The notes below the pieces were generated by a model that ran no database searches, was not told the origin of the DNA, and saw only the letters and a program-made list of their open reading frames with translations. Positions 1 through 64,000 of a stretch of DNA of 64,000 nucleotides are shown here, one piece after another (positions within the stretch are counted from its first letter, which is position 1; every line of letters begins with the position of its first letter). Origin of the DNA: Erodium maritimum (lineage: Eukaryota > Streptophyta > Magnoliopsida > Geraniales > Geraniaceae); contig OY997591.1 of assembly GCA_963921825.1 (NCBI GenBank), positions 29,967,825-30,031,824 on the forward strand. Direction: 5' to 3'. A program made the position numbers and the translations under genes.

Positions 1-51
1 ATCCATTCCGCTTCTCTCTGTTGGAAAAACAAAAACTTGATTAGGAATAAT

Positions 52-514
52 TTATACAACATAATGGTAAAAGTGAAATGAGAAATGAGAAATGAGATGG
101 GTAGTACCATTGCCATCATCTTCATCAACCCATTTATCCCAGTCCACTTTGAGGAACACAGGAGGCTTCCCTTCCTGCTTAAGCAGCCTGCTCCACCATT
201 TCTCCTCGCCTTTCTTTATCACATAAACAATGTTTCTCACTCCAATGTTGTACTTGCTTTCCTCGACATTGATGGTATCGAGCAGCTCGAGATCAAGTTG
301 GTAAGGAAGTCCATCTTTGGAGGCAGAGAAGATGAAGCTGCCATGAGGCTCGAGCTTTAGCTTCACGTCCTTGGCATCGGGTAGGTCTAGAGTGATATAG
401 ATCTTGTCAGATCTCTGAGCCCACTTCACGATCGGGTGCCGGCTGCAACGCAGTGAATTAATACAGAGCAAGTCTAATTACAGGAATCAATGGAGAAAAG
501 AGGGCTCACCTCAT
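52..514 (-). CDS. p23-type HSP90 co-chaperone (CS domain), two exons
   Basis: Small CS-domain protein that binds HSP90 and modulates client folding in cytosol and nucleus (family knowledge). Coding exon 1 is only five nucleotides (ATGAG, 514-510), followed by a GT donor at 509-508, a 67-bp intron, and an AG acceptor at 444-443. Exon 2 (442-52) joins to give MSRHPIVKWAQRSDKIYITL. The CS beta-sandwich covers nearly the whole protein, and the plant p23 signature KPPVFLKVDWDKWVDEDD lies near the C-terminus. The last residues are low-complexity because the DNA there holds three copies of a 7-bp unit (75-95). The true 3' end may instead be spliced to an exon beyond the window, since a possible donor follows the acidic stretch. 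Length is close to short plant p23 proteins. A small heat-shock protein was considered, but the KPPVFLKVDWDKW signature argues for p23. Confidence 0.87.
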
Positions 515-561
515 TTTCCAAGTTGCAGAGAGACGAAGATGAATTGATGTAGAAGATGTAG

Positions 562-570
562 CTATTTATG
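562..570 (-). promoter_or_regulatory. TATA-like box of the p23 gene
   Basis: On the minus strand the sequence reads CATAAATAGC about 50 bp upstream of the p23 start codon. This spacing predicts transcription starting near 530-540 and a 5'UTR of only about 20-30 nt. Confidence 0.55.
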
Positions 571-606
571 CTCGGTGAAGTTGATAAGAGCTTCCAAGCA
601 CCTGCT

Positions 607-620
607 CGAACGTTCCAGAG
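607..620 (-). promoter_or_regulatory. Heat-shock element upstream of p23
   Basis: The sequence cGAAcgTTCcaGAg fits the perfect-type heat-shock element pattern nGAAnnTTCnnGAn. It sits about 40 bp upstream of the TATA-like box. A weaker GAA/TTC pair lies closer to it (about 590-596). Heat-inducible, HSF-controlled expression would suit an HSP90 co-chaperone; this is inferred from sequence only. Confidence 0.6.
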
Positions 621-1749
621 ACTACGAGTTTCCTCAACATTTTTACTTCTTACCCATATTACCCTTGTGATTGCTCTTTTCTCTCCTAATCCAAGTGAGA
701 TACGTTAAGTGTTGATTGTTTATAGCACCTAATTAGTAATGGGTCCACAAATCTCCAAATTACTTTTCCTCTTTTTCTAAAAACAATTATTATGTAATTA
801 TTTTTTAACATTACATGTGGTCTATTATGAAACTTTAAAATTCAACTACAAACCAGTACATCAAAAAAATAATACATAAAAAATAAATATTTGTTGTTTT
901 TTTAACATTATAATCATTATTGGAAACAAAATCTAGGCAAACTGAAAATAAACTATGTCGAAACTAAATGTGACTGTTCAAGGTGTTACTTAAACGCTGT
1001 ATATTCTGTGGAGTGCGACCGAACCTGCTTTCATCAGTTTCAAAAGGAAGAGAGCGACGATGGTAGATGTGATTCAGGGATCCCTCTCAGTAAAAGTCCT
1101 TGAATCCTTTGATAGAAACTCTAAATCTTTACTCACTAATCATTAATCTTGCAAAAAAGAACAAGACAGTTAAAGTGAAACATAACCAGAGTGGTCGAGA
1201 AGGATGCGGTGGTGGAGACCAGGGAGAAGGAATGTCGTCGGCGGTTTTAGAGACGATGACGACTTCAGAGGAAACTTTAAGGTCGATTGACACCGAGGTG
1301 AGCCAGACGACAACCACCAGAGTCGTAGAAAAGGGGGGGGGGGGGGGCGAACAAGATCAGGGGACGCTTCGTTAATGGCGTGAGGGAGCCAACATCGCGG
1401 TGGCTAACGACGGCTAGAAAGGGACCTTAGCAGAAAAAACCTTCATACGAACCATAAGAGAGGTGCAGGGAAGAGGGTATATAGAACAAAGAGGCATACA
1501 CATAGCATAGGCCATGACAAAAACCATGGCCATAGCCATGGCTTTTCTTCAGCGACGACAAAGAACTCTTAGGCTAGTTTTTTTATTTATTTAATACCGG
1601 TCTATTATAATGTGTTAACTGATACATGTGAGACATTAATTAAAAATAAGGGGTAAATAGTGTTCGCCTCAAGGTAACACTAATTTTTGGACAACATTTA
1701 CGGGGTTTGGAAGATAAACGTGGTGATGTAGATGTAATTCACGGTGACG
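621..1749. other. Intergenic stretch, no gene recognised
   Basis: The part to about 1000 is AT-rich spacer. From 1000 to 1560 it is more GC-balanced, with short ORFs on both strands that match no family I recognise. It includes a run of 15 G (1333-1347). It could be the 5' part of the LINE-like remains that follow, but I see no domain to prove it. Confidence 0.4.
1333..1347 (+). repeat. Homopolymer of 15 G
   Basis: An uninterrupted run of 15 guanines in otherwise mixed sequence. The run could fold as a G-quadruplex and is also a likely place for a length error in the assembly. Confidence 0.9.
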
Positions 1750-3416
1750 GAGAGAGAAGGATCAGTACAATGCATTCCTTCAAGGTCGGCGATAGAGGTA
1801 GTCTTGGTTGGAAGTATACCTAAGGCACGGGCTCGTGCCCTTTGCGGAGGGTTTGCTTGGTGATGAGTGGGCCTTTCACGAATGGGGCGACGGAGGACGG
1901 TGGAGACCGGATATTCTCAATGGTCCCGAGGGAGGCGCTACAACCCGTCGATCGTGCGATGGCTAGGCGTTTACAGGAACCTTTGACCATGCCTCCTCCA
2001 CATGCAGGGACAGTGGACCACATGCAACCATTGAATGACACTTTGATGGCTCCATAACCGGGGATTCTACCTTGGGGACAGAAAGGAACTAGTGGATCCG
2101 GACATGTATGGGCGGGAACGCAATCTTCGAGCTCTATCAGAAACTATGGAGTGTCTAGGCAATCAAATTAGGGGCTTTGCAATACGGGAGGTGGTGGTCC
2201 ATCTGATAGAGGTTTGTGGCCAAGGGATAAGTATCGTGTATTCCATAGCGAGAAGAGTCTTGATCCCACAGGTTTACAACTGGAAATCCCTTGTGGAATG
2301 GCTCTTGGAGCTGTGGAGGATATCAAAGCTGATCAAAAGGCCTCTTGAGGGAGGCATTGGGACGTTCTTCCTCCAGAAAGTGAAGGAACGGGTGCGGGTG
2401 TTGGCAGGAAAACCTTGGGATTTTGGCGAGCGCTAGTGTACTAGAAGACCTCCGTGGACGGCATAGCTGAGGTGACTTCATGCAGATACGGGTACGACTA
2501 TAGGGAGAACAAATGCTTCTACACCAACCCTGTTTCAGGGAGTTGGATTTTGGGGTAAATCTCTCTTGACCATATCGTACGAGTACTTACCTGACAATTG
2601 CTTTTGTCTATGATCGGGTGGGGCACTTGGCTAAGGACTTTCCATGGGGGCTGGAGAATGAGGGCTCACTATGAGACCGTTACGGAACCTCATGCCAACA
2701 AGGTCCATATGAGGGTGGGGCGAGGCAGGTAGGTACAAGTTCGCCCACGGGGTACGAGGACCTTAGGGCCCGATTTTTGGGGGAACTTAGGGACCGTAAA
2801 TGGAGCCTTCCTCGGCAGACAGGAAGGGAAATGACAAGATGGTGAAGGAGACTACCGGTTCGCGGGATCAAGAGAAAACACAGTTCGTTATGCATGAGGA
2901 TGCTAACTCTTCCCCTACATCACGGGAGATGACACAATCCTTCACGAAGGGATCTATCCATCCGCCTAAGCGAGTAAGGGGAATTAGAGAGGTAGAGATC
3001 CTTCTCCCATTTTTTTTGTTAGTTGAACGCCCAATCTATGTCTGGCTCATTCCCAAGTCTTGGGAATCGACCGATTGTGGATTTTCCGAGAGTAGAATTA
3101 AAGGGCTCCTTTTAATTGGACGGGGAGGTAGGGAAACCGGTTGGGGTGGGAAACACCCTCACCTTTCGTAACGAGCATCTTGGGGGTCGGAGGGAGGGTT
3201 GTAGGTACCTCCTTGTCACCGACCACAAGGTGGTGTTGGCTCCACCGAGTACCTGCACAATACCTTTCAATAACATTGGGATGTAACACCTTCACGATAT
3301 TGAGGCCCTTGTTGATTATCCCGAGGAAGGACGACGTTCACTAGTTCTACATGGAGGTATTCTTCCCAGTTGCGCACCACCACGACTCAGGTTCCTAGTA
3401 GGCCAGACCCGCGTTG
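1750..3416 (+). pseudogene. Degenerate LINE ORF1-like sequence
   Basis: Decayed coding sequence without one long frame. The clearest signal is around 2569-2643. There YEYLPDNCFC is followed after a frameshift by YDRVGHLAKD, which together resemble the zinc-knuckle (zf-CCHC_4 type) of plant L1-type LINE ORF1 proteins. Two of the metal-binding cysteines are lost. The surrounding GC-richer, ORF-bearing DNA (2092-2436, 2800-3171) would fit the rest of such an ORF1, but I cannot assign domains. The Harbinger element at 3420 interrupts or abuts its right side. No target duplication or tail was identified for this piece. Confidence 0.4.
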
Positions 3417-4608
3417 TCAGAGCATCCACAATGGTATGAAATGGCTAGTGGTAAGGAGCCATGGTAGGAGGTGTTTTTTGGTTTTCTCTCTCCTCCATAC
3501 CATGACCTCTCTAATGGTATGACATGACTAGTAGTAGGGAGCCATGGTATGAACTTTCAATATTTCAAAAAGCACCCCAAATATAAATACTAATTTTATT
3601 TAAAGCCAAATATAAAATACATAACTACTATTTTTATTTAAAGCCACATATAAATACATTAAAATTGACAATTAATATTTAATTGTGGCTGCCATCTCCA
3701 TATCTAGCCCAAATGTGTTTGATGAGATCATCGTGAAGTTTGTGATGAACATCCCGATCCCGAATCCTTGTTCTATGGCCAATGATATTGTCCATGTTCA
3801 TCGCTGGTGGTGGTACTCTACGAATGTTTAGGTTCGTGACACCAATATCTGCAAACGGATCAGTGGGTCATGGCCTCCGTTCATCCTCAACGATCATGTT
3901 GTATAGGATAACACAAGCAGTCATGATCACTGCGAGTGAGCTTTTATCCCACATTCGGATCGGGCGAGTGACGATGTTAAACTGGGCCTGTAGAACTCCA
4001 AACGCTCGCTCGATATCCTTCCTACATGCCTCTTGGTATCTAGAAAAACATCTTTGCTTCGGCGTTTATGGAACAAGTACTGACTTCACAAATGTTGCCC
4101 AACCAGGATAAATTCCATCTGTCAAGTAATAAGGGGTTTCGTATTCTCTACCGTTGACCTTGAACTTCACATCTAGAGCGAAGCCTCGAACTGCCTGGTG
4201 AAACAAGGTAGACCTATTGAGCACGTTTATTTCGTTGTTGGAGCTCGGTGTCCCGAAAAAAAGAGTGCAAAATCCAAAGGTCTTGGGATGCAACGATTTC
4301 TAGCATGATTGTGGGGACGTTCTTGCAGTCCCTACTTGCGAACTGTGCAGACCATGCCACATGACAGTTCTTCCAATCCCAGTGCATACAGTCCATACTC
4401 CCTATCATCCCCGAAAAGTTGCGCTCTTCGTTGATTCGCAACAAACATCTTGTATCTTCCTTGGTCGGGCGTCGTAGATATGTCCGCCCATAAATCTTGA
4501 TGACGCCCAAGCAAAACTTCTTCACGCAGTCCAAAGAAGTGCTCTCCGTCATTCGCAAATACTCATCGCGGACATCAGCGGAACCTCCATATCAGAGCTG
4601 ACGAAGTG

Positions 4609-7600
4609 TGTCACGCCCCAAATCCGGTTTTGACCGGACTCGAGACGTGAACTAAAACAATAATAGTTTTAATCGAAAATAAAGCCAACAAGTCTCAATT
4701 CATACTTTTAAAATTTTAAACAACCTCGCGAGTCGCAGCTCGATAAAACAACGGTATAATAGTTCAACAGTTAACGGTACGTCGCTAGACACTAGCTAAG
4801 CCCTCGCTAGCTCCCAAGCTCCGAGAATCCTGCTAGTACAGATCCCGCTCAACACCTGAAATACAACATAGTAAGGGGGTGAGCTTACGCTCAGTAGGAA
4901 AAGTAGTTAAGGTTCTGAACCACAGTTCATCACCACGGGTAACCGTCCAATTAGGCCATACTAGTAAAGCACAACTATTAACATTCAAATTAACCAATTA
5001 CTCCAAGACAACACTTAGCCTTCCATCAGGCCCAACCTGTAACACAAACTCACAGCGAACCGAACTCATACCACTTTCCACAACTAGCTCTTGACACCCA
5101 TCATCTACAATTCTCAATGAACAACACCTACGGTTATCTCACAACCGACCACACGTGCGAACTTGCACTGCAACACTTGAATTAGGTACAATCATCTCGA
5201 GTCACCAAACACTCTCACGAGCCCAAAGTCACACTTAACCCAAGGCACAAAGCTAGACCGCCCGCACGGCACACACATCAGACAACACACAAAGCCCAAC
5301 AACACACACATCGCACACATCAGACCCACCCTAAACATAGTATAACCATTTCCAACGTCTTCGGCTATCACATCCCGTCCACTTATATCGCACCGGAACA
5401 CGAAGCCTCGGTCCCGATACCCGGTTACCGATCACTTTCACAAAGTCATAAACATACTGAAAAGAATTGCACAAGCCAACAGCAAGAAAAGAGCACACAT
5501 CGAGTTACACACAGATAGGAAAGGGCACACAGCGAGATACACACAGATATCGTACAACAATTCCAACGTCGTTGAATGCCCCAAGCCATTTGCACTAAGC
5601 CTCTTATATCGTACTGGACCACACAACATCAGTCCCGATATCTTCCTCCTCACACAGACGAAGGGTAACATCCTCGACCGGAAATCCCTCAGTCCGATGT
5701 CTTCCTCCTTACACAGACGAAGGGAACTACTCAACATATGCACCGAACTGGTCATATCTTCCTCCTCACACAGACGAAGGGCAATACTCAACATACGTAC
5801 CGAACCAGTACACACTTTGGTCAACACCGTCCCGGACTACGAGTCATAGGGGTACTGATCACGCCATCCTTGGCCTCGGTACCCTACACCGGAACTATTC
5901 CTCAGTGTAGGTACTACTCCGGCTACGCCGTCTCTTGGAACACACAACCAGGGTTTAACACACATCACAATACACTGATGGTCTCGACATACCAACCGGA
6001 CCATCTCAACATAGCACACAGCTGGTCTATCACTCACCCAGTCATATACACACAACCAAATATTCACATCATCAAACATGACACACTTGCCCACACACAG
6101 TCACAACATGCGACACCGAGTATACTCTTATTAGACTCTTAAACACTCATAACCGTCACGTACTTACCATTACTTACCGACACCACGCTCAACGAGGTAA
6201 TCCCACCGATTTAACCGGCATCCAATCCCCAACCTTCCCACAGTTCAACATAACGTATAATAGGAAATAACCACTCAAATCGTCAACATGTATCGCTAGT
6301 TCAATTCTATTCGTTTCCGTTTTCGTTATTTAATAACCGTTCAAACAACACATAGCACCAAGCAGAAACAGACAACAAACAACCCTACGGGCACGACATG
6401 GCCCGAATCTACCAGCACGACAATTCTCAAGACAGAAAACGTAAATGTTCACAGTTTATACGTCTACGCTAGTTGTTCACATCCTACATGCCAAACTATG
6501 ATTTTTCCGGTTTTATTATTAAATCCTAATCATGCACGCTAGTAACTTTCCGTAATTAAAGCGGTATCCGCTACTTTCCCTACCTTAAGACGATACGACA
6601 GTTGTGTCTCCTAACTGCTGACGACCGGGCCAACTCCGTATTCTAGGGCGAAGTCCGCGAAGTTCGAGTCTGGGTTTTTTAAACAGGCAAACAGTCCAAT
6701 CAGTTCCCATGTGTCCAAAGTCCTCGGAAACGTCTCAAACGTCTTTGAATAAACCAATTTTAAGTCAAATTATTTAATTATTTCTGTCCGACCCGGATCT
6801 GCCCGGATCCACGAACCAGACCCGGATCCAACCCAGTCCAGAAACCAGACCCGGTCCGGCCCGGTCCAGACCCGAACCCAGCCCCAGACCCGACCCGGAC
6901 CCGGTTCAAAACCTGGACCTTAGTCCTGGGCCTGGCCCAACGACCCGCCTGGATCTGGCCCGCTCCTTCTGTCCTGGCCCAGGGTCCATCTAACCCAAGG
7001 CCCGAGTCCACCTGGCCCGGCCTGAGCCCGTTTGGCTCGGTCTGAGTTGTGGCGTTTCCGGCGAGCCAGGGCTGCTCCGACCACCAGCCACGGCGTCCGT
7101 GACGCTCGACGGAGGAGAAGTGAGGGCGGCGAAGGATGTGGCGTCTCTGGCGACGCCGTGCTCGCGCCGTGCTTATCTGGAAACATGCCCTCAAGCTTCT
7201 CGTTCCAGATCTGGAGCTCGTGAGGTCGCCGGCGGAGCTCCGGTATAAAACGCTCGAATTGAACGCGGTAGAGCGTGGTTTCAGGTAAAGGGAGCTCGAA
7301 GAAGAAGGGAAGAGGAACGAGGGGCATGAACCGTGCTTTTCCCCTCACTGAGAAGCTCAAATCGAGCTCGGCGAAGAAAGGCTTGGTCGTGGAAACTCCG
7401 GCGCTGGCGCGGTTTCGTGCGCGGGTTTTTGTTTGTGAACGGAGAAGAAGGTGGAGGGTGAGGACGAGGCGTGGGTGGTGGTGAGACTGGAAGAGGAAGA
7501 GGAGGTCGGGAGGGAGAGAACGAGAGGTGAGAGAGAGAGAGCTCGGTTTCGCAGAGAGGAGAGGCGAAGGTTTGATGACGATGAACAGTACCCATCTAGG

Positions 7601-7792
7601 GTTAGGGTCAAGCTTTTATGCACTTGGGCCAGGCCTCGCGCGTCTCAGATTGGGCCAAAGGTCTGGCCCAATCCCAGTTCAGTTCATCTTCTCTTTCCTT
7701 TTTTTTTATTTTCGGAAACACTTGTTGCAAAAACCTACCCCATCGTTCCAAATTGCAAATTAATACCCTTTTAAAACAAGGTGGTCTTTACA
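4609..7792 (-). mobile_element. Solo LTR (A), Gypsy-type, inside the Harbinger transposase
   Basis: The element begins TGTCACGCCCCAAATCC and ends TTTACA, flanked by a perfect 5-bp duplication AAGTG (4604-4608 and 7793-7797). Length is 3184 bp. It is related to, but diverged from, the LTRs at 34639-38002 and 47067-50355. The sense strand is inferred to be minus by comparison with the gag-bearing copy. The right part (6780-7620) is GC-rich, with repeated CCCGGATC-like motifs and a purine/pyrimidine tract. It contains many chance ORFs that I did not annotate. Confidence 0.9.
5637..5785. repeat. Minisatellite in solo LTR A, 57-59-bp period
   Basis: The motif CTTCCTCCTCACACAGACGA recurs three times at 5642, 5701 and 5758 with small changes, giving unit lengths of 59 and 57 bp. 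It lies about 1 kb from the TGTCACG end, the same relative place as unrelated-sequence minisatellites in the other LTR copies. Confidence 0.75.
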
Positions 7793-8558
7793 AAGTGCTA
7801 CCGTGCACTTCTGGTGTGGAGAGAAGGACGGCCTCCCCGTAGCATATTTTTTGTTACGAAAGTAGGCGTACCGGTCTCTCAAACCATTCATGATACGTAC
7901 GAACAATTCCCTCGACATCTGGATCCGTCGCTGAAATTGTTGGTTCCTATACACCGGTCTAGGCACGAAGTAGTCACGCATCAACCCCTCGTGTGCATCT
8001 TATCGATTGCGCTTAATCACTCTCCGCTTTAGTCGCGGCGCCGACCATGAGCCCTCAGCCTCATCATCATCTGCTGCCCTTGGCAGTATCCCTAACATCA
8101 CTTGATCGTAAATTTGTTTTAACATTGTCACAGCCATCCTACTCATCGCTTCATCTATTTGTTTGGGAGTCATTTGCTGTATTTCCTCTAACGTTGGAAA
8201 ATTCTCCATCGAAAAAAATACACAACGAAGGGGAAAAAATTCGAGAGGATTTGAGAAGAATAGAAGGAGAAAGGAGCTTGTGTAAATAAGTGAATGAGTG
8301 ATTTTTTTTTGGTTGGGGTTAATCTGTATATATAGGAAATTTTAGGTTTTTTTACTAATTCGGCGCCAACACGTGTCGGCTTGTCACTGGCCCGCCGACT
8401 AGCCGTTGGGGCTACCACGACGCGTCGCGTCATTGCAGGATCCTGCAACGACACCTAGCCCCGACGCCCTACAACGACGAGCCGTGGCACCGAGTCGGGA
8501 CATAGCTATGGCAGGGCCTGCAACGACACACCTGCCATGACCGTTGCAGGTGCTCTTA

Positions 8559-9053
8559 GTCTTCATCAACTGTATCGGTGGTCCCGCCCGTTATCACATC
8601 ATCACCCTGAAAACCCATTTATGATTCTTACAGTAGGTTTCATGTTTTTATAGTCTTATGATGTTTGCACTTTATTATTATGGTTAAGTGTTGAAACTTA
8701 CTCTTATGTTTTGGTCACAAACACTACACTACCTAACATTTCAAAATTACAAGTACTCCGCCTTAAGATTTATCATACAATTCTGTTAGGAAAAATGGAT
8801 AGAATATTCCATTATATTATTTATGTGACCCCATGTGTCATTTAATGGAAAGTAAAATGACGATTTTGTCCTTACTCATATCAATTCTATGACTTAAGTA
8901 AGGAAAATTATTGTTTTACCCTCGTTTAATAATAAATAAAAATAAAATATAAATATAAAATAATAAAAATAAATTTAATTAATAAATACAGAAAACTGAA
9001 GAAAAAAAACAAATCTAACTAAATATAAGGTAAAATTTCATTATAATACCCCG
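8559..9053. other. AT-rich spacer
   Basis: Sequence between the Harbinger element and the RRM-bearing LINE piece. It becomes extremely AT-rich after 8770. I see no gene, TIR pair or tail. Confidence 0.5.
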
Positions 9054-9068
9054 ACAAACATTTATTTT

Positions 9069-10758
9069 TATTATAATACTCTAGCCTATTTTTCTTGCAT
9101 TATACACCAGAGTTGGAAAGGGAGGTCCACGATCCCGGTCGGGCTGAGAAACAGAGCTCCAAGGTCGCAATCAAACCGGTGAAAAATGTTGGGAATGGTT
9201 GTGAGATCTTCTTGTATAATCTTCCCTGGGGGACTTCTGCAGATTGGGTTCGTCATTCTTTGCAGCCTTTCGGTGAAGTGAAGTCAGTTTCAGTCGCAAA
9301 AAGGACAAATCGCAAGGGACGGTATTTATGGTTCGCTGAATTCTCGACCTCGGAAGCGGCTTCTCGGGCAATTGAGACCCTTAATGGCTTCAAGTATAAT
9401 GGGTATCTGCTGTTCGTTGCCTTAGCTTGGCCGAGTTCAGGCGATAAACGTGTTTCAGCACCTGCGACGTCCGACCATGAAAAACAGAGCATGTCTATTT
9501 TGAAACAGAGCATCTCTTCTGGTGTGCTTCCTGAGGCTCTTCTCGCTCCTGGGTTGCAGTCTGAAGATGATGGAGTCTCACCCACGGTGGCGGAAGGTAA
9601 CACGGCAAGGTTTCGCGAGCTCGACACTGTGTCCTCGTCGGAGGTGCTCGGGAGTGGGTCAACGTTGGAGGCGGCGAAACTGCATCCGCATTCACGGGAG
9701 TCTATGATTCGTTTGGATACGCACCTAATTCCCGATAAATCAGGTAGAGATTCGCAGGATCCTGATCAATCTGGTCGCGATTTGCTCGTTGATAATCGCG
9801 AAACTGGCGTGTTTCATGATAAGGTTTCTGTGCCAATTTCGTGTGAGAATTAACCACGACCCAGTTTTGAGGCCCAAGTTGAGGTGATCCAAACTGAGGA
9901 GATGGGCCAACAGATCACAGGTGTTTCAGGCCCAGGTGCTCAGAAGGCAGCCAATGATCCAAGTTTGTTTGACGTTTTTAAACGCATTGGTACAGATTTG
10001 GCTTCAGAATCGAGTGGGCGTGTGGTTTTAAGTTCGTCTAAGGACGGGCCCGTGGCAGGTTTGCAAGCCCAAGAGAAGTATGGGGATAACGGTACCCAGG
10101 TGGAGGTTTTGTGTGATTTCCAAGGTAGTCCTCCATTGTTGGGCCAGACAGTTTCAGTAGTGGACTCGTGTACGAGGGTTGTAGATACTTTTGTGGATCA
10201 CCCATGGAAAGACATCCTTTTGAGTCCAAAAAGTATCCCCGTTGAGGTTCCAAGGAAACGTGGCCGTCCAAAAAAGGACAACCAAAAAAGACTGCTCCCC
10301 CAGTTGTTATCTATCAGACAAGAGCCAAAACAACGTCTGATAAAGGGGGGGCAAGCGGGAAGCCTCACAATCGACATTGCCAAACAAAGTAAAGATGGTG
10401 AGTGAAGCTTTAGTAAGAGAACTGTGAAAAGGGCTGTTGCCAATTCCCCAGTTTCTGAATACCCACAGCGTGTCGAGACTGAGGAGGGCGAGTTTAGCGA
10501 GGACGAGGTTAACCCGGAATGGAGTTCAGGATACTCAACTCCTATTTCAGTTTCTAACCGGTTTCTTAGCTTGACTTCGAACAGGAAGTAGACAAGGAGG
10601 GCGGTGTTCTGTTTAGTGTACCTTCCTGCTTCAGTTTGGTTTTTAGTATTGTTATTTGTTTTTTGTATCGGTTGGGGAAAAAGGTCATTTTAAGGATTGT
10701 TTTTCTTGCATCGCTTTACCTTTTGTAGAACGTTTGCCTAATTTCGCTTATAAAAAAA
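9069..10758 (+). mobile_element. LINE-type retroelement, 5'-truncated, RRM ORF only
   Basis: Flanked by an identical 15-bp duplication ACAAACATTTATTTT (9054-9068 and 10759-10773). It ends in a short A-run after a 3'UTR-like tail. The variable-length duplication plus A-tail indicates target-primed reverse transcription. The insert has no endonuclease or reverse transcriptase, so it was copied in trans or is a truncated derivative. Confidence 0.72.
9095..10591 (+). pseudogene. LINE ORF1-like protein with RRM and AT-hook
   Basis: One continuous frame of about 498 codons broken by TAA at 9851-9853 and TGA at 10403-10405. It finishes at TAG 10589-10591. No ATG opens it, so the 5' end is missing. 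Near the N-terminus lies an RRM with EIFLYNLPWGTSADWVRHSL as RNP2-like strand and KGRYLWFAEFSTSEAA as RNP1-like strand. An AT-hook-like basic motif PRKRGRPKK lies about two thirds along, and the C-terminus is acidic (EEGEFSEDEVNPEW). RRM-bearing ORF1 proteins are known in plant L1 LINEs, and the target duplication supports that origin. A host RNA-binding gene copy is a less likely alternative. Confidence 0.65.
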
Positions 10759-10773
10759 ACAAACATTTATTTT

Positions 10774-11137
10774 CAGTTTGGTACCTAAACGTTACTTTTA
10801 TGTTATTTTCCCATCCAAACAGCGTAAAAAGTCCAAAATACCCCTCACTAACAATTAAATTTTCAAAATTATGTCATTGGAATCTGTAATATTTATTGGT
10901 TGCTACTCGCGTGTGCGCTTTCAACAGATTGTATGTATATCACTTTGACTGATATATATAATTGATGCCTCCTTTTTTCCCTCAAAAAAATAATTTTAAT
11001 AAGTTAAATTAAAATCTGAATTTTAAAAAAATAAATTTAAATTAATTAATTATAAAAATTAAAGAATTTTTTTTTAAAGAAAGTGAACAAAATATAAAAA
11101 TAAATAAAAAATTAAAAAAAAAGAATGACAAAGTTGT
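10774..11137. other. AT-rich spacer
   Basis: Very AT-rich with long A and T runs near 10980-11130. No coding or repeat structure was recognised. Confidence 0.5.
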
Positions 11138-11146
11138 ATAATATTG

Positions 11147-12729
11147 GGGTTATTTACGATAAGGTACCCAAATGATTCGTCCACGAACGATAAGGTACCC
11201 TTATGAATTTTTTTACGATAAGGTACCCAAATGATTCGTCCACGAACGATTTGGGTTAATGTTGTTAAAAAACTAATAGACCTACGTGAAAAGACCAATT
11301 TACCCTTTACCATTTTAGTTGACTTTTGACTTAAGTGTAGAAAGACCATTATACCCTCAATTATTATTTTTCTTTAATTTATATTTTCTAATTATTTTAA
11401 AATTTCAAAATAAAATAATTAAATTATATATTTTAAAAAAAATTGAAATTGGTTTTTTATTTTCAAAAATCAGTTTTTATTTTTTTTTAAATCAGATTTT
11501 TATATTTAAAAATCAGTTTTTATTTTTTTAATAATAATTTTTTTTATATTAAAAATTCAGATTTTATATTTAAAATCAGTTTTAATTTTTTGTAAATCAG
11601 ATTTGTTTTATAAATTTAGTTTTATTTATTAATTCTTTAGTTTCTTTATTGTCATCGTGTTCATCCCCATGTTCATCCCCTCCAACCATGTTGATTGTGT
11701 TCATCCCCATGTTCTTTATTGAACCCACAAAACACAAATGAATGAATCAAATCGAACCAAAAACAGATAGAACACACATTTCATATCCATATTACATATT
11801 TCTCAGAAAACGATGATGAGAAATTGAATACCCAGATAGAACACAAATGTATCACATCAAAAACATATCTCGAATCAGCAAATGAATCAAAAAAATTGAA
11901 TAAAGAAATTGAACCCAGATGTATCAATCAGTGAACCTAGGGGAGGACTACGAGGAAGGCGAAGGCCGCGAGACAAGCTCGTATCAGTCCCAAAATTTCG
12001 TGCCTCTTGAGGAAGACGAAGACCGAGGGTCAGATATATGAGGAAGACGACCCAGGACTTGAAGACCGATTTCCTGCCTCGTGAGCATCAGAGTGGGAAG
12101 AGCTTCACCGCCGTGAGCTTGATCTCCTCGCCTTCGAGCCTCGTTCTATGGACTGCTCCCCCTCGTCTCGAGCTCCACAACCTCATCGCTTTCCTTGAAC
12201 TCTTCGTCGTCGCTGGCCTTGCTCTGAACTAATCACCGCCTATCGTGACCTCAACTCGTCGCCGCCTGCCGTGACCTCAACTCGCCGCCTCCCTAAATGA
12301 TGAAGTCGAAATTTTGTGGGGAATAGAAAGAAAGGAACTAGGTTTAGAGAGAAAGAAAGAGGGGCGTGTTTAGAGTTTAATTAGCTTTGGTTTAGTGTTT
12401 AATTGGTTTAGTTTAAGTTTTAATTTTTTATTCTTTTATAATTATTTTCTAAAATTTGTGTTTATTGTTTATTTAGTTTTTTATAAGGGTATAATGGTAA
12501 TTTTCCGTTTAAAATTCTCAAGACTAAATTAGATAAGCGCAAAATCGTCATTTCACTTAACACTTAATTGCACATGTCTAATTTAGAGGTATATTCCGTT
12601 AGTTTTCTAACGGAATATGCCACTTCCATCCGTGGACAAATCATTTGGGTACCAAATTGGACATTTGAAACATATGGGTACCTTATCGTTCGTAGACGAA
12701 ACATTTGGGTACCTTATCGTAAATAACCC
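11147..12729. mobile_element. Non-autonomous Mutator-like TIR element, 9-bp duplication
   Basis: Flanked by identical ATAATATTG copies (11138-11146 and 12730-12738). The inverted ends start GGGTTATTTACGATAAGGTA and share at least 55-60 bp, with a subterminal motif (ACGATAAGGTACCCAAATG) repeated inside the left end. The 9-bp duplication and long TIRs point to the Mutator superfamily. The outer parts are AT-rich, but 11930-12310 is GC-rich with a small ORF (12038-12232), which may be captured host DNA as in Pack-MULEs. No transposase is visible. Confidence 0.8.
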
Positions 12730-12738
12730 ATAATATTG

Positions 12739-13238
12739 AAAAGTAATTGAGGGTATTTTCGTCATTTAACCAAAAAAGACTAACAAAACTCGACAGAAGA
12801 GGATAATCGTTACAAGTGAAACATAAATGTAAGTATTAGTTATAAAAAAACAAGGATACTCATCAGATAATTGTAACAAGTTGAGGATAAGCTATTGTAA
12901 TTTTCCCTTTCTTAATACTTGTCCTCAATTTTGAGAATCCTCATTTAGTTTTCTCATAACATATCAGATTTTGTTCAAACTATTGGGAGTTTTGAAGTTC
13001 ACTGATAACATTATGGAGTCAATAAAGTACAAACTCAAAAGATCTTTATAAGACCATAAATGGCTTCATATAAACTTCATTTAGTTTTGTAATAATTAAG
13101 TGCTATGCATATTTTTTTCCTAAAGATGTCAACTTTTCCTTTAATATACTTATTTTCTCTCTCTAAAGAAATTTAATTTAAATTTGTTTTGCTGATAAAA
13201 AACATAACTTAATCGATTTAACCAAAAATTTATTGATA
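12739..13238. other. AT-rich spacer with a LINE-tail fragment
   Basis: No gene. At about 13160-13200 the sequence TTTGTTTTGCTGATAAAAAA closely matches the 3' end of the LINE-like element at 28372-30236, so a short LINE tail remains here. Confidence 0.5.
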
Positions 13239-13248
13239 TATCAGTCTA

Positions 13249-14332
13249 GAAGAGAAATCAAATAAAAACTCACCTTTAACGTAAAAACTATGTGAACTCA
13301 TCAAAACCATCTATTTCATAAATGGATGGATGAGAAGCAATTTAATTGTTGACTGTAAAAAAACACCACTTTTTGATAAGTTGTAGTGACTTTTTAGTAA
13401 AACTATCACATTATTATTTTTACCAATTCACAAATTTAATCTTTCCCGATTCGTTTTTACTCCGATTGGCTTCAAACTTGCGCCAACATTTTTATTTTTC
13501 AGAGGCTTTCGATCAAGATCAGTCATGAATATATTTCGAATAAAGAAAGAAAAATTGTGGCTGATTTAAAAAAAATATATCTAGGTAATTTTTATCAACA
13601 TTTTACATTAGTTTTATCAACACTTTACACTGGTTTTATCAACCCTGAACGTTAGTTTTATCACCTTATTTACCAAAATTGAACTTGATTTTTATCACCA
13701 CATCACATGTTTTTTATGCACACTGAACACTATATTTATTAACACTAAACACTCGGTTCGTTACTAAATTACATGTGTTTTATCACCCTATCACATGTTT
13801 TTTTATCAATACTAAACTCTAGTTTGTCACTCTTATTACAAAAATTGAACACGATTTTTATCACTTAATCATGTGTTTTTTATCACCTCAGTACATGTAT
13901 TTTTATCAACATTTAGCACTAATTTGATCACCCCGATATAAAACATTTATTAGTGAATATTTATCAATACTCGACATTATTTTTATCACCCCGATATATC
14001 CTTTTATTTTCGTGCTTCAAAATATATTCAATATGCTACTTGATAGATAGCCCTTGAAAAAAAAAATATATTAGCGCAAGTTTGAAGCTAATCAGAGTTC
14101 AAACGAATCGGAAATGATTAAATTAGTTAACTGGTCAAGAAAAAATGCACACTTGTCGACATGGCACCATGCTATTCCAATTATGCCCTTGCTTGTGTGA
14201 GAAAGGATGAAACGGACGTGTATTTTTGGTGATTATGTGGCATCATGGTGAATGTTAGATCTTAGGTGTGTGTGGCTAAGATTGGTTCTTACAGTTTTTA
14301 GGATAATAGGAGTTTCTATTATATTTTTCCTC
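13249..14332. mobile_element. Non-autonomous Mutator-like element, 10-bp duplication
   Basis: Flanks are TATCAGTCTA (13239-13248) and TATAAGTCTA (14333-14342), a 10-bp duplication with one mismatch. The ends are GAAGAGAAATCAAATAAAAA at the left and the complement of GAGGAAAAATATAATAG at the right. They align with the ends of the element at 52982-56353, of which this is a second, shorter copy in the opposite orientation. The interior holds many imperfect units of the type TTTTATCAACACTTTACACTGG. No coding potential. Confidence 0.78.
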
Positions 14333-14514
14333 TATAAGTCTAATTACACATCAATCACAAAAAAAATCCAAACAGAAGTGGCGAATGCAGCACATGGTTT
14401 CTACAACTATTAATCCAACTACATTTTGATTGACTGTCAATAATCTATAAAACAAATTCATTTTTGTAGACAAATGCATGTAATAAATGCAAACATTTCA
14501 AAATAAGGAAGCAT

Positions 14515-17462
14515 TGTAAGAACCACTCCCGGTCAACGCTAGTCAAAGCGGCGAAAAACAGGAAAATTTAAAATTTTGGGACATACATTTAAATGAACCT
14601 AAATTTGACCCCGAGGGTCATATCGGACTTAAGTTAACCCCGATATCGATCAAAGTGAGTTCTGGGGGACTCAGGGCAACTTTTTGACCAATTTGGGAAA
14701 GGTTGACTTTTTGCTGGAAAAGTCAACCGAGCGACGTTTTGGTCCGTTCGAGGTCCATTTTGGATCCAAAAAGCTTATCCGTCGTTACAGCGGTCTTAGT
14801 TGGGCCGTTTCCTTGTAGCCCGTGAAGTTTCATAACTTCTTGGAAAATGGGCCCGTTCGGGGCCCGAGACAGCCGAATTTCGCGAATCTGACAGAAAAAT
14901 ATCTACAAGATATTTTGTTTAAAGGGTGGGACCCACTTGCCACATGTCACACAAGTGGTGGTGTTAGGTAATTTTGAACAAAACAAAAGGAAGACCATGT
15001 GGGTAGGTTCGGCCATATTGAAAAAGAAAAAGAAAAATAGAGAGAGAAAGAAGAGAGAAGAAGGAGAGAAGGAAAAGGAAGAAAAGGAGAAAAAGGTTTA
15101 GGGTTTGGGGATTTTCCCGACGATCCAACCGGCGGATCGTCTCAACGATCGAAGAATCGAGCTCCCATCGTCATTCCCTACGGTGAGAACCTATTCGATT
15201 TTCGTTTTGGTACGTTTGAAAGTTAGGGTTTGAGTTTAAACGAGTTATATATGGGTGAGTAGAGGTGTATGGTTCTTTGATGGCGTTTTGGGGCGAAGAA
15301 TGACCGGATTCCGGTGACCGGAGGCTCGGGGGAGCTCCGACCACCGTGGGTGGTGGCTGGCCGGAGCTAGGACCGGCCACCACTGTGGTGAACCGGTCCA
15401 AAACCGGTCAAGCCACCCACGAGTGTTGATGGCCGGGTGGGGCCCACATGTCGGGTCTCGGGTTTTTCTTGTTCGGGTGGTTTAGGACGATCCCCAAGTC
15501 GTTAATTCACACCTGGAACGAATTATGGAATTAAATTGTGAAAGTTGGAAATTTCGGGTTTAGAAACTTTAAACGCGAATTAAATTGCTCGGAAGTCGGA
15601 AATTGATTCCGTCGATTACATTGGAACCCTTGAATTGTTCTAAGATCGTAGAAACGAAAACGGGAATTTTCGGAGCCCCGGAAGGGCGTTTCCCAATCCC
15701 GGGCAGGTTCGCCGGGCCGGGCGAATCGGGACTTTCCGGGCCCGTTGTTGACAATGTCGAGTAATTGGGAAGTTTGGGAGTGATCGACATTGTCGGGGTT
15801 GCGTTTGGGCGTCTAATTCTTTAAATTCAGTTTTTGCCTGCGAACTTAAAAAGTGTTTTATTTGTGATCTTGTTAGATCGTACCGACTACCGCGGAAAGG
15901 GGAAGCTAGGCGAGTGATCGCGAGCACGCCGGAGCTTGGTCGTGGACTTTTGGGAAAGCGTTACGAGGTAGGGAAAAGTAGCCGGATCTCGGCATTGACT
16001 AGGGAAAGTTAACAGTAGAAATGCATGTGACACCTAGTGGTGTCGTAGGATGAGTAAGTTTATCGAACACTAGAAATGCAGGCGACACTTAGTGGTGTCG
16101 TATGATACGTGAGCGTATCGAACAATAGAAATTCATGTGACACTTAGTAGTGTCGTAGGATAAGTGATCTTATCGAACAATGGAAATACTGGTGGCATTT
16201 GGTTGTGCCCGGAGGTTGATTGAATCGTTTGTGTTTGTGGGTTGCCATGAGTGTCGTTGGGGTGTTGAACCCGTATTTACTGTTGGTGTGTCGTGGGTGT
16301 CCATGAGTGCCGTTGGGGTGTTGAACCCGTATATTACTGTTGGTGTGTCGTGGGTGGCCATGAGTGTCGTTGGGGTGTTGAACCTGTATATTACTGTTGG
16401 TGTGTCGTGGGTGGCCATGAGTGTCATTGGGGTGTTGAACCCGTATGTTACTGTTGGTGTGTCATGGGTGGCCATGAGTGCCGTTGGGGTGTTGAACCCG
16501 TATATTACTGTTGGTGTGTCGTGGGTGGCCATGTGTGCCCGTGGGGAGTTAAACCTGTATTGTTGTGGACTATCCTGCCGAGGGGTAGTGAGTCGTATAT
16601 CTTTGTCGCTATTTGTTGAACCTTGAGTGTTGACTGTGATTGCATGGAGGTTGAGGCCCGCCTGACGATAAAGGGGTCCTGTGGTCGCGTGCGTGGGGGT
16701 TGGCTAGCCTTACGACTAACCATAGGTAAAGTTGTGCATTTCTTCGGCGATGAAGGGCGGCTCCCCTTCCGACTAGCTATCGGAAAAGTATCGCTGTATA
16801 TATCGCTAACAGGTCGACCGCCTGGCCCGACTGCGTTCGGGGAAAGTTGCGTGGGGCAGGCTCAAGCCCAACCGGTTAGCAACCGGCACTGAGTAGCTGG
16901 AGTGCGATCCTTTGTGATCTTGTTTGTTGTGTGCGATCCTTTGTGATCTTGGGTGTTGCGTGGTTATTATTTGCGTTTTGGGGTTGAGGTCGTAACCGCT
17001 GTGTCGGGTCTACATTACGCGTCCGGGTTTGAGTTTGTTGGGGAAAGTAACAGTTTTCGTGTGACAGTCGGGTCATTTGAGTTTGGGGATAGTAGTCCCC
17101 GGTGTTTTGTTGGTTGTTGGTGTTTCCGGCATTTCTTCTAGTATGCCGTAGTCAGTCTGGTATCCGTGGTGGTGAGCGAACGCTCACCCCTAGCTGCTTT
17201 TCCTACAGGTACTGGTCGCGAGACGGACTAGGGGATCTCTCGAAGCTTGAAGAGCTGGGAGCGGGAGTCCGGGTTTTTGGGAGTCTAGCGACGTACGCTT
17301 TGGTTTTTGTCCGCTTGTTTTGGACGTATTTTAAGTTGTAAAATATTATTTTGATTAACTCAAAGTGGTGATTTTAAGCGGTTTATTAAAATGTTTGAAA
17401 ATTGTTTTATTGTTTCACCGTTCGCGTTCCGGGTTCGGTTCTACTGAATTTGGGGCGTGACT
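14515..17462 (+). mobile_element. Solo LTR (B), Gypsy-type, opposite orientation
   Basis: Starts TGTAAGAACCACTCCCGG and ends TTGGGGCGTGACT, the reverse complement of the LTR at 34639-38002. It is flanked by a perfect 5-bp duplication AGCAT (14510-14514 and 17463-17467). Length is 2948 bp. The last base of the right end is mutated from the usual TG...CA pair. A purine-rich tract (15020-15100) and a 57-bp minisatellite lie inside. The ORFs overlapping the minisatellite are artefacts of the repeat. Confidence 0.9.
16240..16560 (+). repeat. 57-bp minisatellite in solo LTR B
   Basis: Five to six tandem copies of a 57-bp unit (GTGGGTGGCCATGAGTG... GTTGAACCCGTATATTACTG...). Because 57 is a multiple of 3, the repeats keep reading frames open and translate into 19-residue repeats on both strands. 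This is not evidence of a gene. Confidence 0.9.
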
Positions 17463-17467
17463 AGCAT

Positions 17468-17579
17468 CATTGAGAACTCATTTTGCTATGAATAACAATA
17501 AATACTTCATCGCCATATTCACAACCAAGTATGTTGAAATCGAAAGACGCAAAAAAGAGTCTAAAAAAATGAACTAGGT
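17468..17579. other. Short spacer
   Basis: AT-rich sequence between solo LTR B and the LINE-like remains. Nothing recognised. Confidence 0.4.
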
Positions 17580-19770
17580 CACCAAAAGACATTTCTCCCT
17601 TTCCTCTCATTTCGTCTCTCTACCCTAACATATGTCGCTGCCCATTATGGCCAACACACCGCTACAACCGCCCACCACCATGACCACCTTTACCCTATCG
17701 TTACCGGAACACCCTCTCATCGGTGCATGCCTAGCACCAGGAGGAGGCTCCGCCATGGGGTTTCGACAAGAAACACTACCGCCGCCCACCACTGTGGCCA
17801 TCTCCTCCCTCTTGCCGCTGCCCACCACCGTGGTCATCTCCTCTCTCTCGCTCTCGGATCAATCATCACAGGGAGCGATCTCAACCCCCCACCGTCCTCC
17901 AATGCCCTAAACAACCAGTACTCTTTCGTGGTCGAACCTCCAGTTCCCATATGCAAGGCCAGACCAGGCCACCACTCTCCCGCGAGATCCTCCAAGGCAA
18001 CCGATTGTGATGGAGTCGACCATTACCACCGCGCTCGTTCCAGGATCTAATCGAGTGCCCCGTCTCATCCTTGGCTCTTCTTCGGGGTCCCAGACGCTAA
18101 TACCTGATTGGGAAGATAAGGACGATGTCTTGGAGATCCCAATCGAAGCCATCCCTGCAACGGCCGATGGCTGTTATCGTTTCTCGTTGGCTAGAAAACT
18201 GGTCGGGGAAGGCACATTCAATGTCAAATCCCTATGTGGGGTTATGATTAGCAACTGGCGAGTACAAGGTTTGGAGTTGATCCACTACCGCTATGGAGTT
18301 GATCCGGCACCGGGGACCATGGGGCTTTGGAGGGTACCCTCTGATTTTAGTCCAGCTCCAGCCATGCATGCAGCCGAGCTCTATCCCTTTCCGGTTTATG
18401 AAAATCGGGGTGAGAGCTACAAATATCCCCGGGGATGCACGAAATGCACCAGTCAGAGCCATTCTCGTTAACGCTATCGGAACTAAGGTAACCTCTGTGC
18501 CTATCCCTGCCCAACGACGTTTGGATGATTATTTGTGGATGCGAGTTAGGATTGATGTGGACAGGCCACTGAGAAGACGTATCAACCTCCGGTTTCAGGG
18601 TCACCTGAATTCCTCCATGGCGGGCCTACAATATGAGAGGATCTCGGGGTTTTGCACTCGGAGTGGTCGGCTCACCCATCGGATTGAGGAATGCACGAGC
18701 CACATGCTGAAAATTGGTTGCGAGGAGATTGGATATGACGACTCCATTTGGGTCCCTATGGGTTTTAATGTTGACAGTCTTCTACAAACGACATAACAGG
18801 CACCGGTGGTGAGGTCGGGGCCTTCAGTGAATGATCTACTCACCTCGCTTTCCCTGGACCCGATCGATGATTATGTGGGAGGCTTGGGAAGTTCGGATCG
18901 GGCTCGGCCAAGACAACCTTAATGCCCCCCACCTTCCGAGTCTTGGACAAGTAATGGGACTCACCTCGGCGGCGATTTGGCTAAGGAGAGTTCGGAGTGG
19001 GTAGCTCCAAAGATGAAAGGAGATCACCCCGGATCGTTAACTTAGGTCTAGGATAGCACGAAGCCCGGCGATTTGACTAACATGGTTTTGGGTGAGGAAC
19101 CTGTGTTCTTTGTTGTACCTGCAAGTGGGATAGCGTCTGGTCATGGGAAGCAGAAGGAACCTTAAGACCAGGTTGGAGGAGTGGGTCCCATCTGAACAAA
19201 AATGATGAAGGCAAAAGCAAGTGGAAGGCGGGGAAATTCTATTACCGAACCAACCAGATGAAAAAGGCGCTGGAAATTACGGGAACTACCCCATCAACCC
19301 ATCAGTTGAGGGATGAGGACGAGGAAGACGGCTAACAAACGAGTGCCCAACAGCTGCCTCGCAAGGATCCATGAGAACCCTGGGTGGGGAGGGGTGGGGG
19401 GTGGGGTGTCCCTAAGGGGGGCTATCCTTAGAGACCCAGGGCGTCGGGTGCTGGGACGTCTCGGGAAGCCAGCAAGAACAACCCAACAACATTTACTGTT
19501 TTATTTTATTTGTGTTTGTCATTTGGAGTACTCTACATTGGAGTTATTTTGTATTAGGTTGAATAATTTTGAAGTTGTGGTAGGAAATCGTCCTCAGTTA
19601 GTGTCTACAATGAAAACAAGTCTATTTTGTACAGGCACGAAAGCCGGATCACCTACGGGAGACTCGGACAATATTCTGGTGCCTAAGGCATTGGCCCTAC
19701 TTTGTAACCTCTGATTTACATTAACAGACGCTTATGTTTGTCGTTTAAAAAAAATAATAATCAAAAGGCG
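17580..19770 (+). mobile_element. LINE remnant (ORF1 region and 3' tail)
   Basis: GC-rich ORF1-like coding DNA followed by a 3'UTR-like stretch ending in GTTTAAAAAAAATAATAAT at about 19745-19763, the usual form of a plant LINE tail. No endonuclease or reverse transcriptase domain lies between, so the central part has been lost or was never copied. I could not find a convincing target duplication. Confidence 0.6.
18007..18796 (+). pseudogene. LINE ORF1 pseudogene (DUF4283 and zinc knuckle)
   Basis: Two overlapping frames (18007-18471 and 18293-18796) together give a plant LINE ORF1. The N-terminal part is FSLARKLVGEGTFNVKSL followed by GPWGFGGYPLILVQLQP, characteristic of DUF4283. Then comes NAIGTKVTSV...RRLDDYLWMRVRIDVDRPLR. 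Last is a zinc-knuckle-like segment YERISGFCTRSGRLTHRIEE, where the second cysteine of the usual CxxC is replaced by S. The frame switch near 18300-18470 shows at least one frameshift. Confidence 0.68.
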
Positions 19771-19894
19771 CAAGCAAACAAACAAATCTCCAAATGCATG
19801 AAGCTAGCTGCTAGATTACCATCATTTCTGATCATGAATTACATACGATATGACTGTAATACTCATCAATTTCTACCCACACAATGGATTCAGC

Positions 19895-20230
19895 TTTGGA
19901 GGAAGCCTTCAAGACTAAGGCCCGGAAGAGACGGTCCAAATTCAATTCAGTTGCTCCTCCAAATGTCCCTCGGACTCATAATATCAAGTCCAAGACTCAG
20001 GCTCTCAAACTCAAGGCCCCCAGCGATCCAATCTTGTCTTCGGATAGTGAGTGGTATAAAGGGTGTCGGTTTTTGGTTTGTTTGTTTTAGGCCTTGTTTT
20101 GTTTCTTTTATATTAAGGGTCATCTCCATGTTTCTTCTTTCAATTGTAATTGTGGGTTTGTGTTATTGGCTTTCTCCCCCTCGGAGATCGACTTTTCAAT
20201 AAATTTTGTAGCACTTGTCCAAAAAAAAAA
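19895..20230 (+). mobile_element. Short LINE-like 3' fragment with A-tail
   Basis: Contains a small ORF (MDSALEEAFKTKARKRR...) followed by a T-rich 3' end and a run of ten A at 20221-20230. The flanks ACAATGGATTCAGCTTT (about 19881) and ACAACGGATTCAACTTT (about 20230) are similar and may be a diverged target duplication. If so, it landed at the end of the PWWP-like tail copy that follows. Confidence 0.4.
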
Positions 20231-20513
20231 CAACGGATTCAACTTTTCATCCAAAATCTAACCTGGTGCATAGTATTTTCTCATTTACAAAGATGGAAAG
20301 GGAAAGGGACATGGGAAGCTAAACTCTTTCTTGAAGTTGCATCGACAAACACAAAACAGGACATTTGCTTGACACAAAAAGATCATCCTCCTCTCAGCAT
20401 ATTGGTAAATCACGGCATCAATGTGGTTGCTGATATAGGGAGAACCTTTTGTGTTTAAAGGATCTACTGAACCAAACAGCATACTAACATAAGACGCATC
20501 GTGTTCATAAACT
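20231..20513 (-). pseudogene. Degenerate copy of the PWWP gene's 3' coding end
   Basis: Minus-strand sequence matching the last exon of the PWWP gene (roughly 22626-22990). For example FGSVDPLNTKGSPY corresponds to FGVVDPLNTKVSPY, and HIDAVIYQYAERR to HIDAVTAYQYAKMK. It has frameshifts and small deletions. Homology appears to start already at about 20525, inside the last codons of the Ulp1-like gene, and runs to the end of the parent coding sequence. It is a partial, diverged duplicate about 2.1 kb downstream of its source. Confidence 0.8.
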
Positions 20514-22214
20514 TCATGTGAGGATGGTTGTGTTCACTTTGTTCACATCCGACAGCAACATGTCTAGAAGCAATTGTTTTCTCATTTGAAACCTCACCTT
20601 GATAAAGTCTTCTGCTAAATGGTTTGCATCCCCATCGTACAATTTCATGAAGTTAATTACGTATGGTCCACAATCCCATCTGTCAAGTTTGAAGAAATGG
20701 TATGTACAAAATAGATAAGTAGACATAATATATTAAGAACAGCAAGTATAAAAAGTTCAGTTAGACATACATGTTAGGCTGCACTGGCACTGGTGGGTAT
20801 ACAATTTTCCATTTCTTAAATCCACACAGTATATCTTGTGGTGGATTTTCAGATGATGCCATAACCAATTCTCCTAGTATCTCAACCTGTAATGTCAATA
20901 AAAAAAATAGAGCAAACTGTTAATTGATGGCATTTTAGATACCATGTGAATTTGGTACATTAAATTGTGTTATTACCTCCCTCCTGACAAACCGATCAAA
21001 ATGCACACGCTTCTGTGGACATCCTGGCTCAGGCTTGTAATAATTAGGAATACTGTTCAACACCTCAACCCTTTTTGCGCGTATGTTTAAGCATATTAAA
21101 AACCAATGTTTGTATAACAACACTGGATGGAAAACCTTATTCCAAACATGCATAAAATTTGTGTTAGAACATTTATGGGTAGTTTTAAATATCACCATTC
21201 ATCTAATTCAGTGTCATTGATTCATGGAGGATGTTTACCATATCACAGTTGTGTAGGCTGAAGCCAATGAGATAGTCCTTAAACCAGTTTTTTTCAACGT
21301 GGTTGATGTCCCATTTCATCCCTAGCATGTCTTTGGACTTTGAGATTGGTATATCCAGCTCCGATGCCACAATCTCCAGCATATTACAATAAATCAGCTA
21401 TTAATAGTCAGAGATAAAATTGAAAATACAAAAACATACAAGGGAGAATGGAATAAATGTCATACACCGAGCTGTGGAGGAAAGGCCCATTTCCTCTGGT
21501 CATGTTTGAAAAGAGAATTGTTCAACCAAGCGCACGCATACCGCATCAACTACTCACATAGTATTCAACATTACAAATAGTAAGTCAAACTAATAAACTG
21601 GACTTGAAAGGAAACATCTATGCCTCACATAATGCACAATTTACCATGCTACAGATCCATCCTTGTGCACATGCCATTGTAGCTGCTGTATCACCAAATA
21701 TAATTGATCTGGTATCAAATTGTGCTAACTTTTTATTGCTGCATTACAGATAAAGACATTTAATAATTCAAAAAGAAAAAAAAAATGAAGTGTTCATGTA
21801 TAATGTGATCCAGACATCTTACTTAGGAACCTTTTGCACCCAATCCCAGACTCTGTTTTCAACCTGAGTAAAGTTACGAGTCTTATCCTTAGGTTTTGTT
21901 TTCTGAAGTTGTATTAGGGGCGGTGAGACAGTTGATTTCTGGGACTGGTGGCTATCAGATTGTGTAAATGGTTTCTGACTCGTGTGCTGTTGGAGAGCAA
22001 ATTTGTTACCTCGATACTGGGGTGCTGCTTCATCACTGTGTAATGGCACCTCCTCATTGTGTTCCTTTGCTAGAGCCTCACTGGTCTCAGCTCTCACAAC
22101 CTCTAACAGAGCCTCAAACATCAAGGATTTTTCTGGCGATGAAGCCTGGCTTGTACATGCCTTCCTCTTCTGGGTGGCCTCGGGCTTCACTCCTCTCTTA
22201 CTGGGTACAGGCTC
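20514..22214 (-). CDS. Ulp1-like cysteine protease (C48), seven exons seen, 5' end missing
   Basis: Ulp1/SENP-type peptidases cleave SUMO or related precursors and conjugates; many plant members are carried by Mutator-like elements (family knowledge). Exons read on the minus strand: 22214-21823, 21738-21645, 21549-21466, 21373-21239, 21135-20977, 20886-20771, 20679-20514. All have GT and AG borders and stay in frame for 381 residues to TGA. The protease core has VFHPVLLYKHWFLICLNI (catalytic His), then EVLNSIP where the usual Asp is Asn, and IWDCGPYVINFMK (catalytic Cys). The N-terminal 130 residues are low-complexity. No ATG opens the first exon, so at least one upstream exon is missing or unrecognised. 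The last codons run into PWWP-gene-like DNA. It may be a transposon-derived gene or a recent pseudogene. Confidence 0.68.
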
Positions 22215-22625
22215 CTGTATTTGTCAAGTTCAATAATAGCCGCATACAGCAACATCTCTTAGTCCCTAAATATCTAGCATGGTACTAACATTGGGGTGCC
22301 TTATATAGTAGCTAAATTGGATTCTTTGTACAAATTCATGACTAAATTGGAACCTTTGATAGTACTAGGGCATAATCGGAGTAATTTACAAAAGTTCGGG
22401 AATAAAATAGAGCATTTGATAGTACATGGATACAATTGGCACATTTGAAATAATGATGAGACTTTTGGAACATTTACCGAAACAAAGATGTATAAAATCC
22501 ACATGCAGATACAGACAGCTAATTGCTAGCTTAGCATCAATTCTGGTGATGACATAAACAAGAATACATGTAATACCAATCAGTTTCCATACCCACTAAA
22601 TTGTTGAAAGCAACAATGAACAGAT
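22215..22625. other. Spacer between the Ulp1-like and PWWP genes
   Basis: AT-rich, with two short similar stretches around the motif TTTGATAGTAC (about 22356 and 22416). It must hold the 3'UTR of the PWWP gene and possibly the missing first exon of the Ulp1-like gene. I cannot identify either. Confidence 0.4.
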
Positions 22626-25087
22626 TCAGCTTTTCATCCTAAACTTCACCCTGTGAGTTATCTTCTCATTTTCGACAGGGGAACTTGATCTCTTGAGACA
22701 TGATTTCAAAGGTGAAGAAGACAAGGGGCATAGAAAGTTAACCTCTTTCTTGCAATTGAACGGATCCAGCGAAAAACGAACATTTTCTTGAGCTAGAAAG
22801 ACCTTCTTCATCTTTGCATATTGGTAAGCAGTTACCGCATCAATGTGGTGTAAAAACACCACTTTAGCAGCACCTGTATATGGAGAAACTTTTGTGTTCA
22901 AAGGATCTACTACACCAAATAAACTGAACTTTTTTATCAACTCCTCCTTGGATGGCAGATAATAACCCTTTGGGAATTTCATGTGCAATATGGTAGAATC
23001 TTCATGTTCAGGTACTTTTGGTCGCTGATCTAGCTGTGAGTTCGATGATAAGTCAGCAGTAATTGGTCGGTGGGACTTCATGTTCAATTCTTTGTTATCA
23101 GTAATGGAAGTAGGACAATCACCATTTCTGGACTGAACCTTGCACTGATCAATGTTAAGATGAGGTGACAGCAGATGTTTCGTGGCCGCCACATCGACAC
23201 TACCAACTTTTTCAATGACGGCATCATTTCCAATCACATTTTTTAGTTGTAATTCAGAAGCAAAAGGTTGCACCAAACTGGATTTACAATCAACTTTTGC
23301 ATCCGCACTCCAAACCCCCTTTGTACTTGGGGGAACATCAACATCAGACTTGCACATCCCTATATCTTGTAAACTGACATCTTGAACGTTGACCATATTG
23401 ACAAAATCTATGAAGGTTGTTCCATCAACAATATCAACACTTTTTCTATGTTCCCTAAAGTTACCTATCTCAACAGTACTTCTGCAAAGAGATGTGTATT
23501 TTAGAAGAGGAACATCAAGCAATGCCAGAGACCCAGAGGAGAAAGCATCAAATATAAATATCTTATCTGTATTGTTCTGCAGATAAGCATAGGCTCTACT
23601 TAATGAGAAAAAGGGTTTAGTCTTGCGCAACTTAAAACAATGATGGACAGGATCAGGTTGCTCAGCCTGCCGCTTTAACTGCAAACAACTGACCTCACCC
23701 CCATGCAAGGGTGTCAAGGGCTCTCTTGTGATTGTTCTATCGGTAATGCAATCTGTACCCACTTGCTCACAAATTACCTGAGGCTCATCTCCCAATGTGT
23801 CTTCTTCTTCAGAAACTGAACCACACCATAAGATAAATTACAAACTCAACTACATATAATCAGCTCTGAAGAAAATCAAATAAATTATAAAAATGTAATG
23901 CCAGTGTAGGATATGACATGTTGCTCTGAGGCCCTTATTTTCAAGAAGGATAATTTTATAGTGAAGAACCCATCATGGTAAGAGGACTTCTGATTGAAAC
24001 ATACCCTTCAAAAGTCATCTACCCCGATTACACCCATGCATTATGATATAGATAAAGCTGATTATCTGGATGTCATTTTCAAGCTAATTTGTTCCGCGTA
24101 TCACTACCCTATGAATTACGTAAGAACATACAAAAGCACAGCTTAGTTGCAAGGAACTAAACAATCAAGTATCAAACAGAAGAGGAAGCCAATTACTCCA
24201 TTTGTCATTGATGGACATTGTAGTTCTCTTCACAAAACATATCGGGCATAATCTACAAAATCACAGTCAAAATGAACAAAATTCTCTATCTTAGCTCCTT
24301 AGATGATACCAAGCAAGCACGTATTAGTTAGTGATTAATAAGAAGAAACTACTTTCAAATTCCACTCCAACCTCAGTTCCTTTTTTTCAAATCCAATCTT
24401 CTGGTGACTAAACAAACTATTACAGTTACCAAAAGAGAGTTTTCGAAAGCATGAAATAATTATTACTAACAAATTACCAATAATGACGATGAAACTGTTG
24501 AACTCAAAACCCCAAATAATAAAATCAGATAGAGAAGTACACGTACTTGGCACAGCATCTTCTTCTCGGTACATCAATTTCTGCTTCATCGAAGCGTATA
24601 CTCGAAATCTCTTGATCACCGCCGAGGCAGTAATTGCAATAACCAGATCCTCGTCCTCAATCCAGGGCGAGGCAGCCGCATCAAGCATAAACCCTAATGT
24701 ATCCTCCGGCAGGAACCCATTAGCCTCCTCGAGAACCTGCCCTAGACAATTCCACCCAACATCCGCCAGATTCTCCGCCTTGGAGTACATCTCCGGCGGT
24801 TCAAAGCAAGGGCACGTCAAGCTCAGACCAGCCCTCCGACCCAGCAAAACCAGGGCCCGATTGAGCGTCTCGTCACAGGGGGTGTCGCGATTCACGGTGC
24901 CGATAAGGGATGGGAAGCTGGGGGCGAAGGAACGCACTTCCGATTCGAGAAAATAGCGCGGCGGCGGATGGGAATGGAAGAAGGAAACGAGGACTCCGAA
25001 GGGGTCGATCCTGAGAACGAGAGCAGGCCACCATGAATGGGGGTACAGAGCTCGAGCCCACACAATATCTCCTCTTCTGAAACCCAT
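22626..25087 (-). CDS. PWWP-domain protein (PDP-like), two exons
   Basis: Nuclear chromatin-reader family. Plant PDP proteins use PWWP to bind histones or DNA and act in histone-modifying complexes (family knowledge). Exon 1 is 25087-24547 and exon 2 is 23815-22626. The intron has donor GTACGT and acceptor TTCAG and is 731 bp. The product is 576 residues. PWWP lies at about residues 5-65 (MGFRRGDIVWARALYPHSWW). A second conserved block at about 455-540 (MKFPKGYYLPSKEELIKKF ... VVFLHHIDAVTAYQYA) resembles the RRM-like C-terminal domain of PDP proteins. The middle is poorly conserved and hydrophilic. The start at 25087 was chosen because PWWP begins directly after it; an in-frame upstream ATG at 25255 exists. 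A Copia element begins 298 bp upstream, so promoter and 5'UTR space is limited. Confidence 0.82.
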
Positions 25088-25384
25088 CTCCAACAGCTCC
25101 TTCTTCTTCTTCACAGACGATTTGTTTTCTTCTGCTTGAATGGAAATGAAATATACCATAGTTTCGCTCCATTTCCTAGGATGTGGAAAAAGGTAAAATA
25201 CTTTCGTCGAAAAGCTTTCCCGCCAATATTTACAAATGTTCCCGAGTGCATTCATAGATTGAATCCGTTTATTTTATGTCCAATTGGACTGAATTTTATA
25301 TATGAGGGGACTGACCTGTTTTGGTCTCCACAGTAAAAATAATAGACGGGTTCGTTCAAAGAATAAATCAAATAAAAATCATTT
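25088..25384 (-). promoter_or_regulatory. Probable 5'UTR and promoter of the PWWP gene
   Basis: The 297 bp between the PWWP start codon and the Copia LTR. A TATA-like CATATATAAA lies on the minus strand near 25300. If that is the real core promoter, everything farther upstream is Copia LTR sequence. Confidence 0.4.
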
Positions 25385-25714
25385 TGTTATGAAGAGGCAA
25401 CTAAAATATCATATGTGGCCACCATAATTAGCATGTCACCACTAATTGCATGTTAGCAAATTATGTGGCAATGTCTCATGTATTTTGTTTTCCTATAAAT
25501 AGATGTGTCAATCCTTGTAATAAGATGGATACATTACAACTCAATACAATACTTCTTGTAAGACACCCTCTTGAATAGAAGTTCTCTCTACTCTTAATCT
25601 CCAAGTGTTATTTCTTATCTTGCTTGATAACCAACTCGTAGACACCAACCTTCGTATTATACACAGCTTTTGGTGTCTTGGTGTTGGTTCCGATCAAACT
25701 TGATTTTTACAACA
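25385..25714 (+). repeat. 5' LTR of the Copia element
   Basis: 330 bp, TGTTATGAAG...TTTTACAACA. It matches the right-hand copy at 42242 (TGTTGTGAAG...). It is followed by CATTATCAGCACGAC, the primer-binding region form common in plant Copia elements. It contains TATAAATAGA at about 25495 as a possible promoter. Confidence 0.85.
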
Positions 25715-25729
25715 CATTATCAGCACGAC

Positions 25730-27033
25730 CAGGCCCGGCCCGCCCTCTTGGCGAGTTAGGCGGTTGCCTAAGGCCACCATCAAAGGAAGGCCTCCAAATT
25801 TCGAAAAATTAGGCTTAACATTTAGGCCCCAAAAATCTGATTATTTGTAATTAATGCCCTACATTAAACCCTACACTAATCCTCTCAACACACGCATGTT
25901 TCAGCCGAATTTATTATTTCCAAAATCGCTTACTCTTCCCAAAATCGTTGATTCTTCCCAAACAGAACTTTTTCCAAAGCAATCCTTTCTTCTTCCTAAT
26001 TAATATTTCTAACCACATATAATTATGATCTTTCACCATTCCAAATCAATGTGAAGAGAAGTATAAATATGGGTGTTTTTAAGTTCAGATTCTCATTTTT
26101 TATTCCTGTTTTAGCTATTGGCAACTGATATTATTTAGTTTCAAGTGATCTGTTCATCTCAATTTGATATATTTTCTTATTTTCTTATTTTTTGTCATTA
26201 TATCTTTATATAGATTATATAGATAAACTTAGTGAGACTTATCACTGCATCAGTACATCACGAGAATTAGCATTCACATTCTTTACCTCTAATTTATTTA
26301 AAAGTGGTCTATCAAAATGAATATGTCTTAATACCAATGCAGTGATTTTTATGTGGTTACCATAGTATTTACTGATATTTTGTGGAAATATTACAACACT
26401 CCTGATTTAATATGAGCTATAAGTTCCTTACATGTTTTCTAGTGTAAATTGCTTACCCTATCTTTTTTCCTTTGATTGTATAGGCTCCACAGAATTGTAA
26501 CCTCGTGGAAACAGGAAGCTGCTAGTAGAGTTGAAGATACAGAAAAGCTTAAGACTTTGTTTTGATATATACAAAGGTTTGGTTTCAGCAGTTTTATGTT
26601 AAAATTGTTTTAATTTGTTATAGTGTCGTACACTGGTACTGAAAGCTTTTAATGCAATTACAAGTACTGATTTTTCATGTCTTGGTTAATTTTGAGACTC
26701 CATAAAAAAAGATGAACACTCTATCACACAAAATGGAATAATGAGAAGTCTACTAATCCAGTAAAGTTATCATAATAGCTTAAATCACTACTGGACAATT
26801 AACTCATTTTTTTTTTGTATTTTTTAATATGTTGAATTTGTAATATATGTCCAAAATTTAGAAGGGTTTCTGTCACTAAATGCAAGTTGAAGATGGACAT
26901 GTGAAGATAGTAACAAACACAAAATATATATGTTTTCGTATAAAGTCGAAAAAAAATTGTGACTTTAATAAAATCACAAAAGGCCCATTTTTATCTTTTG
27001 CCTAAGGCCACGATATTGAAAGGGCCGGCCCTG
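25730..27033. mobile_element. hAT-type element in the Copia leader
   Basis: Flanked by a perfect 8-bp duplication AGCACGAC (25722-25729 and 27034-27041), the hAT signature. The ends are CAGGCCCGGCCCG and the complement of CAGGGCCGGCCC. Length is 1304 bp, AT-rich inside. Subterminal GCCTAAGGCC-like motifs occur at both ends. No transposase ORF, so non-autonomous. Confidence 0.9.
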
Positions 27034-27307
27034 AGCACGACTCGTTCTACCGTCCAAATATCAAAGTCCGTATTAGCATGAATTTATTTATATTTAGGTT
27101 ATGCTTATTTATGCATGTTTTTTTAATTATGGATTTCAATAAGTATGCTCTGTGATCATCAATCTTTATTGGATCTTTTACATCAGAAATTTGATGCTTA
27201 TTATTTGTGTTCTTATCATCAAAGACTCGAATTTAAAACTTGTTGAAACCTAGTTGCATGTAACATGCAGCTTGATTTATAGCCTGAAACTTATAAATAT
27301 GATGGTA

Positions 27308-27460
27308 TGTTGGACCCGAAGTTCCAAATACCAGTGGATTAAGGCATATTGGACCAGAAGTTCCAAATACATAGTACTAGAGATCCGCTACATATTGGAC
27401 CAGAAGTTCCAAATACACATTACCAACAACCCGATGCATACTGGACAAGAAGTTCCAAAA
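27308..27460 (+). repeat. Spaced repeats in the Copia leader
   Basis: Four copies of TATTGGACCAGAAGTTCCAA-like sequence at about 27308, 27347, 27392 and 27438, spaced 40-46 bp, just before the gag start. Each copy contains GGAC and GTTCC half-sites that could pair as a small hairpin. Confidence 0.75.
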
Positions 27461-27524
27461 AAAATACTAACGACCTGAAGTCGAGTATGATTCTGACATG
27501 CAGTTATTTTGATCAATGTGAAGG

Positions 27525-27782
27525 ATGGATAACCTGACAAAGTTCAGTTATACACCCCTCAAATTGGACGGGAAGAATTATTATGAATGGGCGTTGGATA
27601 CGACTCTCCACTTAAGATCTTAGAATCTTGGAGACGCTATAAAAGAAGGGAAACAACGAATCTGTTAAAAACAAAGCCTTGACCACAATCTTAATCCGTC
27701 ATCATATGCACAAAGATCTAAATATTGAGTATTTAGTTGATGAGGATCCCTTTGATTTATGGGTTAAACTCAAGGAGAGGTT
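27525..27782 (+). pseudogene. Copia gag, first part
   Basis: Starts at ATG 27525: MDNLTKFSYTPLKLDGKNYY, typical of plant Copia gag. It carries a stop (after HLRS) and a frameshift near 27650. It continues as LTTILIRHHMHKDLNIEYLV to LWVKLKER, where the MITE interrupts it. The frame resumes at 28296 (FEHMKVITLHRALYDWSNL) up to the LINE-like insertion, then at 30251 (SVNEYNSAMFRIVSKL) up to the Gypsy insertion. Confidence 0.82.
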
Positions 27783-28288
27783 GTTGGATGCAAATGGAAA
27801 AATCTGGTAGATTAATTAAATTAAATTTCTTGATTTATTTTTATTTTCTAAGTCATGAATGAGGCTATAAAATCAGAATTGAATTGACAATCAATTATGA
27901 TTATGACAATGAATTGGGGGCTGAAATCGTGATTTCCCTTTTTGCCCTTCCCAAGAGCCTATTTATACCTCTTTCCAAGACTTGAAAAATCATATCAAAA
28001 ACACATCAGATTCTCATCTCTCAAATAGTTGAGAGATGAGAATCTGATGTGTTTTTGATATGATTTTTCAAGTCTTGGAAAGAGGTATAAATAGTCTCTT
28101 GGGAAGGACAAAAAGGGAAATGCGTGGTGAGACAAATCCCACGATTTCAGCCCCCAATTCATTTTCATAATCAGAATTGATTGTCAATTCAATTCTGATT
28201 TTATAGCCTCATTCATGACTTAGAAAATAAAAATATATCAACAAATTTAATTTAATTAATTCATCAGATTTTTCCATTTACTTCCAAC
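27783..28288. mobile_element. Foldback MITE (long near-perfect hairpin)
   Basis: Nearly the whole 506 bp is one inverted repeat: left arm 27783-28024, loop ATAG 28025-28028, right arm 28029-28288. The ends are GTTGGATGCAAATGG and the complement of GTTGGAAGTAAATGG. A 7-bp direct repeat AGAGGTT flanks it (27776-27782, 28289-28295). Removing one copy restores the Copia gag frame, which confirms insertion. Confidence 0.9.
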
Positions 28289-28371
28289 AGAGGTTTGAGC
28301 ATATGAAAGTGATAACGCTCCATCGTGCCCTATATGATTGGTCTAACCTCAGGTTACAAGACTTTAAGTCT

Positions 28372-30236
28372 AAAAAAAACCCTAATATCCTTTTTTTTCT
28401 CTGACTTGATATCCGTGCCTTCCCCCTCTATCCCTTGCGCAGCCTCCAGCCGCCGCCCCTTCCTCTCGCCGGCTCCGGCCACGGCCATCATGGCTGTGGC
28501 TGTTGCCGGCGAGGGGACTCTCTCCACCTTTTTACCAAACCTCTTCTCTCCCTTTCCTTCTATTTCTGTCGCCGGCGTCGGTGTGGTTATGCCGCTGGTG
28601 CGATGCCGAGCTTCCCGGTGACGTTCTGACCGAGCTTACTCGGTGCTGGAGTGGTTGGAGCGTCGGCTTTCGGCTTGTGCGAGGTGCTTCACGATGGGGG
28701 TTCCAGATCTGGTTCTGGTCTTCAAGTCCTCGACGGTTCTTGGGTCGCTGCTTCCCGGTCGCCGGCGCGTGGAGCTTGCTCGTCGGGAGGCTGCTGCTCG
28801 GTCTCCGGAGAGCTCTGGTTGTGGAGCTTGGGTTGTTTCCGGTCAGATTTGTTCTCTTCCGGCCGGGGCGGTTGCTCCTCCAGCCACCGGAGCTTGCTGG
28901 CTTCCTGTTCGTCGCTGCTCAACCCCGGTTCTTAATTTGAATCATGGAAACGTCGCCCTCTGGCCTTGATCCTCTCTGGTAGCGCGGAAGGTAATCCCGG
29001 CCTCCTCGGGCTTCCCAGGGGCAGAATCGCTGCTCACCTTTCTCGGCTCCGGTTTGAAGAAATTCAGGTTCTTTTTTTGCGTTCTCGGTGCTGGCCGAAA
29101 CGCTAAGCGGACACTCCATGAGTTCGAAGTCGTCCGATTATGTTATTGCGCAATTTCACTGAAGCCCTTCACCTGCACCATGTCGGAGTGATTGGAGACG
29201 AGGTTCTCAATGAAGGGACTCTCCGGCGAAAGTAGGGGCGCGTGAGGTTGTGTGGTGTCAGCTCGGTTCGTTGCTAGGAAAAGCACTTGGTTCTAGGGTT
29301 AGGCTTTGGGTGACTCTCGGTTCTGGAGTTCTTAGCTGTGGTTGGAGTTCTTCATCTCACCGGTGGTAGCCGATGTCTGACAGTAAAAGCAAGCTCGTTG
29401 TTCGGTAGAAATACCGGGTCCTCTACAGGCGATTCTCGGTGTTGGCCGATTTCATGTCGAGGGCCGACACGGGTGCATGCCTTGATGGTCAGTGCGGCAG
29501 TTGAGTTCGCCCCTTTTCCTTGGTTCGCTAAGCCTCTCCTATCCGTTCATGCTTACTTTAGTACTTGGTTTCGCTTCATCTCGACCCGGTGGTGGGTCGA
29601 GCTCGTCGGTTAAAGGCGTTGACCGCCGACGAGTTTCATGGGTGTTGTGCGCCCCTCAGAAGCCACCTTCTAGGGTTCGTATGGTAATTCGAATCTGTCT
29701 CAACCGTTAGTGGTGTTGGCCGTTGGCATTATAGTTGATGTCCTTATTCGGACAGCTCTATTGAGATGGGAGTCGGTTCAGCAATTCAAGGATAGGGCTT
29801 GGTTCTTTGCCGGTGAGGTTTTGCAGTTGGATTTTACTCCCCTCAGGATTTCATAGGTGGTCTCATTTAGGTACTCAAGCACCGATTTTCATATTCTGAG
29901 CTTCATGGTAGATTTATCAGGTTTTCATATCCTTCTTTGTTTTGGGGAGTATTTCATCTGTGTTCGGTTTTTTCAGGGCTTCACGGTAGTAAAATCTAGT
30001 TTTTAGAACTTGTTCATCTGTTTTTCATTATCTGTAGGTTGCGTCCTACTTTCATTTGTGTACCGCCCGAAGATGAAGGCTGCGTCCTTCTAGGGAGTGG
30101 GGTTTTCATTTCATCCCCTGTTGGTTTCATTGTGTAGTGTTCTTTTTTGTGCCTTGATCTGTAGTGAAAGATCGGCCATGTACTCCTCTACTCCCTTGTT
30201 GGAGGTTTTAATCTAAATTTGTCTTGCTGATAAAAA
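28372..30236 (+). mobile_element. Non-autonomous LINE-like element
   Basis: Bounded by a perfect 14-bp duplication AAGACTTTAAGTCT (28358-28371 and 30237-30250). It ends in TCTTGCTGATAAAAAAA, a typical plant LINE tail. The 1865-bp interior is GC-rich at its 5' half and resembles a LINE 5' leader. Overlapping short ORFs there show no recognisable ORF1, endonuclease or reverse transcriptase. It sits within Copia gag. Confidence 0.85.
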
Positions 30237-30889
30237 AAGACTTTAAGTCTGTAAATGAGTACAATTCAGCCATGTTTAGAATTGTTTCCAAGCTTCGATG
30301 TAACGCCCCAATTTCAGTAAACCGAACTCGGGACGCGAACGTTTTAAAATAATAACCACCTTTGAAACCATTTTTATAATTCACTTTAAAAACACCAACT
30401 GTTCAACAAAATAATATTTACAACTTAAAACACGTCCCAACAAGTGGACAAAAACATGGTATACGTCGCTAGACTCAAATAAACCCACAATCCCGCTTCT
30501 AGCTCTTCAAGCTTCAGAAGCTCGCCTAGTCCAGCCTGCGAACGGTACTTGTAGGAAAAGCAGCTAGGGGTGAGCGTTCGCTCACCACCACGGATAACAG
30601 ACTGACTACGGCATAATTAGCAGACAATGCAGGTAACACCAACAACAAACTCAACACCGGGGATCACTGTCCCCAACTCAAGTACTCCGACTGACAAACA
30701 CCCACGGTGACTTTCCTCGAATGACTCGACACTTGACACGCAAGGTAGACCCGACACAACGATCACGACCTCTTCCAAGGACTCAAAGAAAACTACGCAA
30801 CACCAAACAAGATCACAAAGGATCGCACACCAAACAAGATCACAAAGGATCGCAAACCAACTGCCAACTGCTCAGTGCCAAGAACGCTC

Positions 30890-31075
30890 GCACCCTCCCG
30901 AGACTCTAACTCGGTCAGGCCAGCCCAGGAATGCTCGCAACTTACCGAGACTCTAACTCGTAAGCCAGCCGAAGAATGCTTGCAACTTACCAAGACTCTA
31001 ACTCGTAAGCCAGCCAAAGAATGCTTGCAACTTACCGAGACTCTAACTCGTAAGCCAGCCAAAGAATGCTCACAA
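30890..31075. repeat. 45-bp minisatellite in the 3' LTR
   Basis: About four tandem copies of a 45-bp unit containing ACTTACCGAGACTCTAACTC and AGCCAGCCAAAGAATG. The same array is at 35230-35410, and related arrays lie at 47715-47875 and 63460-63690. The periodic ORFs here are repeat artefacts. Confidence 0.88.
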
Positions 31076-31274
31076 ACCCAAACCACTCACGCGCGGCCAG
31101 GACCCCTTTATTGGCGGGCGGGCCCCCTACCCCGTCTGAACATGCAGACGCGTGTGATCGTGGACCCCCGTTTCATGAAGCGGGCCCCCAACCTCAGGTA
31201 ACCACAATCACAATCACAATCACAATCACAAGCAAGTTCAACAACCAGTAACAACACAGGTTCAACACTCACAT

Positions 31275-31490
31275 GCACTCATGGCCACCAAGACACCAAC
31301 CGTAAAACTCGGACTCAACAGCCCCACAGGCACTCACGACCTCCCAAGACACACCAACGGTAAACACGGACTCAACAGCCCCACAGGCACTCACGGCCTC
31401 CCAAGACACACCAACGGTAAAACACGGACTCAACAGCCACACAGGCACTCACGGCCTCCCAAGATACACCAACAGGCACTCACGGCCTCC
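31275..31490. repeat. 57-bp minisatellite in the 3' LTR
   Basis: Tandem copies of the unit with CAAGACACACCAACGGTAAA and CAACAGCCCCACAGGCACTC. It is preceded at 31202-31232 by a short CAATCA hexamer array. The array ends at the deletion breakpoint. Confidence 0.85.
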
Positions 31491-31866
31491 CAAGATTCGT
31501 GAAAATCGGACGTTTCGGGCCCCGAAGGGCACTTTTTCCCAAAAATTACGAAACTTGGCGGGCCACAAGGAAACGGCTCAACTAAGATCGCTGCGACAAC
31601 GGCTAAGCTTTTTGGATCCAAAACGGTCCTCGAATGGACCAAAACGTCGCTCGGTTGACTTTTCCGGCGAAAAGTCAACATTTCCCAAATTGATCAGAAA
31701 GTTGCCATGAGTCCCCCGGAACTCACTTTGGTCGATAACGGGGTCAACTTAAGTCCGGTATGACACTCGGGGTCATTTTAGGTTCAATTAAGTGTCAGTC
31801 TTAAATTTTTTAAATTTTCCTGTTTTTCGCAGGTTTGACTGGCGTTGACCGGGAGTGGTTATTACA

Positions 31867-31880
31867 ATCTACCCCCCATA
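31867..31880 (-). promoter_or_regulatory. Polypurine tract of the gag-only element
   Basis: On the minus strand ATGGGGGGTAGAT lies directly next to the TGTAAT end of the 3' LTR. This is the expected site for plus-strand priming. Confidence 0.8.
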
Positions 31881-32144
31881 AAGGAATTTCGTCCGCGAAA
31901 TTTAGAATAACGCTCATATAAGGTACAATAAAAACGTACCCTGAAAGGTCTCGCGGTACGTAGGGGATCCTGGGGTCCGGGAGTCGGTAACCACGTACAT
32001 TCTTCCCTCCGACTCCTGCTGCCTCTGACCCGGCGCACTGGCCGCTGGATACCCATAGCTCTGCTGCTGTCTCGGAGCCGGCGTGCTCGTCGACGGCTGC
32101 GAAAACCTCGACTGCTGACTCTGGCGAGGGCGATCTCTGGGTGA

Positions 32145-33365
32145 TCATACTGTACGCGACTGTTGTGGTCGTCGCACTGTCGTTGCCCCCAACAGCTCAT
32201 AGCACTGGCCGATAGTGTGCCCAACGCGGCCGCACCGGTGACACCTGGCCTCGTCGGCTCTCGGCCCCGTGTTCATCGGACACTCTCGCTGCATGTGGTC
32301 TGGCTGCCCGCAGCTAAAGCATCCCAGTCGTCTCACTGAAGCGACTGGCCCCACTGACGCCACCGACCCCTGCTGTCTCGATCCATCCTGGTGAGCCTGT
32401 GGTCGGAAGGATTCCGTGGTCCTCTGTCTTCGCGGGTCTCGTGACTCGGACGGCCCTGCAAAGTTGGTCGGCCGTTGTCGAACCTCACGGGCCCTGTCCG
32501 CATCCCGGATACCCTGCTCCACCGTCGCTGCGGTGTCCACAAGATCTGTATACTTACGCAACCTCAAGGCGAGAACCTGGTTCCGAATCACCGGCCTCAG
32601 TCCTCCCTGGAACCGCAGGCAATGGTTCTGCTCGGTCATCACCATCTCCGGCGCGAATCTGGTCAAGGCCGTGAATCTGGCCTCGTATTCTGCCACCGTC
32701 ATCCCTTCCTGCTCCAGGTCCAGGAACTGCCGATGTCGCTCCAACCGAGCCGACTCGGGAAAATACTGTTCCAGAAAGACCGTCTGGAAGATGCTGTAGT
32801 CGTATCCTACCACGTCCTTCACACGCCCCCACCAGTGGTAGGCGCTATCCCTCAGCTGGTGAGCTGCGAAGGACACTCTGCGGCGACCATCTTCGATACC
32901 TGATGTATCCAAGTCCCGCGTGACCTGCTCTAGCCACCTCTCGGCTAGGTCGGGGTTCGGCCCACCGACGAATGTAGGTATCCCTAGCTTCAGGAAGTCC
33001 AGTAGTGAACGGGCCGTATGGTCCTCTGCCTGAACGGATCTCACTGGGACCGCTGCCGCCTCCGGAGCTGGCGAAGCCGACTCTCGACTGGCGATGATCG
33101 CCACTAAACTCTGGACTGTCCTGGTCAGCTCATCCAGGGCAGTCATAACGGGTGGGTCTGCGACCGGCGGGACGCTGGGCGTGCCCGTAGAAGGTCCCGC
33201 ATCGCTCCTCCTGTCCTCACCGACAGGAGTACCCTGCGCCTCGGCGTACTCGGCGGGCTCAACGGTGGGCACCCGTCCTGGTGTCCCCGCTGACCGTCCC
33301 CGCCTGCCTCGCGCGGGCGCTCGTCCCCGTGCCACTGCTGCTCTTCCTCGTCTTCCACGAGCCAT
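32145..33365 (-). CDS. Gypsy gag protein (Retrotrans_gag, two CCHC knuckles)
   Basis: Intact 406-residue frame. It packages the element's RNA in virus-like particles (family function). The N-terminus is Arg/Gly-rich (MARGRRGRAAVARGRAPARG), possibly RNA-binding. The capsid-type core at about 145-245 includes AYHWWGRVKDVVGYDYSIF and EYEARFTALTRFAPEM. Two zinc knuckles lie near the C-terminus: CFSCGQPDHMQREC and CHRCGRVGHTIGQC. I start at the second ATG (33365) because the basic run follows it. After the stop, other frames read MYVVTDSRTP (start of the protease region) and then FADEIPLWGV, which resembles a pol C-terminus. Thus pol has been deleted between them. An intact gag with no pol suggests mobilisation by a partner element. 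Confidence 0.9.
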   Translation of the reverse strand: MARGRRGRAAVARGRAPARGRRGRSAGTPGRVPTVEPAEYAEAQGTPVGEDRRSDAGPSTGTPSVPPVADPPVMTALDELTRTVQSLVAIIASRESASPAPEAAAVPVRSVQAEDHTARSLLDFLKLGIPTFVGGPNPDLAERWLEQVTRDLDTSGIEDGRRRVSFAAHQLRDSAYHWWGRVKDVVGYDYSIFQTVFLEQYFPESARLERHRQFLDLEQEGMTVAEYEARFTALTRFAPEMVMTEQNHCLRFQGGLRPVIRNQVLALRLRKYTDLVDTAATVEQGIRDADRAREVRQRPTNFAGPSESRDPRRQRTTESFRPQAHQDGSRQQGSVASVGPVASVRRLGCFSCGQPDHMQRECPMNTGPRADEARCHRCGRVGHTIGQCYELLGATTVRRPQQSRTV

Positions 33366-34623
33366 CAGCAGGTATCCTCTGCACGGATACACGCAAACGT
33401 TCAGTTTGCAAACTCATACAAGACAACAAGCTCGAATACACTAACGTTCACACGGTCTACGCCTACCTCAACGTACTTGTTACTAAAAGTCACCCCGTTC
33501 ACGCTAATTATACTTTAATTATAATAACACGCAAGCGAAACCTCAATTTTAACCACACAAACGTACACCAAGCCCTCATCCGGTCCTTTATGCACTTACT
33601 TATAACTTTCCACAACCAAACCAGTGTTCGCTACTCGTCCCTTGCGGGAAAAGTAGTAAAGGGGATGTGCGTTATGCTCACCTCCACGGACACCCATTCG
33701 ATTATGACATACTAGTAACGCACCAATGACTTACCACTCTAGTCAGGGCAAACCACCACCTCAAGTACTCGCTCGAGTAAGATAAACCTCGACACGAGAA
33801 ACACGTCCTTAAACCAGTAAAACACTACTGCTCACGCTATTAATGCCTTAATTATAATAATACGTAAGCGAAAAACTCAACAACAACCCAACCGTACACC
33901 AGGCCTACGGTCTCTACAACCCACAACCGCGAACACAATCCCGTAACTGCGACAGTTTTGCCCCTAACTGCCCGTCATGGCTACCCTAGGGTACTCGTAT
34001 CCTACCAGTCTCTTGGCGAACCGCACACTTGTGCGTCGCAGACATTTAACCACCAAAAAGACCAAACACGTACCACAAAACCCGTCTAAACCACAAACAC
34101 AAGCCAAACCGGCCGAACACCCATAACAACAACAACGACGACAACCGCCCACCGAGCCAACCAAAGTCAAACAACGCCCACCGGGCCAACCAAAACTCCA
34201 CAACACGCCCACCGGGCCAACCAACAACAATCACAACACGCCCACTGGGCCAATCAAAATCAAAACAATCAAAATTTTAAAGCTTTCTCCACTTCATTAA
34301 AACCTCATTTCTTGACATCAGGTAGTTACAACCCGGTCCAGGCGTCCCCGAACTACATTGTACCCACTTGACGTCAACACCATCACGCTCGACCACAGGG
34401 GCGCCCCTGAGTCGAGTCGCGACAGTTTAAAAACTTTTCACGCAGCAATACACAAACAGTATGCCAGTAACCCCGTACTGCACATACACACAAACACAAG
34501 TAGGACTCACAACACAACGGGTCTACACACGGTTCCCGACCTGCGTACCCAACGTACGACGGGACTTCACCGACTCGACTCTCCCCACCTAATTGACGTA
34601 CAGTCCGAGGTGTGAAACCTCGA
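33366..34623. other. 5' leader of the gag-only element
   Basis: Untranslated leader between the primer-binding site and gag, on the minus strand. It contains a short array of CGCCCACCGGGCCAACCAA-like units (34140-34250). No gene. Confidence 0.6.
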
Positions 34624-34635
34624 GCTCTGATACCA
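34624..34635 (-). promoter_or_regulatory. Primer-binding site (initiator Met tRNA)
   Basis: On the minus strand TGGTATCAGAGC, the standard plant sequence complementary to the 3' end of initiator methionine tRNA. It lies three bases inside the 5' LTR. It fixes the element's orientation. Confidence 0.92.
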
Positions 34636-34638
34636 AGC

Positions 34639-37600
34639 TGTCACGCCCCAATTTCAGTAAACCGAACTCGGGAAGCGAACGTTTTAAAATAATAACCACC
34701 TTTGAAACCATTTTTATAATTCACTTTAAAAACACCAACTGTTCAACAAAATAATATTTACAACTTAAAACACGTCCCAACAAGTGGACAAAAACATGGT
34801 ATACGTCGCTAGACTCAAATAAACCGCAATCCCGCTTCTAGCTCTTCAAGCTTCAGAAGCTCGCCTAGTCCAGCCTGCGAACGGTACCTGTAGGAAAAGC
34901 AGCTAGGGGTGAGCGTTCGCTCACCACCACGGATAACAGACTGACTACGGCATAATTAGCAGACAATGTCGGTAACACCAACAACAAACTCAACATCGGG
35001 GATCACTGTCCCCAACTCAAGTACTCCGACTGACAAACACCCACAGTGACTTTCCTCGAATGACTCGACACTTGACACGCAAGGTAGACCCGACACAACG
35101 ATCACGACCTCTTCCAAGGACTCAAAGAAAACTACGCAACACCAAACAAGATCACAAAGGATCGCACACCAAATAAGATCAGAAAGGATCGCAAACCAAC
35201 TGCCAACTGCTCAGTGCCAAGAACGCTCGCACCCTCCCGAGACTCTAACTCGGTCAGGCCAGCCCAAGAATGCTCGCAACTTACCGAGACTCTAACTCGT
35301 AAGCCAGCCGAAGAATGCTTGCAACTTACCGAGACACTAACTCGTAAGCCAGCCAAAGAATGCTTGCAACTTACCGAGACTCTAACTCGTAAGCCAGCCA
35401 AAGAATGCTCACAAACCCAAACCACACACGCGCGGCCAGGACCCCTTTATTGGCGGGCGGGCCCCCTACCCCGTCTGAACATGCCGACGCGTGTGCTCGT
35501 GGACCCCCGTTTCATGAAGCGGGCCCCCAACCTCAGGTAACCACAATCACAATCACAATCACAATCACAATCACAAGCAAGTTCAACAACCAGTAACAAC
35601 ACAGGTTAAACACTCACAGACACTCATGGCCACCAAGACACCAACCGTAAAACTTGGACTCAACAGCCCCACAGTCTCTCACGGCCTCCCAAGACACACC
35701 AACGGTAAACACGGACTCAACAGCCCCACAGGCACTCACGGCCTCCCAAGACACACCAACGGTAAAACACGGACTCAACAGCCCCACAAGCACTCATGGC
35801 CTCCCAAGATACACCAACAGTAACTCACGGGCTCAATAACCCCACGGGCACTCACGACCACTCAAACCACCAACAGTAAAGACACGGGTTCACAACCCCA
35901 CGGGCACTCATGGCCACCCAAAACACCAAAGGTAAAGACACGGGTTCAACGACCCCACGAACACTCATGGCCACCCAAAACTCAACAATAATACACGCTC
36001 GCAACTTCCCGAGACTCTAACTCGTAAGCCAGCCAAAGAATGCTCGCAACCCCCCGAGACTCTAACTCGGTCAGGCCAGCCAAAGACACCAACCTTAGTA
36101 CGCGGGCTCTCATGGCCACCCAAGACACAACAGTAATACACGGGCTCTCATGGCCACCCAAGACACAACAGTAATACACGGGCTCTCATGGCCACCTAAG
36201 ACACAATTACACAAACAACCTCTGACATAACCAATGCCTCCAACAGTCCTAATATCAACAGTTTCACAATCAACCTCCGGGCATGGTCATATGCCTCCAG
36301 TACTCATAATCTCGATAAGTTCACAATCAACCTCCGGGCATGGTCATATGCCTCCAGTAATTCTAACAACGCTAAGTTCTCTGCTCCTACGACACTACTA
36401 AGTGTCACATGCTTTTCTAATATTCGCTACGTTCCCGTATCATGCCTTTCTAATATTCGATAAACCTACTTAACCCACGACACCCCGGTGTCACATGCAA
36501 TTCTACTGTTAACTTTCCCTAGTCAAGGCCGAGATCCGACTACTATTCCCTACCTCGTGCGTGTTCTCCAAAAGTGCCCAAATAAGCCCCGACGTGATCT
36601 CCGTCACCCGCCTAGCTTTCCTTTGCCTCGGTCCGCAGCACGATCTAAAAGAACACAATTTTAAACGCTTTTCAGCTTGTAGGCATAATGCTGAATTTTA
36701 ATAAACCTGACGCCCAAAAGTAACCCCGACAATGTCGATCACTCCCAAACTCCCCAATTACTCGACATTGTCGATATTGGACCCGGAAAGGCCCGATTGG
36801 CCCGACATGGCGAATCTGCCCGGGTTTTGTAAATGCCCTTCCGGGGATCCAAAAATTCCCGTTTTCGTTTCTACGGTCTTAGAATAATTCAAGGGTCCCA
36901 ATGCACTTGACGGAATCGAATTCCGACTTCCGAGTCAATTAATTAACGTTTAAAGTTTCTAAACCCGATAAATACAACTTTCGCATTTTAAATCGAAATT
37001 TCGATTCGGTTAAGGATAAATGGTCCGGGGAACGTTCTAAACCACCCGAACACTAAACCCGAGCACCCGAGCACGTGGGCCCCACACGGCCATAATGGGA
37101 AAATTTCCTTTTGGCCCCAAAACGTTCCTAACGAACCCCAAACCTCAACCATTCATCTTTAAACCAATTCTAAACAAAACCCAACCTTAATCAAACCGTT
37201 TAAACTCAAACCCTAAAATTCAAACGTACCAAAACGAAAATCGGATATGTGCTCACCTTAGGGAATGATGACGGGAGCTCGATTCTTCGATCGTTGAGAC
37301 GATCCAACGGTTTGATCGTCGGGAATAGTGACAAAGCCCCAACACACCTTCTCTTTTTCTCTCCTCCTTCTCTCTTCTTTTCTCTCTCTAAACTTCTCTT
37401 TTTTTTTCTTTTTTTTGAACAATTGCCGAACACATACTCTGCCATCCCCTTTTCTTTGTTTAAAAATACACCATCTTTCCATATTTACCAAACTAACATC
37501 AACTCTTCTTTATTTACAAACTAACACTAATGTCTCTTCATTTGTTTTGTCCAATAAACATAACACCACCACATAGTTGACATGTGGCAAGTGGGTCCCA

Positions 37601-38002
37601 CACCTTTTTGGAAAATATCTACTAGATATTTTCCAATCAGATTCGCGAAAATCGGACGTTTCGGGCCCCGAACGGGCACTTTTTCCCAAAAATTACGAAA
37701 CTTGGCGGGCCACAAGGAAACGGCTCAACTAAGATCGCTGCGACGACGGCTAAGCTTTTTGGATCCAAAACGGTCCTCGAATGGACCAAAACGTCGCTCG
37801 GTTGACTTTTCCGGCGAAAAGTCAACATTTCCCAAATTGATCAGAAAGTTGCCCTGAGTCCCCCGGAACTCACTTTGGTCGATAACGGGGTCAACTTAAG
37901 TCCGGTATGACACTCGGGGTCAATTAAGTGTCAGTCTTAAATTTTTTAAATTTTCCTGTTTTTCGCAGGTTTAACCGACGTTGACCGGGAGTGGTTATTA
38001 CA
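34639..38002 (-). repeat. 5' LTR of the gag-only element (full length)
   Basis: 3364 bp, TGTCACGCCCCAATTTC...GTGGTTATTACA. It holds the 45-bp array (35230-35410), the 57-bp array (35625-35990), more diverged repeats of GGCTCTCATGGCCACC (36100-36200), and a pyrimidine-rich tract (37345-37420) that is purine-rich on the sense strand. No protein domain is recognisable. Confidence 0.9.
35230..35990. repeat. 45-bp and 57-bp minisatellites in the 5' LTR
   Basis: Two arrays are separated by a CAATCA hexamer tract (35542-35572). The 45-bp array is at 35230-35410 and the 57-bp array at 35625-35990. They mirror the arrays of the 3' LTR with minor copy-number and base differences. Confidence 0.85.
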
Positions 38003-38007
38003 TTCGC

Positions 38008-38646
38008 AATTGTGGTGAAAAGATAATTGACGAGTCTATGCTTGAGAAAACTTTATCCACATTCCACCCCTCGAATATGCTCTTGCAGCAGCAATATCGA
38101 GCGATTTTTTTTCAAAAGTTCACAGACCTGATCGCATATCTACTCGTTGCTGAGAAAAATGACAAGCTATTAATGAGGAACCATCAAACTCGCCCTGTAG
38201 GCAATTCTCCATTCCCTAAAGCAAATGTGACAAGATATGATGGTAGCTTTGGACACAGACAAAGATGAGGACCCTTTAGAGGTTGAGAACGTGGACGTGG
38301 TCGTGGTCGTAGTCACGGTTATGGGCATAGAAATTTCCAACCTTATGCAAGAGATAACATGGTGTATCCCCAGAAGCTAAACAGATATGATAAAGGAAAG
38401 AGCCCTCAGAACCAGACTCCCGAAAATGCTGAAACTAAGTGTTACCGATGTGGAGGAGCTGATCATTGGTCACGTGTATGTCACGTACCAAGCCACTTGG
38501 TGAAGTTATACCAAGAATCGATCAAGGGAAAGGATAAGATCGTTGAGACAAACTTTATTGATCATGCGAGCCGTGAAGATGCTCCGATCAAGCTTACAGT
38601 CTCTGACTTCTTTAAGGATGATCACGAAAATGTGGACCATGATTGA
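38008..38646 (+). pseudogene. Copia gag, last part with CCHC knuckle
   Basis: The gag frame resumes after the Gypsy insertion as NCGEKIIDESMLEKTLSTFH. It passes an RG-rich stretch with stops near 38265-38330 and reaches the zinc knuckle CYRCGGADHWSRVCH at about 38440. It ends at TGA 38644-38646. Frameshift and stops make it non-functional. Confidence 0.85.
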
Positions 38647-38774
38647 AATATGGCTTAACTTGTGTTTTTCAGTATTCCCCTTTCTTTTTTGTTAATGTAA
38701 TGTGTGTATATGATATTTTTGTAATAATTTCTTAAGAATGCAAACTAATGTAATACTTTTTTTTATGAAAGGAT

Positions 38775-41700
38775 ATGGATCTCGTACGTGCTTGCAGAAA
38801 TGGAGACTTGTGTATTGTTGATTGCGCAACGATGCACACAATCTTAACAAACAAGAAATATTTTTCTTGTCTAACCTTGGTTGAAGCTAATTTTAGCACA
38901 ATAATGGGTATTGGAAATTTAATAGAGGGCTCCGGAAGAGCTACCTTGGTATTTGAAAATGGAACAAGGTTGAGTACCCATAATGCTCTGTATGCAAGTA
39001 GATCCAGAAGAAATCTACTTAGCTTTAAGGATATCCGTGACAATGGATATCATGTCGAGACCAGAAATGATAATGAGACTGAGTTTCTATATATCACCAG
39101 AAGTGATAAAAATAGTGAAAAGCATTTACATGAAAAATTAAAGGCCTTATCATCAGGTTTGTATTATACAACCATAAGGCCAATTGAGACCTACGCTACA
39201 ATGAACCAGAAGTTCATTAATCCAAATGCTTTTATGCTTTGGCACAATAATCTTGGTCATTCGGGATCAACGATGATGCGTAGATACGTTGAGAACTCAT
39301 GTGGACATTCTTTAAAGGGCCAGAAGATCATAATGTCCAATGAGATATCATGTACAACTTGTTCACAGGTAATTGCACGTACATTACTAATGCAATCACA
39401 GTTACCTGTTTCTGCTTGGGGACATGCTGTATTACATGTTGCATCTTTAATTCGGTTGAGGCCTAGCTCATATCACCGATATTCCCCCATGCAACTTGCG
39501 TGTGGTCATGAACCTGATATATCCCATTTTCGAACCTTTGGTTGCGTCGTGCAAGTGTCGATCGCACCTCCTAAACGCACGAAAATGGGACCCCAACGGC
39601 GATTGAGTGTTTATGTTGGTTTCGATTCACCATCGATAATCATGTATCTTGAGCCCTTGACTGGTGACATGTTTACTGCAAGGTTTGCAGACTGTCATTT
39701 TGATGAGACATCGTTTCCACCACTGGGTGAGAAAGATAAGCCTCCTGAAGTTAGGCCTGAGCTTGATTGGAAAGTAACTTCTCTGTCTCATCTTGACCCA
39801 CGCACACCACATTGTGAGATGGAAGTCCAGAAGATACTTCATCTACAGAATGTTCCAAATCAAATGCCTGATGCATTTGTAGACACGTCAAAGATGACGA
39901 GGTCTTATATAGATGCTATCAACGTACCAACTAAAATTAAAATCATTGGTGATACTACAAAGACAGCTATCGATTCCTCTAGTGCACGCCTGAAGCGTGG
40001 GAGACCAGTTGGATCAAAAGACATCGTTCCCCAGAAGCGGAAATGTCAAAAGAATAGAAGGGGTGAAAGAGCCTCATTACTAGAAGTAGTTTCGGAAGAA
40101 CTACCAGAGCCGTTTCCAGCAGAACCGAGCAACCCAGAAGTGTTTCCGGCCGGCCCGAAAGTGCTGTCGAGCAACCCAGAAGTGTTTCCGACCGGCCAGG
40201 AAGTGCCGCCGAGCGACCCCAGAAGTGTTTCTGACCGGCCTGGAAGTAGGGTCGGTCGACCCAGAAGTGTTTTCGACCGACCTGGAAATAGGGTCGGTCG
40301 ACCCAGAAGCATCGGAAAACTCCAATGTTATTATTGATGAAGTTTTTGCATTCACAGTGGCTAATGAGATAATCAATGAGTTCGATTTTGAGCCCCAAAG
40401 AATTGACGAATGTCGTAACAGAGATGAGTGGCCTATGTGGGAAGAAGCAATTCAGGTAGAATTGTCTTTATTGGCAAAACGCCAAGTCTTTGGGCCCGTT
40501 TCCAAGACACTCGAAGATGTTAAACCTGTTGGTTACAGGTGGGTATTTGCCCAGAAACGGAATGAGAAAAATGAAGTCGCCCGATATAAGGCTAGACTTG
40601 TGGCCCAAGGATTCTCTCAACGACCAGGAGTCGATTTTGATGAGACATATTCCCCAGTAATGGATATGATCACTTTCAGGTATTTGATCAGCTTATCAGT
40701 CTCTGTAGGACTTGATATGTGCATGATGGACGTTGTCACTGCTTACCTGTATGGTAATTTAGACACTGATATTTATATGAAACTCCCCGATGGGTTGAGA
40801 TTGCCTGAACCAATGATAGATATCCCCAGAGATCTGTGTTCCATAAAGTTACAGAAGTCTCTGTATGGTCTGAAGCAATCTGGTAGGATGTGGTACCATC
40901 GCCTAAGCGAGTAACCTACCAAAGAAGGCTATAAGAATGATGCCATATGTCCATGTGTGTTCATCAAGAAAACGAACTCTAGTTTCGTTATTATAGCAGT
41001 ATATGTTGATGATAAAAATCTGATTGAGACTCTTGAAGAGATCCTTAAAGCTGCTGAGTGCCTGAATAGAGAATTCGAAATGAAAGATTTAGGCAAAACT
41101 AAACATTGTCTCGGCATGCAGCTCGAGCACATGTCTGATGACATTTTGATCCATCAATCTGCATATGTTGAAGAGCTCCTGAAGCGCTTTAGCATTGAAA
41201 ATGCTCATCCACTCAGTACTCCAATGGTCGTTCGATCGTTAGATCCAAAGAAAGATCTATTCCGTCCCAAAGAAGCATATGAAAAGATACTAGGTCCTGA
41301 AGTACCACATATAAATGCTCTTAGGGTTTGTTGTATTTGGCACAATGTACGCGGCCTGACATAGCGTTCGCAGTAAATGTACTTGCCAGGTTCATTTCAA
41401 AACCCACTAGACGACATTGGAATGGTATCAAGCATATATTTCGTTATCTGAGCGGAACTAAAGATCTGAGACTATTATATTCTAAGTTCAGGGGGAGTGA
41501 TGGTCTGATTGGATATGCAGACGCAGGTTATTTATCAGATCCTCATAAAGCTCGCTCCTAGACATGATATGTTTTCACCTGCAGTGAAACAACCATTTCC
41601 TGGCGCTCTACGAAGCAGACTTTGGTTGCGACGTCCTCAAATCACTCAGAAATTGTAGCCCTACATGAGGCTAGCCGAGAATGTGTGTTCTTGCGATATG

Positions 41701-42004
41701 TTATCAAGCATGTACTATGCTCGATTGACATTTCTCCACCAAGCTCTCCTTCAGTTATATATAAAGACAATGCAGCTTGTATTGCTCAAGTTAGAGGAGG
41801 CTATATCAAAGGAGATAGGATCAAGCACATCTCTCCGAGTTCTTTTATACTCATGAGCTCCAAAAGAGTAATGAGATAGATGTCAAGCAGATTCAGTCAT
41901 GCGAGAACCTTGTAGATCTATTTACTAAAGCCTTTCCGACTTCTACCTTTGAGAAGCTAGTTTACAGAATCGGCATGCATCGCCTTAGCAAGCAACCAAA
42001 GTAG
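38775..42004 (+). pseudogene. Copia pol (protease, partial integrase, RT, RNase H)
   Basis: Protease-like DCATMHTILTNKKYF near 38820. GAG-pre-integrase LWHNNLGHSGSTMMRR at about 39240. The integrase catalytic core is missing: at about 39370 TTCSQ is joined to IARTLLMQSQLPVSAWGHAV, which belongs near the core's end. A repeat-rich linker follows and an extra C causes a frameshift near 40220. RVT_2 reverse transcriptase starts WPMWEEAIQVELSLLAKRQV, with AYLYGNLDTDIYMKLP, a TAG stop at 40912-40914, and the YVDD motif at about 41000. RNase H reads GYADAGYLSDPHKARS and TISWRSTKQTLVATSSNHSE. The frame ends at TAG 42002-42004. Several stops and shifts make it defective. Confidence 0.88.
40098..40310 (+). 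repeat. Tandem repeats in the Copia pol linker
   Basis: About five copies of a unit of roughly 40 bp with CCAGAAGTGTTTCCGACCGG. They encode proline/valine-rich repeats between integrase and RT. The pol frameshift lies inside this array. Confidence 0.75.
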
Positions 42005-42028
42005 CCTGCTTGAAGTCAGGGGGAGATA

Positions 42029-42203
42029 ATTTTTGTGCGCTGCACTCTTTTTCCCTTATCCAAAGTTTTGTCCCACATGGTTTTCTTGGAAAGGTTTTTA
42101 ACGAGGCAGCATCAAGAACAACTTCAAGAACTTTTGTGCGTTGCACTCTTTTCCTTACAAGTTTTGTCCCACCGGTTTTCTTGAGGAGGTTTTTAACGAG
42201 GCA
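42029..42203 (+). repeat. Direct repeat in the Copia 3'UTR
   Basis: Two copies of a stretch with TTTGTGCGTTGCACTCTTTT and GTTTTGTCCCACCGGTTTTC, about 98 bp apart, just before the polypurine tract at 42232-42241 (AAAGGGGGAG). Confidence 0.75.
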
Positions 42204-42241
42204 ACCTGATCTTGAAGCGCATTGTGGTGTCAAAGGGGGAG

Positions 42242-42300
42242 TGTTGTGAAGTGGCAAGTAAAAAACCACATGTGGCCACCACATTAGCATGCCACCACTT
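42242..42300 (+). repeat. Truncated 3' LTR of the Copia element
   Basis: About 59 bp beginning TGTTGTGAAGTGGCAAGT, directly after the polypurine tract. It stops where Mutator-like repeat sequence starts; the remaining 270 bp are missing. Confidence 0.8.
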
Positions 42301-42545
42301 TTTCATATTTTTTTTATCAATTCATAAATTTAATTTTTTCCGTTTCGTTTGAACTCCGATTGGCTTCAAACTTACGCCAATATTTTTTTTTTCAAGGAAT
42401 TTCTATCAATTTCAGTTATGAATATATTTTGAAGCACGAAAAAAAATTGGGACTGATTTAAAAAAAATTATATATGGGTAATTTTTATCAACACTTTACA
42501 CTGGTTTTATCAACACTGGACACTAGGTTTATAACCTCATTTTCA
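42301..42545 (+). mobile_element. Internal fragment of a Mutator-like element
   Basis: Matches 13408-13650 of the Mutator-like element in the same orientation (GAACTCCGATTGGCTTCAAA, then ATCAACACTTTACACTGG). Neither TIR is present, so it is a truncated piece. Confidence 0.75.
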
Positions 42546-44439
42546 AGTTATATTTATGTTTTTAGTTAGAGTGTATACTCCTCATCCCCCTCTCTCCACT
42601 CTCGTTGAGAACCCCGCCCTAGCCTTAGCCCTATCCCTAGCCGTGCTATGGTGCTTTCTCCTATTGCCACGCACCCTGTCCAGTCGCCACATGGGGCTAG
42701 GTCTGCTGGTCGCCCCGCCCCGGTGTCACCTCGTCCAATCCGGTCGTTTCCCTCGCAAACCACGCCTGCTGGGGGGGATAAATACTGGTGGGAAAGGTTG
42801 CCCTCGTCCCCGTCTTCTCCTTCGTCCTCCCTCGCCTTGGGATGGTCCTCTCTCTTGTGGTCATGCTGGTTTCACGACCTCCGATGTGGTTTTCGGTGGG
42901 ACGTTCTGGTTTGCGTCTGGGAGATTTGATACACTACCCAAAGGTAACTTCTTCTCCAAGTTATGGTGTGGCCCCGCCTCGCCTGAACCTTAGCCCGGGT
43001 GCCTGGGCTAACCATGACCTTGCTATGGTGCCTAGGGTGGACGGTGGTGGTTCTAGGGCTCTGCGATCTTTTCCCTCTCAAAACCAAGGTGGGGGGATCA
43101 CTCGGGACGTGACGGTGTGGTCGGTGTACTCTACGATCACGACGACGCAAGTCTGGTCCGAGGCCTTGATCCGTGACGCATATGGGTGGAACGCAACTAT
43201 CTCTCCCTCATTTGTAAATTTCGGCCAACAAGAGAAAATTATCTCCATTTGTGTTCTTGAGTCATCTAAAGAAGAATTATGTGGTTTGATTCCAATTGGA
43301 TACATAGGCGTCTTGGAGACTCAAGCCAAATCATTCTTTATTCGGTGTTCTTGTTATGGTATGAAAATGCTGATTTTCTTTTTCTTGTGATTCTAATCTA
43401 TGGTAGTTGATTCATGGTTTTAATGGTCTCTTGGTTCATCTCCTACCCTAGTTGATTCATGGTTATATGGTTCTAATGGTCTCTTGAGTATTTCGAAAGG
43501 AGAGGAATTTGGGGATTTTTAAGAAAAATTATTTTGTGATTTCTACTCTCAAAATATTGTTATAGACTTCAAAAAGGATAAGAGGAGAAATAGATAATTT
43601 TATTATAGCTTTCTATATGGGTAATTTTACCATCTTCGATGAACTCTTAACTTCTTCTGCCTTCATGGTCATGTTTCTTCGTCAGCTCAGCTCACCCATT
43701 GGTCATGTTTCTTCTTTCTGTGCAAATGAGAGAGATGTATGAAGCTGAAGAGGGTTTCAACTCACCAAGTTCAGAGGCTTTTTAGCCAGATATGCATGGG
43801 CATTCCTTCCATTTCATAAATATTTAAGAGTCACCAGAGAAGTATATGCATGTTATTTCACGAAATCAGTCAGATTTCACAGATTTTGATACATTTTGAG
43901 AATTAATTTGTTATTATATAAGAAATTTGATTGGTCAGGGTTATGATTTGAGAATTGATCAAAGTACAATGAGAGTACATCAAGTTTTCTCATTGTATCA
44001 CATTCATATGATCACGTGACTGAGTTCTTATAGTGTGTTCTTCCAAGCCATTTATTTGAATTATTACATAATGCATGCTTCATATTTGTAAATTATAATT
44101 TTTTAACCACTGTGTTATCTTTAAATTTATAGTTTATAACTACCATTGATATTTGAATGTCATAACTTTGAAGTTATCGTTTAATAAATTTGATAGTAAT
44201 TGTTCTAGATTTTGTGTATTAAGTGTTTTTAGTTTTTGTCTTCATCTAAACCATATATTTGTAAATTATGATACATATTTTTTAGAAGCTAAATTTTCCA
44301 TACTTCCATAGTCGTTGATCCATTTAATTTTATAATGATGTTCAATTTATTGTGTAATCGGCACTGTATTGATTAATATCAAATGTTTCACAATTTTGCA
44401 TGAATTGTTCTATTAGTTCATTATTACTTCACCTTAATG
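42546..44439. other. Unassigned region with LTR-like fragment
   Basis: 42560-43200 is GC-rich with overlapping ORFs on both strands that I cannot assign; it may be decayed LINE ORF1 or captured DNA. About 43245-43345 resembles 46900-47000 inside the solo Copia-type LTR (TGTTCTTGAGTCATC, ATACATAGGCGTC). About 43398-43490 holds a short duplication of AGTTGATTCATGGTT. From 43500 onward it is AT-rich with no structure seen. Confidence 0.4.
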
Positions 44440-44863
44440 ATTTAATGAAACCACGCGTGGTTGTCTCTATCGTCCATCAACCTACCTCAACCAACTATTC
44501 TCTATATCTATTTCTGCATAAATAGGCTCCAAGAACTCTGAGTGTGTCAATTGTCCCTCATCCCTGCTAACCTGCAATGTTTTCTAGAAGAATGGAGAGA
44601 GGTGAGGAAACAACGTTCTCGATAGCGACAACCATCATAAGGATGGGAGTTGAGACACCGATAAGGGAGATCGGAAGGAACTCGGGGAATTTCGCCCAAC
44701 AAAAGAGGTCAGTATTTCGGTTTTTTTGTTTTTTCGCTCAAAGGAAGAGGCGGAGAGAGCAGTGGAGATGATGAATGGGCACAGAGTGTGAGGGTACACC
44801 TTTTTCGTGGCCATGACCTGGTAGGGTAGAGTTGTCACTAAACAGTCGAGGGAGGCCCAAGGC

Positions 44864-45590
44864 GTGGGTGAAGCTGGAGAGAAGAGTCTTAGTAACAACA
44901 AAGGCACCAGAATAGGAGGTGATGGAAGGACAGACGGAGTCGAAGCAATTGTTACTTACAGGAAAAGAAGTGTCGAAGCACAGAAGGCTGGAAGGGACAA
45001 GGAGGCTTGGTATAGCGTTATCTGCGTGCAGTTTGGATTTAATGGAGGATATAATAGAGCAGGAAGGATTTTGGAATTTAGAGGTTAGAAAGTTTGGAAA
45101 CAGAGTTTTCCTGCTTAACTCAGTTGGGGATAGCGACCTAGGGTGGGTCATTCCTTGGATTAAAGTCTTGGACTGTCTTGGATCTATTTGTTTGTAGGAA
45201 GGGGGCTTTTAGTGGTTATGTTTGGAGGGGTTACCTTTCCAGGGATGGAGCGAAGAGAATGTGAATTAGTGGAATCGGATGGAAGGGTGTTGTATGTCCA
45301 TGATAGCTTCCGGACTATTTTCGACAAAGCATGGGTTCTCATGCGGGTTAAGAAGAGAAGCGAGCCCAAAATTGTGGATCTCACTATTAACAATATCAGT
45401 TTTCCTGTGTCTCTTAGGCTGGTGGAGGATGCCCAAGTACCTTCAATCAGATAAATGTGCATCGAAAATTCATTGGAGGACGAAGGGTCATCGGATGTGG
45501 GTTCCGTCCAATTATTGTCTGGGTTCGACGATAGTTCTGAAAAGGAAACTAGCACCGGTAAGGAAACCTCCCAAGGATTAGTGGAGAGAT
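44864..45590 (+). pseudogene. LINE ORF1 fragment
   Basis: Decayed ORF1. The clearest block is 45288-45440: VLYVHDSFRTIFDKAWVL followed by KIVDLTINNISFPVSLRLVE, which resembles the strand-rich end of DUF4283-type ORF1 proteins. Earlier segments (GNRVFLLNSVGDSDLGWVIP) lie in another frame. The ORF is cut at 45590 by the solo LTR. A charged C-terminal part appears after it (50789-51151). Confidence 0.55.
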
Positions 45591-47066
45591 TGTTAGCCTC
45601 GGTGCCCGTAGTCCGATCGTAAATGTCCAATTGTAATTATCATCGTTGACAATATAAATAAAGCGGTTTTTATATTACTTAAGTGTTGGAGTAATATGTC
45701 GTGTGTGTTTCCGATCTATGCCCACCATGCGAATAGAACCATAGATCATGATGGATCACACTCGATGAGGTCCCTAGTCAATAGTCTTCGCTGGAAGCGA
45801 CTAGTATGAAATATGACTCTTCATGGCTTACGTTCTATTAGCCATAGGAAAGGGTTCCGGAGTCTGATCATAAACATCATGTGGGACATGATGTTGGACG
45901 ACCCGACCTGAATATGTTCCATAGATTAAGTCATGAACATGTTCACAGTCGTAGCTTGTCAGGTATCCTTAGACCGAGGAGTCTATATGATTGCTATGCA
46001 GTAAACAACCAAGTTTGACCTGAAAGCCCAACGTTGCACCGTGACTGGGCTTCCATAACGGCCAGGATTGGCTTGGGGAATGACTGCATGAGTGACATGA
46101 TAGACGGCTAAGGGATTTATCCCTCATACTATGGTATGGGAAAGATATCTGGTTCACAGCCGCTTGATCGAGAGTGACTGACAAGAAAGCATGGCCATGC
46201 ACATGATACTGGGTATCATAAGGTCAGTCATCTCACACATCAAGGAACATGGATTGAGGATAATAAGGATGACGGCTCTATGCCTTATCTCAATCCGGAT
46301 ATCGGTGATAAAGGGATAATGACAAGGACGGCTGAAAGGTCAGAATCGACAGGGCTCGATTCGTTATGCAGGGTCGGGAAATACTGAGTCTCGTCAGTCG
46401 CCACTTTGGTAAGATCAAGTAAAATGGGATTTTACGTTGATCTTACCGACATGCATAGACCTAAGGGTCACACCGACAGTTTGATACTCGATAAGAACAT
46501 GACGAACCTAATTTGGAGGGAATTGTGGCGGGGATCGCCGTAGTGGACCGGCTAGCATATTGCGCTCGGCATGGGCTCTCTTGGAGAGGCCCATGGCCGG
46601 CCCATATAGGCTAGGCCCAACAAGGACTTAAGTCATTAGATGACAATTAGTCTTGTTGACCAAAATTGGGTGGGACCCAATTTCCACTAAACTAATAAAC
46701 TAGGTAGTTTATTAGCTCCACCTAGCATCTTGGCATGAACACTTGTCTCAAGTAGAGAGTTAAGTGATTCCACTTAACTAAGCATGCAAGATAGGTTGGA
46801 GAAGACAACATGCAAGTGTAGAGAATGAGAGAGAGAGTCTTCTTCTTCTTCCTCTACCTTGGCCAAACCCCCTCCAAGCTTCAAGGTTGGTCTTTTCATG
46901 TTCTTGAGTCATCAAACTCAAGAACTACGTTGGCTTTGATTCCGTTAAGGATACGTAGGCGTCCAAGGGGCTCAAGCCATTCAAAGTTGGGTGTTATTGA
47001 ACCAATTTCGGACAAGTAGAGGGTGCTGATTTTCAGCACAGTTTTGTCCGACCAGTCACTTTGAGC

Positions 47067-50000
47067 TGTCACGCCCCAATTTCAGTAAACTGAACTCGGG
47101 ACGCGAACGATTAGAATAAGAAAACACTTTGCAAACACTTCCATTAAAACAGTTTACAATTCCAGTTTAGTTCAACAAAGGGTAATTACAATTCAAAAAA
47201 AACGTCCCACAAGCGGACAAAGAAGGCGAGGTATCCGTCGCTAGACCAAAAGTCCCAGAAACCCGCTTCAAGCTCTTCAAGCTTCAGAAGCTCACCTAGT
47301 CCAGCTTACGAACGGTACCTGTAGGAAAAGAAGCTAGGGGTGAGCGTTCGCTCACCACCGCGGATAACAGACTGACTACGACATAATTAGCAGACAAAGC
47401 AGGTAACACCAACAACAACTCAACACCGGGGAAACACCATCCCCAACCCAAGTACTCTAACTTACAAACACCCACGGTGACCTTCCTCGAACGACTCAAC
47501 ACTCAACCACGTAAGTAGACCCGACACAACGATCGACGACCTCCTCCAAAGACACGACACAACGATCACGATCTCTTCCAAGGACTCAAAGGACAACTAC
47601 ACAACACCGAACAGATCACAAGGGATCGCACACCAAACAAAATCACAAAGGATCGCATACCAGCTGCTCAGTAACCTCTCCCACTCACACGAACACGGAT
47701 CAGGCTAGCCAAAGAATGCTTACAACCTGTGATACTCAAACTCGGACCAGGCCAGCCAAAGAGTGCTTGCAACCTGTGTTACTCAAACCATGTCAGGCCA
47801 GCCAAAGAGTGCTTGCAACCCGTTGATACTCAAATTTGGTCAGGCCAGCCAAAGAGTGCTTGCAACCTACCGGGATCCGCAATCACAATCACAATCAAAA
47901 TTCAATCACACAAGCACTCAAGGCCACTCAAGACACCTCAACAGTCAAAACTCGGGTTCAACAACCCCACGGGCACTCACTGCCACTCAAGACACACCAA
48001 CGGTCAAGACTCGGGTTCAACAACCCCACAGACACTCACTGCCACTCAAGACACACCAACAGTCAAGACTCGGGTTCAACAACCCCACGGCACTCACTGC
48101 CACCCAAAACACCGACAGTAAGACACGGGCACTCATGGCCACCCAAGACACCAATTTAAACACACGGGCTCTCAAGGCCACCCAAGACGTCAAATTAAAT
48201 ACACAGGCTCTCAAGGCCACCAAACTCAACAATAAATACCACGGGCTCTCATGGCCACCCAAGACGTCAACAATTAAATACGGGCTCTTAAGGCCACCCA
48301 AACTCAGCAATAAATAACGCACAACAACCTTCGGCATAAAACGATGCCTCCAACAGTCCTAAGATCACTAGTTTCACAACCAACCTCCGGGCATGGTCAT
48401 ATGCCTCCAGTAGAACAATTATCGCTACGTTCTCTGTTCCTACGACACTACTAAGTGTCACATGCTTTTCTCTTAAACGCTACAATCCCGTATCATGCTT
48501 TTCTAATATTTAAATAAACCTACTCAACCCACGACACCCCGGTGTCACATGCAATTCTACTGTTAACTTTCCCCAGTCAGGGCCGAGATCTGGCTACTTT
48601 TCCCTACCTCAACTGAAGAGCAACCGCTACGTTTCCTAGCTGCTGACGTTCCAGCCTACTACCTCCGGGCTCCACTTCGATCGAAGCCGGACGCTAAAGG
48701 AAACACGAAAGCCATAGATTAATAACAGTTCCGCCGTTAAGTTAAAGGTCATGATTTATCCAGTTTTAAGACCGACGGTTGTCCCTTAAACTCGAGCGGG
48801 AGAAAAGCGGGGTCACGGCGAATCGGGTTTGAGTACCCGAGCACCGAAACCGGTGCATGCGAGGCACGGTCCCAATGCACGAATCCCGAGGTCCGATTCA
48901 GCGGTCCGCTTTTGTTCCTTTTTAAACCCGAAAAGCAGTCCATTTTACCCAGAGTTCCAGAGTCGTTCCCAAATCCGATTAATAACCCTTTTTCAAAACA
49001 GAACGGTTTTCATTCTAAATCAAATTCCCTTTTGATTTCAAATCTGTTTTTGTTCCGGTCTTTTGAGCCCAAAATGAATTAGGTTCGGTTTTTGAACAAC
49101 CGTTCCTAAATCCCGTTTACAAATTAGATTCACAACTCCTCGATTTAAACCGTTTTTAAAACCGAAACGCTTTTAATTCCTTTTCATTTTAAAACCCTTT
49201 TTCCTTAAATTTGATTTTCCAATTTACAACCCTTTCTTTCCAAAACCGTGATTTCGATTTCAACCGAAGCAACTCCAAAAACCGTCTTTTACCTCAATCT
49301 GATTTTCCAAATCTTTTCCTTCAAAACCTTAATCAAATCTAAACCGTTTTGCTTTGTTTTACTTTCCTTTTTAATTTCAAATCCGATTCCACTTTAATCG
49401 ATTTCTTTAACGGGTTTAACAGATATGATTTCTCTCGACAGATCCAAATTAAATCGAACTGAACTACACGGGAAACTGAAATGAGGGGCTCGGTTTTGAA
49501 ACCGGCCGGTCACCGACGGGGACGCCGCCGGCGACCAAACCTCGCGGTGAGAATCTCACCATGGAAAAAGGGAAACGACGGGGTGGTGGAGCACGGCGAA
49601 GTACGGCGGGGATCCGCCTCGGATCCGGACGAAGACGGGCTGTTCAGTCCCGGATCTGTGCCCGCGCCGGCGAGTCCGTCTCGGCTCGGCCGTGCACGGC
49701 GACGGCGGGACTCAGGGACGCTCGGGCGCGGAGGGGCAAATGGAGCTCGCCGTGGTTGAACGGAGGTCGGAGACGGTGATTTCCGGCGAGACAGGCCTGA
49801 GAAAGGGAGGGGTTCAGCCAACGGTGGTGGCGGCGACGTGAGCTGGAGAAGACGGGGCGAAGGCGTGGCCGACCGGAGAAGGAGACGGTGGTGGTCGTGG
49901 GAGGACGGAGGAGAGGGAGCGGACGGTGAGGGAGCCGGAGCTGGTGCGTTGGCCGGAGATGGAGGCGGGAGATCGGAGCTGGCGAGGTCGGGATCGAAGA

Positions 50001-50355
50001 GGGAGGAAGGCCGGGATCGAGTTCGAGGAAGGAGAAGGAGTGAGGGGAGGTCGGTGCTGGTGTGGTCGGACTCCGGTGAGAGAGAAGACGGCGTGGAGGA
50101 GTAAGGTCGGGGCTGCCGTTTCCGGCGAGATGAGAGGGAGTCGGGGGTGGGTTCGAAGAGGACGAAGACGAAGAGAGGGAGGGGTGTGGGGGTCGGCTGC
50201 GCAGGACAGAAGAGGGAGGTGGGTCTGTTCAGCTGAAACCCTAGGTTTTGGCTTATAAAGCCTGGGTTGGGCCGGGTCAGCACTTGGGCCGGGTCTGACT
50301 CGGGTCGGGTCAGTCCGGTCCAGCCCAAAACATTTTTTTTTAGGCGGGTTTTACA
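47067..50355 (-). mobile_element. Solo LTR (D), Gypsy-type
   Basis: TGTCACGCCCCAATTTC...GGGTTTTACA, 3289 bp. It is flanked by TTGAG at 47061-47065 and 50356-50360, with one extra C before the left end. It is close to the LTRs of the gag-only element on its left half. Its right half (48700-50340) is GC-rich with long chance ORFs on both strands (for example 49510-50328). The sense strand is minus by homology. Confidence 0.88.
47715..48300. repeat. Minisatellites in solo LTR D
   Basis: First come three to four copies of a 45-48-bp unit with AGGCCAGCCAAAGAGTGCTT (47715-47870). After a CAATCA tract follow 57-bp units with CAACAACCCCACGGGCACTC (47930-48130). More diverged CCAAGACGTCAA-type units run to about 48300. 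Confidence 0.82.
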
Positions 50356-50641
50356 TTGAGGAGCTCGATCGGAGGATCATCCGATGTCCGATGAAGCTGA
50401 TTTTTGGAGTGAACGTTCTCCACATATGGGTCTTCAATCTGACCAAAGGGATTTGAGTTTCAACGGTTTGTTTGCGAGATACACGAGCTGCAAGATGAGG
50501 CACTAGCAAAGGTGATGTGCTCAAACCTTTGTTGAATTTTCAGACTTGTTTTTCATATTTGGTAGATTCATCTCGATTGTCTCGTGGTTAATCTTCCGCT
50601 GCATCTTGTGTTTAACATGTCCACGACATCGAGACCCAACA

Positions 50642-51160
50642 GAGATATGATCCCAGCAGCAATTTGAGCTCTAAAGGGAATATTGGAGTCAATTAAGGAT
50701 TCTTTCCAATGAGGAGGAAGTTAGTATTAACACGATTTCAAATTTGGAGGTAACAGAGATATGAAAAGGTCTCGGTTGTCAAGGAAGTTTGTTAGTTAAA
50801 AGCGTCGCTATAGAAACGGAAGTGAAGCAAAATGAGGAGATAGGGTCATTATTTAAGAGCCTAAAGAAGAAACATAAGGCTTTAGTTAACACTGTCGTCT
50901 ATCACACGAGATCGTGTAGAGGAGAAAGTAAGAAACTTGAGGCACAAGGTGTTATGTCGGACAAGAGAGTGATGGGCCTTCAGACCAAGGAAAGTAGAGT
51001 TAAGCCCAATTCGGAAGGCCATGAGTTTTGGACTTATTTGAAACGAATAGGTTATAAAGCTATAGCCAAGGACGATCTCGTGATTGATCAATTGCAAAAT
51101 CTTCACGCGGAGGTCAACAAAATAATGGAGTTCAAGGACGAATCAGAATAAGATGAGTGA
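50642..51160 (+). pseudogene. LINE ORF1 C-terminal remnant
   Basis: Continues the LINE after the solo LTR. The open stretch 50789-51151 is lysine- and glutamate-rich (EEIGSLFKSLKKKHKALVN). Its place just before the endonuclease start supports the ORF1 assignment; I recognise no specific domain. Confidence 0.4.
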
Positions 51161-51199
51161 GAGGAGGAAGGGGAGCGCGACGACCCTGCCTGTCTAGCC

Positions 51200-52110
51200 T
51201 GAACCGTGGAAATGAAACTTTTCTCATAGAATATGAGAGGTATGAACTCCACCCAAAAGAGGAGGAGTTTGAAAGAGTTGGTGAATAAATAGAGGCCGCA
51301 TTGTAATTTATTGTGGGAATCAAATTTTTATGTTATTCATACCAAGGTTCTAAGAGAATGTGGGTTTGGAGTGGGTTGGGTTTGGAAAGCAGTCCTTGCT
51401 AATTGTGCGGCAGGTGGAGTAGTGCTCTTATGGAAAACGAATGTTTTTAAAGTGGAAAGTATAAATACTTTCTCGAATGAAATAGTGTGGACGTTCTCCT
51501 TTGTCTCAAAAAATGTGAAGTTGAATATTATTGATGTTTATGCCCCTTGTGACAACAAGGAGAGAGCTCGTCTATGGGAAAGATTGGCAGGTTTGTAGGA
51601 TAATTTGGAAGAGGCAGTGATAATTGGAGGGGATTTCAATGCATTGCATCCGGGGGAGAGATTAAACTATGTTCAGGCAAGACAAGGCACAAAGGACTTT
51701 ATGGATTTTACACAGCAGTTGGGTTTGGTGGATTTAAATCTTAATGGAGGATTGTACACTTAGTACAGACCGGGGTCAAATGCTTCACACTTTGATCAAT
51801 TTCTAGTGTCTCCGGGAGCTATGGAGTTGTTGGGTTCGTTGAAATAGAGTGCGATGCCGAGGAACATATCGGATCATAGTGCCAATAGACACTTCCTTCC
51901 CTTGGGCGAGGTTTCTTTGGGTGTCGAAGGTGCCTACGAAGTTCTGTGTTGTGGTGTGGCTGACAGCTCATAATGCACTCCCTACAACCTGTTTTTTGGA
52001 AGATAGGAGCATGTGGTTATCTTTAAATCAGATGATGTGCCCTATGTGTGGCGCAGGTTTCGAATCAATAGAGCATATCTTGTTACACTATCTGGTGGCC
52101 TGAGCGATAT
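51200..52110 (+). pseudogene. LINE ORF2 remnant (endonuclease and zf-RVT)
   Basis: APE-type endonuclease remains: NMRGMNSTQKRRSLKELVN, GGVVLLWKTNVFKVESIN, IIDVYAPCDNKERARLWERL, and the GGDFNALHPGERLN motif near 51640, then NISDHS near 51870. Almost immediately after comes the C-terminal zf-RVT-type segment (FCVVVWLTAHNALPTTCFLE, then MCPMCGAGFESIEHILLHYL). The whole reverse transcriptase that normally separates them is absent. Several stop codons are present. Confidence 0.82.
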
Positions 52111-52538
52111 GGGGAAGGATCATGACTTAGTGGAGGAACTGTAAATAATCTCGGACTAGATTTGAAATTTACTCTACGAGTGGCAGAGGTTGGGGAAAAA
52201 AAGATGGAGGATGGCGTGGTTGCAGACGGGTTATGTAGCATTGTGGGCGTTGTGGCTTCTGAGGAACTCGGCTTTATTCAATAGGTCTATGTCGACTCTA
52301 GACACGGTAGTTCTCAAGCTGCAGTAGTTTTCATTAAAGAAGGGGGAGTCTGAAGTAGTATCGGGTGGGGGCCTTTTTTGGGTCCAAATTTGGGTTGTGT
52401 TATTTGTTTTTACGGGTCACTAGGCCATGTTTTGGGTTTAGAGGAGATCTGCTAGATTTCTTTCCCTTTAAGTTTCATCTTTTAACTAAGGATTGAGTGA
52501 GTAATAATATTTTCGGTTTAAAAAAATAATTTAATGAA

Positions 52539-52971
52539 CAATTTCAGTGATTACTATTGCATTTGCATAGGTCTTACTCGTTCATTTGAGGTTACAATAT
52601 AGACGTATTAAAGTACCAAACACTTCTCTGAAAAGGGTACAAGAACAATAAAGTCGGCAACAAAAACTATCAAAAGGAAAGGAAAAAAGAAAGAAAAGAG
52701 TTTAAGGAACCCCAAAGAAGCCTTCCACTATAGCCGAAATCTATACAAGAGTAAAATACCAAGTCTCCAGTTATCATTTTTTTTGCGCATGACGAATTGG
52801 TGGAGCCTAACAAGTCATTGTTCGATTGTTAATCTAAGATGATCCCAACAAGTTGTAATGGCCTTTAGGTGGTCTTGCTTAAGCATGAAAAATAGTAATA
52901 ACCTTGTGGATTGTTTCATCCACTGTTGAACAATCACACCTCACCGAATTTTTAAAAAGGGAGTTTTGATA
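52539..52971. other. Spacer
   Basis: Low-complexity, AT-rich sequence between the LINE tail and the Mutator-like element. I see no gene. Confidence 0.45.
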
Positions 52972-53329
52972 CATTCAATCTGAGGAAAAATCTATTGAGA
53001 ACCACTCTTAACATAGGAACTGTGAGAACCAATCCTAACCACTCTCACCTATGATCCAACACTCATCAAAATGCCACATCATCACCCCAATTCAACCCAC
53101 ATACACGTCACTTCCATCCATTCTCACACAAACAATGGCATAATTGTAATAGCATGGTGCCATGTGGACAAATGTCCATTTTTTTCTTCACCAATTCACT
53201 AATTTCATATTTCCCGATTCGTTTGAACTCCGATTAACTTCAAACTTGCGCCAATATTTTTCTTTTTTCAAGGGATTTAAATCAAGATCAGTCATGAATG
53301 TATTTTGAAGCACGAAAAAAAAATTATAT

Positions 53330-54000
53330 CAAGGTGATAAAAATAATGTTGAGCGTTGATAAATCTTCACTAATAAATGTTTTATATCGGAGTACCAAAC
53401 CAAACTAGTGCTAAATGTTGATAAAAAAACATGTAATGAGGTGATAAGAAACAAATAATGAGGTGATAAAAACCATTTTCAATTTTGATAATAAGTGTGA
53501 TACACTAGAGTTTAACGTTGATAAAAAAAACTTGTGATGGGGTGATAAAAAACACGTAATTCAATGATAAATCTAGTGTTTAGTGTTGATAAAACTGGTG
53601 TTCATAAAAAACATGTGATGAGATGATAAAAATCATGACCAGTTTTGGAGAATGTGATAAAACCAGTGTAAAGTGTTGATAAAACCAAGGTAAAGTGTTG
53701 ATAAACCCAGAGCAAAGTGTTGATAAAAATTACCCATATATAATTTTTTTTTAAACCAGCCCTGAAATATATTTTTTTCATGCTTTAAAAAAACATGTGA
53801 TGGGGGTGATAAAACACACGTAATTTGAATGATAAACCTAGTGTTTAGTATTGATAAAACTAGTGTTCATAAAAAGCACGCGATGAGGTGATAAAATCAT
53901 GATCAGTTTTGGAAAATGAGGTGATAAAACCAGTGTAAAGTGTTGATAAAACCAGTGTAAAAGTGTTGATAAATCCACAGCAAAGTGTTGATAAAAATTA
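53330..54000 (+). repeat. Degenerate GTTGATAAAA-type repeats
   Basis: More than 20 imperfect units of 20-40 bp built on GTGTTGATAAAACCAGTGTA and GAGGTGATAAAAA. Two longer blocks (53560-53760 and 53790-54010) are near-duplicates of each other. The same units, inverted, fill the element at 13249-14332. Confidence 0.8.
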
Positions 54001-54289
54001 CCCAGATTTTTTTTTAAAAAAATCAACCCCGAAATAATTTTTTTTCGTGCTTCAAAATTTATTCATGACTGATCTTGATTGAAAGCCCTTAAAAAAACAA
54101 AACTAATGGCCCAAGTTTGAAGCCAATCGGAGTTCAAACGAAGTGGGAAAAATTAAATTAGTGAATTGGTTAAAAAAAGTAATATGATAGTTTTACTAAA
54201 AAGCCCTTACCACTTACTAAAAAGCGCTGTTTTTTGCAGTCAACTACTCAATTGCATCTCATCCATCCATTCTTAAAATGGATGACTTA

Positions 54290-56296
54290 GAGCACCCACA
54301 GTCGTGGGCGAGAAGCAGCTGGCGAGGAGATGTCGCCGGCGAGGAGGAGGCGGGGAGCAGGCGAGGAGGAGGCGAGGAGCTCGCTGGCGAGATGCGCTGG
54401 CTATGTTCTTCTCGCTGGCAGCTCACGCCGGGGAGATGAGGGGGTTATCTCCAAAAAATCTTTGTTGTCCAATAAAAAGGCTTAGTGTCAATGCTATTTG
54501 TTTTGAAAAATAAACCCCACCTATATTATCCAAAAAATATATACACGTTCAATCGAATAACCTTGATCATCGTTTTTTATGTTAAAAAACGCTCACCATA
54601 ACTACAACATTTATGTTAAACCTACCCTAAAACCTTATATAAACCCACCCTCACAAACTAAAATTCACAAACTCTCTACTATTCATCCTTCTCATAAAGT
54701 ATCGTCCCGACCCTTATCCTTCTTTGTCCGTCATCATGGAATTCGATCCTGAGGATATGGAATTCGATTCTATTTTGAATGACATGCTCGAAGACTGTCA
54801 GTCAACCGAGGAGATGTTGGACGACGCTTTGGTGGATTCTCCACCACGGAAGCGCAAATACACTCGACGTGACCGGGTAGTCGCAAACGAACGGTTAATG
54901 AATGACTACTTCAACACCAACCCTGTGTACACCGAGGTGCAGTTTCGGCGTCGGTTTAGAATGCCAAAGTCGGTGTTCCTCCGTATAGTTCATGCATTGG
55001 AGCAGCACGACGATTACTTCAAGGAAAGGTTAGATGCATTAGGTCAAGTTTCATTATCTCCTTATCAGAATTGTACTGCCGCCATTAGACAGTTATGTTA
55101 CGGAATTACAGCTGATGCGTTGGACGAGTATGTGAAGATAGGGGAAACAACGTCTTTGGAATGTTTGCGAACATTTTGCAGTGCACTGAATAAAGTCTTT
55201 GGTGCTACATACCGGCGGAAGCCTACACAAGCTGATATGGACCACATTTTGGCGGTTAATGAAGCGCGGTGATTCCCGGGCATGCTTGGAAGTCTTGACT
55301 GCATGCACTAGGAGTGGAAGAACTGCCCAAAGGCCCTTCGAGGAGCACATTCCCAAAGGGACCACGGTAATCGACCAACCGTTATACTTGAGGCGGTTGC
55401 AACTCGTGACTTATGGATTTGGAACTCTTTCTTCGGCATGGCGGGGTCGAAAAACGATTTGACTGTCCTGAACCATTCGAAGCTGTTCGCGGACGTTGTC
55501 AACGGTTGGCAACCATCGGTTGCTTACACGATAAATGGTAATAATTACACGCTTCCTTATTATCTTGATGACGGTATTTACCCTTCGTTGCCAGTGTTCG
55601 TAAAAACAATTCCATTACCGTCAACGCCGAAGCAGAAGAAGTATGCTGAAGTCCAAGAAGCGTGCAGGAAGGATGTGGAACGAGCTTTCGGCGTACTACA
55701 AGCTCGGTTTCACATTATCAAACAACCGAGCCGCTTGTGGGCTCCCAAGTCAATCGGTTTGGTCATGAATGCGTGCATTATACTGCACAATATGATAGTT
55801 GAGGCTGAACGTCATACATTCGACGGGTATCGTGAACAAACAGAAGAAGGTAGTCCAAGTCAACCACACATTGCACGAGGAGGCTTCGTCCCGACCAATG
55901 TCATAATTGGAAACACTGAGAGGATGCAAAATGAACGTATGCATTACCGTTTGAAGGACGATCTTGTCGAACATCTCTGGAATAAATTTGGAGACGCCTA
56001 GGTGTTAGTTTCCTATATTCGGTGTTAGTTTATTTTTATCTGTGTTGTTTCCTTTATTCGGTGTTAGTTTCTTTTTATCTGTGTTGTTTCTTTTATTCGG
56101 TGTTAGTTATCAATATTTGTTGTTTTTCCATTTAAAATCTATTTTTACATAAAAAATACATTAAAAAAATCAAATTTCTTACATCTCGCCGGCGCCTCCC
56201 CGCCAGCCCACTGCAGAACTCGCTGGCGGTGAGCTGATTAAAAAACAATTCTTTAAACCATCTCGCCGGCTGCCGGCGAGATGATTGTGGATGCTC
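54290..56296 (+). mobile_element. PIF/Harbinger DNA transposon, nearly intact
   Basis: TIRs GAGCACCCACAGTCGTGG and, at the right, GATTGTGGATGCTC. A perfect TTA duplication (54287-54289 and 56297-56299) flanks it. Length is 2007 bp. It carries one transposase gene and subterminal GGCGAGGAG/GCCGGCGAG motifs at both sides. No second Myb-like ORF. Confidence 0.93.
54736..56001 (+). pseudogene. Harbinger transposase (DDE_Tnp_4), two nonsense codons
   Basis: Cuts and pastes the element; the family recognises TTA/TAA targets. A single frame of 421 residues from ATG 54736 to TAG 55999-56001 is broken only by TGA 55270-55272 (in EAR*FPGML) and TAG 55309-55311 (in CMH*EWKNC, a one-base change from TGG). 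N-terminal charged region, then QFRRRFRMPKSVFLRIVHAL. Catalytic positions are LGSLDCMH (D), SKNDLTVLNHS (D) and CRKDVERAFGVLQARF (E). All three acidic residues are kept, unlike in the copy at 3679-8209. Codons upstream of ATG are also open (from TTG 54724), but the ATG fits better. Confidence 0.9.
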
Positions 56297-56363
56297 TTAG
56301 ATTGGTTCTTGCGGTTCCTACGTTAAAACATGGTTCTCACCAGATTTCTCCTCCATTCAATCT

Positions 56364-56860
56364 TATGGTAAATGAGTGTTTTGAGTTTGGTTAGATTTCG
56401 GAAGCACTTAACGCCTAAGAAGGTAGAAACCAAGACAGGTGCTAAACCATTTGCTATGGATGTTGTAGGTTTTTGTAAGGGCATTGCAATGTTGTATGAA
56501 GCTGGTATGTTATCCGAAGCAGAGCAATTGTTTGGATAAATATGTTTTTAAGTCATTGACTCCAAATGCCACAACATTCAGATAATTTATTGATGTTTTT
56601 CTTGAAATAGAAAAGAGTGGTGATACTAAGAGGTTGTTCTATAACAACGATGGATGTAAGTTTGAAGGTAGTCTTTGATGGGTCAAAAAAAAGTCAGAAG
56701 CTCCGGAAACTTTGCAATCATTTGATGATTATAAAGTTAAGAGAAGGTTCTTCAAGGCTAAGGACAAGCCATTTGAAAGGGGAAGGTATTGTCAGAATTG
56801 AGTTGAAAATGGAAGCTAGATCAAGAAAACGATGACGATTCAACCTAACAGTGATTATTG
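56364..56860 (+). pseudogene. PPR-like pseudogene fragment
   Basis: Frame pieces read AKPFAMDVVGFCKGIAMLYE, then AGMLSEAEQLFG with a stop. After a frameshift they read KSLTPNATTFR, a stop, and FIDVFLEIEKSGDTKR. This matches the helix-turn-helix pattern of pentatricopeptide repeats (AGMLSEAEQLF, SLTPNATTFR), which act in organelle RNA processing. A further charged stretch (56740-56830) may belong to the same lost gene. The Mutator-like element inserted just upstream. Confidence 0.6.
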
Positions 56861-56920
56861 AAGCTACGTCGTCATTTTGCTAGTGTTGTTGATGAAGTAA
56901 CAATACAACGACTTGTTCAG

Positions 56921-57062
56921 AGGAGAGCTCATGACCACATAGGATAAATAGGAAGCTGAGAGATGGGTTAGGAATGTTTTGGCTTCATTGTAGGAGAGCT
57001 CGTGACCACATAGGATAAATAGGAAGCTAAGAGATGGGTTAAAAATGTTTTGGCTTCATTGT
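56921..57062 (+). repeat. 71-bp tandem duplication
   Basis: Two adjacent copies (56921-56991, 56992-57062) beginning AGGAGAGCTC and differing at only a few positions. Confidence 0.88.
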
Positions 57063-58301
57063 AAGAGATGGTTCTCAGCTTTTGAAATGAGAGATTAGAG
57101 TAGAGATTTGTCTAGAACTATTTGTAAATCCAGTATTCTTCAGTAAGAATTCCTCAATTGTTCTTTGCTAGGATTTATATCCTGACATAGATACAAGGAT
57201 AAACTTGTACATCTGTCCAAGTAGATGAAATGGGGTTGTGAAGAAGGAGAAGACGAATGTATTTTCATACCTACATACATGTAGGTAACCATGATGAAGT
57301 GACAACTACTAGCCACAAAAGAGTAATTGACTCAAGGAAAATATGCACTTGCACTAACACACTTCATATAGTTTAACACAAACAAGGGTTTGTACTGTAC
57401 CAAGCCAACAAAAGCTAAGCCTTTTTTAAATACTGCAAGTCAGGAACAGAAGGGCTCTCTACACACGAGGGCCCAGCTGCAAAAATAGAGCATAAACACC
57501 ATGTGTCCAAACCTACCTAGACAAACTCAAACCAAGAGGAGGTGTTTCTGGAGGTCTAATCTTCTCTTCGAACAACCACCGTTTGCCACCAACTGCTCTG
57601 CCTGTTACACAACACTTGATGAGTAAATAAATTATGCTGGTTACAAAATGTAGAATATAATTTCCTAATTAAATAGCAGAACGTCATTTAACATAATTAA
57701 AAGTTTCATGTATTGCTGCTGGTTCTCTCTGCACAAGTTAGATAATTTATCAGACTGGGTAATTTTTGAAAACTCAAACTATTCAGATGTGAAAAGAAAA
57801 AAATAAACTATACCAAATCATATAATTAGCAAAAACATTTAATAAAATGTCCATGTCATTATATTCTTCTCAGACCTTACAGCTCTACCTGTCAATTTCT
57901 AACTCTGCATGCTATTAAAGATAGAACATGTGATGGTCTGTTCAATCAACAATGAGCTAATGAGGAACCATCAGTCAGACATATGTCACACTAGTTCAGA
58001 TGGATAGGTAGGGATTAACAACTGCATGATTAGCCTTTAGTACACGATAAGCTGCATTATGTTCCAAACCAAACAACCAAGACCGCTCTTTATAAAACTC
58101 TGATGGTATCTCATAAGTATTTCCTTTATTTTCTTTCTTAGTACTTAGTTCAGGCACAAAAGAAGCAATAGACAGACAAAATATATTTGAGTACAACTGA
58201 ACTATGTAAAAACATATGAACATGCAAGAGATTGCAAACCTTTCAGCCATGACCAGGTTTGCAGGCACCATACTTGTCCCTTGCTACAGATAGCTTCACC
58301 T
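57063..58301. other. Spacer, includes the 3'UTR of the SUVH gene
   Basis: No coding domain recognised. The part next to 58302 must hold the 3'UTR of the SUVH gene on the minus strand. Open stretches such as 57996-58271 show no known family. Confidence 0.45.
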
Positions 58302-60308
58302 TCAACCAAAATAACCTCGGCACTTTGATGACCCACACAAGCATCTCCGTCTCCCATGGACTGCACCATTACCCTCTGCTTCAGCAGAGCTAATTCCATA
58401 ATCATAAGTCAACTCTGTCAATGGAGGAATGTGCCTCATTGCAAAAAATGCAATATGAAGAAAGGACTCATTGTTGTGTTCATAAATGATTGGCTGCCAG
58501 AAAACATTTGGTGAGCAACTATGATTCATAAACCGAGCTACATTACCAACATTTTTGGCATTTATGATGAGGGGGGATGGTATTTCATAATCCTCATCAG
58601 CGTCCCCAAAATTCTCCTCAAAATTCTCCTCGTCCAGCAATTCAGGTTTGTAATTCCACTTGAACGGATTATAACTACGGGAAGTATCAAAAATATACTC
58701 ATTCATTTCATTCTCCCTTGCCCTAGGTTTGTCCACAACTTCACCTGCATATTCACAAATAAAAGTACCAGCACGAATAGGATCCCATGAACGCAGCCCC
58801 CAGCCCCTATCATTTGTTTTAAACACTTCGAAATGTGCTCTCAAACCAGTCTGGGAGACTCGGTTTTTGCAGTTAGGAAAGCACGGGCATGATGGACCAC
58901 ATTCATATATCATTGGCTTCCGGCTGACAAGAATCCCATTGGATGTGTATGGAAAACCACCTCCATTTTTTTGGATGCATGTGCAGTTGGGATCACCAGG
59001 TTGGCACGCTTTTTTGCAGTTGCAGCCCAAAGAATGATCTGTTAATCCGTAAGATTTAGTGTACTTGAGCACAGGACTATAAGTGAAAGTATAAGGTCCT
59101 TTATCACCATCAACATCGTTTACAAGTGAAACAGGCATCCTTTCACCACCTGAAGTCAGGTCTGGACGTATTTGTCCTTCCCTTGAAGAGAAGCCATCCC
59201 TCCACCTTTGAATGGATTTCCAGACCGAGAAGGCACCAGGCTGCCCTGGTAGCCTGACCAACTTGTACTTAAATATGTTGCAGCCTGACTTTGCTTTCTC
59301 CATCCATGACTCACGTATTGTATAAAGACCATCATACACATAGACCTTTGATGATGGATTTATAGAATCCTTCACACCTCGGATTACTCTGACCTCATTT
59401 GCTCGGTGCAAACTTCTTTCCAGAGCAAGATTGCCCCTTTCTAATTTCTGATCAGCTGCTACCTTATTATCTTTCTTGTTGGCCATCCCACCCTGGCCAC
59501 TATATATTAGAACATCAGTATCCTCTGCCTCATCCTCATATCCTCCGGAAGAAACAATGCTCAAAGCCACCGGTTCTTCTTGAAAATCACCCTTGAGAAC
59601 CATGTAGTCGATACCACCCATGGACTGAGCATGCAATCCCACCGCACATAACTCCATCCGGAAAAAGTATATGTCCCCAACCTCAACACCGGGGACTATA
59701 CCGACTCTCTTCTTCATGTTTGTCCGATACCCTTTGGTCAATAAAATATTTCCAGCTTTCAAATCTGAACGCTTACTTAGTGCAGAGTGTTCTTCAAGCT
59801 GGGCAATCCTTCGCCTGAGAGCGTCAAATGTCATTTGTACATCAACAACAGTTTCCCTATCACCATCATCTTTCAGTGCTGTACTAATTCCAACGGCGTA
59901 CATCGAGCTAGAGCTTTTCCGCCCGTTGATAGATGATGTTGTCACTTGTGCTTTCCTTGACCTCTTTCTTGCTGAAATGGAGACACCAAACTGGGCGTCC
60001 GCAGACGACTCTGTATCCCCATTAGATGCTCCAGAATAACTAATGGGCACTGCAACTGTTGGGGTTCTAAATGAGCGAAGGGGAGCAGGCATAGGCGCTC
60101 GTGGGGTTTGTGTTGGGTTTGGCTCAGGCGATGGAAATCCTTGAGGTCCACTGAATGGGTAAAATGGGGCGTACCCAGAAGGAAATGGACCAGAAGGAGG
60201 TGCACATACGGTTGAAGAAGGAGCCTGAGGAGTGCTTGGGAATATAGGTACCAAACTGCGCAATGGTTTCACATCCAAGACCCTGGACTTATCAAAACCT
60301 CCTTCCAT
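58302..60308 (-). CDS. SUVH1/SUVH3-type SRA-SET domain protein
   Basis: Nuclear SU(VAR)3-9 homologue. The SRA domain binds methylated cytosine and the SET domain is of the H3K9 methyltransferase class. Arabidopsis SUVH1 and SUVH3 act as methyl-DNA readers that support expression (family knowledge). Uninterrupted 668-residue ORF, close to the family's length of about 670. N-terminus is MEGGFDKSRVLDVKPLRSLV plus a proline-rich region (25-80) and basic RKRSRK (114-119). SRA is at about 200-355 (VGIVPGVEVGDIYFFRMELC). Pre-SET cysteines are at 425-485. SET is at 490-640 with RGWGLRS, NHSCSPN (595-601) and TYDYG. The post-SET motif is CLCGSSKC (656-663). ATG 60308 was preferred to 60344 because the conserved N-terminus begins there. 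A 5'UTR intron precedes it. Confidence 0.92.
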   Translation of the reverse strand: MEGGFDKSRVLDVKPLRSLVPIFPSTPQAPSSTVCAPPSGPFPSGYAPFYPFSGPQGFPSPEPNPTQTPRAPMPAPLRSFRTPTVAVPISYSGASNGDTESSADAQFGVSISARKRSRKAQVTTSSINGRKSSSSMYAVGISTALKDDGDRETVVDVQMTFDALRRRIAQLEEHSALSKRSDLKAGNILLTKGYRTNMKKRVGIVPGVEVGDIYFFRMELCAVGLHAQSMGGIDYMVLKGDFQEEPVALSIVSSGGYEDEAEDTDVLIYSGQGGMANKKDNKVAADQKLERGNLALERSLHRANEVRVIRGVKDSINPSSKVYVYDGLYTIRESWMEKAKSGCNIFKYKLVRLPGQPGAFSVWKSIQRWRDGFSSREGQIRPDLTSGGERMPVSLVNDVDGDKGPYTFTYSPVLKYTKSYGLTDHSLGCNCKKACQPGDPNCTCIQKNGGGFPYTSNGILVSRKPMIYECGPSCPCFPNCKNRVSQTGLRAHFEVFKTNDRGWGLRSWDPIRAGTFICEYAGEVVDKPRARENEMNEYIFDTSRSYNPFKWNYKPELLDEENFEENFGDADEDYEIPSPLIINAKNVGNVARFMNHSCSPNVFWQPIIYEHNNESFLHIAFFAMRHIPPLTELTYDYGISSAEAEGNGAVHGRRRCLCGSSKCRGYFG

Positions 60309-60375
60309 CACAACCAAAAATACACAGCAAAACCAAATTCCCAACTTTTACCAACTTGTGCTACTCTGGGATTTT

Positions 60376-60707
60376 CTGTACAGAAACAGATTAGAATCAG
60401 GGGAGTTATATCCAACTTCAATTAACCACAACACACAAATTAAATCATGTCACACAAAAATCACAAAAGCAAACATTATATTCTTTTAAAATGTTAATAA
60501 GAACTTCCAAAAAAAGGACTAAAACCCCAAAAAGTCATGAAGATCGAAAAACAGAGTTTGAACAGATGATAGGGTACATGAGATCCAAAGACTATTACCA
60601 AAATTCCAAACATAATCCCCAGATAAAAAAGGGTTCCTGAAATTTAGAGCATATCATATATCATGAACAAACAGACGACAATAAAATAAAAAGGGAAAAA
60701 GTTTCAC
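60376..60707 (-). other. Predicted 5'UTR intron of the SUVH gene
   Basis: On the minus strand donor AAG|GTGAAAC (exon ends at 60708) and acceptor TTTCTGTACAG (next exon from 60375). The 332-bp stretch between is AT-rich. An intron in the leader with an intronless coding region is common for this gene family. Confidence 0.55.
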
Positions 60708-60939
60708 CTTTCGATTTATGAAATTGGATCTTGATTCAGGGGATCGACAAGGGGGCGAAGAAAATGTGAAATTGGGTACAGCAAACGAGAAGAGAGAAGA
60801 GAGAGTATTATGTTTCTACTACGACTAGCTCTGCCTGACCTGCAGGGTGCTTCTGGTCATTTCATTTTCAATTAAATTTACGATTTTATTTTATTTTTGG
60901 AATTATGAAAAGTCAGTTTTAGCCTTTAAGAGGGACGCG

Positions 60940-60972
60940 TGCCTATGCCTATGCCTATGCCTATGCCTATGC
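60940..60972. repeat. Hexanucleotide microsatellite (TGCCTA)5
   Basis: Five and a half perfect TGCCTA units, about 250 bp upstream of the SUVH first exon. Confidence 0.95.
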
Positions 60973-61524
60973 GTAATTATATAGTGGTATGAGGGGTTGT
61001 TTTGTTCATTAAATTTATGGTAGCCAATACTCCAAGCTATAGGCCCAATAATTCTTTTTAAACCACAGGCGATACATGTGATTTACAATGTACCGCTCTT
61101 TACCCAGTGGACCCCTCTATTTTTCAGTTTAGTCCTTATCTCATTGCCAAGTTTGAATAAGACCAAATGTGAGTTTTTTTTTAATATTTGTGTGTAAATT
61201 TTAGGGTTAAAGGTAAAAACATATTTGTATGTATGAGTTACCAATGATAAGTTATTATAAAATTTAAAGTGTTAAATAAATGACTATATTTAGGTCACAT
61301 GTTATTTACATATTTTAATGAATTGATCACATATTTTTCATATGTCTTATGAATTAGTTACATATTATTTACGTACTTTTATAAATTGATTATGTATCAT
61401 TCACTTGTCTTAAGAATTGGTCACATATCATTTACATGTATCCAATAAGGCTGATACTTTAGGTTGGTTTATTATTTATGACCAATACATAAAGATAGGT
61501 TTTTACATTTACCCGTTCATTTTG
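60973..61524. other. AT-rich spacer with loose repeats
   Basis: No gene. From 61290 to 61445 loose repeats of GGTCACATATCATTTACATG type occur every 35-40 bp. Confidence 0.5.
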
Positions 61525-62430
61525 TTAGAGCACTCATGGCGGGTTTAGTCGGATAATAGATTGTGTCTTAAAGGTTCTTAGTGTTGTTACATCTAGATTG
61601 GTTATTTATGTGTCAAGTAAGATGTTGTTCAAGATGTCGATCAGCAAAGATAGAAAAGATGTCTGATCAAATGTCTTTAGACATCTTGTGCATGTCCGGT
61701 GTTGAAGATTTGTTTCCTAGTTTGAAGATACTCCTACGATAGAGATCTATTCGATTTAGGAAGTATTCTTTGCGCAATGAAACTTGGAGATTCAGCTTGA
61801 TCATGACTCTAAGGATTAAGGAAACCCTAGGAGGCACGATTACAAGTTGTAGGAGCTATATAACGAGTGAAGATATTCAGAGCTCCGATCGGAGCATTAT
61901 TGCTGTTATTTGTAGATCATTAATGTCGTCGTTAAGACTATTTGTTCGTTGTTCTTTGTTTATGGATTCAGAGCTCCTAAGCGTGTTGGACTAGCGTATT
62001 GGGAGGCTGAATGTGCTGAACAAAGAAGAATGTTGTTGTTCTCAAACACTATTCATAATTGGATGTGTGGTTGGGTTGTGTTTGCGTGATTGAAGATTCA
62101 CGAAGAACCTCTATAGAAAAATGACTAATCTGAGACTGAAGGGCTCGAAGAGTTTAATCAAGAAAGGATCTCGGATTTAGGGGGAGTCCCAATTGCACTT
62201 GTAATAATAACATAAGGTTTGATCTAGGATGATCTGAAACTTGTATGTTCTGATTGATTACATATAGTGAAACCTTTCCACTAGTAGAGTGCCCCCAGAT
62301 ATACCTAGGTGATGTTGCACGGAACTGGGTAACAAACTTGTGTGTCCTTGTGTGCTTGCTTGTTCTTATTATCGTTTCCATTTTGTTATAAAGCAAGGTG
62401 TCTGTTAACAAGTCTGAACATTGTGTACGA
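61525..62430. mobile_element. Probable Copia-type LTR remnant
   Basis: TGTTAGAGCACTCATGG near 61528 and GTGTCTGTTAACA near 62411 could be LTR ends. The inner part (CCACTAGTAGAGTGCCCCCA, GGTGATGTTGCACGGAACTG) resembles LTRs of plant Copia elements of the SIRE type. No matching 5-bp duplication was found, so the boundaries are uncertain. Confidence 0.35.
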
Positions 62431-62969
62431 CATCTTGCTATTTGCACCTAACCAGAATTTCACTCAGGTTGAAGAAATATCGACGTTGATCGATTCTATA
62501 GTAGACCCAAATCTATCAGCGACGACTTTGACCGACCAATCCGATTCTTCCATGTGGCGACGCAAAAAAAAGGCTAAAACGATTTTGTCTGATAAAATAC
62601 CCATCAGTTTCGTCTTCATTCCCATACCAACCATTTTATTGATTCTTCTTCTGCAATCTTTGTTTTCAGTTCTCCGACGAATCCTCTTTAGCACACTATT
62701 CTCCAGCAAAGCTTTCAGCAGACTATATGGCGCAACTGGCTGCAAAGGATCTAGCGAAGGTATCAGTAGTTTCTCTAACGTATCCCATAGTATAATCTCC
62801 TGCGTAGCCTCTTCCATTTCTCCGGTGAAGGCAAGTGCAATTTCTTCGGGGAAGGTAACAATAGTTTCTCTGGTCTAGTTTGTAGTAAAGTTTTCTATAA
62901 TGTCCAATAGATTCTCCGTCGAAGCTCCTCTAGTGAAACAAACGACTTCAATCACATATCATTACCTCA
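62431..62969. other. Unassigned sequence with a minus-strand ORF
   Basis: An ORF of 117 codons (62464-62817, minus) begins MEEATQEIILWDTLEKLL and matches no family I know. It may be a fragment of the DNA into which the LTR at 62970 inserted. Confidence 0.35.
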
Positions 62970-64000
62970 TGTCACGCCCCAATTTCAGTAAACCGAACTC
63001 GGGACGCGAACATTTAAAAACATAAAAGCACTAGAAACCTGTTTTAAATAAATACTTTGAAATTACCATTTAGTTATCAAAAATAATATTTACAATACAA
63101 AAACGTCCCAACAAATGGACAAGGTACAAGTATCCGTCACTAGACTCAAAATAAAAAAGACCGGACTCCGCTCCTAGCTCCACAAGCTTCAAGAGCTCAC
63201 CTAGTCCGTCCAGTGATCAGTACCTGTAGGAAAAGCAGCTAGGGGTGAGCGTTCGCTCACCACCACAGATAACAGACTGACTATGGCATAATTAGCAGAC
63301 AAATCCAGTAACACCAAAACCAATCCAACACCGGGACTACAATCCCCAACTCAAGTACTCAACTGACCCACAACCCATTACCTTCCACGACAGACTCAAC
63401 CTCAAACTCGTAAAGTAAACCCGACACAACCATTTATGACCTCTTCCAAAGACACGAACACGGATCAGGCTAGCCAAAGAATGCTCACAACCTGCCGAGA
63501 CTCGAACACGGATCAGGCCAGCCAAAGAATGCTCGTAACCTACCGAGACCCGAAACGGATCAGGCTAGCCAAAGAATGCTCATAACCTGTCGAGACCCGA
63601 AACGGATCAGGCTAGCCAAAGAATGCTCATAACATGTCGAGACTCGAATTTGGTCAAGCCAGCCAAAGAATGCTCGTAACCTGCCAAAATCCACACCACT
63701 CCCCGACACGAAGTCGGGTTACTAACCCCGGGCAAACACAATCACAATCACAAGCAAAGCTCAACAAACAGTAACAAGACCAGTTCAACACTCCATAAGC
63801 ACTCATGGCCACTCAAGACTCCAACGGTAAGGACTCGGGTTCAACAACCCCACAGGCCCTCATGGCCTCCCAAGACACACCAACTGTAACTCACGGTCTC
63901 AACGACCCCACGGGCACTCATGGCCTCCCAAGACATCCCAACAGTAAAACACGGGCTCTCAAGGCCACCCAAGACACCAACAACAATACACGGGCTCTCA
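62970..64000 (-). mobile_element. Gypsy-type LTR (E), cut by the window edge
   Basis: Begins TGTCACGCCCCAATTTCAGT and follows the LTR at 34639 closely. It includes the 45-bp array (63460-63690), a CAATCA tract and the start of the 57-bp units. Whether it is solo or part of a complete element lies outside the window. Confidence 0.85.
63460..63690. repeat. 45-bp minisatellite in LTR E
   Basis: About five copies of a unit with ATCAGGCTAGCCAAAGAATG and CTCATAACCTGTCGAGACCC. This is a third sequence variant of the array found in the other LTR copies. Confidence 0.85.

Follow-up and report, generated by a model that had tools for sequence, protein, structure and literature searches.

A degenerate copy of a PWWP-type gene end lies behind a conserved Ulp1-like gene in Erodium maritimum

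Partial tandem gene duplications that leave pseudogene tails are of a common kind. Among peptidases of family C48, which includes Ulp1/SENP and, in plants, the ULP and Kaonashi ULP-like proteins, Asp is the usual residue at the third catalytic position. ULP1 domains are also described in MULE and CACTA transposable elements (PMC13317346, PMC2528002, PMC6117577). The locus considered here has features in common with all three groups; a search of the literature at the level of titles and the first lines of abstracts returned no description of it.

The window is a stretch of 64,000 nucleotides, C4:29967825-30031824, and the genome searched comprises 763 Mb. On its minus strand, the window contains, in this order, a PWWP-type gene, a spacer of ~410 bp, a gene for a C48-type peptidase, a copy of the PWWP gene tail, and a LINE-like fragment (Table 1). 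The tail copy is a decayed duplicate, separate from a low-copy C48 gene that most probably retains its native end; it looks like the product of an old local duplication, perhaps a tandem one of ~2.4 kb on which transposon insertions later encroached.

Table 1. Positions of the features discussed, numbered from the first letter of the window
Feature	Position	Strand	Evidence
Parent PWWP-type gene with two exons (25087 to ~24548, ~23819 to 22626) and an open frame of 576 aa when spliced by hand	22626..25087	-	ORFs, splice context
Peptidase_C48 (Ulp1-like) gene, 7 exons	20514..22214	-	Splice sites, open frame, Pfam PF02902 (1.9e-11), paralogue introns
Exons of the C48 gene	22214-21823, 21738-21645, 21549-21466, 21397-21239, 21135-20977, 20886-20771, 20679-20514 (including TGA)	-	
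34-bp gap separating the C48 stop from the start of PWWP homology	20480..20513	-	Pair-HMM, shuffle tests
Decayed duplicate of the PWWP gene end, from LFGxVDPLNTK to past the stop, internally deleted and prematurely terminated	20231..20479	-	BLASTN 1.65e-15, tblastn 3.2e-10
Retroposon-like insert, poly(A)-ended, splitting the PWWP copy	19895..20230	+	Sequence; class suggested by the poly(A) end and the flanking duplication
Copy of the PWWP downstream flank (parent 22506-22601), the rest of the duplicated segment	19791..19885	-	Score 37; 69/94 columns identical
LINE-like fragment adjoining the copy end (approximate limits)	17500..19760	+	zf-CCHC_4 2e-7, DUF4283 3.1e-5

Elsewhere, the window encodes a transposase ORF (54643-56001), presumably of the Harbinger kind, with Plant_tran (PF04827, 1.2e-69) and DDE_Tnp_4 (2.6e-8) matches in 55312-56001, and an intact histone methyltransferase ORF with SAD_SRA, Pre-SET, and SET domains (58302-60347), which we take to be of the SUVH type. 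At 9077-10405, an RRM-domain ORF (PF00076, 1.6e-10) precedes another ORF that matches the AT-hook weakly and below the cutoff.

The C48 gene was described in the sequence-only reading as an in-frame Ulp1-type gene of seven exons, and this description is borne out. All six introns are of the GT-AG type, 389 codons are open before the TGA stop (20516-20514), and residues 237 to 355 match the Peptidase_C48 profile with 44.7 bits, above the cutoff of 20.7, which places the protein in this family. When these exons are simulated with a first-order Markov model, they contain 21.7 stops on average, and none of 5,000 is stop-free. The gene model is incomplete at the 5' end, with exon 1 beginning at an acceptor site; the upstream stretch that was read contains no in-frame ATG and no recognizable start exon. 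The first in-frame Met sits within exon 1 (...KSLMFEALL), so that the 5' end of the model is provisional.

The spliced protein contains the motifs KHW, VQPN, and DCG, which provide, in this order, the His, Gln, and Cys residues of the active site and which we take to be the catalytic motifs of C48. Like other members of the family, it shows this order of residues and the PF02902 match, as well as a weak alignment with the last helix of yeast Ulp1: in a sequence search of the PDB, Ulp1 (1euv) is the only match (E = 0.18), with residues 321 to 379 of the query aligned to residues 163 to 218 of the 221-residue chain. Unlike the usual C48 peptidases, it has Asn (VLNS, encoded at 21063-21052), not Asp, at the third catalytic position, which was assigned by motif and not by structure; this Asn is found at all three loci compared, the one in the window and two on C1. 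The predicted membership in the C48 fold rests on the profile match, despite the replacement of Asp by Asn. If active, the protein would have a papain-like Cys-His-Asn set. In all likelihood, it would be either a cysteine protease of the SUMO/NEDD8 type or a relative without catalytic activity.

Genome searches, in which all copy counts are lower bounds, indicate that this gene has few relatives. The 1751-bp DNA query has its own locus as the sole match listed, and the N-terminal protein query finds the same locus alone among 17 scored candidates. The catalytic part yields at least 13 matches from 14 scored candidates: 5 are the gene's own exons, 6 belong to a pair of loci on C1, at 147.79 and 154.54 Mb, and the remaining two, on C3 (E = 0.28) and C7 (E = 0.51), are weak. 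By reading, each of the six introns of the window gene has a counterpart at the matching place in the paralogue at C1:147.79 Mb (L021). Over 251 codons compared with L021, ps is 0.827 and pn is 0.370, with 110, 81, and 157 differences at the three codon positions; over 260 codons compared with the second C1 locus (L022), the values are 0.775 and 0.417. All these values are approximate, as some aligned columns, mainly those of L022, cross introns. The ratio of ps to pn against the paralogue suggests that the gene looks to be under constraint. If it is as old as the duplication, a neutral copy, simulated with substitutions only at 0.164 per site, stays stop-free in 0/1000 runs. We read it as a conserved Ulp1-like gene that is spliced, is present in few copies, and has a C terminus of its own.

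Upstream of the C48 paralogue, L021 contains an ORF with an NLP GAF domain (1051-1773; PF22922, 3.3e-15) and, just before the paralogue and on the same strand, a BED zinc-finger ORF (2323-2880; PF02892, 9.3e-6). The alignment of L021 and L022 passes over most of the BED ORF, and the BED and C48 domains of L021 are possibly parts of one gene.

The parent of the tail copy is only tentatively a PWWP protein by profile (17.3 bits, below the cutoff of 25.6; E = 0.0068). Two BLASTN matches connect the copy with it, 20285-20476 against 22704-22919 (67.7% identity; 1.65e-15) and 20232-20286 against 22619-22671 (76.4%; 4e-4). At the protein level, homology begins at the LFG codons (20479), with a score reached by 0/300 shuffles, and the frame differs from that of C48. 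The copy is more similar to the local parent (55%) than are the other two genome hits, distant PWWP-tail relatives on C7 (37%) and C9 (34%). That a remnant of the PWWP 3' end follows the C48 gene as a pseudogene had been proposed from the sequence, and this part stands; the proposed extent was too short, however, and the copied flank has to be added. This flank scores 37 against the parent, whereas 974 pieces taken at random from the window reach at most 15. The copy thus spans 20479 to ~19791, past the parent stop into the downstream flank, and represents ~420 bp of the parent, including the last ~220 bp of coding sequence. It is interrupted by the retroposon-like insert, whose flanks, CAATGGATTCAGC (19882-19894) and CAACGGATTCAAC (20231-20243), form a 13-bp target-site-like duplication with 11/13 bases in agreement. 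A retrocopy of the PWWP transcript is unlikely because the copy runs ~120 bp past the parent stop and its end carries no plus-strand T-run.

The upper edge of the copy is abrupt. Extension upward from its core, anchored there, gives scores of 0 (equaled in 300/300 shuffles), 0.9 (156/300), and, under a gap-cheap scoring, a marginal 35.5 (13/300). A forward pair-HMM, started at 20479/22922 with six parameter sets and with simulated homologues as positive controls, gives log-odds of 0.87 to 1.43 beyond 20479; values as good are obtained in 94 to 97 of 150 shuffles and in 95 to 101 of 144 real window pieces, whereas only 0 to 2 of 60 homologues simulated under the same parameters score that low. 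As the pair-HMM and two of the three anchored scorings are at background past 20479, the duplication edge is placed at about this position, 34 bp after the TGA. These 34 bp have no significant match to the PWWP gene or to the 3' flank of the paralogue; for 20537-20484, 413/1000 shuffles match the latter flank as well.

The arrangement is consistent with a single tandem duplication of 22922-20480 (2443 bp), with breakpoints just behind the C48 stop and, at the LFG codons (22922), within the last PWWP exon. This would have produced the order PWWP-C48-[PWWP tail-spacer-C48], and the second C48 copy would later have been lost where the LINE-like and LTR-like elements now sit. Such an event would account in a single step for the abrupt join as well as for the gene order. 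In its favor, the copy keeps the tail-then-flank order of the parent, and divergence is similar in the flank (69/94 columns identical with free gaps; K = 0.328), the 3' end (42/54; 0.264), and the coding tail (148/194; 0.285). As in partial tandem duplications, the locus has a degenerate 3' fragment, a collinear copy of exon and flank that points the same way as the parent and lies no more than 2.4 kb from it; unlike them, it lacks the second copy of the intervening gene and has transposon-like sequence in its place. Neither the window, where the other matches have E values no better than 0.13, nor the rest of C4 (14 candidates scored) shows a second C48 copy, and the tandem model therefore requires that this copy was lost later, a step that has left no direct trace. 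No significant match continues the copy in 12500-13500, 13500-14510, or 17440-17560, beyond the LINE-like and LTR-like stretches.

The missing C48 copy would also fit a variant, not exclusive of the above and held more tentatively, in which only the 3' end of the PWWP gene was copied to the site behind the C48 gene, by template switching or as filler DNA in break repair, with no 2.4-kb duplication. The copied stretch, just ~420 bp of the parent, accords with this variant, but the preserved order of tail and flank speaks against it, as does the proximity of the copy end to the A-run of the LINE-like fragment (~30 bp), because of which the true lower edge of the copy is hidden. In this fragment, the zf-CCHC_4 match is above the cutoff and the DUF4283 match is below it, a pair that we take to indicate a LINE; its A-run lies near 19747. 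By reading, an LTR-like stretch lies beyond. Within that stretch, 16237-16560 consists of 5.7 copies of a 57-bp tandem repeat (92% matches) that is open on both strands.

The tail shows signs of constraint, which count against the main reading. Its 58 sure codons (128/174 bases identical) have a Ks of 0.84, a Ka of 0.23, and a pn/ps ratio of 0.39; in neutral simulations, the mean ratio is 1.09, none of 300 runs is as low, and 374/2000 are stop-free. With 11 doubtful codons added (69 in total), Ks is 0.96, Ka is 0.32, and pn/ps is 0.48, against a neutral mean of 1.03, with 0/1000 runs as low and a stop-free fraction of 0.089. Past function or constraint of the copy is possible. The copy may also be neutral, since the ratio could fall towards roughly one half through selection acting only on the parent. 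The tail Ks (0.84 to 0.96) exceeds the flank K (0.33), which is awkward for a single age, although silent sites are few. The tail would be a relic without a coding role, at most lying within the C48 3' untranslated region. It is improbable that the PWWP 3' end became the 3' untranslated region or terminator of C48 and supplied up to six of its last codons, which would have given two neighbors of unrelated function related 3' ends. None of six poly(A) signal hexamers is found on the minus strand in 20514-20200.

A chimeric protein is very improbable. The sequence-only reading held that the last codons of C48 resemble the final PWWP exon and that a chimeric junction gave the protease a new C terminus; the last ~6 to 10 codons and the TGA would then come from the HMKF region of that exon. 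Short matches (TGAACA, ACCAT, and CACATGAA) do occur in the same order, and the gap-cheap scoring (matched by 13/300 shuffles) extends the alignment to 20545/23010; under the other scorings and in the pair-HMM, the similarity is at background. The pairing of AACTTCATGTG with AATTTCATGTG, the local match for 20514-20530, is reached by 107/1000 shuffles against 22920-23100, a chance level; against the whole last PWWP exon, a different match is best and is reached by 163/1000. The alternative in-frame alignment further upstream, PSSHEV/PSKEEL, is also background. PWWP homology starts after the stop, and the C48 coding sequence is thus not joined from two parents.

The paralogue L021 ends in ...DMLLSPVNKIY and the window protein in ...DMLLSDVNKVNTTILT; residues 337 to 383 of the latter match the paralogue at 61.7%. 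The two share the C-terminal helix up to VNK, the VNK(V/I) motif ending six residues before the C terminus, and the paralogue stops two codons later. This shared helix is also what aligns weakly with the last helix of yeast Ulp1. The paralogue lacks a match solely for the final six residues, NTTILT, a point in favor of the chimera. The 8-kb stretches around L021 and L022 show no PWWP homology at E values of 1 or less. Since a paralogue without PWWP homology in its 8 kb shares the C terminus up to VNK, the end of the catalytic domain is native, and so, on this comparison, is the predicted C48 end, except at most for the last six residues. A chimeric protein is not supported by these alignments. 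Both observations that had been named in advance as contrary to it, no alignment at 20500-20530 and the same C terminus in the absence of PWWP, are essentially what is found, with the gap-cheap scoring and NTTILT as exceptions. Of the proposal of a local duplication beside the Ulp1-like gene, the duplication is upheld and the chimeric junction is not.

Least probable of all, by a little, is the suggestion of capture, in which a MULE/Kaonashi-type or CACTA-type transposon bearing the C48 domain picked up the PWWP fragment: elements of the Kaonashi/VANDAL and CACTA-ULP types do carry this domain, as described in the papers cited above, and two weak inverted pairs (I1 and I6, out of nine in 18500-25200) bracket the C48 gene, but capture is not supported because the bracketing pairs are short (25 nt at 76% and 18 nt at 78% complementarity) and the C48 loci are few, with matching introns. 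One pair has its arms in a PWWP intron and the LINE-like stretch, the other in the PWWP exon and the copied flank; MULEs without terminal inverted repeats would escape this test. Among the scored candidates, there are, besides two weak matches, two further C48 loci with purifying-type divergence, and no set of near-identical copies is seen, these counts being lower bounds. In contrast to the Kaonashi/VANDAL and CACTA-ULP transposons, the locus has no convincing terminal repeats and few copies, and no transposase is recognized, by reading, among ORFs of at least 150 aa near the C48 gene.

We thus see here a duplication relic of an ordinary sort, next to a C48-like gene that is conserved. A pseudogene tail close behind a gene can pass for a fusion, and the comparison corrects what is likely an annotation trap. 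If the relic does form the 3' end of the C48 transcript, the locus would be a small example of the recycling of gene ends by duplication.
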